From the NCBI GenBank assembly GCA_036511855.1, contig DATCBN010000074.1, positions 1 through 50,136 on the forward strand: a DNA stretch of 50,136 bases, in the 5' to 3' direction. Within the stretch, counting starts at the first letter, position 1. The number at the start of each line of letters is the position of its first letter. Below, in pieces: positions 1 through 50,136 of this stretch. The notes beneath the pieces were generated by a model. That model saw only the letters and a list, made by a program, of their open reading frames with translations, made no database searches and was not told the DNA's origin. The translations under genes and the position numbers were made by a program. The stretch is from Candidatus Eremiobacteraceae bacterium (GTDB lineage: Bacteria; Vulcanimicrobiota; Vulcanimicrobiia; Eremiobacterales; Eremiobacteraceae).

Positions 1-1043
1 AACATCGGCAGCGAAAGCATCCTCGAAGCCGCATCTTCGGCTACGGGAAACGGGCCGGCGGCTCTCGATCTGCCGGCGAACGCAGCTTGCCGGTGGAGCG
101 GCATCGGATAGTGTATGCCGTAGCCGATGCCCGCTTCTCGCAACGCGGCTTCAACGTTTGTGCGATCGTCGACCAGCACCACCATTAGATGATAGACGTG
201 GCGGCCATCTCCGCGCTCCGCCACAAGCTTGATGCCCGCGGCTCCGTCGAACAAGTCGCGATAGTGGGCCGCCGCGGCCCGACGCTCGTCGTTCCATGCC
301 TTCAGGTGCGCGAGCTTCACGCGCAGCACGGCTGCGTGCAGCGTATCGAGAACGCTGTTCTCGCCCAGCATGTCGTGGCGGTAGCGGCTCGTCTTCTCTT
401 GCCCGAGCCATCGCTTCGCGCGTACGATGCGCGCAAGCTCCGGATCGTTCGTCAACAGTGCTCCGCCATCGCCAAGCGCGCCGATATTCTTCGTGGGATA
501 AAAGCTGAAGCATCCGGCGTCGCCAAACGTGCCGGCATTCTTGCCGCGATACTCGGCGCCGTGTGCTTGCGCTGCATCTTCGACGACGAAGAGCCCGCGC
601 TCGCGGGCGAAGAGCATTATGGGATCCATTTCGACCACCTGGCCGAAAAGATGCACCGGCATGACCGCCTTGGTGCGCGCGGTTGTGGCGCCGGCCACGG
701 CAGCGATGCTGAGCAATAGTGTATCTGGATCGACGTCGACGAACACCGGCGTGGCATTGTTCGCGGTGACGGCGAATGCGGTTGCGGCGAACGTGTTGAC
801 GGGGACGATCACCTCGTCGCCCGGACCAACGCCGAGCGCTTCGAGCGCGAGCTTCAATGCGGCGGTGCCGCTGGACGTCCCAACACAATGCGCGCTATCG
901 ATATAGCGCGCGAACTCTCGCTCGAACTCCTCGAGATCGCGCCCTTGGGCAAATCCGCAATCTTCGAGGACCCGCGCGATGGCGTTTTGCAGATCGGGCG
1001 CGATTCGCGCGTGTTGGCGCTTGAGATCGACGAATGGAACCAT
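1..1043 (-). CDS. DegT/DnrJ/EryC1/StrS-family sugar aminotransferase, C-terminus cut by window edge
   Basis: PLP-dependent aminotransferase that would convert a keto-sugar nucleotide to an amino sugar for surface polysaccharide synthesis. Reading the minus strand from ATG at 1043 gives about 347 open residues running off position 1. It starts MVPFVDLKRQH, as is typical for the family. GTSSGTAAL (55-63) would bind the PLP phosphate, D156 in VVEDAAQAHGA would pair with the pyridine nitrogen, and K185 in FYPTKNIGA is the expected Schiff-base lysine. YGIHYPMPLH near the visible end is also characteristic. Probably only some 20-30 C-terminal residues are missing. GAAGGCGG upstream may be the ribosome binding site. 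It lies 51 nt downstream of the FkbM methyltransferase on the same strand, so the two are probably co-transcribed. The exact sugar substrate cannot be read from sequence. Confidence 0.93.
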   Translation of the reverse strand, partial: MVPFVDLKRQHARIAPDLQNAIARVLEDCGFAQGRDLEEFEREFARYIDSAHCVGTSSGTAALKLALEALGVGPGDEVIVPVNTFAATAFAVTANNATPVFVDVDPDTLLLSIAAVAGATTARTKAVMPVHLFGQVVEMDPIMLFARERGLFVVEDAAQAHGAEYRGKNAGTFGDAGCFSFYPTKNIGALGDGGALLTNDPELARIVRAKRWLGQEKTSRYRHDMLGENSVLDTLHAAVLRVKLAHLKAWNDERRAAAAHYRDLFDGAAGIKLVAERGDGRHVYHLMVVLVDDRTNVEAALREAGIGYGIHYPMPLHRQAAFAGRSRAAGPFPVAEDAASRMLSLPM

Positions 1044-1094
1044 CAAGGACCGCCTTCGGCGCACGTGCGGGCTCGCGCCTTCATCGTGGCGCCG

Positions 1095-1958
1095 TCACGC
1101 CAATACAGGTTTGAGCCGGCGTTCTACGGCAGCCGCGCGTGCGCACACGATGTCCGTGAACGATTTCGGCCGTGCGTGTTCGGCGAGAAGCTGCTCTTCT
1201 TTTGCCGGAGTCAGGGCGCCCTCGCGAGTCATCGTGAAGAACGAAAATCCCAGCGCCCGAAGTTGCGCGAGGAAGTTTTCCGGATCGCATCCGCTCAGCC
1301 GCATGCCGTGAGGCCAAAATTCGGTCACGAGTACGACATTCTCGTGGCTCCGAAGCGTATTCATCATCCCCTTGAGCGCGTGCGGCTCGAATCCCTGAAT
1401 GTCCATTTTGATCAGGTCGACGCGATCCCATCCGGCAATGCTCTCATCGATGGCGATGACTCGAACGTCGACGGTGGTTCTGCCGGTGCCGGTGGAATAC
1501 ATACGATGGTCGCCCCGGTTTCGCGAGTCGGCACGGAATAGTTCCGCAGAACTCGATTTTTCGCCCGCGGCGGCTTCGATCACGGTTACGACGGCTTCGA
1601 GATTGTTGAGAGCCACGTTCATCCGGAGGACCGCGGCATTGTCGGGATCGGGCTCGACCGCGAGCACCCTTCCGGTGCTGCCGACGGCCATGCCGAACAT
1701 GACCGCGTAGTAACCGATATGGCCGCCGATGTCGATGACGTGATCACCGGGCTCGATGATAGACCCGAGCAATGCGGTCTCGCGCGGCTCCCACGTACGT
1801 CGGAACAAAATATCGAAACTCACGATGTTGTCGCGTGTGTCGACGTAGAACGGGTGACCGTGCACGGTGGTGCGGACGACATTGCCACGCATGAGCCGCA
1901 CCATCGAGAGCGGTACGGCTCTTACAATCTCTGCGATGTCGTCGAGCGCGAAGGTCAT
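1095..1958 (-). CDS. FkbM-family SAM-dependent methyltransferase
   Basis: A 287-residue class I methyltransferase of the FkbM family, which usually O-methylates sugars in polysaccharides, glycolipids or antibiotics. SAM-binding motif I is GDHVIDIGGHIGYY at 71-84, followed by the acidic loop VLAVEPDPDN. DLIKMDIQGFEPHAL is the family-typical second motif. The N-terminal 60 residues resemble the short cap seen in other FkbM proteins. Its neighbours are a sugar aminotransferase downstream and a flippase and sugar-phosphate transferase further along, so a sugar methylation role in O-antigen or exopolysaccharide synthesis is likely. The acceptor is unknown. Confidence 0.9.
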   Translation of the reverse strand: MTFALDDIAEIVRAVPLSMVRLMRGNVVRTTVHGHPFYVDTRDNIVSFDILFRRTWEPRETALLGSIIEPGDHVIDIGGHIGYYAVMFGMAVGSTGRVLAVEPDPDNAAVLRMNVALNNLEAVVTVIEAAAGEKSSSAELFRADSRNRGDHRMYSTGTGRTTVDVRVIAIDESIAGWDRVDLIKMDIQGFEPHALKGMMNTLRSHENVVLVTEFWPHGMRLSGCDPENFLAQLRALGFSFFTMTREGALTPAKEEQLLAEHARPKSFTDIVCARAAAVERRLKPVLA

Positions 1959-2042
1959 CGTATCGCGAGTTATCTAGTACGGACTGATGGTCCTTGCCGC
2001 ACGCGGTTGCCTAGTATCTCGCCATCTGAAATGCGACTAGCG

Positions 2043-2726
2043 CTAGATTTGACTGAACGCGTATTCGGTCTCCATTAAACGCACAGGACCAGAATTGTTC
2101 AGCGATACGTACAGCGTTCGAATGAGGCCCGTCGAAGAACGAGTGTACCGCCACGATGTTCCGCTATATCGTGCGACCGGATTGTAGCTGTGACTCTCGC
2201 CTGCATAGGTCCAACCGCCTGCTTTCATTCGTGCGATCTGACCGCGGGCAAATGACGTCCACGAAGCGAGCGTGCCCGGTGCAGTTGAGGACCAGCGCGA
2301 TATTGCGAAGTCGGTCAACTGCCACTGATTGGTCTCTCCGCGGTTTAGTGCGTCCGCGCACCTTCCGATGTAGAGTTCGGTATCCAACGATACTCCAGCC
2401 GCGGGCTGCACGACGTATTTATTCTGATACATCTGCGGCGTCGGCGCGGTTTGACCGGGTTGTATGGTCTGGGCGTAATACGAAAGGCCGGCAACGGTGA
2501 TCGCGCCGCGATACGATGCCCGCTCGTTGAGAGTACCGCTCGGAGGGGCTGGGAAGGCGATCGAGAGAGTACCTGGGGTGGAAAGGAATTGATGGACCTT
2601 CTGTGCGGTGGCTTGGTCCGGGGCGAGCACGTTATACCGCACGAGCGGTTGTACGGTTGTCGGAGCGGCCATCGCCAACGTCTGAGGCGCGCTAAGCGCA
2701 GCTACCATGAGCACGAGTGAGAACAT
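2043..2726 (-). CDS. Secreted protein of unknown function
   Basis: A 227-residue protein I do not recognise. It begins with a hydrophobic stretch MFSLVLMVAALSAP followed by an AMAAP-like cleavage site, so it is probably exported. The mature part is rich in Ser, Thr, Tyr and Pro without a clear catalytic motif. The first 60 mature residues, with YNVLAPDQATAQKVHQFL, look like a small alpha/beta unit. The C-terminal part contains SHSYNPVARYSGTSWRYTRSS and then a LYVSLNNSG strand. The start is supported by AAAGGGGGA eight nt upstream of the ATG. It follows a repeat-bearing gap and is transcribed like the aminotransferase and FkbM genes, but whether it shares their transcript is not clear. Confidence 0.7.
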   Translation of the reverse strand: MFSLVLMVAALSAPQTLAMAAPTTVQPLVRYNVLAPDQATAQKVHQFLSTPGTLSIAFPAPPSGTLNERASYRGAITVAGLSYYAQTIQPGQTAPTPQMYQNKYVVQPAAGVSLDTELYIGRCADALNRGETNQWQLTDFAISRWSSTAPGTLASWTSFARGQIARMKAGGWTYAGESHSYNPVARYSGTSWRYTRSSTGLIRTLYVSLNNSGPVRLMETEYAFSQI

Positions 2727-2809
2727 GTCAATAATCCCCCTTTTGGATGCTTAACGTTTCCGCGCCCGTCCCCGTTTCAAGATTCGGCTTGGAGGAGGGT
2801 GAACAACCC

Positions 2810-2863
2810 GTACTAGGGTGAGCAACGCTCACCCAATTGGGCAAGCGATGCTTGCCCTAGTAC
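2810..2863. repeat. Palindromic repeat doublet (complete 54-bp unit)
   Basis: A complete inverted doublet. GTACTA leads into hairpin GGGTGAGC-AAC-GCTCACCC, then spacer AATT, then hairpin GGGCAAGC-GAT-GCTTGCCC, closing with TAGTAC. The outer GTACTA/TAGTAC ends are themselves an inverted repeat, so the whole unit could form one long cruciform or two hairpins. The gap lies between two minus-strand genes, just after the stop of the repeat-rich secreted protein. Confidence 0.9.
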
Positions 2864-2882
2864 GAGGTCCGCGCACCGCGCG

Positions 2883-4352
2883 TTAATGGGGACGGGTGCG
2901 CTTTGAAAGCCGCATCGCCGGATATGCGCGCGGCAGATCGGGATGCATCTTTGCGAAGCGTGCACGCTGGAGATCTGCGAGCTCGCCCGGAGAAAGCCTC
3001 GTCGCCGTTTGCGCGGCGGGCAGGCGCGCAGACGTATTGCCAAATGGTTTTCCGACGATACGATAGTCGAACGCCACCGAGGATCGTCCGCCGCCGTTCT
3101 CGCGAACGATGAAGCCAGTGAGCGTCTTTTGCGTTGTATACAGACCGCGGCTATCGCCGTCCGGAGTGATGAAGACAAGATATGGCGACCGTTGATCCAT
3201 CGTGTTGGCAAACGCGGGATCGATGCGGACCACGGCTTGACCGTTGACGAGCTGACCTTGTCCAAAGTCCTCGATGGTCGGTTCGGATTCTTGCGGGCCG
3301 TACGAGTCTACGGAACGGCCGGTTACTGTTTGCGTCCGTATGAGCGGCGAGCCGGACGTGGTCAATAATCCCTTGAGGATCATATTCCCGCCGGGATCGA
3401 GCGACATGATGTGACATCCGCAATTGGACGAATCGGTCACGACGATAGCGGGCGCACCTAGAAACTCGTTGACGACCAAAGCTGCTTGGCCGCCGGCAGA
3501 CGCAAAGCCGTTGAATTCGCCGCCTTCACCGTTTGCCAAACCGAGAAACGCCTGTCCTGCGATGCCGCCGGTGACAACGTCAAGCGCGTCGCTTCCGGTT
3601 CCTGCGCTTGAGATGCGCAATGGATTCGCGCCATGAGCCGCGGTGAGAACCATGCTTCCGTTGCCGTCGATAGTCAGCACCGGTGCTGATTTCGCCGCGA
3701 CTTGGACCTGCATGGCTGGGCCGCCGCCGACCGCATCGATCATGAAGACAGGAGCGGGCGTGTAGCCGACCGCCGGTGCGGTGTTGCTCCCAACTGCGGA
3801 CAGCGCGATCCCGTTCTGCCCAAGAGTCTGGCCAAGCAATCCTGTGCAAGAACCGGAACTGCCGGTCGTGCAGGTGCCGATGGTTCCAATTCCGTTAGCG
3901 CCTTGTTCGCCGGCGACGCCGATCGCGTTGCCGTCAGTGCTTAATGATATTCCCAGCACTCCTGCGAATGGATAGTCGGCATGGGTGGAGCCGCCGACTC
4001 CGAAGTTGCTGCTGGAAGTTCCGTTCAGACCGATGTTGGTCGACGACGTTCCAGTAAGGCCATAGCCGCTGGACGAAACGCCCACAATGCCGCCGCCGCT
4101 GGTCGATTGGCCGAAAATACCCGCGCTCGAAACAGCTTGACCTGAGATCGCGATGCCGGTTCCGTTGTTTACCGCCTTTAGCACCGGTTGATTGCTGTTG
4201 CCTGTGAAGATGACGTTCGGCTGAACGCTCGATTGTCCGGCGAACGCTTTCGCGAAGGCAGGTGGAAGCGGTCCGGCCGCTAGCGATCCGCCGACGACGC
4301 CTATCGCGAGAAATACAAATGCTTTCGCGCGACCCGATTGAAGAATTTTCAT
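2883..4352 (-). CDS. Secreted Gly/Ser-repeat protein, paralogue of the protein at 36091-37332
   Basis: A 489-residue exported protein. I place the start at 4352, where the ATG follows AAAGGAAAC, because a signal peptide begins there (MKILQSGRAKAFVFLAIGVV). The frame is open further upstream, but that part is not signal-like. The first half of the mature protein has short repeats of the form G-[IV]-x-G-x-[ST]-[ST], such as GIVGVSSSGYGLTGTSS, as in beta-helical surface or fibre proteins. The last third carries a conserved block, VFITPDGDSRGLY followed by GFIVRENGGGRSSVAFDYRIV, that is nearly repeated in the 36.1 kb paralogue. Function is unknown; a self-assembling surface layer or fibre component is a guess. 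It is divergent from the flippase gene, with 113 bp between the two starts. Confidence 0.75.
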   Translation of the reverse strand: MKILQSGRAKAFVFLAIGVVGGSLAAGPLPPAFAKAFAGQSSVQPNVIFTGNSNQPVLKAVNNGTGIAISGQAVSSAGIFGQSTSGGGIVGVSSSGYGLTGTSSTNIGLNGTSSSNFGVGGSTHADYPFAGVLGISLSTDGNAIGVAGEQGANGIGTIGTCTTGSSGSCTGLLGQTLGQNGIALSAVGSNTAPAVGYTPAPVFMIDAVGGGPAMQVQVAAKSAPVLTIDGNGSMVLTAAHGANPLRISSAGTGSDALDVVTGGIAGQAFLGLANGEGGEFNGFASAGGQAALVVNEFLGAPAIVVTDSSNCGCHIMSLDPGGNMILKGLLTTSGSPLIRTQTVTGRSVDSYGPQESEPTIEDFGQGQLVNGQAVVRIDPAFANTMDQRSPYLVFITPDGDSRGLYTTQKTLTGFIVRENGGGRSSVAFDYRIVGKPFGNTSARLPAAQTATRLSPGELADLQRARFAKMHPDLPRAYPAMRLSKRTRPH

Positions 4353-4465
4353 TTGCGTTTCCTTTGATAGACGGAAAACTGCTGGCGCCTCAAATCGGCG
4401 ACGGCTGCGGGTATACAGGTGTTCAGCAAGTGCATGGACGATGTCCCCTGCAAATCGGAGGTCAA

Positions 4466-5788
4466 ATGGACCTAATCGAGCCCGTTGCGAATCCGTCACG
4501 TTCGTCGTTCGACGTCCGGCGTTTTGCCGGCGACGCTGGACTCGCGGTCGGCGGAGCGCTCATCGCAAACGCCTTCAACTACGTGTTCCACGCGATGTTG
4601 TCGCGATCGCTCGGACCGACCAACTATGGCACGCTCGCCGCGCTGATTTCGATCGCCGCGATCATGGGCGTGATCGGCAGCGCCATCAACGTCGTCGCGA
4701 TGCGAGAAACCGCGCGGATGTGGGCGGCGCACGACGACGGTGCGATAGTCGGATTCGTCAGGCGCACAGCGTGGTATGCGACTGGCATCGGAGCGGCTGC
4801 CGCGGTTGCGCTGCTCGCCGGCGCGCCGTTGTTGGCTGGCTACCTGCACGTCGCACAACCGTTCGTGTGGCTGGCGTTTGCGCTGTATCTGTTGGTTGGA
4901 ATAACGGCGAGCTACGCGCGCGGCGCCGCGCAGGGGGCGCATCGGTTCGGCCTATTCGCCGCGTCGCTGATCACCGAAGCCATCGTCAAGCTCGCAAGCG
5001 CTCTTGCGCTCGTCGCGCTCGGGTTTGCGGTGTTCGGAGCTATGGGTGGTCTGGCGATCGGCTCGGCAGCGGGTCTGGCTGTGGTGATGTTTGCGATGGC
5101 TCGCCGCAGGAACGTAGACAAGCCCGCAGTCGTGGGCGCGGCCGTCGCCACCGATCATCTGCGCTTGGGAAGCGAATCGCTCAAAGTCCTGGCGGTGTCC
5201 GCCGGCACGACCGCACTCGTGTTTTTGGATCCGATCTTCGCGAAGCATCACCTTGATGGGCAGACCGCGGGATTCTATGGAGCGGCGGGCACCCTTGCGC
5301 GCATCATCCCGTTTGCGGTCGGCTTGATCAGCCTTATCCTCATGCCCAAGAGTGCGGCGTTGCATCGAAGCAGCCGCGCGTCGCTAGAGCGCGTGCTGCA
5401 GGTAACATTCGGAGCCGGAATCGCGGGCAGCCTGTTCGGCTTGCTGTGCGCGTGGCTTGTGCCGGGCCTGCTCGTGCGCGTGATGTTCGGCGCGCAATTC
5501 GGTCCGGCCGCAACGATCCTTCCATTATATGCAGTCGACGCCTCGCTCATCGCGATATGCATCATGGGGACGAGCTATCTCGTGGCAGTCGGCGATTACG
5601 CGATTGGTTGGTACGTCTTCGCCGCCGTCGCCGCCGAAGCGGTACTGATGGCTGTATTCGGGCTGACGCCCTTCCGTCTCATCGGCATCGGCATAGCGGC
5701 AAATGCCTTGCTGCTACCGGCCATAGTCACGCACACGTGGCGTTCGGTAAAAGAAGCGCCGGTGGTCGACGCGTCGCCGAGTCTTTAG
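4466..5788 (+). CDS. Wzx-like polysaccharide/oligosaccharide flippase
   Basis: A 440-residue integral membrane protein of the MOP superfamily (polysaccharide biosynthesis protein), expected to flip undecaprenyl-linked oligosaccharides across the inner membrane. About 12-14 hydrophobic segments are visible. The N-terminus FAGDAGLAVGGALIANAFNY followed by the MLSRSLGPTNYGTLAALIS segment is characteristic of the family, in particular the conserved RxLGPxxYG turn. The start at 4466 is chosen because GGAGG lies five nt before it and residue 1 begins just ahead of the first amphipathic segment; the frame stays open about 200 nt upstream, over the divergent promoter region. Together with the sugar transferase, aminotransferase and methyltransferase it makes a partial O-antigen/exopolysaccharide locus. 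Confidence 0.85.
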   Translation: MDLIEPVANPSRSSFDVRRFAGDAGLAVGGALIANAFNYVFHAMLSRSLGPTNYGTLAALISIAAIMGVIGSAINVVAMRETARMWAAHDDGAIVGFVRRTAWYATGIGAAAAVALLAGAPLLAGYLHVAQPFVWLAFALYLLVGITASYARGAAQGAHRFGLFAASLITEAIVKLASALALVALGFAVFGAMGGLAIGSAAGLAVVMFAMARRRNVDKPAVVGAAVATDHLRLGSESLKVLAVSAGTTALVFLDPIFAKHHLDGQTAGFYGAAGTLARIIPFAVGLISLILMPKSAALHRSSRASLERVLQVTFGAGIAGSLFGLLCAWLVPGLLVRVMFGAQFGPAATILPLYAVDASLIAICIMGTSYLVAVGDYAIGWYVFAAVAAEAVLMAVFGLTPFRLIGIGIAANALLLPAIVTHTWRSVKEAPVVDASPSL

Positions 5789-5798
5789 TAGGGCAACT

Positions 5799-5852
5799 GT
5801 ACTAGGGCAAGCATCGCTTGCCCAAATGGGTGAGCGTTGCTCACCCTAGTAC
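5799..5852. repeat. Palindromic repeat doublet (complete 54-bp unit)
   Basis: GTACTA, hairpin GGGCAAGC-ATC-GCTTGCCC, spacer AAAT, hairpin GGGTGAGC-GTT-GCTCACCC, then TAGTAC. The hairpins are in the opposite order to the 2810 copy. It begins eleven nt after the flippase stop and is followed by a half copy ending CTCCTAC at about 5857-5871. Confidence 0.9.
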
Positions 5853-5881
5853 GGTATGCTCACCCTCCTACATACGAAGAA

Positions 5882-5902
5882 GGCCGATGATAAACATCGG
5901 CC
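5882..5902. repeat. Second palindrome family, copy 1
   Basis: GGCCGATG-ATAAA-CATCGGCC, a perfect 8-bp stem with a 5-nt loop. An identical copy is at 44784-44804 and variants lie at 13047, 30999 and 37346. Here it separates the flippase from the convergent sugar transferase and may also act as a terminator. Confidence 0.7.
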
Positions 5903-5915
5903 CCGCAACAAAAAA

Positions 5916-5984
5916 CTAGGGCAAGCGATGCTTGCCCTAGTACGGCCACAGAAAAATTAGGGCAAGCGATGCTTGCCCTAGTAC
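5916..5984. repeat. Two single palindromic repeat hairpins
   Basis: Two hairpins GGGCAAGC-GAT-GCTTGCCC, each ending in TAGTAC, at 5916-5943 and 5957-5984. The 5' flanks are reduced to CTA and TTA. They lie just downstream of the stop of the convergent sugar transferase gene. Confidence 0.85.
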
Positions 5985-6002
5985 GGTTTACCCTCTTGCG
6001 GT

Positions 6003-6704
6003 TTACCAGGCGCCTTCGCGGAAAAGCACGGCGGGAACGGTGCGCGCGAGTAACCAGAGGTCCACAAGCGGCGACCAGTTGCGGACGTACCACACATCCA
6101 TGGCCATCCAACGACGGAACGGGACCGTGGCGCGGCCGCTCACTTGCCACAAGCCCGTGAGGCCCGGCAACACGTCGAAGCGCTCGAAATAAGGATACGC
6201 ATAGTTGGCCACTTCGTTCGGAAGCGCCGGACGCGGACCGACAAGACTCATATCGCCCCGCAGCACATTCCAAAGCTGGGGCAGTTCGTCGAGGCTGGTG
6301 CGCCGCAGAAACGGGCCGAGACCGTGCAGTCGCGGATCGTTCGCGATCTTCAGCGCGGGGCCATCGCACTCGTTGAGATGGGCGACGTGATCGTGGAGGA
6401 GATGCGCTCCGTCCACCATCGTCCGAAACTTGTAGAACCGAAACGTCTTGCCGTTCTTACCGACACGCATCTGCGAGAAGACCACGCGGCCCGGTGACGT
6501 CATTTTCACCGCGACGGCGATGATTGCCAAAAGTGGTGAGAGTGCGACGAGCAATATTGCGCTGAGGACGACATCCGACGCGCGTTTGAAAAATGACCAC
6601 GCCGCCGGAATACGCCGATGGACCAGCGTCGGTGCGGCGGCACGGCGCGGTGCTAAGGCCGGATGGCGAGCGAGTTCTGCAAGAGTGGCCGACGGCGCGC
6701 TCAT
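6003..6704 (-). CDS. Undecaprenyl-phosphate sugar phosphotransferase (bacterial sugar transferase family)
   Basis: A 233-residue initiating enzyme that would transfer a sugar phosphate from a nucleotide sugar to undecaprenyl phosphate at the inner membrane. After a hydrophilic N-terminal tail there is one hydrophobic segment ([20 protein letters not shown]), then the signature [34 protein letters not shown] with the catalytic Asp-Glu pair, and [12 protein letters not shown]. It is the short monotopic type, lacking the N-terminal multi-TM domain of WbaP/WcaJ. I place the start at 6704 because its ATGA overlaps the deoB stop; an upstream ATG at 6770 is in frame but lies inside deoB. It sits at the end of an operon with the lipoprotein gene and deoB. 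Confidence 0.92.
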
Positions 6705-7858
6705 ACGATGAGCGGTTCCGTGGGTGCGACGAGGCCAAACGTTTCGATCACACGGTTGCCGACTTGACAAAATGAATCGAGCTCACCCAATTCGGTGCCT
6801 CGTATTCCCGGCCGGTAATCGATGAGCGGCGCGAACTCTCGAGTGTGATCGGTGCCGCGGGCCGTGGGGTCGCATCCGTGATCTGCAGTCACGAGCAATC
6901 TATCTCCGGGTCGTAGGCGATTCAATATCTCGGGCATCGCGAGGTCGAGGGCGACCAACGCTTTAGCATATCCATGGGGATCGCGCCGATGCCCATACTT
7001 CGAATCGAAATCGTTGAGATTGGTGAAACAAAAACCGCCGGCGTCACGGTCGAGCCACGCAAGGGTGCGCGCGATGCCCTCATTATTGTCCGCTGTTCGG
7101 CTCCCGGCCGCGATACCCTGGCAACAGTAGATGTCTTGGATCTTGCCAAGGCCGCATGTCGGAACGCCCGCGCGCTCGAGAACGTCGAGAACGCTTGGTC
7201 TTGGCGGCGCGACTGCATAGTCTCTCCGGCCTGCAGTTCGCACGAAATTACCTGACTCTCCGATGAACGGTCTTGCGATAACCCGGTTGACGCGATGCGG
7301 CGGCGCTAGTATTACGCGCGCCTTTTCGCACCACGACCACAGGGTTTCGAGTGGAACGACGTCTTCGTGGGCCGCGACTTGAAACACCGAATCGGCTGAC
7401 GTATATAGTATCGGCCGGCCGGTGCTCATGTGCAGTGGTCCGAGCTCTTCGATGATCTCCGTTCCCGACGCCGCCTTGTTGCCCAGCACTTTCGCGCCGG
7501 CGATCGCCTCGAATTTCTCGACGATCTCCGCCGGAAATCCATTAGGATATGTTGGAAATGCGTGACGCACCACGATGCCCATCATCTCCCAGTGACCGGT
7601 TATTGTATCCTTCCCATTGCTGATCTCGCGCAAACGCCCCACGCCGGCCAATGGGTTGACCACGCGTGCGACACCCGGGATTTCGGCGATGCACCCGAGG
7701 CCGAGCCGTTCGAAATTTGCTAGTGCGAGACCGCCCGCCGATTGTGCGGCGTGGCCGATCGTGTTGGCGCCGGGTGCGTCACCAAAGTTCGCAAAGTCGG
7801 GCGCAGCGCCGACGCCGCCGGAATCGATCACGAGCACGATGGCTCGCGGGTGCGCCAC
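6701..7858 (-). CDS. deoB: Phosphopentomutase
   Basis: A 385-residue enzyme interconverting (deoxy)ribose 1-phosphate and 5-phosphate in nucleoside catabolism; cytoplasmic and Mn-dependent in known members. The N-terminus AIVLVIDSGGVGAAPD carries the first metal Asp. GANTIGH has the Thr that is phosphorylated in the family. GKDTITGHWEMMG and TADHGCDPTARGTDHTREFAPL supply further metal ligands. It starts with GTG at 7858, directly abutting the TAG of the upstream lipoprotein gene, and overlaps the sugar transferase start by four bases, so the three genes are very likely one transcript. Length is normal for DeoB. Confidence 0.95.
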   Translation of the reverse strand: MAHPRAIVLVIDSGGVGAAPDFANFGDAPGANTIGHAAQSAGGLALANFERLGLGCIAEIPGVARVVNPLAGVGRLREISNGKDTITGHWEMMGIVVRHAFPTYPNGFPAEIVEKFEAIAGAKVLGNKAASGTEIIEELGPLHMSTGRPILYTSADSVFQVAAHEDVVPLETLWSWCEKARVILAPPHRVNRVIARPFIGESGNFVRTAGRRDYAVAPPRPSVLDVLERAGVPTCGLGKIQDIYCCQGIAAGSRTADNNEGIARTLAWLDRDAGGFCFTNLNDFDSKYGHRRDPHGYAKALVALDLAMPEILNRLRPGDRLLVTADHGCDPTARGTDHTREFAPLIDYRPGIRGTELGELDSFCQVGNRVIETFGLVAPTEPLIV

Positions 7859-8506
7859 CTACAACACGACCGTTATCGCGATTTCGCGCGTCGTGCTCTT
7901 TCCGTCGGTGCGGACTGCGGTGATGGTGAGCTTTGTGTCGCCGGGCGGGAGAGGAAGCGACGGCAATTTCATTTCCAAGTGGAATTTTCCGGGCGCGATC
8001 TTCGGCACGGCGACAGAAAACGCGCTCACCCGCGCGGTGACCGACGCAGCGTTGCTCGATGTGACGACGTCACCGGTGACCTTGTCGCCTGGGTGGACGA
8101 TGTTCGAGGATAGCAGAACCGAAACGATCCGTACGGGGTCTGTGTCCGATGCGTACGGCACACCCTTCGGTAGGGGCGTTGCCACGCTCGTCACGCCGCG
8201 AGCGGGGACGCCGCGAACAATCGGGATAGTCACCTTTCGCGGCTCGGCTCCGGCGGCAGTCGCCGGACTCGTCACGCCGCTAGCGGGGACGTTGCGAATC
8301 TTCGGGATAATCACGCTTCGCAACTCGGCTCCGGCGGCTCTCGCCGCCTCCGACGCCCCGCTCTGCGGCGCGACGCGTCCAGTCGATGCCACCGTCGAAG
8401 GCTCGCTCACCGGCGTACTGACTGCGGCCGCAACGGGATGGCTTTGCGATGCGCCGCAGCTCGTTAGGACGATCGTCGCTCCAAGAAGCATCGCGCGCAT
8501 CTTCAT
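7859..8506 (-). CDS. Putative lipoprotein with an internal duplicated segment
   Basis: A 215-residue protein of unknown function with a short hydrophobic leader and lipobox LTSC (Cys17), so probably a lipoprotein. Residues about 58-84 and 85-111 are a tandem duplication: AGAELRSVIIPKIRNVPASG and AGAEPRKVTIPIVRGVPARG align nearly residue for residue, each followed by VTS. The region is Ala/Pro/Ser rich and probably extended. The C-terminal half (from about 120) looks like an immunoglobulin-type beta domain: DPVRIVSVLLSSNIVHPGDKV at its start and PPGDTKLTITAVRTDGKST near its end. It is the first gene of the operon with deoB and the sugar transferase, and is divergent from mfd. Confidence 0.72.
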   Translation of the reverse strand: MKMRAMLLGATIVLTSCGASQSHPVAAAVSTPVSEPSTVASTGRVAPQSGASEAARAAGAELRSVIIPKIRNVPASGVTSPATAAGAEPRKVTIPIVRGVPARGVTSVATPLPKGVPYASDTDPVRIVSVLLSSNIVHPGDKVTGDVVTSSNAASVTARVSAFSVAVPKIAPGKFHLEMKLPSLPLPPGDTKLTITAVRTDGKSTTREIAITVVL

Positions 8507-8646
8507 CTATATCACCGTTCGCGCCGAGCGGAGGCCGTTCCGTCCTAGCAAGCATCGGAGGGCGTCGGCCGTTGCTCGCGAATATCGCTCGTCCTAGTAA
8601 TAGGCCGGGTCGAGCGCGACCCGGCCACTGCCCGTTTGGAGCGCGA

Positions 8647-11600
8647 TTGAAACACCTCGGCGACCGGCTGCTGCACACGTTTACAAGCCACAGCGATGCG
8701 ATTGCGCGCGCGGTCAAAGCGGCGCGTTCGCATCAGGCGATCGACATTGCGGAAACCGCGTCATCTGCGCGGCCTTTTGTGGTCGCGGCGCTGTGGCACG
8801 AGATCGGCGGTCAGATCATCGTGTGGAGCGGTGCGCAAGAATCTGCCGATCGCTTCGCGACCGATTGCTCCTACTATCTCGAATCGCGCGGCGCACCAGT
8901 GCTCACGTTGGCGCCGCGAGACGTCGCGCCTGGAGCGCCGCAAAATCCGACCACGCAGAGCGCTCGAATCGAGACGCTCGCCGCGCTCGCGGCGCGCCGC
9001 GCGGGCATCTTTTGCATCGCCCACGATGCGATGCGTGATCCGGTACTCGCCGCGCTTGAGTTCAAGTCGCGAACGCGATCGTACAAGGCGGGCGGATCGT
9101 ACGATTGGGAGACCCTGCTCGCCGATCTCGTCGCGTTCGGCTACGAGCGCGTCGAAACGGTCGGCGCGGCCGGCGAATTTGCCGTGCGCGGCGGCATCGT
9201 CGACGTGTTTCCCGCCCTGGCCGACCTGCCGTTGCGTCTCGAATTTTTCGGCGATGCGCTTGAGACAATTCGAAGCTTCACGCTCGCCGACCAGCGATCG
9301 GTTGGAGATGTCGAAGAACTGACGGTTTCGCCGTGGTCGGATGCAGCGGAAGATGCGCTGGGCTGCGTGCTCGACTATGCGCCCGATGCAGTCGTCGTGA
9401 TCGACGGAGCCGACGAGATCTTAGCCTTCGACCAAACGGGCGGCGCGCAAGCGAAGAGCGACACGCTCCTCGTTGCGGACGAAGCCGACGACATCGACGC
9501 TGAACCAGCCCGCGCAGAGCCGAAACGTCAGTCCGTGATCGAAATGTCCGAACTCGTCGCGCGCACGCAAGCCCGCGCGCTGTTCACGTTCACGCCGGGC
9601 GTACAAGGTTCCAGACTCGCGCGCGAAGCTGATCTCACGGTGGCAGTGCAGGCCGAGCCGGCGCCTGCGTACGGGCGCAGCGTCGAACGATTCATCGAGG
9701 ACGTGAAGAAACGCGCCGCTTTAGGCCAGACGATCGCGATCGTCTCGGTCGGCCATCGACGCATCCGCGAGATGTTGGACGAAGCCGATATCGCTGTGGG
9801 CGCTGTCTGGCGTGAGACAGGGCCAAGTTCTCAGGTGCTCGTCACCGACGGCGCGCTCGACGCCGGATTTCAAATGGAGCGCCTCGGACTTGTCGTGCTC
9901 GGAGACGCCGAACTTTTCGCTCATGCCGCGCGCCGCCACAAACTAAAAGCCGCCAAAGAAGGCGTGCCGATATCCGAAAGCGATCTGCGCACGGGCGAAT
10001 TCTTCGTCCACGCAAACCACGGCATCGGTCAGTATCTCGGTCTCGAACGCCTCACGGTCAACGATGTCGAGCGCGACTTCATGCTGCTCAAGTATCTTGG
10101 CGAAGACCGGCTCTACGTGCCCATCGACCAAATGCATTTGGTGCGCAAATACGTCGCATCCGACGGCGCGACCCCACGCCTGTCGAAGATGGGCGGCGGC
10201 GATTGGGCGCGCACGCGCTCCAGAGTGCGAGAAGCAGTCGACAGCATCGCCGAAGGTCTGGTCCGACTTTACGCCGAGCGCGAAATCGCGCCGGGGCATC
10301 CGTTCGCGCTGGACACGCCGTGGCAGGCCGAACTCGAAGAATCGTTTCCGTACGACGAGACCGTGGATCAGCAAGCGGCAATCCTCGCGGTCAAGTCCGA
10401 CATGGAGCGTCCCCACCCAATGGATCGCTTGGTGTGCGGCGACGTGGGCTACGGCAAGACGGAAGTCGCGATCCGCGCCGCATTCAAAGCGATTATGGAT
10501 CGCAAACAAGTGGCCATTCTCGTACCCACCACCGTCCTAGCGGCGCAGCACTACCGCACATTCACTGAACGGCTCGCCGCGTTCCCGGTGAAGATCGGTC
10601 TGCTGTCGCGCTTTCGAACTAAGCAAGAGCAGAAGGAAACGCTGCTCGGTCTGCTCGACGGCAGCGTCGATCTCGTGGTCGGAACACATCGCTTGCTGCA
10701 AAAGGACGTCGGATTCGCGCGGCTCGGACTGGTGGTCGTCGACGAAGAGCAGCGCTTCGGCGTCATGCACAAAGAACGCCTTAAAGAAATGCGCCGCTCG
10801 GTGGACGTGCTCACGCTCTCTGCGACGCCCATCCCGCGCACGCTGCACATGTCCATGATGGGCGTACGCGATCTCTCGCTCATCCAAACCGCGCCGGTCA
10901 ATCGCGTGGCCATCAAGACGGTCGTGACGCCGTCGAGCGATGCGGTGGTGGGCCAAGCACTGCGCCGGGAACTCGACCGCGGCGGGCAAGTCTACTTCGT
11001 GCATAACCGCATCGAGACGATCTACGGCGTCGCGGCCGCGCTGCAGGGGCTCGCGCCGAGGGCGCGCATCGTCATCGGCCACGGACAGATGAAGGAAGGC
11101 GAACTCGAAGATGTGATGGTCGGATTTGTCGACGGCGAATTCGACATCTTGGTTTCGACGACCATCATCGAAAACGGGCTCGACATTCCGAACGTCAACA
11201 CGATCGTCGTGAACAACGCCGACCGCTTCGGATTGGCGCAGCTGTACCAATTGCGCGGGCGTGTCGGCCGCAGCGCGCACCAAGCCTACGCGTACTTCTT
11301 ACATCAGCCGCACCGCAAACTTTCCGAAGAGGCGCAGTCGCGGTTGGATGCCATCCGCGAATTCTCGCACCTCGGCTCGGGCTTGCAGTTGGCCATGCGC
11401 GATCTCGAGATCCGCGGCGCCGGCAATCTCTTGGGACCGCGTCAATCCGGATTCATCGCGGCAGTAGGCTTTGAGACCTATTGCCAGATCCTTCAGGAAG
11501 CAATCGAACAGAGGCGCGGTCTTCCGCAAATCGAAAGCGCGCCGCCGCCGGTGCTCGACCTTCGCGTGAGCGCGTATCTCCCTTCGGACTACGTGAAGGG

Positions 11601-11976
11601 TGCTGGCCAGAAGATTGCGCTGTACCAGCGGCTCGCGGCCGCTCAATCGACGGCTGAAATCGACGCGCTCGGTGACGAATTGCGGGACCGTTTCGGACGC
11701 CCGCCCGACACCGTCGAAGCGCTTCTAGAGCTCTCGCGTGTGCGTGTACTCGCACAAGCCAAAGGAGTCGAAAAACTGTCACTCGAACAGCGACGATTGA
11801 CGCTCGAAATTGGTAGAAGGTTTTCGCTGTCCGAACAGGCGCTTCCAGCGCTCACCGCCTTAACCCGGGGAAACTTTCGTTTCACGCAGAGCGCGATTGT
11901 CATTCACCTGCCGCCTACAACGCAGGCGCGCAACGGCACGCTCGGTGCCGTCCGCGAGGTCCTGACCGCCCTTTGA
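8647..11976 (+). CDS. mfd: Transcription-repair coupling factor Mfd
   Basis: A DNA translocase of about 1109 residues that removes stalled RNA polymerase and recruits UvrA. The N-terminal UvrB-like module runs through the first 350 residues. The CarD-like RNA-polymerase-interacting domain begins near residue 448 (GEFFVHANHGIGQYLG). Walker A is GDVGYGKTE near 598 and the DEEQRFG box is near 699. Helicase motifs LSATPIPRTLHMSMMG and QLRGRVGRSA follow, then the Mfd-specific C-terminal domain. I choose TTG at 8647 (KHLGDRLLHTF) because GGAG precedes it; the frame is open to 8449 but that part overlaps the divergent lipoprotein gene. Confidence 0.95.
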   Translation: MKHLGDRLLHTFTSHSDAIARAVKAARSHQAIDIAETASSARPFVVAALWHEIGGQIIVWSGAQESADRFATDCSYYLESRGAPVLTLAPRDVAPGAPQNPTTQSARIETLAALAARRAGIFCIAHDAMRDPVLAALEFKSRTRSYKAGGSYDWETLLADLVAFGYERVETVGAAGEFAVRGGIVDVFPALADLPLRLEFFGDALETIRSFTLADQRSVGDVEELTVSPWSDAAEDALGCVLDYAPDAVVVIDGADEILAFDQTGGAQAKSDTLLVADEADDIDAEPARAEPKRQSVIEMSELVARTQARALFTFTPGVQGSRLAREADLTVAVQAEPAPAYGRSVERFIEDVKKRAALGQTIAIVSVGHRRIREMLDEADIAVGAVWRETGPSSQVLVTDGALDAGFQMERLGLVVLGDAELFAHAARRHKLKAAKEGVPISESDLRTGEFFVHANHGIGQYLGLERLTVNDVERDFMLLKYLGEDRLYVPIDQMHLVRKYVASDGATPRLSKMGGGDWARTRSRVREAVDSIAEGLVRLYAEREIAPGHPFALDTPWQAELEESFPYDETVDQQAAILAVKSDMERPHPMDRLVCGDVGYGKTEVAIRAAFKAIMDRKQVAILVPTTVLAAQHYRTFTERLAAFPVKIGLLSRFRTKQEQKETLLGLLDGSVDLVVGTHRLLQKDVGFARLGLVVVDEEQRFGVMHKERLKEMRRSVDVLTLSATPIPRTLHMSMMGVRDLSLIQTAPVNRVAIKTVVTPSSDAVVGQALRRELDRGGQVYFVHNRIETIYGVAAALQGLAPRARIVIGHGQMKEGELEDVMVGFVDGEFDILVSTTIIENGLDIPNVNTIVVNNADRFGLAQLYQLRGRVGRSAHQAYAYFLHQPHRKLSEEAQSRLDAIREFSHLGSGLQLAMRDLEIRGAGNLLGPRQSGFIAAVGFETYCQILQEAIEQRRGLPQIESAPPPVLDLRVSAYLPSDYVKGAGQKIALYQRLAAAQSTAEIDALGDELRDRFGRPPDTVEALLELSRVRVLAQAKGVEKLSLEQRRLTLEIGRRFSLSEQALPALTALTRGNFRFTQSAIVIHLPPTTQARNGTLGAVREVLTAL

Positions 11977-12011
11977 CGGCGACACTGCGGCACTCTACTA
12001 GGAGGTAGTTA

Positions 12012-12926
12012 ATGAATCCCAAGTTCGCGATGGTAGTGGCCCTCGCTGCGGGCGTGGTCGCCACCGCGGGCTGCGCCGCCAGCAAACCGGTCATCACGGT
12101 CAACGGCTCGGCCATCTCAAAGAGCGATTTCGACAACAAGCTGGAGAACAACACGCGCGCAAGCGACCCGGTGCTCCAGCAAATGGTCGACAAGATGCTC
12201 ATCGACCAATACGCTTCAGCGAATAAGATCGAGGCCAAAGACGCCGACATCGATGCCCAGATGACGAAGATCGAAGCGAACTTCCCCGCCGGCCAATTCG
12301 AAATGGTCCTCAAGCAACAGGGTCTGAGCCTGCAAGATGCGCGCGACATCGTGCGTGAGCAAGTGCTCCTCAAGAATGCCGTCGATAAAGATATCAAGGT
12401 CAGCCAACCCCAAATCGACGCCTACCTGAAGACCAACAAGATCGACATGGGCTCGCCGTCGCAAGTCCGCGTCCGCCACATCCTCGTCAAGACCCAGGCC
12501 GAAGCGCTCAAAGTCGAGCAATTGTTGAAGAGCGGTCAGGACTTCGCCACTCTCGCGAAACAATATTCAGTCGATCCGTCCAGCAAAGACAAGGGCGGCG
12601 AGTTGCCGGTGTTCGGACCTGGTCAAATGGTCGCGCCGTTCCAGGCAGCCGCGTTCAAGCTCAAGGTCGGCCAGATAAGCCCGCCGGTTCAGTCACCGTT
12701 CGGCTGGCACATCATCCAGTCGGAGCAAATCATCCCCAATTCCATGGCCACTGTCGTCGCGGCCATCCAGTCGCAACAGGAACCGAACGCCACGACCGCG
12801 CTGATCCAGCAACTGCGCACGCAAGCGAAGATCGACTATAACGATCCGCGTTTCGCAAACCTGTTCCCGTCACCGGCGCCCATGCCGCCCACCGGCGGCG
12901 CACCGGGTCCGCAGCCCACTCACTAG
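12012..12926 (+). CDS. Parvulin-type peptidyl-prolyl isomerase lipoprotein (PrsA/SurA-like)
   Basis: A 304-residue extracytoplasmic foldase. The signal peptide ends in a lipobox, TAGC (Cys19 or nearby), so it should be membrane-anchored. Residues 25-150 form a SurA-N-like helical chaperone module with VNGSAISKSDF and many charged helices. The parvulin domain spans about 154-245: VRVRHILVKTQAEA at its start, YSVDPSSKDKGGELPVFGPG in the centre and FGWHIIQ at its end. The tail is Pro-rich. GGAGG lies six to seven nt before the ATG. The gene begins 35 nt after mfd on the same strand. It may help fold the many lipoproteins and exported proteins of this genome (inference). Confidence 0.92.
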   Translation: MNPKFAMVVALAAGVVATAGCAASKPVITVNGSAISKSDFDNKLENNTRASDPVLQQMVDKMLIDQYASANKIEAKDADIDAQMTKIEANFPAGQFEMVLKQQGLSLQDARDIVREQVLLKNAVDKDIKVSQPQIDAYLKTNKIDMGSPSQVRVRHILVKTQAEALKVEQLLKSGQDFATLAKQYSVDPSSKDKGGELPVFGPGQMVAPFQAAAFKLKVGQISPPVQSPFGWHIIQSEQIIPNSMATVVAAIQSQQEPNATTALIQQLRTQAKIDYNDPRFANLFPSPAPMPPTGGAPGPQPTH

Positions 12927-12949
12927 TCGTAGAGGCCGACCTCCTCGTT

Positions 12950-13270
12950 GTACTAGGGCAAGCATCGCTTGCCCATTTTTTTCCCGTTGCAGTGGGAGGG
13001 CAAGCTCGTACTAGGGCAAGCATCGCTTGCCCCGTTTTCTTATAGGGGCCGACTTTTATGGTCGGTCCCGCTTGCCCAAATGGGTGAGCGCTGCTCACCA
13101 TAGTACGGGGCAACTGTACTAGGGCAAGCATCGCTTGCCCAAATGGGTGAGCGCTGCTCACCATAGTACGGGGCAACTGTACTAGGGCAAGCATCGCTTG
13201 CCCAAATGGGTGAGCGCTGCTCACCCTAGTACGAGATGCTCACCCTAGTACGAGATGCTCACCCTACTAC
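12950..13270. repeat. Dense cluster of palindromic repeats with a 63-bp tandem period
   Basis: The 398-bp gap between the foldase and mazG is almost wholly repeats. Copies of hairpin GGGCAAGC-ATC-GCTTGCCC begin at about 12950, 13008, 13117 and 13180, paired downstream with GGGTGAGC-GCT-GCTCACC hairpins ending TAGTAC. Two neighbouring doublets, including the leader GGGGCAACT, repeat with a period of 63 bp. Trailing half copies GATGCTCACCCTAGTACGA and GATGCTCACCCTACTACG end the cluster. A member of the second family (13047-13068) is embedded in it. Confidence 0.9.
13047..13068. repeat. Second palindrome family, copy 2
   Basis: GGCCGAC-TTTTATG-GTCGGTCC: the same GCCGAY/RTCGGC stem with the loop in the reverse orientation (TTTAT rather than ATAAA) and a G-T pair near the base. 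It sits inside a hairpin cluster of the other family, apparently interrupting a copy (GGGGCC...CGCTTGCCC). Confidence 0.6.
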
Positions 13271-13324
13271 GGAACGTCTTGTCGGCAAAGGGCCGCCGCC
13301 GCCAGTCTGCCAACCTCTTGTGCA

Positions 13325-14518
13325 ATGCCCACGTTGACCATTGTCGGCCTCGGCCCCAGCGATGCGTCGCTGCTCACGTTGGGCGCGCTCGAGCGGCTAG
13401 AGCGCGCTCCGCGCGTCGCGTTGTGCAACATCGCGCCAACGCTCGAACAGCATCTACGCGATCGCGGCGTGAAGATCCAAGGCGTGCCGTTTCACGCGCC
13501 GTCGCTTCTGCGCGGCGTGCCGGAAGCCGTAGAAGCCGCCGCCGAATTCGCCGCGGAAGGCGACGCGGTGTTGGGCGTGCCCGGCCATCCGATGATCGAC
13601 GTTCCCGGTCTGCCGCACTTGTTGCGCGCGCTCGAGCTGCGTGGGGTCGACGTGCAGCTCGTGCCCGGCGTGCCGCGCTCCGCACTTTCGGCCGCGGCAA
13701 GCTCGCCGCTGTTGGCGCTGCCGGCGGTGGCGCTTCATCATTCGTGGGAAGAACTCGTCGAGATCATGGCGCGGCTGCGCACGTGTTGTCCGTGGGATAT
13801 GGAGCAGACGCACGAATCGCTTCTGCCGTATCTCGTCGAAGAAGCGCACGAGGTCGTTGAAGCCGTCGACGAGCGCAACCCGAAGAAGCTGTGCGAAGAG
13901 CTGGGCGACCTTCTGCTTCAGATCGTCTTCCATTCGCAGATCGCTGCGGAGCGAGGCCAGTTCGCCGTGGCCGATGTCATCGACGCGCTCGCGAACAAGA
14001 TGATCCGGCGCCACCCGGGCGTCTTCGGCGATGCGCGCATCTCCAGCACGCAAGAACAGATGGCGTCGTGGGAATTGCTCAAGACGCAAGAGGCGTTGAT
14101 CAAACATCGCGAGTCGCTGCTCGACGGCATTCCGAAGAGCCTGCCGTCGCTGCTCGGGTCGCAACGGTTGCAAGAAAAGGCGTCCACGATCGGATTCGAT
14201 TGGCCGAAGGCCGACGCCGTCCTCGAAAAGCTCCGCGAAGAATTGGACGAGCTGAACGAAGCGATCGCCGGCGGCGCGCGCGACCGCGTGCGCGACGAAC
14301 TCGGCGACGTGATCTTCACCGTCGTGAACCTTGCGCGGCGCCTCGGCGTGGATGCCGAAGCGGCGTTGCGCGGCGCGAACGTCCGGTTCCGCGAGCGCTT
14401 CGCTTCGATGGAACGATTCGCGGGCGGAGGCGCAACCGCACTTGCCGGGCGCAGCCTAGACGATCTCGACGCGCTCTGGCAGCGCGCCAAAGACCATGAG
14501 GCTGGACAAGTTTCTTAA
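13325..14518 (+). CDS. mazG: Nucleoside triphosphate pyrophosphohydrolase MazG with N-terminal tetrapyrrole-methylase-like domain
   Basis: A 397-residue protein of the YabN/MazG type. Residues 1-140 look like a reduced SAM-dependent tetrapyrrole methylase fold (TIVGLGPSDASLLTLGALE). Two MazG domains follow. The first has CPWDMEQTHESLLPYLVEEA at its start and the metal-binding pattern EEAHEVVEAVDE...CEELGDLLLQ. The second has EELDELNEAI...RDELGDVIFTVVNLARR. It should hydrolyse non-canonical NTPs to NMP and pyrophosphate as house-cleaning. No strong ribosome binding site is visible at this ATG. The end overlaps the S4-domain gene by 23 nt, the same mazG-yabO order seen in Bacillus-type genomes. 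Confidence 0.92.
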   Translation: MPTLTIVGLGPSDASLLTLGALERLERAPRVALCNIAPTLEQHLRDRGVKIQGVPFHAPSLLRGVPEAVEAAAEFAAEGDAVLGVPGHPMIDVPGLPHLLRALELRGVDVQLVPGVPRSALSAAASSPLLALPAVALHHSWEELVEIMARLRTCCPWDMEQTHESLLPYLVEEAHEVVEAVDERNPKKLCEELGDLLLQIVFHSQIAAERGQFAVADVIDALANKMIRRHPGVFGDARISSTQEQMASWELLKTQEALIKHRESLLDGIPKSLPSLLGSQRLQEKASTIGFDWPKADAVLEKLREELDELNEAIAGGARDRVRDELGDVIFTVVNLARRLGVDAEAALRGANVRFRERFASMERFAGGGATALAGRSLDDLDALWQRAKDHEAGQVS

Positions 14519-14756
14519 GGTGTCGCGCTTAGCCAAGCGCCGCACCGCCGCCAAAGAAGCGCTCGACGCAGGCCGTATCGAGTGCGGCGGGCGTCCGGTG
14601 AAGCCGGCCCACCACGTCAAACCCGGCGATGAGCTGCTCATCCACTATGCATCGCGCGACGTGCTCGTGCGTGTCCTCGCCGTGCCGGAGAAACCCGGCG
14701 CGCGCGTCAAGCCCGCGGATCTCTACACGTTGCTATCGGACGTCCGATCGTCGTGA
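14496..14756 (+). CDS. S4-domain RNA-binding protein, RqcP/YabO-like
   Basis: An 86-residue protein consisting almost entirely of an S4 RNA-binding domain: MRLDKFLKVSRLAKRRTAAK, then AGRIECGGRPVKPAHHVKPG and DELLIHYASRDVLVRVLAV. RqcP/YabO binds 23S rRNA on obstructed 60S-like subunits and promotes C-terminal Ala tailing with RqcH; HslR (heat-shock protein 15) is the related Proteobacterial form. Position directly after mazG, with overlapping frames, favours RqcP/YabO. The gene also overlaps the following glycosyltransferase (GTGA), so translation of the three is probably coupled. Confidence 0.88.
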   Translation: MRLDKFLKVSRLAKRRTAAKEALDAGRIECGGRPVKPAHHVKPGDELLIHYASRDVLVRVLAVPEKPGARVKPADLYTLLSDVRSS

Positions 14757-15922
14757 CGGCTCGCGCGCTTACCGCGAATGTGAGCGGGCCGCTGACCATC
14801 GGCATGTTCTCCGACTCGTATCTACCGGAGAAAAACGGACTCGTCACGTCGGTGGTGGGCGCCGCGCATGCGCTACGGCGCCGCGGTCACCGGGTCATCG
14901 TGGTGGCTCCCGCGCACAAGGACGCGCCCGACGACGATCCGGACGTCTTCCGCTTTCGCTCCACGTCGTTTCCGTTTTATCCGCAGCTTCGCATGGCGTT
15001 CCCGTTGCCCGCAAGTCTGCTCACGTCGCTGCCGCGCATGCCCTTTGACATAATCCACAGCCACTCGTTTTTCTTCGTCGGCTGCTTGGGCGCATATCTC
15101 GCGCAGCGCCGGCAGACGCCGCTCGTGTTCACCTATCACACGCTCTTCACGCAGTACACCCACTACCTGCCGTTGCAGCGCGATTTCGCGAAGTCGCGTT
15201 TTATCTGGCTGTCGCGCGAATTCTCCAATCGCTGCGATCGCATCATCGTGCCCACGCATTTCACGGCGGCGGAGCTCAACGGCTACGGCGTCAACAAGCC
15301 GATCGACGTCCTGCCGACCGGCGTTGACCTCAGAATATTCAAAGGCGGCTCCGTCGCGCCGGAAACGCATCGCGCGCGCTGCGGCGGCGAGATCGCGCTC
15401 TTCGCAGGCCGGTTGGGCAAGGAGAAAAATCTCGACCTCGTGCTGGACGCGTTTGCACAGACGGCGGTGCGGCTGCCACGTGCCCGGCTCATCATCGCCG
15501 GCGAGGGACCGCATGAGAATGAATTGCGCAAGCACGCCGCTGCGCTCGAATGCGCCGATCGGATCGAATTCACCGGCGCCTTGGAGAAGGCCGACCTCGG
15601 ATCGTGGTATCGAGCCGCCGACGCGTTCGTGTTCGCGTCGACCACCGAGACGCAAGGGCTAGTCCTGGTCGAAGCGATGGCGCACGGTGTGCCCGTCGTC
15701 GCGGTCGACTGCCCGGTATCGCGCGAAGTCGGCGGCGGCGTTGCAGTCGAGCTGGTCGACGAATCGGTCAATGGACTCTCAGACGCGCTTTACGTAGCGC
15801 TCACCCGCACCGGCGACGAGCGCGATGCTCGAGTCGCCGCCGCGCACGCCGCGGCAACGCCGTATGCCGTGGATTCACTGTGCGAACGTCTGGAATCGCT
15901 GTACTTCAGCGCGCTCGCGTAG
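14753..15922 (+). CDS. GT4-family glycosyltransferase, probably lipid-directed
   Basis: A 389-residue GT-B retaining glycosyltransferase. The N-terminal domain opens with IGMFSDSYLPEKNGLVTSV and has DIIHSHSFFFVGCLGAYLAQ and VFTYHTLFTQYTHYLP, patterns usual in diacylglycerol glucosyl/galactosyltransferases and related GT4 enzymes. The donor-binding C-terminal domain has FAGRLGKEKNLDLVL, then IIAGEGPHE, and the E-x7-E motif in TETQGLVLVEAMAHGVPVV. GTG start at 14753 overlaps the S4 gene stop by four bases. A glycolipid or surface glycan product is likely; the exact sugar and acceptor cannot be told. Confidence 0.88.
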   Translation: MTARALTANVSGPLTIGMFSDSYLPEKNGLVTSVVGAAHALRRRGHRVIVVAPAHKDAPDDDPDVFRFRSTSFPFYPQLRMAFPLPASLLTSLPRMPFDIIHSHSFFFVGCLGAYLAQRRQTPLVFTYHTLFTQYTHYLPLQRDFAKSRFIWLSREFSNRCDRIIVPTHFTAAELNGYGVNKPIDVLPTGVDLRIFKGGSVAPETHRARCGGEIALFAGRLGKEKNLDLVLDAFAQTAVRLPRARLIIAGEGPHENELRKHAAALECADRIEFTGALEKADLGSWYRAADAFVFASTTETQGLVLVEAMAHGVPVVAVDCPVSREVGGGVAVELVDESVNGLSDALYVALTRTGDERDARVAAAHAAATPYAVDSLCERLESLYFSALA

Positions 15923-15943
15923 GGTATCCGTACTAAGGCGACT

Positions 15944-16002
15944 GTACTAGGGCAAGCATCGCTTGCCCCGTTCTTATGTAGGAGGGCAAGCATCGCTTGC
16001 CC
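15944..16002. repeat. Two single palindromic repeat hairpins
   Basis: Hairpins GGGCAAGC-ATC-GCTTGCCC at 15944-15968 (preceded by GTACTA) and 15978-16002 (preceded by GTAGGA). These show the two alternative flanks of the family side by side. They follow the glycosyltransferase stop. The rest of the gap to 16137 shows nothing clear except a GGGGAG ribosome binding site for the next gene. Confidence 0.88.
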
Positions 16003-16137
16003 CGTTCCATTGATGACATCTTCGCCGTCCGCTGAACGTGCGAAACGCGAACGTCGCGCGCGTGCTTGCAGACGAGCCGCAGGTAATCGAATCCGTGCCT
16101 CCGCAGGTTACCTTGTGAGCGCTAGTCGGGGAGACGT

Positions 16138-17187
16138 ATGCTGTTGAAACCGCTTGTTTGCACGCTGACGGCGAGCTTGCTTCTCGCGATGCAAGGTGCG
16201 GCCGACTCTGCGCCCGGCGACGACGTCTACTCGCGACCCGGGCAGATCGAATCCGCGGCGGACGGAGCGCGATTGAACTTCTACTGTATGGGAAGCGGTT
16301 CTCCCACGGTCGTCTTCGACTCGGGTTGGGAGGATTGGGCGCCGGCCTGGGCAGTGGTGCAGCCGCAGGTCGCGAAGTGGACGCGCGCCTGCAGCTACGA
16401 TCGCGCCGGTGCAGGCTTCAGCGGCGCCGGACCGATGCCGCGCACGAGCGTTCGCATCGCCGACGAGCTGCATAGCGCGCTCCACAATGCCGGCATCAAA
16501 GGGCCGTACATCTTAGTAGGCCATGCTTTTGGCGGCGACCCCGCGCGCACGTTTGCGGACCGATACACGACGGAGATTGCGGGGCTCGTGCTTGTCGAGG
16601 CCGATCCAAGCGACGTGGAACCGAAGGCGATGCAGGATGACGATCACCGCGGGGAAGCCCGGAACCTCGTCAGGCTGCGTGAATGCCGCGATGCGATCGC
16701 CGCAGGAAATCCGCTGCCGCTGCTTCCCCCGCGTCCCGGTCAGCCCCATCGCACTTGCGCTCAGCAGTTCTTTCGCGGGCTGCCCGAAGCTGAGTGGTCG
16801 CCGGAACTTAATGGCAAGCTGTTGCACATCGCGCAGACCAAGGTCGCGATGTACGACGCATACATTTCCGAAATGGAGGAAATGCCGTCGGATGAAGCGT
16901 GGCTGCAGCAGCACGTCCGCTCGCTAGGCTCTCGTCCCGTGCGCGTGCTGACCACGGGCAACCACGGCATCGGCCACCTGCCGGCGCGTAATGCGCAAGA
17001 CCCGACGCATATCGAATATGAGCGTCAGATTGCGAAGGCAGAGGCGCGCTGGCTCACTCTATCGTCGAACGCCAAGCAGATATTTCCCAGCCACAGCTCA
17101 GAATACGTTCAGTTCGACGAGCCAAAGGTTGTCATCGACGCCATCCGCGACGTGTACAGGCAGAGTCCCGTGACAAGTTTCAAATAA
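16138..17187 (+). CDS. Exported alpha/beta-hydrolase homologue lacking catalytic Ser and His (probable pseudoenzyme)
   Basis: A 349-residue secreted protein with a signal peptide (MLLKPLVCTLTASLLLAMQG). The alpha/beta-hydrolase fold is clear: GSGSPTVVFDSGWEDWAPAW, ACSYDRAGAGFSGAGPMPRT and LHSALHNAGIKGPYILVGH. The nucleophile elbow, normally G-H-S-x-G-G, reads GHAFGG, with Ala130 from codon GCT. The usual C-terminal S-G-H-[FY]-[IV]-Q-x-D-x-P, which carries the catalytic His, reads SSEYVQFDEP with Glu322. The oxyanion-forming and structural parts remain. It has no frameshift and a normal length, so it seems maintained rather than decayed. GGGGAG precedes the ATG. It may be a binding or scaffolding protein. 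Confidence 0.88.
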   Translation: MLLKPLVCTLTASLLLAMQGAADSAPGDDVYSRPGQIESAADGARLNFYCMGSGSPTVVFDSGWEDWAPAWAVVQPQVAKWTRACSYDRAGAGFSGAGPMPRTSVRIADELHSALHNAGIKGPYILVGHAFGGDPARTFADRYTTEIAGLVLVEADPSDVEPKAMQDDDHRGEARNLVRLRECRDAIAAGNPLPLLPPRPGQPHRTCAQQFFRGLPEAEWSPELNGKLLHIAQTKVAMYDAYISEMEEMPSDEAWLQQHVRSLGSRPVRVLTTGNHGIGHLPARNAQDPTHIEYERQIAKAEARWLTLSSNAKQIFPSHSSEYVQFDEPKVVIDAIRDVYRQSPVTSFK

Positions 17188-17199
17188 GCCACTGGGCGC

Positions 17200-18246
17200 T
17201 TAAAGCGTTTCGGGTTCATCTCTGGCGACACCGATCAGCAAGCCACTCGGGTTGCCCGGAACGGTGCCGATGGGTGCGCACGTCGGATACTCGACCTCGC
17301 CTGCGACGTTATTCCCGCCATCTGCGTAGAAATAGTGATGCTGTGTGCGGTTGATATCAAACGAAACCGGGTCGCTGGCGCCGAGGGCGCAGGAAGTGGG
17401 CGACCCGAAATCCGGAGGTTCGAACGTGAGCACGTCGCCGCCGCCGGCACCCTCTTGATCTAGCAGGACGACATCTTCATCGTCGGCCGATCGCAAGCCG
17501 CCGGGGAATACAAAGGTCGCGCCGGTTGCGACAAATGAACCACACTCACCGGCCGGACAACTTCCCTTATAAAGGGTGTTAGTACTGTCGTCGAAGTAGA
17601 CGGTGCCGTCTTTTTGCACCGTCAAGAAATAGTCGAACGCGCCGTTGGCGTTTGGAAAGTTGCCGACAAACGTTCCATCTCTGCGCCAGGTCGAGATGGA
17701 ACCGACACTATCAATTATGTCAAAGATGTTGGTCGCTAAAACGGTGCCGTCTTTCGCGACGGTCACGTCGGCCACGAATTGGCTACCATTGGTCAAGTCG
17801 ATATATGTCTTGAACGGCGACGTTGCGCCCCGGCGGAACACGACCACGTCATCGTCGCCGGTATTGGCCACGTAGAGTTCGTGGGTGGATTCCTTCACGA
17901 ACATGCCTTGTGGGTTGGCCAAACCTTTCGTAAGCTGGCCGCACGGGACTTGGCCGGCGAAATTCCCCTTGTAGATGTCGATCAGGTTGTTGTTGAAGTC
18001 GGAGACGTATTCAATGGGACCCGCAGGTGGGCATCTGTTGAAATCCTTGAAGTGAAGACCCGTGTTGAGGTTGACCTTGAGCATTCCCATCGGGCTCAGA
18101 ACCACCGGTATACGCACCATCAGCGAACGCGCGTTGCCTTGCGGGGCTGATGGTTTCGGAGCGATCGCCGAGCCGTTGGAGCAGCCGGCGAGCAGGACCA
18201 ACACCGCGAGCGCGCTCAGAGATTTGGCGGAGATTCGAATGTGCAT
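17200..18246 (-). CDS. Beta-propeller-like lipoprotein, array paralogue 1
   Basis: A 348-residue putative lipoprotein (lipobox LAGC) of an NHL/Vgb-like propeller type; enzyme or ligand unknown. Blade-like repeats include IEYVSDFNNNLIDIYKGNFA, HELYVANTGDDDVVVFRRGA, VTVAKDGTVLATNIF and DYFLTVQKDGTVYFDDSTN. Six cysteines besides the lipobox are conserved through the family: NRCPPAG, VPCGQ, SCPAGEC (two), TSCALG and YPTCAPIG. It ends PETL. GAGGAG precedes the ATG. It is very close to paralogue 2 at 18309-19355, suggesting the most recent duplication of the array. A surface-exposed role in binding or adhesion is a guess. Confidence 0.8.
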   Translation of the reverse strand: MHIRISAKSLSALAVLVLLAGCSNGSAIAPKPSAPQGNARSLMVRIPVVLSPMGMLKVNLNTGLHFKDFNRCPPAGPIEYVSDFNNNLIDIYKGNFAGQVPCGQLTKGLANPQGMFVKESTHELYVANTGDDDVVVFRRGATSPFKTYIDLTNGSQFVADVTVAKDGTVLATNIFDIIDSVGSISTWRRDGTFVGNFPNANGAFDYFLTVQKDGTVYFDDSTNTLYKGSCPAGECGSFVATGATFVFPGGLRSADDEDVVLLDQEGAGGGDVLTFEPPDFGSPTSCALGASDPVSFDINRTQHHYFYADGGNNVAGEVEYPTCAPIGTVPGNPSGLLIGVARDEPETL

Positions 18247-18308
18247 TGGATGCTCTCCTCAACTTTAGATGAGCCGCGAACAGCGAATATCCGGGCTCAC
18301 CCTACTGC

Positions 18309-19355
18309 TTAAAGCGTTTCGGGTTCATCTCTGGCGACACCGACCAGCACGCCGCTCGTGTTGCCCGGCACGGTGCCAATGAGTGCGCAACTCGGATAGT
18401 CAATCTCGACCGCAATGTTATTTGGGGCGTCAGTATAGAAGTAGTGATGTTGTGTCCGATTGATATCGAACGAAACTGGGTCGCCGGCGCCGATGGCGCA
18501 TGAGGTGGGGGATCCGAAATCCGGAGGCTCGTAGGTGAGAACGTCTCCACCGCCGGCGCCCTCTTGATCTTGGAGGACGACATCGTCCCCGTCAGCCGAC
18601 CGCACGCCGCCGGGGAAAACAAATTTCGCACCGGTTGCAACGAATGAACCGCAAGCGCCGGCTGGGCAACTCCCCTTATATAGGTTGGGCGTGTTGTCGT
18701 CGAAGTAGACCGTGCCATCCTTTTGGACTGTCAGAAAGTAGTCTAAAGCGCCGTTCGGATTTGGAAAGTTACCGACGAACGCTCCGTCTTTATGCCATGT
18801 TGAGAGCGATCCTACGTTGAAGCCGACGTCGACGATGTTTGTCGCCATGACGGTGCCGTCTTTTGCAACTGTGACGTCGACGGGAAGTTGACCGCCGGCG
18901 GTCGAGTCGATGTACGTCTTGAACGGCGACGTCGCACCTCTGCGGAATACCACCACGTCGTGGTCGTTTGTATTGGCCACATACAGTTCGTGCGTGGATT
19001 CTTTCACAAACATGCCCTGCGGGTTGAGCAATCCGCTCGTAAGCCGGCCGCATGGGGTCTGCCCCGCGAAATTCCCTTTGTAGATGTCGATGACGTTGTC
19101 GTTGAAGTCGGAAATGTATTCGATGGGACCCGCCGGCGGACACCTGTTGAAGTCCATGAAGCGCTGGCCCGAGTTGAAATTGACTCTGAGCATGCCTATC
19201 GGGCTCAGAACCACCGGTATACGACCCATCAGCGTACGCGCGTGGCCTTGCGGGACTGATGGTTTCGGCGCGATCGCCGAGCCGTTGGAGCAGCCTACAA
19301 GAAATACAAGCGCCACCGCTGTGCTCAACGCTCGAATCGGGGTGCGGGTAACCAT
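18309..19355 (-). CDS. Beta-propeller-like lipoprotein, array paralogue 2
   Basis: 348 residues when started at ATG 19355, which follows CGAGGGGAG and begins the signal peptide MVTRTPIRALSTAVALVFLV with lipobox VGC; the frame is open 33 nt further upstream without a ribosome binding site. It matches paralogue 1 over its full length, including MFVKESTHELYVAN and GGVRSADGDDVVLQDQEGAG. The six family cysteines are present (NRCPPAG, TPCGR, SCPAGAC, TSCAIG, YPSCALIG). The 62-bp gap to paralogue 1 holds nothing but the next gene's ribosome binding site. Confidence 0.8.
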   Translation of the reverse strand: MVTRTPIRALSTAVALVFLVGCSNGSAIAPKPSVPQGHARTLMGRIPVVLSPIGMLRVNFNSGQRFMDFNRCPPAGPIEYISDFNDNVIDIYKGNFAGQTPCGRLTSGLLNPQGMFVKESTHELYVANTNDHDVVVFRRGATSPFKTYIDSTAGGQLPVDVTVAKDGTVMATNIVDVGFNVGSLSTWHKDGAFVGNFPNPNGALDYFLTVQKDGTVYFDDNTPNLYKGSCPAGACGSFVATGAKFVFPGGVRSADGDDVVLQDQEGAGGGDVLTYEPPDFGSPTSCAIGAGDPVSFDINRTQHHYFYTDAPNNIAVEIDYPSCALIGTVPGNTSGVLVGVARDEPETL

Positions 19356-19404
19356 GTGATATCTCCCCTCGAATACGATAAAAAACAACGTCGACTATGT
19401 GAAG

Positions 19405-19430
19405 TAGTAGGGCGAGCAACGCTCGCCCTA
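19405..19430. repeat. Palindromic repeat hairpin, GGGCGAGC variant
   Basis: TAGTA, then GGGCGAGC-AAC-GCTCGCCC, then TA. The arm change A to G is matched by the T to C change in the other arm, so pairing is kept. It lies between array paralogues 2 and 3. Confidence 0.8.
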
Positions 19431-19461
19431 CCGCCGGAATAACGAGATACGTTACGTCGCG

Positions 19462-20505
19462 TTAGTTCAACGTCTCGGGATAGTCCTTGGCCATGCCAAT
19501 CGGCAGACCGCTGGAATTTCCCGGAACCGTGCCGATAGGAGCACAACCCGGATAGCCCAACTCTGTACCTTGGTTCAGGCCTGCGTCGGCGATGAACGCG
19601 TGGTGTTGCTTGTGATTGATGTCGAAGCTTACGGGATCGACTCCGCCGACGGAGCATGAATCACCGCTCGTGAAACTCGGGGGTTCGTAGGTGATCAACG
19701 CGCCGCCGCCTGAAGCGCTCTGGTCATCCAGGACGAGATCTTCATCGTCCGCCGAACGTAGGCCGCCCGGGAACGCGAACGTCGCGCCTGTGTTTGAGAA
19801 CGAACCGCAAGTGCCCGCGGAGCAGCTGCCCACGTACAACGCGAACGTGTTGTCGTCGTAGTACAGGGTGCCGTCTTTTTGAATCGTCAAGAAATAAGAA
19901 TTGGCACCGGCTTGGTTCGGGATGTTGCCGATGAATGTGCCATCTTTTTTCCACGACGAGATCGACCCGGCGCAGGAGCCGCCGAAGATGTTGGTCGCGT
20001 AGATGTAGCCGTCGAGCGAGACCGTAACGTCAACTGGGAATTGGCCGCTGCAATTCGGGTCGGTGTACGTCTTGAACGGCGCCTTTCCGCCTCTGTGGAA
20101 GGCGACGACATTGCCGGCGCCGGTGTTGGCCACGTAGAGAACGTGGCGCCGGACGATCATTCCTTGCGGATTGACCACGCCTGTGAGTTGTCCGCACGGA
20201 GCCTGGCCTGCGAACGGCACCTTGTAGATGTTGATCGTGCTTGCGTTGAAGTCCGACATGTAGACGATGGGACCCGCAGCGGGGCAGGCGTTGAAGCTCG
20301 CTTTGCGGTTGGGCGTGCCGAGCTGACGCAGCTTCAGCATTCCGACGGGGTTCAAAACGGTCGGAACCCGGCCGCTCATCGCCTGGAAGTGATGACTCTG
20401 CATCGTTGAGGATGTCGGAGCGATCGCCGAGCCGCTTGAGCAGCCGGCAAGGAGTGCCAACGCTGCCGCCGCGCTCAGCAATTTGACTGAGGTTGGAATA
20501 CGCAT
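19462..20505 (-). CDS. Beta-propeller-like lipoprotein, array paralogue 3 (extra-cysteine subtype)
   Basis: 347 residues, signal peptide MRIPTSVKLLSAAAALALLA with lipobox LAGC; AGGAGAGC precedes the ATG. It has the family blades (GPIVYMSDFNASTINIYKV, VLYVANTGAGNVVAFHRGG, SISSWKKDGTFIGNIPNQA) and the common cysteines (NACPAAG, APCGQ, SCSAGTC, DSCSVG, YPGCAPIG). Two additional cysteines occur in one blade, in DPNCSGQF and FGGSCAGS; only paralogue 7 shares them. It ends PETLN. Function unknown. Confidence 0.8.
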   Translation of the reverse strand: MRIPTSVKLLSAAAALALLAGCSSGSAIAPTSSTMQSHHFQAMSGRVPTVLNPVGMLKLRQLGTPNRKASFNACPAAGPIVYMSDFNASTINIYKVPFAGQAPCGQLTGVVNPQGMIVRRHVLYVANTGAGNVVAFHRGGKAPFKTYTDPNCSGQFPVDVTVSLDGYIYATNIFGGSCAGSISSWKKDGTFIGNIPNQAGANSYFLTIQKDGTLYYDDNTFALYVGSCSAGTCGSFSNTGATFAFPGGLRSADDEDLVLDDQSASGGGALITYEPPSFTSGDSCSVGGVDPVSFDINHKQHHAFIADAGLNQGTELGYPGCAPIGTVPGNSSGLPIGMAKDYPETLN

Positions 20506-20627
20506 TTGGAAGCTCTCCTCGACATTGTGCGAGTTACCAAAGGGGAAAACCCCGCGTACCTTTACGCCGGAGTTTCCCGACTGCGCTCCGATGTAGGCAT
20601 GTCCCTCTAGGTCTCGGACGAAGAAGG

Positions 20628-20649
20628 CAAGGCAAGCAGTGCTTGCCCA
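20628..20649. repeat. Degenerate palindromic repeat copy
   Basis: AGGCAAGC-AGT-GCTTGCCC, a copy with one mismatched arm base and no recognisable TAGTAC end, in the gap between array paralogues 3 and 4. The remainder of this gap on the minus strand forms the 5' leader of paralogue 3, GC-rich and possibly structured. Confidence 0.6.
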
Positions 20650-20664
20650 CGCACTAACGAGTCG

Positions 20665-21720
20665 TTACAGCGATTCGGGCGCGTCGACCGCGGCTCCAAT
20701 CGGAAGGCCGCCCGAATTACCGGGAACGGTGCCGATCGGCGCGCACGACGGGTACGAAATTTCGCCCCCAACGTCGTTGATAGCGTCGGCGTAGAAGACG
20801 TGCTGCTGTGTTTTGTTTATGTCCATGGCATCCGGGTCGCCGCCGCCGATGGCGCACGACACGCCGGTCGGAAACGATTCATAGGTGATCAGCGCGCCGC
20901 CGCCGGGAGCGTTCTGATCGATCTGCACGACGTCTTCGCCGTCAGCCGATCGAAGGCCACCGGGAAATGCGGTCGTCGCACCGGTCGAGGTGAATGTGCC
21001 GCACGCGCCGTTCGGGCAGCTCCCCGTCCACAAAAGTCCGGCATCGGACGTGTTGTCGATGTCGTTATAATAAAGTGTGCCGTCTTTTTGCGCGGTCACG
21101 TCCAGGCCCTCAAAACTGTTGGGCATCGGAAAGTTGCCGACGAATGCGCCGCCCTTGTGCCAGGTTGAGATGGACCCCGCTTCGTTGAAGTTCGCTTGAA
21201 AGATGTTAGCCGCGATGACGGTGCCGTCTTTTGCGACGGTGACGTCGTCCGGATTTTGCAAACCCGGATCGGTGTACTGCTTGAACGGCGTCTTCGCGCC
21301 GCGATGGAACACGAGGATGTTGTGCCCGCCGGTGTTGGCCACGTAGAGATCGTGTGTGGAACCCAGCACGAACATGCCTTGCGGCTGGACCATGCCGCCG
21401 GGGGACAACTGGCCGCATGGCGCTTGACCCGCGAACTTGCCTCTGTAGATATTGACGACGTTGTTGCTGAAGTCGGAAATGTATTCGATGTTGCCTGAAG
21501 CTGGGCACCTATCGAAGCTTGTGAAATGATGGCCTGCATTGAGGTTGATCCTGAGCATGGCGAGTGTACCCAACGCAACTGGTATGCGGCCCATCAATGA
21601 ATGCACGCGACCTTGCGCCCCGAACGGCTGGGAAGCAATGGTTGAATTGGCGGAGCAGCCCGCGAGGATCGCTAACGCCGCCGCCGCGCTTAGCGCTTGA
21701 AGCGGGGTGAGGATACGCAT
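20665..21720 (-). CDS. Beta-propeller-like lipoprotein, array paralogue 4
   Basis: 351 residues, signal peptide MRILTPLQALSAAAALAILA, lipobox LAGC, with GAGGGGAG before the ATG. Blades include GNIEYISDFSNNVVNIYRG, DLYVANTGGHNILVFHRGA and GTLYYNDIDNTSDAGLLWTG. The six family cysteines are kept (DRCPASG, APCGQ, SCPNGAC, VSCAIG, YPSCAPIG). It shares with paralogue 5 the longer loop containing WTGSCP and the NDIDxT motif, so these two form a subgroup. Ends APESL. Confidence 0.8.
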   Translation of the reverse strand: MRILTPLQALSAAAALAILAGCSANSTIASQPFGAQGRVHSLMGRIPVALGTLAMLRINLNAGHHFTSFDRCPASGNIEYISDFSNNVVNIYRGKFAGQAPCGQLSPGGMVQPQGMFVLGSTHDLYVANTGGHNILVFHRGAKTPFKQYTDPGLQNPDDVTVAKDGTVIAANIFQANFNEAGSISTWHKGGAFVGNFPMPNSFEGLDVTAQKDGTLYYNDIDNTSDAGLLWTGSCPNGACGTFTSTGATTAFPGGLRSADGEDVVQIDQNAPGGGALITYESFPTGVSCAIGGGDPDAMDINKTQQHVFYADAINDVGGEISYPSCAPIGTVPGNSGGLPIGAAVDAPESL

Positions 21721-21802
21721 TGGAATTCTCCCCTCGACGGTTACGAGAAATGGCCGTCGATTTGCGCGGCGGTTATGGCGGAATCCTCTCCGGCGGGGAA
21801 AT

Positions 21803-21885
21803 GGGCAAGCGATGCTTGCCCTAGTACGGCTTGCCCTAGTACGGCTTGCCCTGGTACGGCTCGCCTTGAACGGCTTGCCCTAATT
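21803..21885. repeat. One palindromic hairpin followed by four progressively decayed half copies
   Basis: A full hairpin GGGCAAGC-GAT-GCTTGCCC with TAGTAC (21803-21827) is followed by successive half units GGCTTGCCCTAGTAC, GGCTTGCCCTGGTAC, GGCTCGCCTTGAAC and GGCTTGCCCTAATTA, each 14-15 nt. It looks like slippage or stepwise tandem duplication of the 3' half with mutation. It lies between array paralogue 4 and the first EXORDIUM-like gene. Confidence 0.85.
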
Positions 21886-21894
21886 AACGAACGA

Positions 21895-22818
21895 CTACGG
21901 TGAGCTAAGCACGCAAGCGCTTGCGGCGTTGCTCCACAGGGGTTGCACCGCGAACGTGCCGGTTCTTAGAACGGTGTTGCCGAGACCCTGCCATGCGCAG
22001 ATGTCGCCGATCTCACCGAACGAGTTGTTGTACCAGCCGCTGGCGGGTCGCGGATCGGTCTGGCTCTCCGCGAGTTCGTGGCCTTCCACGATGCTGACGC
22101 CATCCAAGATTCCCGGCTGACCCGGGTTGACGAAGTTCTCGCCGCAGTTCTGGCCGGCATCGGTCATGTACGGGATGTTCGAGAATGAGATGATCCCGTC
22201 GGGCGTGGTCGTAGCGTCGTGATACGCGCAGAATTGTGAACCAAATCCAGGCGTGTTGTGGTTGTGCGGCGTGGCGACGACATACGAAGCGTTCTTCCTG
22301 TATCCGAAGTGCGCTTCGGCGGCAGCGGCCTCGGTTGCTACTTGCGCATCGCTCGGGCTGGCCGGCACGGACGAGGGATCGACCCATGTGCCTTTGAGCT
22401 GTCCGGACGGATTCTGGATCTTGTGCTGCACGCCGCCGACGATCTCGTAGTATTGATGATCGGTGTTCAGCCACGCGCCCTTGCCGACGCCCTTAAGGAA
22501 GTTGGTCATGTAGGCTTGTTCGCCTGACGGGTCGCTGCCCGAGACGTTGAATCCCCAGTACACGACGAAGATGCTGGGCGTGCGCTGGATCAAGCCCCCG
22601 TTGTAATGAAGCGTTTGCGGGGCGTCCAACATCGGGCCACGTGAGAATGCCGTGCGCATGTAGATTCTGGAACCGTTTTGCGCCATCGGTGCGCCGGCCG
22701 CGTGTACCGACTGCGTGCCGGCATGCTGCAGCGACGGCACAGAGCTGCCGTTGCCGCTGCACGCCGCAAGCGCAACCGCCGCGAGTCCGACGATGGCGAG
22801 TTTGAGTTTGTGCTGCAT
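21895..22818 (-). CDS. EXORDIUM/PHI-1-like or HExxE-motif secreted lipoprotein, copy 1
   Basis: 307 residues. Signal peptide MQHKLKLAIVGLAAVALAAC with lipobox AAC. Conserved blocks: TPSIFVVYWGFNVSGSDPSG near the N-terminus, SYVVATPHNHN, then QFCAYHD, and GVSIVEGHELAESQTDPRPA with GEIGDICAWQG. The HELAE...DP...WYNN...EIGDIC order recalls plant EXORDIUM/phosphate-induced-1 proteins (HELAE...NP...WY...EIGDLC); a metallopeptidase-like site is another possibility, but HExxE is not the HExxH zincin motif. Four mature cysteines are conserved with copy 2. It lies inside the propeller-lipoprotein array on the same strand. Function uncertain. Confidence 0.75.
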   Translation of the reverse strand: MQHKLKLAIVGLAAVALAACSGNGSSVPSLQHAGTQSVHAAGAPMAQNGSRIYMRTAFSRGPMLDAPQTLHYNGGLIQRTPSIFVVYWGFNVSGSDPSGEQAYMTNFLKGVGKGAWLNTDHQYYEIVGGVQHKIQNPSGQLKGTWVDPSSVPASPSDAQVATEAAAAEAHFGYRKNASYVVATPHNHNTPGFGSQFCAYHDATTTPDGIISFSNIPYMTDAGQNCGENFVNPGQPGILDGVSIVEGHELAESQTDPRPASGWYNNSFGEIGDICAWQGLGNTVLRTGTFAVQPLWSNAASACVLSSP

Positions 22819-22865
22819 GATCGGGGTCTTCTCTCTTCCTTAACAAGTGAGCGTGTAGGTGTCGT

Positions 22866-22900
22866 GCAAAGAGCCCGCTGTTTAAAGGCGGGCTCTTTGC
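22866..22900 (-). terminator. Stem-loop terminator between the two EXORDIUM-like genes
   Basis: A perfect 13-bp stem GCAAAGAGCCCGC / GCGGGCTCTTTGC with a 9-nt loop, some 30 nt downstream of the stop of copy 2 on the minus strand. It lacks a long U tract after the stem, so its strength is uncertain. Confidence 0.6.
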
Positions 22901-22928
22901 GTTACCGTGAACTCACGGAGCGATCAGA

Positions 22929-23870
22929 TTACGGGGTGTGCAGTGTGCACGTCGAGGTCTTGTTGCTCCAGAGCGGCTGCATCGCGAATTTGCCTGTGGA
23001 GATGGTGATGTTGCCAAGACCCTGCCACGCGCAGATGTCGCCGATTTCGCCGTAGTTGTTATTGTACCAAGCGGTGGCGAGGCCTACTTCCGGATCGGTC
23101 TGTGACTCGGCTTCTTCGTGACCGGTGACGATGCTCACGCCGTCGAGAATTCCAGAGCTACCCGGGTTGACCGAGTTCTCGCCGCAGTTTCCACCAGCGT
23201 CGGTCATGTAAGGGATGTTCGAATAGGAGATTTCGCCGCCGTTGGAAGCGGTGGGGCTGTGGTAGGCGCAGTATTGCGTGCCGAAGCCCGACGAGTTGTG
23301 GTTGTGCGGCGTCGCGACCATGTAGTTGGCATTCTTGTTATAGCCGAAATGCGATTCAGCAGAGGCTGCTTCGGCGCGGATCTGGGCATCGGTGGGCGAC
23401 GACGGTACCGATGACGAGTCGACCCAGGTGCCTTTGAGCTGTCCTGTCGGATTCTTGATCTTTTGATTGACGCCGGCCTTGGTTTGGTAGTACTGCTTGT
23501 CGGTGGCCAACCACGTGCTGCCGCCGAGTCCGTTGAAGAGCGCCGTCATGTATGCTTGTTCGCCGGACGGGTCGCTGCCGGAGACGTTGAATCCCCAGAA
23601 TACGATGTAAATCGCAGGTGTGCGTTCGACCGGGCCACCGAAGTATTGCAGCGTCTGCGGGGCATCCGATGTCGGGCCTTGCGAGTTGCGCGTGCGCATG
23701 ATGTGCACTTTGCTGAGGTCGATGCCTGCTTGTGACATCGATCCGCCGGTGTGACCGATCGACTGCGTGCCCGAATGTTGTAGCGTCGGCATCGAGCTGC
23801 TGTTTCCGCTGCAGGCAGTCATCGCCAAAGCGACGAGTCCTACGGCCGCTACTTTGAGTGTGTGCGACAT
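22929..23870 (-). CDS. EXORDIUM/PHI-1-like or HExxE-motif secreted lipoprotein, copy 2
   Basis: 313 residues when started at ATG 23870, which begins a normal signal peptide (MSHTLKVAAVGLVALAMTAC); an ATG 108 nt upstream is in frame but the added segment is not signal-like. AGGAGG lies about 12 nt before the start, slightly far. The protein aligns with copy 1 throughout: TPAIYIVFWGFNVSGSDPSG, YMVATPHNHN, QYCAYH, GVSIVTGHEEAESQTDP and GEIGDICAWQG. The motif here is HEEAE. Cysteines in QYCAYH, GGNCGEN, DICAW and STCTLH match copy 1. Probably a duplicated pair with related roles. Confidence 0.75.
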   Translation of the reverse strand: MSHTLKVAAVGLVALAMTACSGNSSSMPTLQHSGTQSIGHTGGSMSQAGIDLSKVHIMRTRNSQGPTSDAPQTLQYFGGPVERTPAIYIVFWGFNVSGSDPSGEQAYMTALFNGLGGSTWLATDKQYYQTKAGVNQKIKNPTGQLKGTWVDSSSVPSSPTDAQIRAEAASAESHFGYNKNANYMVATPHNHNSSGFGTQYCAYHSPTASNGGEISYSNIPYMTDAGGNCGENSVNPGSSGILDGVSIVTGHEEAESQTDPEVGLATAWYNNNYGEIGDICAWQGLGNITISTGKFAMQPLWSNKTSTCTLHTP

Positions 23871-24074
23871 ACTAAGATTGATCCTCCTCACGAGATGAAA
23901 ACTCGGGTGGTGCGTGGACTTTGGATTCGCGTGAATTACATTTGGGCCAACGCATCCCCTTCGCATATGCGAAACCATATGCTATACGATGTGCAGCAGA
24001 ATCTTTTCAGCGTTTTTGGAAGAAAAATTATCATGCGGCCGAACAATATGAGACGACCGAATCTTGACAAATAG

Positions 24075-25121
24075 CTAGAGCGGTTCGTGCGGATCGGATG
24101 CTGCGCCAATCGGTAAAGCGCCAGCTTGCATTGGAACCGTGCCGATGGCTGCGCACGTCGGATACTTGATCTCGCCGCCTACTCCACCGGCATCTCCGTA
24201 AAACAAATGTTTCTCAGACTTGTTTATGTCCATGCCTATTGGGCCGACGATGCCGTTGCCGATGATGACGCAGAACGTGAAATTCGGAAACGATTGGAAT
24301 GTGGTCACGGTGAGCAATATCTGATCGACCTGAACCACCGCTTCACTTTGCGCTGAACGCAGCCCGCCGGGAAATACGCTGACCGCGCCGGTCGACGTGA
24401 ACTTGCCACATACGCCCGCCGGACAACTGCCCGTCCATAAAAGGCCCTGGCCCAAAGTGGCGTCGATGTCGTTGTAGTACAACGTGCCATCCGCTTGCAC
24501 GGTGAGGAACAGTCCTTCCAGGTCGTGGACCATCGGGTAATTGCCGACGAAGGTTCCGCTTTTCGTCCAAGTCGAGATCGAGCCCGCGGCGCTGCCGTCT
24601 TGCTTCAATAGGTTGGACGCGATCACGGTTTTATCGTGGGCCACGGTGACGTCGACCGGATATTGTCCGGTCGGATCGGTATACGTGGTGAAATGCGTCG
24701 TTGCGCCTCTGTGGAACACGAGGATGTTGCCGGCGCCCGTATTGGCAACGTAAAGATTGCCGTTGGGCCCGACAAAGAGCCCTTGCGGACTTTGCAACGT
24801 CTCGGCGATTTGACCGCAGGCGGCTTGACCCGCGAATTTGCCGGCAAATATCTCGACGACATTGTTGTTGAAGTCGGAGATGTATTCGATGGGACCCGCG
24901 GCGGGGCACGTATCGAAACCTTTGAAATGATGGCCGACGGTCGGATGGACGCTGAGCATGCCGAGCGGCCCCACGGCCGCGGGAATGCGGGTCATCGGTG
25001 ATCGCACGACGCTTTGCTGCACGTACGGTTTCGGCGTGAACGCCGGTCCGCCGGCGCAACCGGAAAGCAGCGTTAGCGTTGCGGCTGCAGTCAGAACGAG
25101 TGCCGGGATTGCAGGACGCAT
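24075..25121 (-). CDS. Beta-propeller-like lipoprotein, array paralogue 5
   Basis: 348 residues from ATG 25121, preceded by CGGAGTCTTGAA; an open frame continues 147 nt upstream but it overlaps the end of paralogue 6 and is Arg-rich. Signal peptide MRPAIPALVLTAAATLTLLS, lipobox SGC. Blades include IEYISDFNNNVVEIFAGKFA, LYVANTGAGNILVFHRGA and SISTWTKSGTFVGNYPMVHD. The six cysteines are kept (DTCPAAG, AACGQ, SCPAGVC, FCVIIG, YPTCAAIG). Shares the WTGSCP loop with paralogue 4. Ends PHEPL. The 204 bp upstream of the stop (23871-24074) show AT-rich sequence and no convincing gene. Confidence 0.8.
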   Translation of the reverse strand: MRPAIPALVLTAAATLTLLSGCAGGPAFTPKPYVQQSVVRSPMTRIPAAVGPLGMLSVHPTVGHHFKGFDTCPAAGPIEYISDFNNNVVEIFAGKFAGQAACGQIAETLQSPQGLFVGPNGNLYVANTGAGNILVFHRGATTHFTTYTDPTGQYPVDVTVAHDKTVIASNLLKQDGSAAGSISTWTKSGTFVGNYPMVHDLEGLFLTVQADGTLYYNDIDATLGQGLLWTGSCPAGVCGKFTSTGAVSVFPGGLRSAQSEAVVQVDQILLTVTTFQSFPNFTFCVIIGNGIVGPIGMDINKSEKHLFYGDAGGVGGEIKYPTCAAIGTVPMQAGALPIGAASDPHEPL

Positions 25122-25145
25122 TTCAAGACTCCGGTCGATACAGAA

Positions 25146-25175
25146 GCGGGGCGGACGCCGTAGCGTTCGCCCCGC
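25146..25175 (-). terminator. Stem-loop terminator after array paralogue 6
   Basis: GCGGGGCGGACGC / GCGTTCGCCCCGC, a 13-bp stem with one G-U pair and loop CGTA, about 30 nt downstream of the stop at 25207 on the minus strand and just upstream of the paralogue 5 start. Only a weak U-rich tail follows. Confidence 0.55.
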
Positions 25176-25206
25176 GTGTCGATGACTGAATCGACGGTTT
25201 GTTCCT

Positions 25207-26301
25207 TTAGTTCGAGGTCGGAGTATCGATCGCGACGCCGATCGGTTCGCCGCCCGACGTGAAGACACTACCCATCAGCGTGCAGCCGTTCCCGGCGCCC
25301 GGATTGTAGTGACTCATTTCAAATGCCTGGCCCTGGCCGGCATCTGCGTAGAAGAGGTGGTGTTGCGAGTGATTGATGTCGATGGTGACCGGGTCGACTG
25401 CGCCTTCGGTGCATACGCCGACGGGGGTGGCGAAGTTCGGAGACGTGTAGGAGCTCACGGTTCCGCCGCCGGAGGCGCTTTGATCGTCTAGGTCAACGTT
25501 CTCGCTGTTAGACGAACGGATGCCGCCGGGGAAGAGAAGCGACGCAGCGGTGTCGGCGAACGCGCCGCAGACGCCGGCCACGCAGCTGCCTTGCGACATG
25601 ACTGCAGAGGCGAAGCCTGAGCTAAAGCCGTCGTAGTACGTCGTGCCGTCCTTTTGGATGGTCACGAAAAAGGTTTCGGTGCCATCCGAGTTCAGATAGT
25701 TGTTGATCACGGCTCCGGTGTGCTTGTTCCATGTCGAGAGCCCGCCCACGCCGGCGTTGCTGATGATGTTAGAAGCGATGACGACGTTGTCGTTGGAGAC
25801 CGTCACGCCGGCCGGGTAATTACCGCCGTTGCTTGGATCCGAGTAGGTTATGAACGGGGTCGTTGCGCCTCTCTTGAACGCCAAAACATTGCCCCCGCCA
25901 TTAGGGTTTCCTGCGGTATTGGCAACGTAGAGGTTATCGTCATGGACCGTGATGCCTTGCGGCTCGACGAATCCGGTGAGGATTCCGCACGCTGATTGGC
26001 CGGCCAGATTGCCGGCGAAGATGTTGACGGTGTTGTCGGCTGCATCGGAGACGTACACAAGTATGCCGGTGGCCGGGCACGCATTGTAGCTCGCGCCATG
26101 GTAACCGGGTCGCGCGACGTGACCGATTCTTAGCATTCCGACCGGATTCAGAACGGAAGTGCTTCTACCGTTCACGCTGTGCACGTGACTTTGTGTGGAT
26201 GAGGGCATCTTCGGCGCGAGCGCCGAGCCGCTTGAGCAGCCGGCGAGCAATACGAGTGCTCCCGCTGCGCTCAGCGCTTGGATTGTGGTAGGAAAACGCA
26301 T
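25207..26301 (-). CDS. Beta-propeller-like lipoprotein, array paralogue 6
   Basis: 364 residues, signal peptide MRFPTTIQALSAAGALVLLA, lipobox LAGC; GAGGAGG precedes the ATG. Blades: ILVYVSDAADNTVNIFAGNL, NLYVANTAGNPNGGGNVLAF, VTVSNDNVVIASNII and GTETFFVTIQKDGTTYYDGF. The six cysteines are present (NACPATG, SACGI, SCVAGVC, GVCTEG, NGCTLMG). It is the most divergent member at the C-terminus, with a NPGAGNGCTLMGSVFTSG segment and end TPTSN. It shares an upstream leader element with paralogue 7. Confidence 0.8.
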   Translation of the reverse strand: MRFPTTIQALSAAGALVLLAGCSSGSALAPKMPSSTQSHVHSVNGRSTSVLNPVGMLRIGHVARPGYHGASYNACPATGILVYVSDAADNTVNIFAGNLAGQSACGILTGFVEPQGITVHDDNLYVANTAGNPNGGGNVLAFKRGATTPFITYSDPSNGGNYPAGVTVSNDNVVIASNIISNAGVGGLSTWNKHTGAVINNYLNSDGTETFFVTIQKDGTTYYDGFSSGFASAVMSQGSCVAGVCGAFADTAASLLFPGGIRSSNSENVDLDDQSASGGGTVSSYTSPNFATPVGVCTEGAVDPVTIDINHSQHHLFYADAGQGQAFEMSHYNPGAGNGCTLMGSVFTSGGEPIGVAIDTPTSN

Positions 26302-26366
26302 CTGGGTTTCCTCCTCAACGATTAAGGGGGCGCACTCCGGGAAGATCGGAGAAAATCACCGTACTT

Positions 26367-26388
26367 TTTGCAAGCGGTAGCTTGCAAA
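26367..26388. other. Leader hairpin upstream of array paralogue 6
   Basis: TTTGCAAGC-GGTA-GCTTGCAAA, a perfect 9-bp stem. Its inner arms GCAAGC/GCTTGC match the core of the abundant palindromic repeat, but the outer bases and loop differ. It lies about 65 nt upstream of the start, between the conserved leader element and the ribosome binding site. Confidence 0.45.
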
Positions 26389-26398
26389 CAAAGCAGAA

Positions 26399-26500
26399 CA
26401 GCAGCCTTCCCGAACGAGGGAGGTACGCTTGGTCCACTCTGCGTTTCGGGTCCGGCGGAATCCTCCGGGAAAAAAACCGCCGGGAAGAACTTAGAACTTT
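26399..26500 (-). promoter_or_regulatory. Conserved leader element, copy A
   Basis: About 100 nt on the minus strand that recur before paralogue 7 (27998-28097). Conserved pieces, reading toward the gene, are AAAGTTCTAA, a GGAGGATT segment, CCAAGCGTACCTC and GTTCGGGAAGG(C/T)TGCT, separated by a variable GC-rich part that can pair. It ends about 98 nt before the start of paralogue 6. I could not match it to a riboswitch class I know. A structured RNA leader or a shared promoter region are both possible. Confidence 0.4.
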
Positions 26501-26602
26501 CTTCCCATATGACAAGCGAAAATGAAGAGGCGGCCATCAAAGCGCTCGCTTAGTCGATTTGACGATCGACAGTGTAAACGATTAGATTAGTTGATCGACG
26601 AG

Positions 26603-26735
26603 GGGCAAGCGATGCTTGCCCTAGTACAAAAAAACGAATGGGCAAGCGATGCTTGCCCTAGTACGTAAGAACGACGGGGCAAGCGATGTTTGCCCTAGTA
26701 CGAAACGACGGGGCAAGCGATGCTTGCCCTCCTAC
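26603..26735. repeat. Four palindromic repeat hairpins in a row
   Basis: Hairpins GGGCAAGC-GAT-GCTTGCCC with TAGTAC at 26603-26627, 26640-26664 and 26677-26701, the third with arm change GCTTG to GTTTG, and a fourth with CTCCTAC at 26711-26735. Spacings are 37, 37 and 34 bp. They fill the gap between array paralogue 7 and the leader of paralogue 6. Confidence 0.9.
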
Positions 26736-26755
26736 AGAGAACGAGTAAACGAAAA

Positions 26756-26784
26756 GGCGGGCGCCGAAGCGCCCGCCCTTTTTG
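26756..26784. terminator. Strong rho-independent terminator after array paralogue 7
   Basis: GGCGGGCGC-CGAA-GCGCCCGCC, a perfect 9-bp GC stem with a stable CGAA tetraloop, flanked by AAAA on one side and CTTTTTG on the other, so it can terminate in both directions. It lies 28 nt beyond the stop at 26812 on the minus strand. Confidence 0.85.
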
Positions 26785-26811
26785 TCGATTTACGAATCGA
26801 CGGTTGCTGGA

Positions 26812-27876
26812 TTACTGCAGGTTCTCTGCACGATCGACGGCGACGCCGATCGGGAGACCGCTGGTGTTGCCAGCAATCGAACCCTTCGGAGCGCAAGCGC
26901 CCGTCGTGTTCGTGTACTTGAGCTCGGTCAGTTGGTCGAGGCCAGCGTCCGCGAGGAACATGTGGTGTTGCGAGTGGTTGACGTCGAAGCTGACGTCGTC
27001 AGTACCGGCGTGGTTGCAGACGCCGCCGCTGCCGAAGGCCGGCGGTTCGAACGTGGTCACTGGGCCGGTAGTGCTGCCGTTGCCCTGGTCATCCAGAGCG
27101 AGGTCTTCGCCGTCTTCCGAACGAACGCCGCCGGGGAACGTGAACGTTGCGCCGGTGTTGCTGTTTGAGTTGCAGCTGCCAGCGGTGCAGGTTTGCTTGA
27201 ACAGCCCGGTGGGATCGTCATAGTACATGGTGCCGTTGTTTTGGATTGTCAGGAAGAACGTTTCGTTACCGTCGGGATTCTGCATGTTGCCGATCAATGC
27301 GCCGGAGTTCTTGTTCCACGCGGAGATCGAACCTTCGCAGCTGCCACCGAAGATGTTTGATGCGTACACGATGTTGTCGCTCGAGACCGTGACGTCAACG
27401 GTGAACTGGCCGCTGCAGCTCGGATCCGTGTAGGTTATGAACGGCGTCGTCGCGCCTCTGTGAAAGGCCAAGACGTCGAGGCCGCCGGTGTTGGCAACGT
27501 AGAGGTTGCCGGCCTTGACGATCATGCCTTGGGGATTCGCCAATCCTGTGAGCTGTCCGCAAAGAACGAGCGGCGACGTGTTTCCGCCTTTGTAGATGTT
27601 GACGACGCCAAGGTTGAAGTCGGACATGTAGATCAGGGTGCCGGCGGCCGGACAGGCATTGAAGCCAACCTTGTTGTTCGGGTGGGTCCCAAACTGTTGC
27701 ACTTTCAAGAGGGTACTCGGGGATACCGCTGCCGGGATGCGGCCGCTGTTCATCACGCTGTGATGGCCTTGCAGCGCGGAGCCTATCGGCGCGATCGCCG
27801 AGCCGCTGGAGCAACCAGCAAGCAGCGCTAATGCTGCCGCTGCGCTCAGCGCTTGGATTGGGGTGGGAATACGCAT
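26812..27876 (-). CDS. Beta-propeller-like lipoprotein, array paralogue 7 (extra-cysteine subtype)
   Basis: 354 residues from ATG 27876, preceded by GAGGAGAG; the frame is open 126 nt upstream into the leader. Signal peptide MRIPTPIQALSAAAALALLA, lipobox LAGC. Blades: LIYMSDFNLGVVNIYKGG, NLYVANTGGLDVLAFHRGA, SISAWNKNSGALIGNMQNPD and ETFFLTIQNNGTMYYDDPTG. Common cysteines are in NACPAAG, LCGQ, TCTAGSC, GVCNHAG and GACAPKG. The two extra cysteines DPSCSGQF and FGGSCEGS match paralogue 3. It is the first gene of the array in transcription order. Function unknown. Confidence 0.8.
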   Translation of the reverse strand: MRIPTPIQALSAAAALALLAGCSSGSAIAPIGSALQGHHSVMNSGRIPAAVSPSTLLKVQQFGTHPNNKVGFNACPAAGTLIYMSDFNLGVVNIYKGGNTSPLVLCGQLTGLANPQGMIVKAGNLYVANTGGLDVLAFHRGATTPFITYTDPSCSGQFTVDVTVSSDNIVYASNIFGGSCEGSISAWNKNSGALIGNMQNPDGNETFFLTIQNNGTMYYDDPTGLFKQTCTAGSCNSNSNTGATFTFPGGVRSEDGEDLALDDQGNGSTTGPVTTFEPPAFGSGGVCNHAGTDDVSFDVNHSQHHMFLADAGLDQLTELKYTNTTGACAPKGSIAGNTSGLPIGVAVDRAENLQ

Positions 27877-27997
27877 TTGGATTTCTCTCCTCGACTTTAA
27901 GTGAGTCACTAAAGTAGCGCCCTGGATAACCGCTTTATCGAGAAATCGCCATTGTTTTGCGAGCATCGTTGTAAATGCTTGCGGACGATGGCTGAGA

Positions 27998-28097
27998 AGC
28001 AACCTTCCCGAACGGTGAGGTACGCTTGGGCCTGGGTGCGCGTCGGCGGCTACGTAATCCTCCGAGAATAATGCTGCCCGAGTATATTTAGAACTTT
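27998..28097 (-). promoter_or_regulatory. Conserved leader element, copy B
   Basis: Second copy of the element at 26399-26500, about 122 nt upstream of array paralogue 7. AAAGTTCTAA, CGGAGGATTACG, CCCAAGCGTACCTC and GTTCGGGAAGGTTGCT are retained while the middle differs, a pattern expected of a structured leader or regulatory site. The surrounding 27877-28204 gap holds no other feature I can support. Confidence 0.4.
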
Positions 28098-28204
28098 ATG
28101 CTTACCGCCGTGGAATACTACGTGCTAGACAGGTACTTTTGTCTCAATGAGGCATATGGCTCCCCAGCGAACGCGGTTTCAAATTCCGGGAAATGGAGTG
28201 CGCT

Positions 28205-28417
28205 GTGTCACAGTTTCTCGCTTTTGCCGTATCAGTTTTCGTCGCGTTCAGCCTAGCGAATGGATTTGGCTCAGGTTCGTCCCATCAGGTGCGACTTTTC
28301 ATGCACCCCCCGCCCGCGGACGCAGATCCGGCAGGCGTAAGTGGCGGCGGTCCAGTGGGCAGCACGGTCGTTCACCCCACGCCGACCTCGCCTCCGCGAC
28401 ACGGCGCGGGATCGTAA
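28205..28417 (+). CDS. Possible small secreted Pro-rich protein
   Basis: A short frame of about 70 residues. From GTG 28205, MSQFLAFAVSVFVAFSLANG looks like a signal peptide, followed by a Pro/Gly/His-rich tail (MHPPPADADPAGVSGGG). GGAG ends six nt before that GTG; an in-frame ATG at 28193 overlaps the ribosome binding site and is less likely. It is 37 nt ahead of the TPR-LuxR regulator on the same strand. No family recognised; it could be spurious. Confidence 0.4.
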   Translation: MSQFLAFAVSVFVAFSLANGFGSGSSHQVRLFMHPPPADADPAGVSGGGPVGSTVVHPTPTSPPRHGAGS

Positions 28418-28454
28418 TAACAATGATCATCATCGCGCGCGTTAGCATTTACTC

Positions 28455-29969
28455 ATGACAGGCAAACATCAAGCTCACCGTCTCGAACCGGATGCTAGAC
28501 CCGATAGCATCACGGCTGCTATTCGGTTGTGGGCTGACGGCGATTTCGCCGCGTGTTTGCGCGAACTCGACGATATCGCATTCGACGCGCAGACTTCAGA
28601 GAGCGTGCTCGTCCGCGCGCGCGCGTTGCTGCGGCTCGATCGAATCGAAGCAGCAGAGACATGGCTGCACCTCACCGCATCGAAACACGCCACACACGAC
28701 GCGCGCGCCACGTACCTCATGCTCGCAGGAAGCGCGGCCTCGCGCCTGAGCAAACCTGCGCTCGCACACGAATTGTTCGATGAAGCCGAACGGCTGCGCC
28801 CGCACAAAAGCGTTTGCGCGGAATTGGCATACTATCGCGCGCTCGAGCATTGGCAAGACGGCCGCAGCGACGAAGCGCGCGCGGTACTCGCACCGGCGCT
28901 GGATCCGGCCGAAGACATCATCTACGCACGCGCGCTGTCGCTCGTCGGTTGGACCTACGTGGCCGAGCAGCGTTATGCCGACGGCGCAAAAACATTCGGC
29001 GAGTCGCTCACCGTCCTGCGTCATTGCCGGAACAAAGACGCGCACCTCCACGCCACGCTCTTGCACGCATCCGCCATCGGCGTCGCCGAACTTGCGGCGG
29101 GCGATGCGCAGCGGCTTGCGGGCGAAGTCGAAGAGTTTCCGTGGACGACGGGCGAGCTTGAAGAACATTTTCAAACGCTTCGCCACATCGGATTGGCGTT
29201 CGCCCGCCGCGGTCAAGCGGAGCCCGCGTTCCTCCACTTCGTGCGCGCCGCCGATCTGGCGCCGCGCAGCGCGTGGGCCGTGCTCGCGTTCGCCGATTGC
29301 GCGGCAGCGGCGTCCACCATGGGCGAGCCGCACGGCGCGCGCGCGTTTCTCCAGTTCGCGTGCGCCTCAGCCGAGCACGTCAATTGGAATCTTGTGGAAG
29401 GCGAATCGCGTCTCGCACTATTGCAGTTGGCGCTCGCGCTTGCACGTTCGGGCAATGGGAGCCGGGCGCGACGCTTCGTGTTGCAGTTCGGCGAGAGCGC
29501 GAAATTCCGCGGCCTTAGCGCGTTGCGGGGAGATCCCCGCGCCGGCATCTACCGCAGGCATGTCGAAGCCGTTGTGGCGGGTGCGATGGGTGAGGCCGGC
29601 GCGGCAGATGCGCTTGCGAGCGTCAAGACCGACTGGGAATCCATCGGCTACGAATGGCGCGCGATGGAAGTCGAGCACGATCTTAAGACCATCGCGAAAT
29701 TGACCACTGGCGAAGAGCCCGCTCTCCAAGCGCCGGTACTTCCGCAGCGCGGCCACGATCCACTCATGACCGACGAACAGCGGCGCCTCATGCGCCTCGT
29801 GCTGGAGGGCCGGTCGCGCAAAGAAATCGCCACGCATCTGAAACTCAGCATCAACACGGTGCGCAACTATCTTAGTGTGCTCTATCGGCTCTTCGGAGTT
29901 TCTACTCGCTCCGAGCTTATCGTGCGCTGCATAAAGGACGAGCGCGTCCTCGAGTCCATCGCCCGCTGA
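28455..29969 (+). CDS. LuxR-type transcriptional regulator with N-terminal TPR-like repeats
   Basis: A 504-residue regulator. Residues 1-420 are Ala-rich helical pairs of TPR type (for example LVRARALLRLDRIEAAETWL and DEAERLRPHKSVCAELAYYR), probably a sensor or interaction platform. There is no receiver domain and no Walker A, so it is neither a two-component nor a MalT/STAND regulator. The C-terminal 65 residues are a LuxR/GerE helix-turn-helix beginning near 437: TDEQRRLMRLVLEGRSRKEI, then LKLSINTVRNYLSVLYRLFG. It is divergent from the lipoprotein array and immediately upstream of whiA. Control of the neighbouring lipoprotein genes is possible but not shown. Confidence 0.85.
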   Translation: MTGKHQAHRLEPDARPDSITAAIRLWADGDFAACLRELDDIAFDAQTSESVLVRARALLRLDRIEAAETWLHLTASKHATHDARATYLMLAGSAASRLSKPALAHELFDEAERLRPHKSVCAELAYYRALEHWQDGRSDEARAVLAPALDPAEDIIYARALSLVGWTYVAEQRYADGAKTFGESLTVLRHCRNKDAHLHATLLHASAIGVAELAAGDAQRLAGEVEEFPWTTGELEEHFQTLRHIGLAFARRGQAEPAFLHFVRAADLAPRSAWAVLAFADCAAAASTMGEPHGARAFLQFACASAEHVNWNLVEGESRLALLQLALALARSGNGSRARRFVLQFGESAKFRGLSALRGDPRAGIYRRHVEAVVAGAMGEAGAADALASVKTDWESIGYEWRAMEVEHDLKTIAKLTTGEEPALQAPVLPQRGHDPLMTDEQRRLMRLVLEGRSRKEIATHLKLSINTVRNYLSVLYRLFGVSTRSELIVRCIKDERVLESIAR

Positions 29970-29993
29970 GGCGTTTTCCCCGGTAACCGCAGC

Positions 29994-30986
29994 ATGTTCT
30001 CCGCCGACGCCAAGGATGAGATCGCGCGCGCGCGCTTCGAGCGCGAGTGCTGTCCTGCGGTGTTCTTGCGCTCGCTCGCCGGCTTTTCGGCCAGAATCGG
30101 GGCCGCGTCCCATGGACGACATCCCGTACTAGGGCAAGCATCGCTTGCCCATGGGAAATTGCCCGTACTAGGGCAAGCATCGCTTGCCCATGGGAAATCG
30201 CCCGTACTAGGGCAAGCATCGCTTGCCCATCGGTCGCTCATCGTCCGCACCGAGCGCGGCGCGATCGCGCGCGCGGCGCTCAAGGCGGCGAAAACCGTGG
30301 GGATCATCGCGCACGCGACGCACGTGGCCGGCACGCGCTTTCACGACGGCAACATCGTCACCGTGACTTGCGATGCGCCGCTCTCCACGCGATTGAATCC
30401 GCCCGCCCGCAGTTGCTGCCGTCGCGCGTGGCTTCGCGGCGCGTTCTTGGCGTGCGGATCGGTATCGGATCCGGCGCGCGGCTATCACCTCGAGTTGTAC
30501 TGCCGCGACGACGCCGCAGCGCGCGCGCTCACGCAAGGGTTGACCGACTTACGCATCGATGCGGGCATAACGCGGCGCCGTCACCGCGCGCTCGTGTACG
30601 TCAAGGGCGTGCAGGCCGTGGCCGACTTGCTCGCACAAATGGGCGCGACGAATGCCGTTCTGATCCTCGACGATCTGCGCGCGCGGCGCGAGACGAAAAA
30701 TGTCATCCGGCGCGCCGTGAACGCCGAGACCGCGAATGCGGCGCGGGCCGGCGCCGCGAGCGCGCGTCAGCGCGAAGCAGCCGTCGCGCTTTTGGGAAAA
30801 GCAGGATTGAAGATGCTCACGCCGCCGATTCGCGAAGCGGCGCGGCTGCGCGTAGCGCATCCCGATCTCACGCTTGCGGAACTAGCCAAGCGGACGAAGC
30901 CGGCCGTGACAAAAGCCACGATGGGCTATCGTCTGCGCGCGCTGGAACGCCTTGCCGGCAGCGGCAAGCGGAGTATGCGCAAGTAA
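29994..30986 (+). CDS. whiA: WhiA-family DNA-binding regulator carrying an in-frame triple repeat insertion
   Basis: 330 residues. WhiA couples to cell division or sporulation control and has a LAGLIDADG-like N-terminal domain plus a C-terminal helix-turn-helix. [20 protein letters not shown] is the expected N-terminus. The C-terminal HTH is visible in [20 protein letters not shown] and [15 protein letters not shown]. Residues 45-79 are foreign: VLGQASLAH occurs three times (45-53, 58-66, 71-79), exactly the translation of three palindromic repeats. They fall between GFSARIG and [16 protein letters not shown], where normal WhiA has a short beta turn. The reading frame is intact across the insertion. 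It is followed by gap, pgk and tpiA, the classical whiA context. No strong ribosome binding site is visible. Confidence 0.9.
30126..30228 (+). repeat. Three palindromic repeats inside whiA
   Basis: Copies at 30126-30150, 30165-30189 and 30204-30228, each GTACTA followed by hairpin GGGCAAGC-ATC-GCTTGCCC. The period is exactly 39 bp (13 codons) and the spacers after copies 1 and 2 differ by one base (CATGGGAAATTG and CATGGGAAATCG), so the array grew by tandem duplication. All are in the orientation and frame that read V-L-G-Q-A-S-L-A-H. Confidence 0.95.
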
Positions 30987-30998
30987 TAGAAGGACGTT

Positions 30999-31020
30999 CT
31001 CGCCGACTAAAGTCGGCGAG
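30999..31020. terminator. Hairpin after whiA, related to the second palindrome family
   Basis: CTCGCCGAC-TAAA-GTCGGCGAG, a perfect 9-bp stem with the family's TAAA-type loop, twelve nt after the whiA stop. No U tract follows, so it could be a repeat copy, a weak terminator or an RNA-stability element between whiA and gap. Confidence 0.5.
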
Positions 31021-31117
31021 GCTACGGCTGAGGTCGCGGGTTGTTGCAGGTTCGGGCGTGGCCGCGCGGGTAAAATCGAGGAGACGCACGCTTCGCACCT
31101 TTTGGAGGTTCGCACAC

Positions 31118-32131
31118 GTGGCTTTCCGCATCGCCATCAACGGCTTTGGCCGCATCGGCCGCCAGGCTTTCCGCGCCATCATGGAACGGCAAAAAGACAT
31201 CGAAGTGGTGGCCGTCAACGATCTCGGGGACGCCAAGACCGCGACACACCTCTTCAAATACGATTCCACCTACGGTAGGTATCCCGGAACCGTCACGCAC
31301 ACAGCAGACTCGTTCACGGTGGACGGCACCACGATCAAGCTCGTGCAGGAGCGCGATCCGGCAAAGCTGCCGTGGAAAGCGCTCGGCGTGGACCTCGTCA
31401 TCGAGTCCACCGGCTTCTTCACCGATGCGACAAAAGCCAAAGCGCATATCGACGCCGGCGCAAAACGCGTGATCATCTCCGCCCCTGCAAAGAACGAAGA
31501 CATCACAATCGTGCTTGGTGTGAACGACGACAAGTTCGACCCCGCCAAGCACTTCATCATCTCAAACGCGTCGTGCACCACCAACGGTTTGGCGCCGCCC
31601 ACCAAAGTGCTGCTCGATGAGCTGGGCATCGTCAAAGGCACGATGACCACCATCCACTCGTACACAAACGACCAGCGCCTGCTCGACTTTCCGCACGAGG
31701 ACTTGCGTCGCGCGCGCGCGGCGGCTCTGAACATCATCCCCACCACCACCGGCGCGGCCAAGGCCATCTATCTCGTGATTCCCGAGATGAAGGGCAAGCT
31801 CGACGGCTTCTCGCTGCGCGTGCCGTCGCCCACCGTCTCCGTCATCGATCTCGTGGTGGAGACCGAGAAGTCCACCACCAAGGACGACGTCAACGCGATG
31901 ATGCGCAAGTGGTCGGAAACCCCGCGCATGAACGGCATCCTCGGCGTCACCGACGAGCCGCTCGTCTCGACCGACTTCCGCGGCGACTCTCGCTCGTCCA
32001 TCGTCGACATGCTCTCCACCCTGGTCGTCGGCGGCAATCTCGTGAAAGTGATCGCCTGGTACGACAACGAGTGGGGCTACTCGTGTCGCTTGGCCGATCT
32101 CGCGGCATTTGTTTTGAAGAAATCCGCGTGA
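31118..32131 (+). CDS. gap: Glyceraldehyde-3-phosphate dehydrogenase
   Basis: A 337-residue NAD-type GAPDH (glyceraldehyde 3-phosphate + NAD + Pi to 1,3-bisphosphoglycerate). Start GTG at 31118, seven nt after TTTTGGAGG; the frame is open far upstream through whiA's other frame, which is fortuitous. [16 protein letters not shown] is the Rossmann entry and D35 in VNDLGD favours NAD. C153 in SNASCTTNG is the catalytic cysteine and H180 in TIHSYTNDQ its partner. The position usually Cys in CTTNC is Gly here, which is tolerated in other GAPDHs. First gene of the glycolytic cluster gap-pgk-tpiA-gpmI. Confidence 0.97.
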
Positions 32132-32137
32132 GCTGAA

Positions 32138-33328
32138 GTGAGCGAACGTCGCTTAGCGGACGCCGATGTGCGCGGCAAACGCGTGCTGGTCCGCGAAGAT
32201 CTCAATGTTCCGCTGGACGGCGGCCACATCACCGATGACACGCGCATCCTTGCAGCCGCGCCCACGCTGCGCGGTTTGAGCGACCGCGGGGCCAAGGTGA
32301 TCGTGCTGTCGCACCTCGGCCGGCCCGACGGCAAGGTCGTCGAGGGGTTGAGCCTCGCGCCCGTTGCCTCTCGTCTCGGCGACATCTTGGACTTGCGGGT
32401 GAAGCTCGCCACGGATTGTGTCGGCCCAGCGGCCGAATCGGCCATCGACGCGATGAACGACGGCGACGTGCTGATGCTCGAAAACGTGCGCTTTCATAAG
32501 GAAGAGGAAGCAAACGATCCGGGCTTTGCCAAGCAGCTTGCGGCGCTCGGCGACCTGTACGTGAACGACGCGTTCGGCACCGCGCACCGGGCGCACGCGT
32601 CCACGGCGGGCATCGCGGCCTACATTCCATCGTACATGGGTCCGCTCATGGCCCGCGAACTCGACGTGCTCGATTCCATCCTCGCCGATCCGCACCGGCC
32701 GTTCGTCGCCGTTCTCGGCGGGGCCAAGGTGGCCGACAAGATCGCGGTGATCGAGCGGCTGCTGGAACTGTGCGATCAGATCGTCGTCGGCGGCGGAATG
32801 GCGAACACGCTGTTGGCCGCCGAGGGCATCGACGTTGGCAAATCGTTGCGCGATGCCGACCTCGGTCCCGCCGGCGCGGTGCTCGCGAAGCTCAAGACCG
32901 GACATGTGAAGGCGCATCTGCATTTGCCGAGCGACGCCGTCGTCGCGGTAGAACTGAAGGAAGGCGTCGACACGCATTTCGCCGAGGTGAGCAAGGTCGC
33001 GCCCGACGAGATGATCCTCGACATCGGTCCGACGACCGCGGAGCACTATCGCGGCATCATCTTGCACGCGAAAACGGTGCTGTGGAACGGCCCCATGGGC
33101 GTCTTCGAAAACGATGCGTTCGCAGCCGGGACCGAAGCCGTCGGTCAGGCGATCGTGGACTCGGGAGCCATGTCGGTGGTGGGCGGCGGCGATTCTGCCG
33201 CGGCGGCGCATCAACTCGGGTTCGCGGCGAAGATGACGCACATCTCCACGGGCGGCGGCGCCACACTAGAATATATCGAAGGACGCGACTTGCCGGGCGT
33301 CACGGCGCTGCGCAACTCCGCGCAGTAG
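32138..33328 (+). CDS. pgk: Phosphoglycerate kinase
   Basis: 396 residues, converting 1,3-bisphosphoglycerate and ADP to 3-phosphoglycerate and ATP. The GTG start lies six nt after the gap stop. Family signatures: RVLVREDLNVPLDGG (substrate binding), LSHLGRPDG, FGTAHRAHASTAG, VLGGAKVADKI, NGPMGVFE and the nucleotide loop VGGGDSAAAA. The stop TAG overlaps the tpiA GTG by one base. Length and motifs are complete. Confidence 0.97.
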   Translation: MSERRLADADVRGKRVLVREDLNVPLDGGHITDDTRILAAAPTLRGLSDRGAKVIVLSHLGRPDGKVVEGLSLAPVASRLGDILDLRVKLATDCVGPAAESAIDAMNDGDVLMLENVRFHKEEEANDPGFAKQLAALGDLYVNDAFGTAHRAHASTAGIAAYIPSYMGPLMARELDVLDSILADPHRPFVAVLGGAKVADKIAVIERLLELCDQIVVGGGMANTLLAAEGIDVGKSLRDADLGPAGAVLAKLKTGHVKAHLHLPSDAVVAVELKEGVDTHFAEVSKVAPDEMILDIGPTTAEHYRGIILHAKTVLWNGPMGVFENDAFAAGTEAVGQAIVDSGAMSVVGGGDSAAAAHQLGFAAKMTHISTGGGATLEYIEGRDLPGVTALRNSAQ

Positions 33329-34083
33329 TGAGCGCGCGCCGGCCGCTCTTCGCGGCCAACTGGAAGATGTACAAGACGCCGTCGCAGGCGCGCGACTACC
33401 TACACGCGTTCGCGCCGGCGGCCGCGACTCTTAGCCAGCGCGCGGACATCGTGTTGTGCGTGCCGTTCATCGACCTCGAAGCAGTGGCCGACGCGTTGGC
33501 GGGCAGCCCGGTGGCGTTCGGCGCGCAGGATTGCTACTGGCAGGCAGAGGGCGCGTTCACCGGCGAGATCAGCGCTGCCATGCTCAAGGCGATGCGCTGC
33601 GGCTATTGCATCGTCGGACATTCGGAACGGCGCCAGCATTTCGGCGAGACCGACGAGACGGTCGCCAAGAAAGTTTCGGCGTTGCTCGCGGTCGGGGTCA
33701 CGCCGATCGTCTGCGTCGGCGAATCGCTCGACGAACACAAAGCCGGCCTCACCTTACAGCGCGTCATGCAGCAAGTGAACGATGGGCTGGGGCATCTCGA
33801 AGACGATGAGCGCGCGGCGCTCGTGGTGGCGTACGAACCGATCTGGGCCATAGGAACGGGCATGACCGATTCACCGGACAACGCCAACCGCACGATTTCA
33901 CTCATCCGGCAATCCGCCGGCGGCCTCGCTGACGCGCGCGTGGTGTACGGCGGATCTATGAAGGCCGACAACGCGACGCTTTGTTGCGCGCAGCCCGACA
34001 TCGATGGCGGATTGATCGGCTCCGCCAGCCTCGACCCTGCCGGATTCCTCACCCTCATCAGCAACGGCCTGGGCAATGCCTGA
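33328..34083 (+). CDS. tpiA: Triosephosphate isomerase
   Basis: A 251-residue TIM barrel interconverting dihydroxyacetone phosphate and glyceraldehyde 3-phosphate. Start GTG at 33328 gives the normal N-terminus RRPLFAANWKMYK, with catalytic Lys13. H98 in IVGHSERR and E170 in VAYEPIWAIGTG are the other active-site residues. YGGSMKADN and DGGLIGSASL form the phosphate grip. The frame is open upstream inside pgk but the true start is fixed by homology and by the one-base overlap with the pgk stop. It overlaps the gpmI start by eight nt. Confidence 0.96.
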   Translation: MSARRPLFAANWKMYKTPSQARDYLHAFAPAAATLSQRADIVLCVPFIDLEAVADALAGSPVAFGAQDCYWQAEGAFTGEISAAMLKAMRCGYCIVGHSERRQHFGETDETVAKKVSALLAVGVTPIVCVGESLDEHKAGLTLQRVMQQVNDGLGHLEDDERAALVVAYEPIWAIGTGMTDSPDNANRTISLIRQSAGGLADARVVYGGSMKADNATLCCAQPDIDGGLIGSASLDPAGFLTLISNGLGNA

Positions 34084-35719
34084 CAAGGTATTAGGGCAAA
34101 CCGTACTAGGGCAAGCATCGCTTGCCCATCCCGCGCAAGCCCCCGTACTAGGGCAAGCATCGCTTGCCCATCCAAAATCCGATCCCGTACTAGGGCAAGC
34201 ATCGCTTGCCCATCCCCACGTCGTCCTTTGCATACTCGACGGCTTCGGCTGCTCCAAGGAACTGCGCGGCAACGCGATCGCCGCCGCCGGCATGCCTCGC
34301 TGGCACGCCCTCGCCAAAAATAATCCCTACACGGAAATCCGCGCCGCCGAAGAGAGCGTCGGGTTGCCGGTGGCGCAGCAGGGCAACAGCGAAGTCGGCC
34401 ATTTGAATCTCGGCGCCGGCCGTGTGGTGCTGCAGACCACAACGCGGATCGACGATGCCATCAATCGCGGTGTCTTTGCGAGCAACCCTGCACTCCAGCA
34501 ATGCTTCGCGCATGTCAAGCGGACCGGCGGCGTGCTGCACTTGCTCGGCTTGGTCTCGCCCGGCGGCGTGCACTCGTCGATGAGACACCTCTTCGCGCTC
34601 ATGGACGCCGCAAAAGAGGCGCGTGTGCCGGTGCGGATCGCGGCATTTTTAGACGGCCGCGACACGCCACCCCGAAGCGCCGGACCGTATCTCGCGGAAG
34701 TCGAAGCGAAATGCCGCGAAAATGGCAATGCCGCCATCTCGATGATCTGCGGGCGCTTCTATGCGATGGATCGCGACAAGCGCTGGGACCGCACCGAAAA
34801 AGCGTACGATGCGCTCGTGCGCGGCAAAGGTCTGACGGCAGATTCGGCGGCAGCCGGATTGGAAGCCGCCTACGCGCGCGGCGAGGACGACGAGTTCGTG
34901 CTACCTACAATGATTGGCAACCCAATCGTGGACGGCGATGCATGCCTCTTCTTCAACTTCCGTCCGGATCGTGCGCGGCAACTCACGCGCGCCTTCTCCG
35001 ATCCGAGCTTCACAGAATTCCCCGTCGAACATTTCTCCGATTTCGTCTTCGCGATCATGACGCTGTACGATGCCACGTTCACCAATCCGGTCATGTTCGG
35101 CAAAATTCTGGAGCATCGCACGCTCGGCGAGATCGTAGCAGATGCCGGGCTCGCGCAACTCCGTCTGGCGGAGACGGAAAAATACGCGCACGTCACGTAT
35201 TTCTTTAGCGGCGGCCGCGAGCAGCCGTTCCCAGGCGAAGAGCGCGTGCTCATTCCTTCCGCACGCGATGTCGGCACGTACGACAAGAAACCGGAAATGC
35301 GCGCGAGAGAAATAACAGAAGCCGCGCTCTCGGCGGTCAAGTCCGGCAAATTCGCGCTGATCGTGATGAACTACGCGAACCCCGATATGGTGGGCCACAC
35401 TGGCAAATGGGGACCGATCATCGAGTCACTGCACGTCGTGGACAACTGCTTGGGACAACTCGAAGATGCGGTGCGCGCGGCCGGCGCCATCTTGATCGTG
35501 ACCGCAGACCACGGCAACGCCGAAGAAAAGATCGACCTCGCGACCGGCACGGAATTGACCGCCCACACCATCAACCCGGTGCCGTTCGTAGTTGTCGGCG
35601 CGAAGGGTGTGACCAAACTCAAGTCCGGCGGCGCGCTTTGCGACGTGGCGCCGACGATCTTGGCGTTGATGGACCTGGCGCAACCGCCCGAGATGACCTG
35701 CCACTCGCTGCTTAGCTGA
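34076..35719 (+). CDS. gpmI: 2,3-bisphosphoglycerate-independent phosphoglycerate mutase with a repeat-encoded N-terminal extension
   Basis: 547 residues, about 40 more than usual. The first ATG overlaps the tpiA end. Residues 5-9 (VLGQT) are a partial repeat, and VLGQASLAH then occurs at 10-18, 24-32 and 38-46, translated from three palindromic repeats. The normal enzyme begins at HVVLCILDGFG (48-58). S105 in GNSEVGHLNLGAGR is the phosphorylated serine; FLDGRDTPPRS, NFRPDRARQL, YANPDMVGHTGKWG and VTADHGNAEEKID carry the other substrate and Mn ligands. The enzyme core is complete. It should convert 3- to 2-phosphoglycerate and is the last gene of the glycolytic run. No alternative start exists between the repeats and the core, so the extension is probably translated. 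Confidence 0.94.
   Translation: MPDKVLGQTVLGQASLAHPAQAPVLGQASLAHPKSDPVLGQASLAHPHVVLCILDGFGCSKELRGNAIAAAGMPRWHALAKNNPYTEIRAAEESVGLPVAQQGNSEVGHLNLGAGRVVLQTTTRIDDAINRGVFASNPALQQCFAHVKRTGGVLHLLGLVSPGGVHSSMRHLFALMDAAKEARVPVRIAAFLDGRDTPPRSAGPYLAEVEAKCRENGNAAISMICGRFYAMDRDKRWDRTEKAYDALVRGKGLTADSAAAGLEAAYARGEDDEFVLPTMIGNPIVDGDACLFFNFRPDRARQLTRAFSDPSFTEFPVEHFSDFVFAIMTLYDATFTNPVMFGKILEHRTLGEIVADAGLAQLRLAETEKYAHVTYFFSGGREQPFPGEERVLIPSARDVGTYDKKPEMRAREITEAALSAVKSGKFALIVMNYANPDMVGHTGKWGPIIESLHVVDNCLGQLEDAVRAAGAILIVTADHGNAEEKIDLATGTELTAHTINPVPFVVVGAKGVTKLKSGGALCDVAPTILALMDLAQPPEMTCHSLLS
34103..34211 (+). repeat. Three palindromic repeats inside the 5' end of gpmI
   Basis: Copies at 34103-34127, 34145-34169 and 34187-34211, with a partial copy (GTATTAGGGCAAAC) from about 34088. 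Spacing is 42 bp twice (14 codons). Spacers differ in sequence apart from a shared CATCC start. All are oriented and framed to read V-L-G-Q-A-S-L-A-H, as in whiA. Confidence 0.95.
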
Positions 35720-35724
35720 GCTCG

Positions 35725-35881
35725 CTAGGGGCTGAGCTCGTACACATAGCCGTGCCCTCACGGGCCGCCGGCGGCGACGCCACAGAGATTGCCGGCCGCA
35801 TCTCGAATGAGGCTGCTCGCCGGGCTCGCGGGGTCACCGAGAGCAAAAGAGTGCGCGCGGTAAAGAATCCACCATGTATAC
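35725..35881 (-). pseudogene. Degraded fragment of a GloVer-type tandem-repeat protein
   Basis: On the minus strand one frame reads ILYRAHSFALGDPASPASSL, then IRDAAGNLCGVAAGGP, a stop, GHGYVYELSP and a second stop. This matches the repeat of choice-of-anchor GloVer proteins, of general form LYxF...DGAxPxAxLIxDxxGNLYGTTxxGG...GxGxVFxLTP, with an internal stop and substitutions. Only one repeat is recognisable. It lies in the 371-bp gap between gpmI and the repeat-rich secreted gene; the rest of that gap contains only a 49-codon frame I reject and the GAGGAGAG ribosome binding site for 36091. Confidence 0.5.
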
Positions 35882-36090
35882 CATCGCACCGAAGACCTCG
35901 CGTTTGGCCGTCCGGCCTAAATTAGCCCGCTTGTCCTAACCATGGCGTCCCGCGTCAGGGACCTTTTACTCGACGCTGCGCGCACGGAGTTTGGACGGCG
36001 ATATGTTAAGCTCTCCGCTTCGCGGCCGTTGCGGATTTCGCCCGGGGGCGCGTTCGTTTTTGGCCCGTTAATTTATAGAGGAGAGAATTA

Positions 36091-37332
36091 ATGCATATTA
36101 CATCCTTACGTCCGGCGTTGACGACGGCGGCAATTGTCGCTTCGGCCGGGATTCTGGCGGGTGGACTCGCCCTTCGGCCGGCTTTTGCGGTTGGCGGCTC
36201 CGCTATTGTGGGTCCGTTCACCGTCACTCACTGCACTCAATCGGCGCCGTGTAAAGCCTACAGCAACGCCGGCACGGGTCCGGGTCTGCGCGGTATCAAT
36301 ACAAGTTCATCATCCGCTGGTTCGGGCCTGATCGGAACGGCGACCTTGAACGGCACGGGAGTAACGGGTCAGGGGAGCACGGGCCCCGGCGTGATTGGAA
36401 CGTCTGCAAACGGCCTCGGCGTCGTCGGGGCTTCGACGTCGTCCATTGGTGTCTTGGGAAACTCGACTTCCCTCATTGGCGTCGAGGGTATATCCACCTC
36501 AAGCAACACGTCGAACGCCGGCGTCCAAGGAGAAAATAACTCCTCCACGATTGCCGTCCGCGCGAACGGTTTCGGCGGTCCGCTCTTTGTCGGGAACGGC
36601 TCCGGGGGCCTCGACGTTTTCACCGTCGATAACGGCGGCAACGTCGGCGTTGCGGGCAGTGAGACGGTTGTAGGAAATTCGGATGTAGACGCTTTGGACG
36701 CGGGCGGTATCGCTCCGAGCCGCGGCGTTGTCGGAGCTGGAAGCGTGGCTGGTATTGCCGGATTCGGCGAAGGGACGTTTGGAGCCGGCGTCGTCGGCTT
36801 CGGCAACGCGACCGATGCTGCCGCTCTTGTCGTTCAGGATCTCGCGGGCACAGGCGTCCTCGTCAACGGATTCGATAGCGGAAGCAACCTCAAATTTCAG
36901 GTCCAGGATAATGGAACTGTGTTCGCACACAGCTTCGTCAATGCGTTTGACACGGCCGGGCAAAAAGTTACCACCTACGCGACTATGTCGAGCACACCGA
37001 ATGTTGAAGACTTTGGCGAAGCGCAGTTGACCGCTGGCCAGACCTACGTAAGCATCAAGCGCGCATTTGCCAGCGCGATCGATTCGCGGTATACGTACAT
37101 GGTATTCATCACGCCGGAAGGCGACACGCGCGGCCTCTACGTTACGCAAAAAACGCCCGCCGGCTTTATCGTGCGGGAAAGTCAGGGCGGACGCTCGGAG
37201 GCGGCTTTTAGCTACCGCATCGTAGCGCAGCCGTTCAGGTCGACGACAGCCTCTATGATTCCCGGACGCGCGCCGTCGCACCAACTGCCACATCTGGCCA
37301 CGCTACACCACGTTCCGAAATCAAAACAATAG
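36091..37332 (+). CDS. Secreted Gly/Ser-repeat protein, paralogue of the protein at 2883-4352
   Basis: 413 residues with a signal peptide (TTAAIVASAGILAGGLAL) and start supported by GAGGAGAG. The mature N-terminal region consists of short G-[VI]-x-G-x-[ST] repeats such as GVTGQGSTGPGVIGTSANGL and GVVGASTSSIGVLGNSTS, with a beta-helix-like character. A Gly/Ala-rich middle follows, then the conserved C-terminal block VFITPEGDTRGLY, GFIVRESQGGRSEAAFSYRI and VAQPF shared with the 2.9 kb paralogue. Unknown function; possibly a self-assembling surface protein. It is 32 kb from its paralogue, so the family is dispersed rather than tandem. Confidence 0.78.
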   Translation: MHITSLRPALTTAAIVASAGILAGGLALRPAFAVGGSAIVGPFTVTHCTQSAPCKAYSNAGTGPGLRGINTSSSSAGSGLIGTATLNGTGVTGQGSTGPGVIGTSANGLGVVGASTSSIGVLGNSTSLIGVEGISTSSNTSNAGVQGENNSSTIAVRANGFGGPLFVGNGSGGLDVFTVDNGGNVGVAGSETVVGNSDVDALDAGGIAPSRGVVGAGSVAGIAGFGEGTFGAGVVGFGNATDAAALVVQDLAGTGVLVNGFDSGSNLKFQVQDNGTVFAHSFVNAFDTAGQKVTTYATMSSTPNVEDFGEAQLTAGQTYVSIKRAFASAIDSRYTYMVFITPEGDTRGLYVTQKTPAGFIVRESQGGRSEAAFSYRIVAQPFRSTTASMIPGRAPSHQLPHLATLHHVPKSKQ

Positions 37333-37504
37333 GGATCATCGTTCCGGCCGACCATAAAGGTCGGCGCCACGAAGCGTCGCCGCAAGCCGGCGACGCTATG
37401 ATGGCGTCGTGGACCAATGTCGTCGGCGACAACGAGGAGGATCCGCCCGATCCGCAGCCCATCAGAGTCAGCGCGATTGTGACGAACACGACGAGATTCT
37501 TCAT
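37253..37504 (-). pseudogene. Truncated lipoprotein start, probably a membrane-fusion (efflux adaptor) protein
   Basis: An 83-codon frame opening MKNLVVFVTIALTLMGC, a normal lipoprotein signal with AAGGAG eight nt upstream. After about 35 residues the coding character is lost: the frame runs through a second-family palindrome (37346-37366) and then backwards over the end of the convergent gene at 37332. Because it directly follows a TolC fragment in the same direction, I infer a broken efflux operon whose adaptor gene kept only its start. The first 35 residues could also be a small lipoprotein of its own. Confidence 0.5.
37346..37366. repeat. Second palindrome family, copy with altered stem
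   Basis: GGCCGACC-ATAAA-GGTCGGCG. Compared with the 5882 and 44784 copies (GATG/CATC), the inner stem is GACC/GGTC, so both arms changed together while the ATAAA loop stayed. It marks the point where the adaptor fragment loses coding character. Confidence 0.65.
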
Positions 37505-37536
37505 TCTATGTGCTCCTTGAATGGATTCCTTGAACG

Positions 37537-37911
37537 TTAGAGTGGATCACCGGCGGCGTGGTGCAGCCCGGCGACTGCGAGATCGAGGCGAGCCTGTGCC
37601 GTCAACGTGGTCTCGCGGGCGGACGCGAGCACTGAAAGCGCGTCAAGCGTCTCCAACTCTATCCCTTTGCCCGCGCGCTCGCGCAGACGAGCGACGCGCA
37701 GGTTCTCCTGGGCTGATGTGAGCGCGAGTTCGGCCGTCCCGAGGTTGATCCGCGCGGCTTGCAGCGCGCGCCACGCGTTCGCAACGTCGCCTCGCGCCGT
37801 CAGCGATGCACGCTCGTAGCCGACTTGCGCCTTGTCGAATGCGGCGGTCGATTCCGCGACCTGCGCCGACCGAAGGCCTTGATACGAGCCGAGAATGTGA
37901 GCGACGCTCAC
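37537..37911 (-). pseudogene. C-terminal fragment of a TolC-family outer membrane efflux protein
   Basis: 124 residues of a TolC/OEP coiled-coil: AQVAESTAAFDKAQVGYERA, then ARGDVANAWRALQAARINLG and LRVARLRERAGKGIELETLD, the classic second-repeat helices with an L-x-A-x-x-x-L periodicity. A full TolC homologue has 400-500 residues; the signal peptide and first half are missing. The fragment abuts the stop of the VIT1-like gene (25 nt), as if deletion joined the two. It is followed by the truncated adaptor start. Confidence 0.75.
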
Positions 37912-37935
37912 GACCCCACAGACCGCTTGTCGCAG

Positions 37936-38646
37936 CTAGGCGATCAAGCGCGCGCAGAAAAAGGCGACTGCAGCCGCTATCCCGCCTATTAGCGTTGTTT
38001 GGAGCGCTGAGCGCGCCCAGGAAACACCGGTGAAATTACCTTTCACCGCACCGAAGATAAATAACGCCACCATGGTCACTCCGATTGAATACGGAAGCGC
38101 ATGGCCGGCATCGGCAAATGCGACGTATGGCGCGAGCGGAAGAACGCCGCCCACGACATAGGAGCCGCCGATGCGCAGTGCACTCATCGGAGCTTCCATG
38201 GCGTTGGGCTTCTCAAGACCTAGCTCGAATCGCATCATGAACTCGATCCATCGCTCTTTGTCCGAGGTGATAGCGGTCGTTACCACCCTCAGTGCGTCAC
38301 CCTGCACGCCATACGAGCGTATGATCGCTTCTATCTCTGCTCGTTCCTCATCCGGAACATCGTCTATTTCTTTGGCTTCGCGCCTGCGTTCGCTCGCATA
38401 ATGTTCGACGTCGGAGCGCGCCGCAAGATATCCACCGAGCCCCATCGCGATGCCGCCCGCCGCAAGCTCTGCGACGCCGGCCGTGAGGACGATGTGCGAC
38501 GCCGCGATCGCTCCGCTTATACCGGCCGCGAGAGCGAACGGTACGGTGAGCCCGTCGGACATGCCGATGACGATATCGCGCACCGTACTCGAAGCAGTGA
38601 AATGCTCCTCGATATGCGCTCGTCTGGGAATAGGCTGTCTCTTCAT
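37936..38646 (-). CDS. VIT1/CCC1-family Fe/Mn transporter
   Basis: 236 residues. Members export or store Fe(II)/Mn(II) across membranes. TVRDIVIGMSDGLTVPFALA is the signature first helix with the conserved Asp, followed by GGIAMGLGGYLAARSDVEHY. A cytoplasmic helical metal-binding loop rich in Glu (EIDDVPDEERAEIEAIIRSY) precedes the last helices. Four to five transmembrane helices are visible; length is typical. The start has no strong ribosome binding site. Upstream is a repeat hairpin at 38668; downstream it runs into the TolC fragment. Confidence 0.88.
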   Translation of the reverse strand: MKRQPIPRRAHIEEHFTASSTVRDIVIGMSDGLTVPFALAAGISGAIAASHIVLTAGVAELAAGGIAMGLGGYLAARSDVEHYASERRREAKEIDDVPDEERAEIEAIIRSYGVQGDALRVVTTAITSDKERWIEFMMRFELGLEKPNAMEAPMSALRIGGSYVVGGVLPLAPYVAFADAGHALPYSIGVTMVALFIFGAVKGNFTGVSWARSALQTTLIGGIAAAVAFFCARLIA

Positions 38647-38667
38647 TATTATTGCGTGACGGTTTAT

Positions 38668-38692
38668 GGGCGAGCGATGCTCGCCCTCCTAC
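38668..38692. repeat. Palindromic repeat hairpin, GGGCGAGC variant
   Basis: GGGCGAGC-GAT-GCTCGCCC followed by TCCTAC. Arm changes are compensated. It lies 21 nt upstream of the VIT1-like gene and next to the sialidase-gene terminator. Confidence 0.8.
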
Positions 38693-38709
38693 AAACCACG
38701 GAGGTAGAC

Positions 38710-38745
38710 AAAAAAAATACGCCGCGAACTTTCGTTTGCGGCGTA
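38710..38745 (-). terminator. Rho-independent terminator of the sialidase-fold gene
   Basis: On the minus strand the stem TACGCCGC...GCGGCGTA (8 bp, 12-nt loop) is followed by a run of eight T residues, 38 nt beyond the stop at 38783. The clearest intrinsic terminator in the window. Confidence 0.9.
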
Positions 38746-38782
38746 AACGCGAGGATCAACTGTGTCTAGTTTTGGAAATCGG

Positions 38783-40318
38783 TTAGATCTTCAAGCCGCC
38801 GATTTCGTCTTGACCCGTGGTGCCAGACCGCGTGTCCGTCCACGAGCCGAACAGTGTGTTTCCTCTCCAGATGTCTCCCGTGTAGTCGCCCATGAATCCG
38901 CTGCCAAATCCGTCGTTGAACGGATTAGACGAGACGGTGGAGAGGCGCGCTCCCGCGGCGAACGAGACGCCGCCGTTGGCAGAAGTTGAGGCGAAGGCAT
39001 CGTAGTTGATGTTTGAAGGATCGAGACGCCGGTCGAGCCACGTCGCGCCCACCGTGCCAGTCGAGCTTGTCGTGAGCCAGGGGAAGAACTCATCGTTCGG
39101 GGCTCCGGGCGCCACTCGCACGGGAGTGCTCCATGACGAGCCGCCGGACCCTGAGTGTGAGACGTAGACGATCAATCTCGTTCCGTTCCACTTGTACATG
39201 ATGGTATACAGCCGGTTGGCAAAGTTCCCGCTCGAACGGTCGACGTCGACGGCTGGAACGTTGCTGACCCGCTCGCTCGTGTTGGGCAGGCAGCCGTAGA
39301 ACGCTCCGCAGGAGTCCGGAGCGAGAGGAGCTTTTGCAATGAGGACCGGCGCCGACCAAGAAACGCCGCCATTTGTGGACTTCGCGAACATGATCATGGA
39401 TGTGGTTCCGCCGCAGTCCCCGGTTGGGCCGGTGGCCGAGCAACGCATCCAGGTGACGTAGACGGTGCCGTCTTTTCCAATCGCGAGGTCGCTGAATTGG
39501 TCGACGACGGGATACACAGCGCTGTCGACCTTGACGTTGTGCCAGGTGCTACCGTGGTCCGTGGAGTGGCCCACGGCGATGATCGAGTTCGAAGACGGAT
39601 CGAATTCCGTTGTCGAGATGTAGATGTCGTCTTTTCCTGGGCTCGTCGGCGTGTCGTCGATCTGCGTCCAGGGTTTGTCGACGAAAGTCCACGGAGAGAT
39701 TCCAACGACCGCTTGCGCGGGCGCCGACCATGTCGTTCCATTGTTTGTCGACTTTTCGAACGCAATCACACTCCCAGACCCGATGGCGTCGATGGCGGTG
39801 ATATAGGCGACGTGGTTCGTGTCATAACCCACGCCGGGATCGCCGTCGCCGCTGGCGCCGGAAAGCACGTTCATGCAGGTGTGGTTCCAGGTCGATCCGC
39901 CGTTGCTCGATGCATAGAAGCCTTCCACGGCTGAACAGTTGTAATCGTTGGCTCCGGAAAGCAAATGCATCGAGTTGTTCGGGTCTACGGTGATGGGTGT
40001 TTCGTTGGCGGGACTGCCACCGTTAGACGCTTGGACGTTGGGCGTCGTGCACGGCACGGGCGAACAATTTAAGTTGTCGGGAGACACTTGGGGCCGAATC
40101 GCATATGGAATCCGCAATTTTCCCGCACGAATGGCCTGCGCGATCAAAACGCTGCCGGATACCGGGCTGCGCATGTTGATCCTTGGAGCGTAGTTGACGT
40201 ATCTGGCGTAGTTCGAGGTGCCCGCGATCTGTTGCAATGCGGTGGTCATCTGGAAGTCGTTGGCCGGCGCGGCTTGAAACTGCATCAAGCCCGTCAATGC
40301 CAAGGCGGCAATGATCAT
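38783..40318 (-). CDS. Secreted sialidase-fold (BNR/Asp-box) protein
   Basis: 511 residues with a short signal peptide (MIIAALALTGLMQFQAAPAN). Asp-box-like turns of the form S-x-[DN]-x-G-x-[TS]-W recur as SSNGGSTW, STNNGTTW, STDHGSTW and STNGGVSW, spaced as in a six-bladed sialidase-type propeller. The sequence between has GDPGVGYDTNHVAYI and DLAIGKDGTVYVTWMR. The Arg triad and Tyr/Glu nucleophile of true sialidases cannot be assigned, so it may be a glycan-binding or other propeller protein. A 440-bp intergenic region upstream contains two palindromic sites and an inverted repeat. Confidence 0.8.
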   Translation of the reverse strand: MIIAALALTGLMQFQAAPANDFQMTTALQQIAGTSNYARYVNYAPRINMRSPVSGSVLIAQAIRAGKLRIPYAIRPQVSPDNLNCSPVPCTTPNVQASNGGSPANETPITVDPNNSMHLLSGANDYNCSAVEGFYASSNGGSTWNHTCMNVLSGASGDGDPGVGYDTNHVAYITAIDAIGSGSVIAFEKSTNNGTTWSAPAQAVVGISPWTFVDKPWTQIDDTPTSPGKDDIYISTTEFDPSSNSIIAVGHSTDHGSTWHNVKVDSAVYPVVDQFSDLAIGKDGTVYVTWMRCSATGPTGDCGGTTSMIMFAKSTNGGVSWSAPVLIAKAPLAPDSCGAFYGCLPNTSERVSNVPAVDVDRSSGNFANRLYTIMYKWNGTRLIVYVSHSGSGGSSWSTPVRVAPGAPNDEFFPWLTTSSTGTVGATWLDRRLDPSNINYDAFASTSANGGVSFAAGARLSTVSSNPFNDGFGSGFMGDYTGDIWRGNTLFGSWTDTRSGTTGQDEIGGLKI

Positions 40319-40342
40319 GTTGATTTCCTTCTGATCTCATAG

Positions 40343-40387
40343 CGAGGTGCTTGCTTCTCGGCATCCAGATTCTTCTAGAGCACCTCG
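40343..40387 (-). promoter_or_regulatory. Inverted repeat in the 5' leader of the sialidase-fold gene
   Basis: CGAGGTGCT...AGCACCTCG, 9-bp arms separated by 27 nt, beginning 25 nt upstream of the start. It could form a long stem in the mRNA leader or be an operator; no further evidence. Confidence 0.4.
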
Positions 40388-40471
40388 AAACACTTTCCGG
40401 GCGGCCATCAAGTTTTGCCTGTCCCGGCTCAGGGGGTCTGGGGCGGGCGCGTTACCGGGATTTCCGAAGTT

Positions 40472-40530
40472 GGCAATCGCGACTGCCGACGAAATCCGGA
40501 GAGCTACGCCGGAAAACAATCGCGACTGTT
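40472..40530. promoter_or_regulatory. Pair of palindromic operator-like sites
   Basis: GGCAATCGCGACTGCC (40472-40487) and AACAATCGCGACTGTT (40515-40530). Both have the core CA-A-TCGCGA-C-TG, and the outer two bases change in a compensated way (GG/CC to AA/TT). The centres are 43 bp apart, close to four helical turns. They lie in the 440-bp gap between divergent genes (40319-40758); I see no gene there. Confidence 0.4.
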
Positions 40531-40758
40531 TTTCATTCGCCGGGCCTGCTGGACGATTCAATACCAAATGCATACGTATGCAACGAAGCTAGGAACCGGC
40601 GACGTCAAGGCCAATTAGAAACGCCTGCTGCCTGCAGGTGCCACGATATGGAGCCACATCGATGCAAGAGCAAGACAACCCGGTCGGACAGATCATAGAC
40701 GTGCTCGAGAGATAATAGCGCCAAGGGCCGGGGGCTTGCCTCATCCAATCTAACGCCC

Positions 40759-41415
40759 GTGAACCACCTTCGGACCGCCATGGCTGTCCTGTCGCTGGTC
40801 GTCGCAGGTTTCTGCTCCGCCGGTCTTAGTCACGTTTTGGTCTGGTCGCTCAGCGCCTTGGGCGCGATCGACGGGCCTTATCTCGCATACCGGCACGATG
40901 CGATGTTCGCCGCTGTCCTGACCGCCGCCGTCGCCGGCGGGATCATCGGAGTCGTCGCACTCGCCTGCGCTTTCACATCCGGCGTGCGCGGCAGCGAGGC
41001 GTGGCTCGCCGCTCTGCACCGCACGATCACCGCTATTGGTCCTCGGCGAGCTTTCGCCGTGGTCGCCAGCGTGCAGCTCGGCGCGATCATCGCTCTCGAA
41101 GCCGCCGAGCAAATCCTCCAATTCGGGCACTCGCTTGGGCCGGCGGCAGCACTAGGCGCGCCGCTCTTCGTTGGAATTCCGATCCACGCACTTTGCGCGC
41201 TGGCCATCGTTTGGCTGCTCTTCGCCGTCGCGCACGCGGTCGTTCGGGCAGAGTCGCGGATCCGCGGCCTGCTCTTGCCGACAGTCCGGCGACGCTCGCG
41301 CCCATCGCCCGCGGCCACGACGCTGCAACATTATCGCGCTTCAGGCTCGGCCGTCCGCCCTGCCCCGCTCGCACTTCGCTTCGCCAACCGGCCTCCACCG
41401 TCGATCGCAGCGTAA
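40759..41415 (+). CDS. Membrane protein of unknown function
   Basis: 218 residues from GTG 40759, starting MNHLRTAMAVLSLVVAGFCS. Four hydrophobic segments are visible (near 8-35, 48-72, 98-118 and 130-162), then a basic, Pro/Ser-rich tail of about 55 residues that is probably cytoplasmic. No family recognised. It precedes the cytochrome-multicopper oxidase pair on the same strand with a 104-bp gap, so it may or may not belong to their transcript. Confidence 0.65.
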   Translation: MNHLRTAMAVLSLVVAGFCSAGLSHVLVWSLSALGAIDGPYLAYRHDAMFAAVLTAAVAGGIIGVVALACAFTSGVRGSEAWLAALHRTITAIGPRRAFAVVASVQLGAIIALEAAEQILQFGHSLGPAAALGAPLFVGIPIHALCALAIVWLLFAVAHAVVRAESRIRGLLLPTVRRRSRPSPAATTLQHYRASGSAVRPAPLALRFANRPPPSIAA

Positions 41416-41519
41416 GCGGCCTGCCGCTTACGCTTATCGCGGACATTGCGTTTGATGTCGTGCTGAAACTGCCGACACGGACGCTATCTCGTGCATGATT
41501 TGGTGGAGAAGCGAAGTAG

Positions 41520-43436
41520 ATGGTTAGGTTTTTGGAGGATCGGGGCGTCCGCATCGTTGGCGTCCTGTTCACATTGATGACGAGCATTTCGGCGTGTGTA
41601 TGGGCGGTGGGATTCATGAAGCCGGAGCCTGCGCAGGCCATTCCGATGTTCGCGATCCGGACGGGTGCGTCGTGCGATCTATGTCATTCCACTTTTCCCG
41701 GCATGACGAACTACGGCATGATGGTCATGATGTCGAACTTCTCGATGCTGCCGCACGATGCGGCGCACAGCCCCGGCTTCACATCGCTGGTCTTCGCCGA
41801 AGAGTTCGATTCGCTGCCCGATGACGGCGTGCCGAAGCTCCACACCGATAATCTCGGCTTCTTATCGGGCGGCTTTGTAGGAAAAGATTTCACGTACTAC
41901 GTCGAGCAGCACGTCGTCGACGGGGGCTTCATCGGCGGCACCGATCAGATGTGGATGGCGTACAATAATCTTTTCGGGGGCACCGGTTCGCTGCAGTTCG
42001 GCAAGTTCCACACGCCGTTCCCCTTCATGCCCGCGCACCGCATCACGCTATCCCCGTACGAAACCACGAGCAACACGGTGGGCGAGAACGACTTCAACGA
42101 GGACGACAGCCACTGGGGCGTCACGATGTCGAACATGCAAGGCACGCTCATGTACGGCCTCAGCGTCTTGGGCGGCAACGATCTCATCGGCAAGGGCGCA
42201 TTCCAACTCACCGGCGATCACGATCACAGCGTCGACTTCAACTTGATGACCATGAGCGATGCGCCGCTGAATTACGGTCTTGGCCTGGTTCGCGGATTTT
42301 CTCCGCTGGCCGAAGGCGGCTTCGACCCGTTCAGCCGCGAGGCGTTATATCTGCAGTACCGGCCAAGCGGATTCCAAGGGCTGCAGTTCCAGGCTGTGGG
42401 TCAACTCGGTTACGATGAAAATCCCACGGGGATCGGTGTCGCCACACGCACGCGCGGCGGATTCCTCGAAGCGCAATATGAGTTGCCGCACAAGAACTTC
42501 ATGGTGCTTCGCTGGGATACGCAAAATGGAGACGCGCCCGAAGCCGGCGCCACGCTCGACCTCATCCATCAGATCGAACCGAACACGAAGTTCACCATCG
42601 AGGGGCGCAAGTCGACCGCCGGCACCACGATGGGCATGGCGCTCGAATGGGCCGGGCCGTGGAGCAAGTCGCGTATCATCGCCACTCCGCACTTGGGCAC
42701 GATGGCCGGCATGAACATGAGCGGCATGAGTGGGATGAGCGGCATGAGCATGGGCGGCGGAATGTCGCCGCTGGCTCATACGCTTGCGAACGGCGATGCG
42801 ACCCGCGGCGCACTCTCGTTCACTGCGCATTCGTGCATGCAGTGTCACGGCGCCGGCGGTGCGGGCGGCGGCATCGGTCCGCGGCTCATCGGCGTGGCGA
42901 CGTCGCTCCAGCCCGAGCAGATCTACGACTACGTCAAGCATCCGCGTGCGCCGATGCCTGACTTCAAACTCGGCGACGATGAGATCGCGGACCTTGTCGC
43001 GTATGTGGATTCGCTGACGCCGGGGCACGCGGTCGCCGCCGATATCGCCAAAGAACACCCGGCCGGCGGAATGGCAGGGATGTCGATGGGAATGGCGCCG
43101 CCGATGCGCCAACCCGATCAAACGCCGGTGAACGCAGGAACGCACGGCTACTTCCCAGGTGTGGAGGCCGGCGATCCGGTGAGCGGCGCGGCGCTCTTCG
43201 GCGCGAACTGCGCAAGCTGCCACGGCGCGGGAGGCGTGGGCGCCGACAGTCCGCGGCTCCAGGGTCTCGCGAAGACGGACAGTCCGAGTTATTTCGCATG
43301 GCAGATCAAGGCTCCGGCGCCGCCGATGCCGCGGATCAAACTCAGCGACAAACAAATCGCGGACTTAGCTGCATACCTCGAAGTGCTCGATACACAAAGC
43401 GCGCCCGTTGGAGCGGCGCTGCAGCCACACCCGTGA
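41520..43436 (+). CDS. Fusion of a membrane-anchored haem segment, a porin-like domain and two cytochrome c domains
   Basis: 638 residues. An N-terminal hydrophobic segment is followed by a CxxCH haem site (C52, C55, H56: SCDLCHSTFPG). Residues about 60-390 read like a beta-barrel or porin-type protein: aromatic-rich alternating strands with MWMAYNNLFGGTGSLQFGKF, EGGFDPFSREALYLQYRPSG and RTRGGFLEAQYELPHKNFMV. A Met-rich linker follows (about 400-422), then two class-I-like cytochrome c domains, with C439-M-Q-C442-H443 and C564-A-S-C567-H568; candidate axial Met are in PRAPMPDFKL and APAPPMPRIKL. A second Met-rich stretch separates them. The multicopper oxidase starts twelve nt downstream. A haem- and copper-linked electron conduit or metal oxidase partner is inferred. 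Confidence 0.8.
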   Translation: MVRFLEDRGVRIVGVLFTLMTSISACVWAVGFMKPEPAQAIPMFAIRTGASCDLCHSTFPGMTNYGMMVMMSNFSMLPHDAAHSPGFTSLVFAEEFDSLPDDGVPKLHTDNLGFLSGGFVGKDFTYYVEQHVVDGGFIGGTDQMWMAYNNLFGGTGSLQFGKFHTPFPFMPAHRITLSPYETTSNTVGENDFNEDDSHWGVTMSNMQGTLMYGLSVLGGNDLIGKGAFQLTGDHDHSVDFNLMTMSDAPLNYGLGLVRGFSPLAEGGFDPFSREALYLQYRPSGFQGLQFQAVGQLGYDENPTGIGVATRTRGGFLEAQYELPHKNFMVLRWDTQNGDAPEAGATLDLIHQIEPNTKFTIEGRKSTAGTTMGMALEWAGPWSKSRIIATPHLGTMAGMNMSGMSGMSGMSMGGGMSPLAHTLANGDATRGALSFTAHSCMQCHGAGGAGGGIGPRLIGVATSLQPEQIYDYVKHPRAPMPDFKLGDDEIADLVAYVDSLTPGHAVAADIAKEHPAGGMAGMSMGMAPPMRQPDQTPVNAGTHGYFPGVEAGDPVSGAALFGANCASCHGAGGVGADSPRLQGLAKTDSPSYFAWQIKAPAPPMPRIKLSDKQIADLAAYLEVLDTQSAPVGAALQPHP

Positions 43437-43448
43437 TGTGAGGAACGC

Positions 43449-44576
43449 ATGATCAATCGACGTGATGTCTTGAAGATGGGTGCGGCGGGCGCGTTCGGCG
43501 CTGCCATGGCAAAGGCGGGCATCGCGATGGCGGGCGTCACCGCGCCGCAGCAATATGCAGTAGCTTCCGGCGGCGGAGACTTAGACCGGCTGACCACCGC
43601 CGCGTTGCGCGCGTTGCCGGCACTGCGGCCTCCGCACGCCATCTCGCGAACCGGCCGCACGAAGACGTTCACGCTCACCTTGGCCACCGCCAACGCCGAA
43701 CCGCTTCCCGGCCACTCCGTGCCGGTGCGTGCGGTCAACGGATTGTCGCCCGGACCAACGCTGCGCGCCACCGAAGGCGACGACGTTTCCGTAACCGTGA
43801 TCAACCGCTTGACGATGGCGGCCACCATCCATTGGCATGGCGTGCCGGTTCCTTTTCTGATGGATGGCGCGGGCATGATCTCGCAACAAGCCATCGAGCC
43901 CGGCCAATCTTTCGTCTACCGCTTCACCGCGCCGCAAGCGGGAACGTATATGTACCACAGCCACTACAACGACTTGGAACTTCAAGCGGTGGCAGGCATG
44001 CTCGTGGTCGATCCGCAGACGTCCGGTCGCGAACCACGTTATGCTTCGGATGTGCCGATCTTCATCAGCTCCATGGAATGGGAGCAGACGAGAAACGTGG
44101 AGGCGCAAGCGGTGCTCGCGAACAGCATGCTGATGCCTTCGATGGCTTCGAACGCAGCGGCCGATCCGAAGCCCGACATGGGCGATGCGATGGATCGCAT
44201 GGACATGGTGGAGTATTGGTGCTTCAACGGCAAGACTTTTCCCGCCACGAAACCCATCGAGGTCAAAACCGGCGATCTCGTGCGCGTGCGCTTCGCAAAC
44301 TTGACGAACATGGCGCATCCCATCCATCTCCATGGCCACTGGTTCCGCTTCATCGCGCAAGACGGCAGTCCACTTGAACGGCCGGCCATCATGAACACCA
44401 TTCCGGTTCAGCCCGGGCAGACCATCGACATCGACTTTCTAGCCAATAATCCAGGCGTGTGGCCGCTTCACTGTCATATCATCTCACACATGGTCGACAA
44501 TCACGACGTGATGAGCGGGCTGATGACCGTCGTGCAATACGAGGGCTTCGGGCTCCCCGCGATGATGCAGGGGTAG
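43449..44576 (+). CDS. Tat-exported multicopper oxidase
   Basis: 375 residues. MINRRDVLKMGAAGAFGAAM is a twin-arginine signal. All four copper motifs are present: HWHG (128-131), HSH (170-172), HPIHLHGH (290-297) and HCHIISH (341-347). The lost middle and short length suggest a two-domain or reduced three-domain enzyme. The tail of the last motif reads HMVDNHDVMSGLM, with His where many enzymes have the T1 axial Met, resembling the NN-type members rather than CueO. A Met-rich patch (MLMPSMASN, MDRMDM) may bind Cu(I). GAGGAA precedes the ATG. Directly downstream of the cytochrome fusion, it probably oxidises Cu(I), Mn(II) or organics and passes electrons to the haems (inference). Confidence 0.9.
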   Translation: MINRRDVLKMGAAGAFGAAMAKAGIAMAGVTAPQQYAVASGGGDLDRLTTAALRALPALRPPHAISRTGRTKTFTLTLATANAEPLPGHSVPVRAVNGLSPGPTLRATEGDDVSVTVINRLTMAATIHWHGVPVPFLMDGAGMISQQAIEPGQSFVYRFTAPQAGTYMYHSHYNDLELQAVAGMLVVDPQTSGREPRYASDVPIFISSMEWEQTRNVEAQAVLANSMLMPSMASNAAADPKPDMGDAMDRMDMVEYWCFNGKTFPATKPIEVKTGDLVRVRFANLTNMAHPIHLHGHWFRFIAQDGSPLERPAIMNTIPVQPGQTIDIDFLANNPGVWPLHCHIISHMVDNHDVMSGLMTVVQYEGFGLPAMMQG

Positions 44577-44586
44577 CAGGGCAAGT

Positions 44587-44773
44587 GTACTAGGGCAAGC
44601 ATCGCTTGCCCATTTCTGTATTTGTAGGAGGGCAGGTGTACTAGGGCAAGCATCGCTTGCCCGTTTCTGTATTTGTAGGAGGGCAGGTGTACTAGGGCAA
44701 GCATCGCTTGCCCCGTTTCTTGTAGGAGGGCAAGCATCGCTTGCCCATGGGTGAGCGCTGCTCACCCTAGTAC
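44587..44773. repeat. Palindromic repeat array, 51-bp tandem period
   Basis: Copies at 44587-44611, 44638-44662 and 44689-44713 repeat every 51 bp, including the spacer with TTTCTGTATTTGTAGGAGGG. A fourth copy (44722-44746, GTAGGA flank) is followed by hairpin GGGTGAGC-GCT-GCTCACCC and TAGTAC. The array fills the gap between the multicopper oxidase and the convergent permease. Confidence 0.9.
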
Positions 44774-44783
44774 TCAAAAACGA

Positions 44784-44804
44784 GGCCGATGATAAACATC
44801 GGCC
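44784..44804. repeat. Second palindrome family, identical copy
   Basis: GGCCGATG-ATAAA-CATCGGCC, identical to 5882-5902 and again followed by CCC. It lies just after a TAGTAC-ended repeat, as in the 5.8 kb locus, and before the convergent permease stop. Confidence 0.7.
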
Positions 44805-44813
44805 CCACAGATC

Positions 44814-45941
44814 TCACAATTTAGCGTCGGGCGCCGGCTCGTTTCGATCGCGGCCGCCCCACCAAAGCAAGACGGCCACGATAACTAGAAACGATATGTT
44901 GAGAACGGCGGTGAAGTCGAGGCCGATGTGCTCGACTGCCATCAAAAGGTTGCCCGGCGGACGCGTGATCACATGTAGTAGCGAGAACGCCCATTCAACC
45001 ACGATGCCGGCGATCACCATCGACGCATAGAATACGGCGACCATTCGCAGCGCGAGCGGCCAGCCATAGTATTTTCGATAGATGTCGACGAGCGGCAACA
45101 CGATGAGATCGGCATAGAGGAAGGCGATGACGCCGCCGAACGTGCTGCCGCCACTCCACAGCACAGCCGCAAGCGGCACGTTGCCGATCGAGCAAACAAA
45201 GCTCAAGAATGCGATGACCGGTCCGATGAGCGCATTTTCGATGATCCGGACCGGGGCGGAGCCGGTGGTGATGAACAGATGCTGCCACCACGTCACGGGA
45301 ACGGCGACCGCCAGAAAGCCGGCGATCAAGAACCCGAGGATGAGGTCTGTCCGCAGCATGGACCAGTCCATCGCGAAATAGTGCGCGACGTAGCGCCATC
45401 CCTCGCCCGATCGGAGTTTTTGCCAAAGGCTGTTGCCCGGTGCGAGCATTTCGCCGTGATCGTGCTGATGCGTCGACTCGGTTTCTACGTGCGTGCGGCC
45501 TGTTTCGGCCATGTCGGCCGGAATGAAAAATTTCGCTAGAATTGCAAAGATCGCGATCAGCACGATCCCGCCGATCCATTCAGCTATGACAAACGGCCAG
45601 CCCAGCAGCCGCCATAGAATGAAGCCGAGTTCGATGACCAGATTCGTAGAGGCGAACATGAAGACCATCGAGGTGGTGAAATTGGCGCCTCGTTTGAACA
45701 GCGATTTTGCAGTGGCGGCGGCGGCGTAGCTGCACGATGAACTTGCCGCGCCCATGACCGTCGCCAGCCCGAGTTCACGAAGGCCCGCGCGACCAAGGTG
45801 CTTGGCCATGCCTCCTTTGGGCACGTACGCCTGCACCATCGCCGACATCATAAAGCCGAAGAGCAAAGACCAAAGCACGGCCCAGAACATCGCAAACGAT
45901 GCGTAGAGCCATTGGCCGATGAAGTGAACGATAGGCATCAA
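44814..45941 (-). CDS. YraQ/UPF0718-family permease
   Basis: 375 residues with 8-10 transmembrane helices. Two conserved half-repeats carry the family motifs, GAASSSCSYAAAATAKSLFK in the first half and CSIGNVPLAAVLWSGGSTFG in the second, each with a Cys or Ser in a re-entrant region. A His/Asp-rich cytoplasmic loop (STHQHDHGEM) lies between them. Relatives include arsenic permease ArsP and uncharacterised export proteins near redox or metal genes. It is convergent with the multicopper oxidase, separated by a repeat array. Substrate unknown. Confidence 0.87.
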   Translation of the reverse strand: MMPIVHFIGQWLYASFAMFWAVLWSLLFGFMMSAMVQAYVPKGGMAKHLGRAGLRELGLATVMGAASSSCSYAAAATAKSLFKRGANFTTSMVFMFASTNLVIELGFILWRLLGWPFVIAEWIGGIVLIAIFAILAKFFIPADMAETGRTHVETESTHQHDHGEMLAPGNSLWQKLRSGEGWRYVAHYFAMDWSMLRTDLILGFLIAGFLAVAVPVTWWQHLFITTGSAPVRIIENALIGPVIAFLSFVCSIGNVPLAAVLWSGGSTFGGVIAFLYADLIVLPLVDIYRKYYGWPLALRMVAVFYASMVIAGIVVEWAFSLLHVITRPPGNLLMAVEHIGLDFTAVLNISFLVIVAVLLWWGGRDRNEPAPDAKL

Positions 45942-45983
45942 GCTATGTGTTGCATTCCACTGCGTCCGCTTTGCTCCATTCCG

Positions 45984-46496
45984 TTAACGGGTGACCGCAT
46001 ACAACGCAGCGTCGATGACGATGCCTCGCTTCCGCACGCTGCGCCGCATGATGCCCTCGAACGCATAGCCGGCCGTTTCCAGCACGCGCCGCGAGCGCGC
46101 GTTGCCCTCGAACGGTATGGCGAAGATGCGCGTCAGGCTATGATTCGCAAATGCGTAGTCCGTCACGGCCCGCAATGCGGCCGTGGCGAGGCCACGCCCC
46201 CAAACGGACTGGCCGAGCCAATAGCCGATCTCCGCCGAGCATCGATCGAAGTCGTCGAGGATTTCGAAGCCGATGCCGCCTACCGCGGCGCCGTCCAGCT
46301 CGATCGCGAAGTTCGTCTCCGGCTGGGTTTCGGACGCGAGCTTGAGCCACGCGTCGGCATCGGCGAGCGTGTACGGGTTCGGAAAACGATCGCGAAGATT
46401 CACGGCCACCTTCGGATTGTCGGCGTGGCGGGCGAGAACGTCGCGATCGGTTGACCGCCATGAGCGAACGCGACAGATGCCGCAATCTAGTTCCAC
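45984..46496 (-). CDS. GNAT-family N-acetyltransferase (RimJ/RimL-like)
   Basis: 170 residues if started at GTG 46496 (VELDCGICRVRSWRSTDRDV); the frame is open 180 nt upstream but that stretch is low-complexity, Arg-rich and not GNAT-like. The acetyl-CoA-binding motif A region is IGYWLGQSVWGRGLATAALR, preceded by GGIGFEILDD. The C-terminal RIFAIPFEGNARSRRVLETA segment is the typical RimJ/L signature. It would acetylate a protein N-terminus, antibiotic or small amine; target unknown. No strong ribosome binding site is visible for the chosen start. Confidence 0.85.
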   Translation of the reverse strand: MELDCGICRVRSWRSTDRDVLARHADNPKVAVNLRDRFPNPYTLADADAWLKLASETQPETNFAIELDGAAVGGIGFEILDDFDRCSAEIGYWLGQSVWGRGLATAALRAVTDYAFANHSLTRIFAIPFEGNARSRRVLETAGYAFEGIMRRSVRKRGIVIDAALYAVTR

Positions 46497-46626
46497 AATT
46501 GACGAGGCGGATTCGCAACGCTGCCCCGATTGCCTTCGAATGCGTCCTCGCACACGCAGCGCCGTTGCACCCTGAGCGCGAACCGAACGTGGCGCGAATA
46601 ACGTTATCGCAGGGGCGAATGGTCGA

Positions 46627-46655
46627 TTGTCAAATTTTCTCGATGCTCTTATGAA
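46627..46655 (+). promoter_or_regulatory. Candidate sigma-70-type promoter of the DipZ-like gene
   Basis: TTGTCA and TATGAA separated by exactly 17 bp, 21-49 nt upstream of the start at 46676. The transcript would begin near 46662, within or just after the GGAGG, so either the leader is very short or the match is fortuitous. Confidence 0.3.
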
Positions 46656-46675
46656 TTCGGAGGTCCCGACCGTCA

Positions 46676-47776
46676 ATGAAGTTCCTCGGATCTCGCTTCG
46701 TCATCGCCGCCGCCGCGCTGTTGCTCGCGGCACCGGGCGCATCCTCGCGAATCGCCGCGGCTCCCGCACCGAGCGGGGCCGGCATTCCCAGCTTCGACGG
46801 TGCCGTGGGCTGGCTCAACAGCAAGCCGTTGACCGCGGCGGACCTGCATGGCAAAGTCGTGCTCGTCGACTTTTGGGAATACACGTGCATCAATTGTCTT
46901 CGCACGCTGCCGTACATGAAGACATGGTACGATCGCTACCACGACGACGGATTGGTCATCGTGGGAGTACACACGCCTGAATTCGGATTCTCCGGAGACA
47001 CGAAGAACGTCACCGCTGCGGTTGCACGGCTCGGAATAAAATGGCCGGTTGCATTGGACGATGGATACGTGATCTGGAAGCGCTACCAAAACGATGCGTG
47101 GCCGAAAGAGTACCTTTACGACCAGCAGGGCAATCTTGTCGAAAGCCAAGCCGGTGAGGGCAATTACCAGTCGACCGAGGCGAAGATCCAATCGTTGCTC
47201 AAGGCGGCGACGCCGAGTCTCAAGTTTCCATCGGTGATGGCGCTCCTGCCGCAAGACAGCTACGACAAACCAGGGGCTGTCTGTTATCCGCAGACTGCGG
47301 AAACGTACGTCGGGCCGTGGCATGGTCAGATGATCGCAAATGCCGGCGCGCTGAACAGCGGGCCCGGCGACACGAACTACGTTGACAGCGGCACCAATCA
47401 CAGCGACGGGAGTGTCTATCTACAGGGGTACTGGCACGCCGGTCCGCAGGGTCAGGCCATGATCTCGGGCGGCAACGACAGCGCGCTCAGCCTGCACTAT
47501 CATGCCATCCAAGTAGTCGCGGTCATGAAGCCGGAGACCGGTGATTCGGTCCGGGTAAACGTCACGCAAGACGGCAAGCCCATCGCTCGCGAAGACGCGG
47601 GGAGCGACATAAAGTACGATTCGAGCGGCATGTCATACGTGACCGTCGGTGCGGCGCGCGCTTTCGAATTGCTCGCGAACGCAAAATTCGGGCAGCACGA
47701 TCTGCGCTTGCTTCCGCAGCGATTCGGGGCCGGCATCTACAGCTTCGCGTTCGAGTCGTGCGAGGTGCCCCGCTGA
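46676..47776 (+). CDS. Exported thioredoxin-like protein with DipZ-type C-terminal domain
   Basis: 366 residues. Signal peptide (FVIAAAALLLAAPGASS). Thioredoxin/TlpA domain at about 40-170 with VVLVDFWEYTCINCLRTLPY; C71 and C74 form the redox motif CINC, close to DipZ proteins. The C-terminal domain (about 220-366), with TYVGPWHGQ, LQGYWHAGPQGQAM and LSLHYHAIQVVAVM, matches the DipZ C-terminal carbohydrate-binding-like module. It lacks the CcdA membrane part, so it must receive electrons from another protein. It could reduce or isomerise disulfides in the Cys-rich lipoproteins or prepare haem sites (inference). GGAGG lies 12 nt upstream of the ATG. Confidence 0.88.
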   Translation: MKFLGSRFVIAAAALLLAAPGASSRIAAAPAPSGAGIPSFDGAVGWLNSKPLTAADLHGKVVLVDFWEYTCINCLRTLPYMKTWYDRYHDDGLVIVGVHTPEFGFSGDTKNVTAAVARLGIKWPVALDDGYVIWKRYQNDAWPKEYLYDQQGNLVESQAGEGNYQSTEAKIQSLLKAATPSLKFPSVMALLPQDSYDKPGAVCYPQTAETYVGPWHGQMIANAGALNSGPGDTNYVDSGTNHSDGSVYLQGYWHAGPQGQAMISGGNDSALSLHYHAIQVVAVMKPETGDSVRVNVTQDGKPIAREDAGSDIKYDSSGMSYVTVGAARAFELLANAKFGQHDLRLLPQRFGAGIYSFAFESCEVPR

Positions 47777-47794
47777 TCCCGTAGGAGGGCAAAT

Positions 47795-47975
47795 GTAGTA
47801 GGGCAAGCATCGCTTGCCCCGTCAATCCCGTAGGAGGGCAAGCATCGCTTGCCCATCGCAAAAAAATGGGTGAGCGTTGCTCACCCTCCCACACCAAAGA
47901 ATTTGGGCGAGCGATGCTCGCCTACTACATAAGTCGGGCAAATAGGAGTGGGGCAAGCGATGCTTGCCCCACTCC
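47795..47975. repeat. Mixed palindromic repeat cluster
   Basis: Hairpins GGGCAAGC type at 47795-47819 (GTAGTA flank) and 47830-47854 (GTAGGA flank), GGGTGAGC type at 47868-47892 and GGGCGAGC type at 47905-47928, then a copy with extended stem GGAGT...ACTCC around GGGGCAAGC-GAT-GCTTGCCCC (47945-47975). The last has a 14-bp stem and lies 19 nt beyond the S53 peptidase stop, so it may serve as its terminator. The array fills the gap between two convergent genes. Confidence 0.88.
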
Positions 47976-47993
47976 GTTGTCGGGGGGTAGGTG

Positions 47994-49223
47994 TTAGAAC
48001 GCGCCGACTCCGTTCGGCGTGCCGTTTCCGGTGGGTCCGTCATATCCGACTTTGCCGGTGCACTCGTATGTGCCACCGCAGGAGCCGTTGCTTCCGGATG
48101 TCACGTCGAACAGGTTGGCTGTATGGGTGTAGCCGCGCTTCGCATAATGCACGGTAGCCGAATTGCCCGCAAGCGCGTAGACGCTGGCGATGATCGGCGT
48201 CGCGACACTGGTGCCGCCGAAGATGTAGAAGCCTGGAGAAATGCCGAACGAGTCGTAAACGACCACGCCCGTGTTCGGGTCAGCAACCGCAGCAACGTCA
48301 GCTTCCATGCGCTTGGAGCACAACGGATCGTGCTGCCATGCCGGCTTGCTGAACACGGTGCTGCAACCGCTGCCGGCGCCGCCCCAAACGGTTTCAGTCC
48401 AGCCGCGCGTTCCGCCGCCCACTGTGAGGTGCGTTCCGCCGACTGCCGTCACGTGCGGAGAGCTAGCCGGGAACAGCACGCCGAAGCCGCCATCGCCGGA
48501 AGCTGCCGTGATCATGTGACCTGGGTGGTTGTAGTGCGAGTTGAATGACGAGCCGCCGGACTCGCCGCCCGCGTAACTGTTGCTGATCGCATTCGCGTGC
48601 AGGATCGCGGCTTCGTCAACAGACAGCGCCAGGTTGTTGAACGAATTGTCGTTGCCCTCGACGAGGATGATCTTGCAGGTCGGGCAGATGGCCGAAACCA
48701 TGTCGACATCGAGCGACTCTTCTTCGGCCCATCCGACGTTGGAGGTCGGGAGCGGAGAGGTTTGGCCGTTTTGGTTGACCTTCTTGAAGCAATGGTTGGA
48801 CGTGGTGCACGCGGGCAAACCGTAGTGCGAACGATACACGCCCAGATCGGCTTCTGCATTCGGATCGTCATACGCGTCGACGATCGCGACTGTCTGCGCT
48901 GACGGCGGAGCGGCCGGCAGTTTGTAGGCTGAGATCAGATCCGTCGGGCCATAGCCGCTGAAGTCGGGGTTGATTTGGCCAAACCCGTTGAGCCGCACGA
49001 GAGCCATGCAGCTCGCGTGGCCAGACAGCGCCTGAGCGCAAACTTCGCCCGAACCATCCGGACGGAGCGCGCCTGCGTACAGAGCGTGACTCGATACCTG
49101 ATGTGTCGACGCAGGATTGTTCATCGCACCGGTATTCGGCGCGACGCCGCTCATACCGTGACTGCAGCCCGCCAACAGCGCGGCGAACGCAATGCCGAAC
49201 ACGGGCCGGAAAATTGCCCTCAT
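47994..49223 (-). CDS. S53 family (sedolisin/kumamolisin-like) serine-carboxyl peptidase lipoprotein
   Basis: 409 residues. Signal peptide with lipobox LAGC (Cys20), so probably surface-anchored. The catalytic Glu-x3-Asp is E168-x3-D172 in AEEESLDVDM; the oxyanion Asp is D244 in ASGDGGFG; the nucleophile is S339 in GGTSVATP. The C-terminal Ca site is suggested by DVTSGSNGS...GYDGPTGNGTPNG. S53 enzymes work best at acidic pH. There is only a short region before the catalytic domain, so the usual large pro-domain is missing or much reduced. It ends close to a repeat cluster. It may process exported proteins of the same cell surface (inference). Confidence 0.9.
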   Translation of the reverse strand: MRAIFRPVFGIAFAALLAGCSHGMSGVAPNTGAMNNPASTHQVSSHALYAGALRPDGSGEVCAQALSGHASCMALVRLNGFGQINPDFSGYGPTDLISAYKLPAAPPSAQTVAIVDAYDDPNAEADLGVYRSHYGLPACTTSNHCFKKVNQNGQTSPLPTSNVGWAEEESLDVDMVSAICPTCKIILVEGNDNSFNNLALSVDEAAILHANAISNSYAGGESGGSSFNSHYNHPGHMITAASGDGGFGVLFPASSPHVTAVGGTHLTVGGGTRGWTETVWGGAGSGCSTVFSKPAWQHDPLCSKRMEADVAAVADPNTGVVVYDSFGISPGFYIFGGTSVATPIIASVYALAGNSATVHYAKRGYTHTANLFDVTSGSNGSCGGTYECTGKVGYDGPTGNGTPNGVGAF

Positions 49224-49527
49224 TAGTGTGATTCCTCCTCAGAATAAAAGGTGACCGACGATGCGCGCATCCTGCTTAGAGTATGATCGCAATGATGCAT
49301 CGAGTTGGTCCTGTTACGGCTTCACCAACTGCTCGCCCACTCATGCGGAAATAATCCCCACGTTGATAGGACTTGCGACTCATACGAAGCGGTCTGATTT
49401 TCAATTTAAAGGTTAGTTGATCTCTGTCATATAGAAGTGCCGTTCAGTTATCAACTATCAGTTATCAGCTTTTCATATAAACCGATTCTGCTATGGGCAA
49501 GCGATGCTTGCCCTCCTACAAAACCGG
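49224..49527. other. AT-rich gap between peptidase and methyltransferase genes
   Basis: 304 bp, visibly lower in GC than the rest. It contains the peptidase leader, a short direct repeat (TCAGTTATCA at 49444 and 49458, period 14) and one palindromic repeat hairpin GGGCAAGC-GAT-GCTTGCCC with TCCTAC at 49495-49519. No gene or tRNA seen. Confidence 0.6.
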
Positions 49528-50136
49528 CTAAGCGTGCGGAACTCTTGCTTTCACAGCCCATGCGCGAGCGATAAGCAGAATCGATCCGTTTCGAGAAACC
49601 GGCAGAGTGGATCGCAAACGATCGCGCAATAGCTCGCGGCGTTCGGTCGAGAGCGACGCGGTGTGCTGCTGTGCCGGGGCTTTGCCGGTCAGAAATGGAT
49701 TCCAATAGTCATCGAAATCCTTGAACACTGTGGGCGCATCGATGGCGCGCACCTCGACGTCGTGCAAACCCGCGCTCCGAAATAATTCGGCAAGCGGTTC
49801 GGGCTTGCAGATGGCAAACTGTGGGTCGATATCGGAATCTTGCGAGCCCGGATCGAGCGCTTCGACCGTTTCCCAAAAATGCGTCAGCATTTGCATCTTG
49901 CCACCGAAGTCCCATACATACGCTCCCACGATGCCGCCGGGCTTCACGACCCGCATCATCTCGGCGACCGCGCGCGGCTGATCGGGCATCGCGCTCAGGC
50001 AAAGTCCGGCCACTGCCACGTCGTAGGTGGCATCGGCGCAGGTGAACGCTTGCCCGTCGGCTACCGCAAACGTCGCGCGCGAATCGTTCGTTCGTTCACG
50101 TGCATAGTCGATGTACGTTTCCGAAATGTCGAAGCC
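49528..50136 (-). CDS. Class I SAM-dependent methyltransferase, N-terminus cut by window edge
   Basis: The frame runs from the window end to 49528, about 202 residues. The visible start GFDISETYIDYARERTNDSR is the post-motif-I region of a Methyltransf_11/25-type enzyme; motif I itself (the GxGxG) lies beyond the window. DVAVAGLCLSAMPDQPRAVA and MMRVVKPGGIVGAYVWDFGG are the conserved motifs II-III. The C-terminal half (about 90-200) with PTVFKDFDDYWNPFL is typical of small-molecule methyltransferases of the UbiE/COQ5-like group. Substrate unknown. Confidence 0.9.
   Translation of the reverse strand, partial: GFDISETYIDYARERTNDSRATFAVADGQAFTCADATYDVAVAGLCLSAMPDQPRAVAEMMRVVKPGGIVGAYVWDFGGKMQMLTHFWETVEALDPGSQDSDIDPQFAICKPEPLAELFRSAGLHDVEVRAIDAPTVFKDFDDYWNPFLTGKAPAQQHTASLSTERRELLRDRLRSTLPVSRNGSILLIARAWAVKARVPHA

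Follow-up and report, generated by a model that had tools for sequence, protein, structure and literature searches.

A whiA gene in the window, the 50,136-nucleotide stretch of DNA analysed here, reads without a break through three copies of a palindrome that recurs throughout the genome. This raises the question of whether a REP, a short non-autonomous hairpin repeat, has become part of the encoded protein. Judged from its named relatives, the host is Candidatus Eremiobacterota.

The repeat array in whiA and the site that it occupies

The locus comprises the following features:

29994-30986, + strand: whiA, 330 amino acids, with an in-frame interruption by a REP array (identified by Pfam/NCBIfam, alignment with relatives and the fold match 3hyi)
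30109-30233, + strand: the array, three 39-bp REP units in whiA, net gain about 117 bp relative to same-genus whiA, with borders that cannot be fixed to the base
30126-30152, + strand: REP copy 1, a GTACTA tag and an 8-bp stem GGGCAAGC with loop ATC, encoding VLGQASLAH (residues 45-53)
30150-30164, + strand: spacer between copies 1 and 2, CATGGGAAATTGCCC
30165-30191, + strand: REP copy 2, encoding VLGQASLAH (residues 58-66)
30189-30203, + strand: second spacer (copies 2 to 3), CATGGGAAATCGCCC, differing from the first at one base
30204-30230, + strand: REP copy 3, encoding VLGQASLAH (residues 71-79)

The 330-codon frame contains no stop codon and no frameshift, the three palindromes included. 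Its product matches WhiA in both Pfam (PF14527, 7.8e-25; PF02650, 5.3e-18) and NCBIfam (TIGR00647, 2.4e-43), the LAGLIDADG-like domains and the WhiA HTH are both present, and Foldseek returned Thermotoga maritima WhiA (3hyi) as the top match of its structural model. No second whiA was seen in a search of its own genome. The palindrome AGGGCAAGCATCGCTTGCCC occurs in three exact copies (30131-30150, 30170-30189 and 30209-30228, +; period 39/39), and, with the start at 29994, the three VLGQASLAH peptides fall where the earlier note had read them. The core of the spacers, CATGGGAAAT, had no occurrence outside the whiA array in the 2.28 Mb examined (74% of the genome), which, together with the single base by which the two spacers differ, fits duplication in place; steps of 39 bp (13 codons) keep the frame. 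The number of copies could be off, the assembly being a draft. The mRNA of the array is predicted to fold very stably (-68.8 kcal/mol, z -7.08), which might lower translation.

A WhiA match was found in 58 of the 61 genomes searched, own genome counted, and alignment with 21 of these proteins mapped the insert. Opposite the 50 residues present here, the relatives have 5 to 12 residues, and VLGQASLAH is absent from every one of them, including the two from the same genus. The net gain in the alignment is about 38-39 residues, equal to three 39-bp units. Thus, the insertion proposed in the earlier note stands, while its size of 35 residues is better given as 117 bp, or 39 residues, because the WhiAs of the same genus fill this position with 12 residues, against 50 in ours. 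Upstream of the array, identity over residues 1-32 is 59-62% with the two WhiAs of the genus, reaches 75% within the family and falls to about 50% for two more distant members; this part is conserved like the remainder of the protein, with no decay. This bears on the caution raised for N-terminal REPs, that they may lie in a false N-terminal extension (PMC3733652); conservation of residues 1-32 argues that the upstream part is real WhiA.

An AlphaFold2 model, built from 22 sequences, had a mean pLDDT of 85.9, with residues 37-73 below 50 and the other residues of the N domain mostly above 90. It places the insert in the first half-domain, between the helix of residues 20-31 and the strand of residues 81-86, and not at a beta turn as had been supposed. 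The model supports a WhiA that would fold round a disordered insert loop with its N domain intact, in agreement with the predicted loop in the first domain.

The element and its RAYT transposases

The consensus of the repeat is GTA[C/G][T/G]A-GGGCAAGC-ATC-GCTTGCCC, an 8-bp stem closed by a 3-nt loop. Three stem types (CA, TG and CG) occur, and the changes between them are paired, so that pairing is kept. GTAG REPs carry an unpaired GTAG tetranucleotide at one foot; here the foot varies, being GTACTA in 156/274 and GTAGGA or GTAGTA in 77/274, with GTAGGA in the REPs to the left of the intact transposase gene. When up to 3 mismatches are allowed, the palindrome matches the window 34 times, versus 0 expected; genome-wide (3.07 Mb), there are about 520 copies, versus 1 for a reversed control pattern, and 419 perfect copies lie in the 2.28 Mb examined. 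The exact family is almost restricted to the genus (52 copies in G001, 75 in G002, next to none elsewhere). Placement is typical for REPs, with 190/386 between convergent genes and 26/386 between divergent ones.

Two genes for Y1 transposases (RAYTs) are present in the genome, each with REPs in inverted orientation at both sides:

C109:10505-11047 (L109, G000): intact RAYT, a 181-residue frame; two REPs stand to its left, and the copies to its right are degenerate and oppositely oriented
C4, at 15078 (L071:14869-15570, G000): frameshifted RAYT, with REPs in inverted orientation on either side

The intact protein (PF01797, 6.7e-10) has the features by which RAYTs are recognised, namely HxH, the catalytic Tyr, the N-terminal Thr and NP(L/V)(R/K)xG, in the form of HVH, FFVTF and YYITQNPVRAA (NPVR; A replaces the final G). 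A rayt gene bracketed by inverted REPs is the known RAYT/REP arrangement (PMC2817692), and both loci display it. On these sequence features, the element is a RAYT-associated GTAG-type REP.

RAYTs of G001, G003, G004, G006 and G008 are flanked by hairpins of other sequence, and most of the hairpins read have GTAG feet. At six loci of related genera (L099, L094, L102, L096, L097 and L098), each RAYT is flanked by a separate hairpin family, distinct in its stem; these loci make a good series for studying REP-RAYT co-evolution. Three further REPs with period 42 lie at 34100-34228 in the window, in a long open frame just downstream of a triosephosphate isomerase-like gene, and an array elsewhere in the genome (L077, G000 C4:124410-124770) has at least 7 REPs on a 42-bp register. 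Separately, several paralogous genes are arrayed at 17198-27879 with a spacing of about 1.1 kb, one of which (26812-28002, -) resembles a secreted lipoprotein.

REP copies in other genes of the genome

With genes predicted from codon usage in the same 2.28 Mb, only 12 of the 419 perfect REPs were found inside genes, versus 369 expected by random placement, and three of these 12 are those of whiA. Such strong depletion indicates that in-gene inserts are usually not tolerated. The gene for ThpR/LigT (L183:3812-4399, +) has a clean in-frame REP insert of 12 residues relative to its relatives. In the class II ribonucleotide reductase (L084:7400-11965, -), two REP units lie in the C-terminal linker; the G001 and G002 proteins are near-contiguous there without some 21-27 linker residues and the corresponding stretch of G003 is 24 residues shorter, which points to a putative insert of about 24 residues. 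The same reductase also carries an intein (PF14890/PF14528). REP copies were further seen in the genes for PNP and TilS, in that for the protein at C6:1-936 and in C6:15020-17086, where comparisons are weaker or none are available; PNP and TilS are probably further cases, the TilS comparison being ambiguous, as the relative from G002 is shorter by 16 residues and that from G001 by 3. Three-mismatch matches in genes on C57 and C75 were set aside as probably due to chance.

All in-gene copies of the CA type lie on the coding strand and in the VLGQASLA frame, though 4/6 frames of the element are open, and the resulting peptide, VLGQASLA[H/Q], has no Cys and no charged residues. Five genes contain CA-type copies internally; simple counting puts the chance of one shared frame among them at about 1 in 256, and the single-frame pattern is suggestive only. 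The REP of this lineage might in effect be tuned for reading as protein, RAYT-driven spread of a benign peptide then being a source of new loops, that of WhiA included; we regard this as a rather doubtful extension. With the one-frame pattern across several proteins, it can be tested whether short mobile hairpins truly give rise to new protein segments or are only tolerated debris.

Origin of the insert and comparison with known systems

Overall, it is very probable that a RAYT-type GTAG REP entered whiA in frame and was tandemly duplicated, giving a disordered loop of about 39 residues in a probably functional WhiA. One REP, presumably mobilised by RAYT, would have landed in the N-terminal LAGLIDADG-like half-domain, in the loop that joins its second helix to its first strand, in an orientation and phase that left the frame open, and slippage or unequal exchange would then have duplicated it in place in 39-bp steps. 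The product, WhiA with a loop of three VLGQASLAH copies, would, if expressed, probably still fold, bind DNA and work. Entry and tandem duplication of a palindromic element, as first put forward from the letters of the window alone, are thereby supported by the alignment, by the conservation of both flanks and by the structural model.

We consider it unlikely that whiA has become a pseudogene or is on its way to loss, with the insert open by chance and under no selection, or with only the protein from an in-frame GTG downstream of the array (30297) being made. That GTG and the four open frames of the element would allow it, and dN/dS since the insertion is not obtainable from a single genome; however, 330 codons run without frameshift or stop, the 39-bp units keep the frame, conservation of the first 32 residues and of the C-terminal part matches that of intact relatives, and no second whiA was seen in the genome. 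Still less probable, in our estimation, is a domesticated insert, either with a selected function in WhiA or acting through mRNA hairpins that regulate whiA translation. The three near-identical copies, the very stable RNA fold and the one frame common to all CA-type in-gene copies would suit it, but any tandem palindrome gives such RNA stability, the peptide is conserved in no homolog, and its presence in unrelated proteins fits tolerance over function.

REP arrays are abundant and short-read assembly can miscount them, so that an intergenic array might have been misplaced into whiA; this we hold to be extremely improbable. A misjoin cannot easily yield in-frame WhiA on both sides, and here the same gene continues in the same frame on either side of the array; a search of 74% of the genome placed the inter-copy spacer core in whiA alone; at about 125 bp, the array does not exceed the length of a typical read; and similar inserts occur in ThpR and ribonucleotide reductase. 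For the preferred reading, insertion of a REP followed by duplication, the comparative evidence is unusually complete, since relatives supply the empty site and the resident RAYT supplies the likely mobiliser.

That a mobile repeat becomes part of a protein is known but seldom documented, and the whiA case is a clear one. Our search found no literature joining Eremiobacterota with REPs and, for whiA with palindromes, no title bearing on REP insertion in this gene; as far as found, whiA as a target, the host phylum and the restriction to one frame have no precedent. Enterobacterial RU repeat units in genes (Delihas 2007, PMC2759123), MITE-like and of 103-168 bp, are likewise small mobile repeats translated as protein parts, although their abstract mentions no RAYT link, unlike the REP described here. 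In-frame palindromic elements were described in Rickettsia before 2013 (PMC10969869); these RPEs reach about 150 bp, and the short RPE-4 and RPE-6 are CGTC-type elements that lack a transposase of their own (PMC10969869, PMC3733652). The parallel drawn with them in the earlier note is apt for the outcome, in which unrelated proteins gain a recurring peptide from palindromic repeats lying in frame in their genes, but not for the name of the element, which is more exactly a RAYT-associated GTAG REP: it is 25 bp long and GTAG-type, comes with a RAYT, and is set apart from RPEs by its tag (GTAG/GTAC) and host (Eremiobacterota).

The closest known system is that of the in-gene GTAG and CGTC REPs described in 2013 (PMC3733652), including clusters that encode 43-82 residues. 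The GTAG REPs among them lie inside ORFs singly or clustered, are largely assumed to be neutral and to sit in loops or linkers, and were listed for Proteobacteria, Cyanobacteria, Chloroflexi and PVC. Ours resemble them in being short, GTAG-tagged, high-copy hairpins that flank RAYTs and have copies in ORFs. They differ in that the foot is mostly GTAC, the phylum is outside that list, the main text of that study does not name whiA as a target, and three head-to-tail copies stand in one frame; they bring an uncultured phylum and a conserved DNA-binding protein into the range of in-gene REP insertion.

Follow-up and report, generated by a model that had tools for sequence, protein, structure and literature searches.

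A porin-cytochrome fusion encoded beside a multicopper oxidase in Vulcanimicrobiota, a possible outer-membrane metal-oxidising relay

The window analysed here, a stretch of 50,136 nucleotides from a Candidatus Eremiobacteraceae bacterium (contig DATCBN010000074.1), holds a gene for a porin-like protein with haem motifs, whose stop codon is followed after 12 nt and on the same + strand by the ATG of a multicopper oxidase (MCO) (Table 1). The arrangement raises the question of whether the two proteins work together in moving electrons across the outer membrane, and if so, from which donor and to what end.

Table 1. Features of the locus and their positions in the window
Feature	Position	Strand	Basis
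VIT-family gene, 225 bits, about 3 kb upstream of the pair	37936-38646	-	Pfam
Small membrane protein, 218 aa, four hydrophobic stretches, tail RFANRPPP	40759..41415	+	related L024 gene, 33% identity
Porin-cytochrome fusion, 638 aa, three CxxCH	41520..43436	+	ORF list, Pfam, AlphaFold, shuffling
Signal peptide, residues 1-40, end PAQA	41520..41639	+	read from sequence; helix 2-31 in AlphaFold model
N-terminal haem region, residues 41-85, AIPMFAIRTGASCDLCHSTFPGMTNYGMMVMM	41640..41774; CxxCH 41673-41687	+	hhalign against Cyc2-type proteins
16-stranded porin-type barrel (predicted), residues 86-378	41775..42653	+	AlphaFold strands; OprP match
Met-rich linker 1, residues 386-422, 8 Met of 37	42675..42785	+	composition
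Class-I cytochrome c domain 1, residues 423-500	42786..43019; CxxCH 42834-42848	+	Pfam PF13442 / PF00034
Met-rich linker 2, residues 501-548	43020..43163	+	sequence
Class-I cytochrome c domain 2, residues 549-625	43164..43394; CxxCH 43209-43223	+	second PF13442 stretch
Two-domain MCO, 375 aa, twin-arginine leader	43449..44576	+	Pfam, motifs
ArsP_1-type permease, convergent	44814..45941	-	Pfam; context

The sequence-only reading had described the first gene product as a single chain with an N-terminal CxxCH, a strand-rich porin-like middle, Met-rich linkers and two C-terminal cytochrome c domains, and each of these parts was recovered. The CxxCH motifs lie at residues 52, 439 and 564. Their occurrence by chance was ruled out by shuffling the residues of the protein, as none of the 20,000 shuffles contained two or more motifs and 54 contained exactly one. 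The first motif, the YGMM stretch and the methionines M70/M71 of the N-terminal haem region were unchanged across 19 relatives. The C-terminal domains are of the class-I cytochrome c type, as two stretches matched Cytochrome_CBB3 (PF13442; 93 bits against a cut-off of 27) and both carry CxxCH; the second domain was also matched by cytochrome c6 from residue 551 and by PF00034 at 43185-43382.

The middle of the chain matched no family in the Pfam scan of the fusion. An AlphaFold model, for which the alignment comprised 26 sequences (the window and 25 of the 27 loci described below, without L081, which is cut at its 5' end, and the fragment L090), gave 16 strands between residues 86 and 378 with pLDDT block means of 54 to 85; the region around the first haem, the linker and a large share of the C-terminal part fell below 50. 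The top structural match was OprP (2o4v; Z 24.0, rmsd 2.5, 278 aligned), with OprO alongside it (4rjw; Z 24.0, rmsd 3.0, 289 aligned) and general porins following at Z 21-23. This likeness in fold is no evidence of function. A soluble, non-barrel middle was ruled out by the 16 predicted strands together with the OprP and OprO matches.

The Tat-exported oxidase that the same reading had placed directly downstream was also borne out. Cu-oxidase_3 at residues 80-191 (134.3 bits) and Cu-oxidase_2 at residues 249-349 (123.7 bits) were both well over their cut-offs, and the twin-arginine leader scored slightly short with the Pfam TAT model (19.8 against 22.7). The motifs HWHG (128), HSHYN (170), HPIHLHGH (290) and HCHIISHM (341) provide ligands for type 1, 2 and 3 copper, and with the cupredoxin domains they identify the protein as a multicopper oxidase. 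Their ligand residues were invariant across 18 MCOs, namely the window and 17 of 25 MCO loci, the other eight having been omitted mostly for overlong or overlapping starts. A loop insertion precedes the MSGL motif and makes the choice of the type 1 copper axial ligand ambiguous. The solved structures nearest in sequence were the two-domain laccase 2zwn and then 3g5w, the two-domain MCO of Nitrosomonas. The model of the MCO (mean pLDDT 57) resembled the three-domain laccase 6vow (Z 20.5, rmsd 4.1, 259 aligned), a likeness uninformative on domain number or oligomer as the model rests on an alignment of three-domain relatives.

As a working partnership should be kept in other genomes, we looked at the neighbours of the related genes. 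A contig scan with the window protein as single query found no relative; an alignment-based scan found 27 loci, on contigs named as Vulcanimicrobiota or Eremiobacterota, the remainder being MAGs. Among 149 genomes of the phylum, 97 gave a match at 1e-20, mostly to paralogues, and 32 held a long relative (score above 600 bits). Immediately downstream and in the same orientation, 30 of these 32 had the MCO gene; the contig ends in G098, and the fusion of G034 had no MCO in the DNA read. In the contig-scan collection, whose contigs largely overlap the 32-genome set, the MCO was present at 25 of the 27 loci and the other two were cut by contig ends. None of the 24 paralogous haem-porin loci taken as control had an adjacent MCO, the only trace being a weak match at L047 about 7 kb off and on the opposite strand. 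A local accident of gene order was ruled out by this difference between 30/32 and 0/24. Of the two outcomes that would have refuted the sequence-only reading, a soluble middle and a lack of conserved linkage in other genomes, neither was observed.

The same parts were found in several forms. The window, L024 and L025 encode a three-haem fusion with a two-domain MCO. Class relatives encode a two-haem fusion ending in a YtkA-like domain (a tentative name, with a Pfam match in 4/19 and a best E of 0.00068) together with a three-domain MCO of about 475 aa. In G022, G039 and G075, barrel, cytochrome and MCO are encoded by separate genes that lie side by side. Lastly, the cytochrome is free-standing at 12 loci, with an adjoining MCO at ten; upstream DNA was present at eight of these ten and held no barrel gene. 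Of the 12, the two loci without an adjoining MCO were L134, which lacked one, and L140, which was cut. As the same parts occur both fused and unfused, cooperation of barrel, cytochrome and MCO is suggested, and this Rosetta-stone pattern suggests transfer from cytochrome to MCO as the core.

In a tree of the haem-barrel part (40 rows, ten of them paralogues), the MCO-linked fusions formed a clade apart from the ten paralogues with a support of 99/97, and the three-haem form was a single clade (100/100). Inside the MCO-linked clade, the three-haem form separates deeply from the rest, which implies that the linkage is old. The split-gene forms were nested among the fused ones and so appear to be fissions; for this tree, the tool warned that long branches meet. 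Besides, the phylum has a second porin-cytochrome architecture, seen at L042, L051, L052, L053, L062 and L063, where haem-porins of 490-550 aa have two CxxCH and no MCO next to them. An ORF of 1100 aa at L056 (5777-9079) has CxxCH at residue 764 followed by a barrel-like part, with 700 other residues before. L133 is a cytochrome-MCO pair without a barrel; some 1.9 kb before its cytochrome gene lies an upstream ORF of 636 aa whose N-terminal part is hydrophobic and which has CxxCH at residue 411.

The sequence-only reading had regarded a one-chain conduit as unusual, known conduits usually being built from separate porin and cytochrome proteins. Its architecture stands, with a predicted barrel and a conserved oxidase partner; the oddity does not, because Cyc2 is a published one-chain monohaem cytochrome-porin and Fe(II) oxidase, for which Keffer and co-workers name OprO and OprP as template structures (Keffer 2021, PMC8406198). 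By hhalign, the fusion family matched six Cyc2-type plasmid proteins in the N-terminal region only (prob 96.6, E 5e-10), and with this resemblance one-chain porin-cytochromes are not new. The six were taken as Cyc2 by motif and mutual likeness rather than by annotation, and were aligned from nine plasmid records, with H6, H9 and H11 (two-CDS split) left out. The plasmid search with the window protein had given two weak matches, of which the Methylocystis one (E 3e-4) led to the Cyc2-type proteins; the same search with the haem-porin paralogue of its own genome gave no match. A separate c-type cytochrome gene lay directly downstream in six of seven Cyc2-type plasmid loci and nearby in the seventh, and these genes thus match the fused cytochrome domains of the window protein.

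Like Cyc2, the fusion has an N-terminal haem motif right after the signal peptide and then a predicted 16-stranded porin of the OprP/OprO type. Unlike Cyc2, it has three CxxCH rather than one, two of them in extra C-terminal cytochrome c domains, as well as Met-rich linkers and a conserved MCO partner. The defining motif AXPXFAR[Q/K][T/Y] before the first CxxCH is broken (the window reads AIPMFAIRT); the strict form was found in none of the 19 relatives and the relaxed form A.P.[FL]A in all 19. The strict motif occurred in just two of the six plasmid proteins (one CDS begins past it and three deviate), which cautions against giving it much weight. Further, PXL after CxxCH is replaced by PGM in the window, with P.M in 17/19 relatives and P.L in 2/19. 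Judged by motifs and the predicted fold, the fusion is Cyc2-type in build and lies outside Cyc2 by the published definition. The second haem-porin of its own genome (424 aa, L043 9142-10416), with AVPIFAERYGFSCAQCH, is closer to the Cyc2 motif and stands without an MCO.

We propose, at slightly less than even confidence, that the pair is an outer-membrane metal-oxidising relay ending on oxygen in the periplasm, with an electron route that we infer as follows. A porin whose strand number is even has both termini in the periplasm, which would place the first haem at the pore or inside it and leave the two C-terminal haems on the periplasmic side. Fe(II) or Cu(I), as a small reduced metal ion, would donate a single electron to the pore haem; from there it would hop through the tethered cytochrome domains to type 1 copper of the MCO in the periplasm. 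The MCO would reduce O2 to water, and the oxidised metal would stay outside or be re-exported. The usual potentials of type 1 copper in MCOs lie above 208 mV. As 208 mV is the potential given for Cyc2 of Mariprofundus (PMC8406198), flow from such a haem to an MCO would be downhill. For an MCO and cytochromes in one cluster, ncgABC offers a precedent (PMC3603346). Since the route bypasses the inner membrane, it would serve to detoxify metal, to scavenge oxygen or to alter metal speciation more than to gain energy. More tentatively still, the pair could be a self-contained metal-to-oxygen shunt of the outer membrane that works without the inner membrane, in which one polypeptide would bring electrons of extracellular metal across the outer membrane to a dedicated periplasmic MCO and on to O2, forming a seemingly stable module of exchangeable parts in the phylum.

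Several points speak against a relay. An MCO can oxidise its substrate alone, the cytochromes being possibly dispensable; the eight cytochrome-MCO loci without a barrel indicate that the core can do without its extracellular end; and the fusion of G034 has no MCO nearby. In the AlphaFold model, moreover, the first haem region and the C-terminal domains are too low in pLDDT to give haem distances. Neither the donor, whether Cu(I), Mn(II), Fe(II) or another, nor the direction of electron flow is readable from sequence.

The main rival, which we consider rather unlikely, is copper detoxification of the PcoAB/CopAB type, where the MCO alone would oxidise toxic periplasmic Cu(I) with O2, and the outer-membrane protein would hold the MCO, bind Cu(I) through its Met-rich linkers or export copper, its haems being accessory or redox-sensing. 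A Tat-type MCO and an outer-membrane barrel protein stand side by side in both systems, and PcoAB is treated as a porin-MCO pair in PMC5566968. The best NCBIfam match of our MCO was indeed copper_res_A (TIGR01480); however, at 183.8 bits this two-domain enzyme falls far below the curated cut-off of 478.95 and hence outside PcoA/CopA, and the barrel, porin-type and unlike that of PcoAB/CopAB, carries haem motifs and gave no CopB/PcoB match at E 0.1 in one Pfam scan. The Met-rich linker and the Met-rich MCO (6.4% Met) hint at copper, but the linker was seen in only four of the 19 aligned relatives, the window counted in, and is thus not a core feature. A cytochrome c gene, moreover, accompanies the MCO at loci that lack the barrel, which counts against this rival. 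Among the neighbours, the ArsP_1-type permease family, near the pair in the window and seven relatives, and SCO1/SenC, further on in L028, speak for copper. TonB-receptor and SCO1/SenC genes were near the pair at some loci, and the window has a gene of the VIT family, which presumably comprises iron/manganese transporters. With these neighbours, the context fits iron as well as copper.

A respiratory role is a distinctly less probable alternative. The fusion would here conduct electrons of extracellular Fe(II), most of which would pass through its cytochrome domains to inner-membrane oxidases, and the MCO would be an assembly factor or only a side branch. For the iron oxidase Cyc2, such a role is proposed in Fe(II) oxidisers (PMC8406198), and a Cyc2-like gene is described from an Eremiobacterota MAG of acid mine drainage (PMC8357290). 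The genome of the window has three COX1-family genes, and L024 encodes a caa3-type subunit II about 2 kb beyond the pair. The conserved neighbour, however, is the MCO and not an inner-membrane oxidase, and the genome (96.4% complete) gave no RuBisCO match, thus no sign of autotrophy by that route. Least probable by far is a periplasmic cytochrome c oxidase fed by the inner-membrane chain through the cytochrome domains, with the barrel merely an outer-membrane anchor, for although cytochrome c-MCO pairs without a barrel exist, it would leave the N-terminal haem of the barrel (CxxCH in 19/19) without a role.

Apart from these, two known systems share single aspects with a relay to oxygen. In ncgABC of Nitrosomonas, the MCO NcgA is encoded with the c-type cytochromes NcgB and NcgC. 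It reportedly has no barrel and its cytochromes are separate proteins, unlike the window fusion. MtrAB, MtoAB and PioAB carry electrons across the outer membrane, as proposed for the fusion, with a large porin and a separate decahaem cytochrome (PMC10654088). They are defined without an MCO partner, and the fusion, as one chain with 16 predicted strands and three single-haem sites, lies outside their definition.

Each of the three combinations, the one-chain cytochrome-porin, the porin-MCO pair and the cytochrome-MCO cluster, is already known. A literature search on Cyc2, porin, cytochrome and MCO combinations, with most subscription papers and all bioRxiv preprints outside its scope, found no report of the three joined, and within the same scope no paper was found for Eremiobacter with multicopper oxidase or for Cyc2 with a C-terminal cytochrome. 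Iron oxidation is tracked by Cyc2-type marker proteins, whose electron partners are for the most part guesswork. In the present case the genome itself names the partner, a fused or adjacent cytochrome and an MCO kept together across a hardly cultured phylum. If a relay to oxygen is true, markers of metal oxidation in metagenomes may signal oxygen-linked detoxification and not lithotrophy. The split forms are a ready means of expressing and testing each part singly.

The cluster probably begins with the small membrane-protein gene upstream of the fusion. Its family was detected by HMM just upstream of the pair in 21 of the 32 loci and is marked by conserved GH, H and Q...E..E positions and an RF.RPPP tail. 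The HMM missed the proteins of the window and L024, which are a distant form (hhalign prob 92, E 6.6e-7), and no Pfam family passed its cut-off for the proteins of the window, L067, L032 and L024. A promoter scan found one sigma-70-like site against 1.1 expected and was thus uninformative. Between the MCO and the convergent permease, at 44573-44758, lies a 51-nt repeat in four copies that contain the palindrome GGGCAAGCATCGCTTGCCC; three copies resemble terminators.
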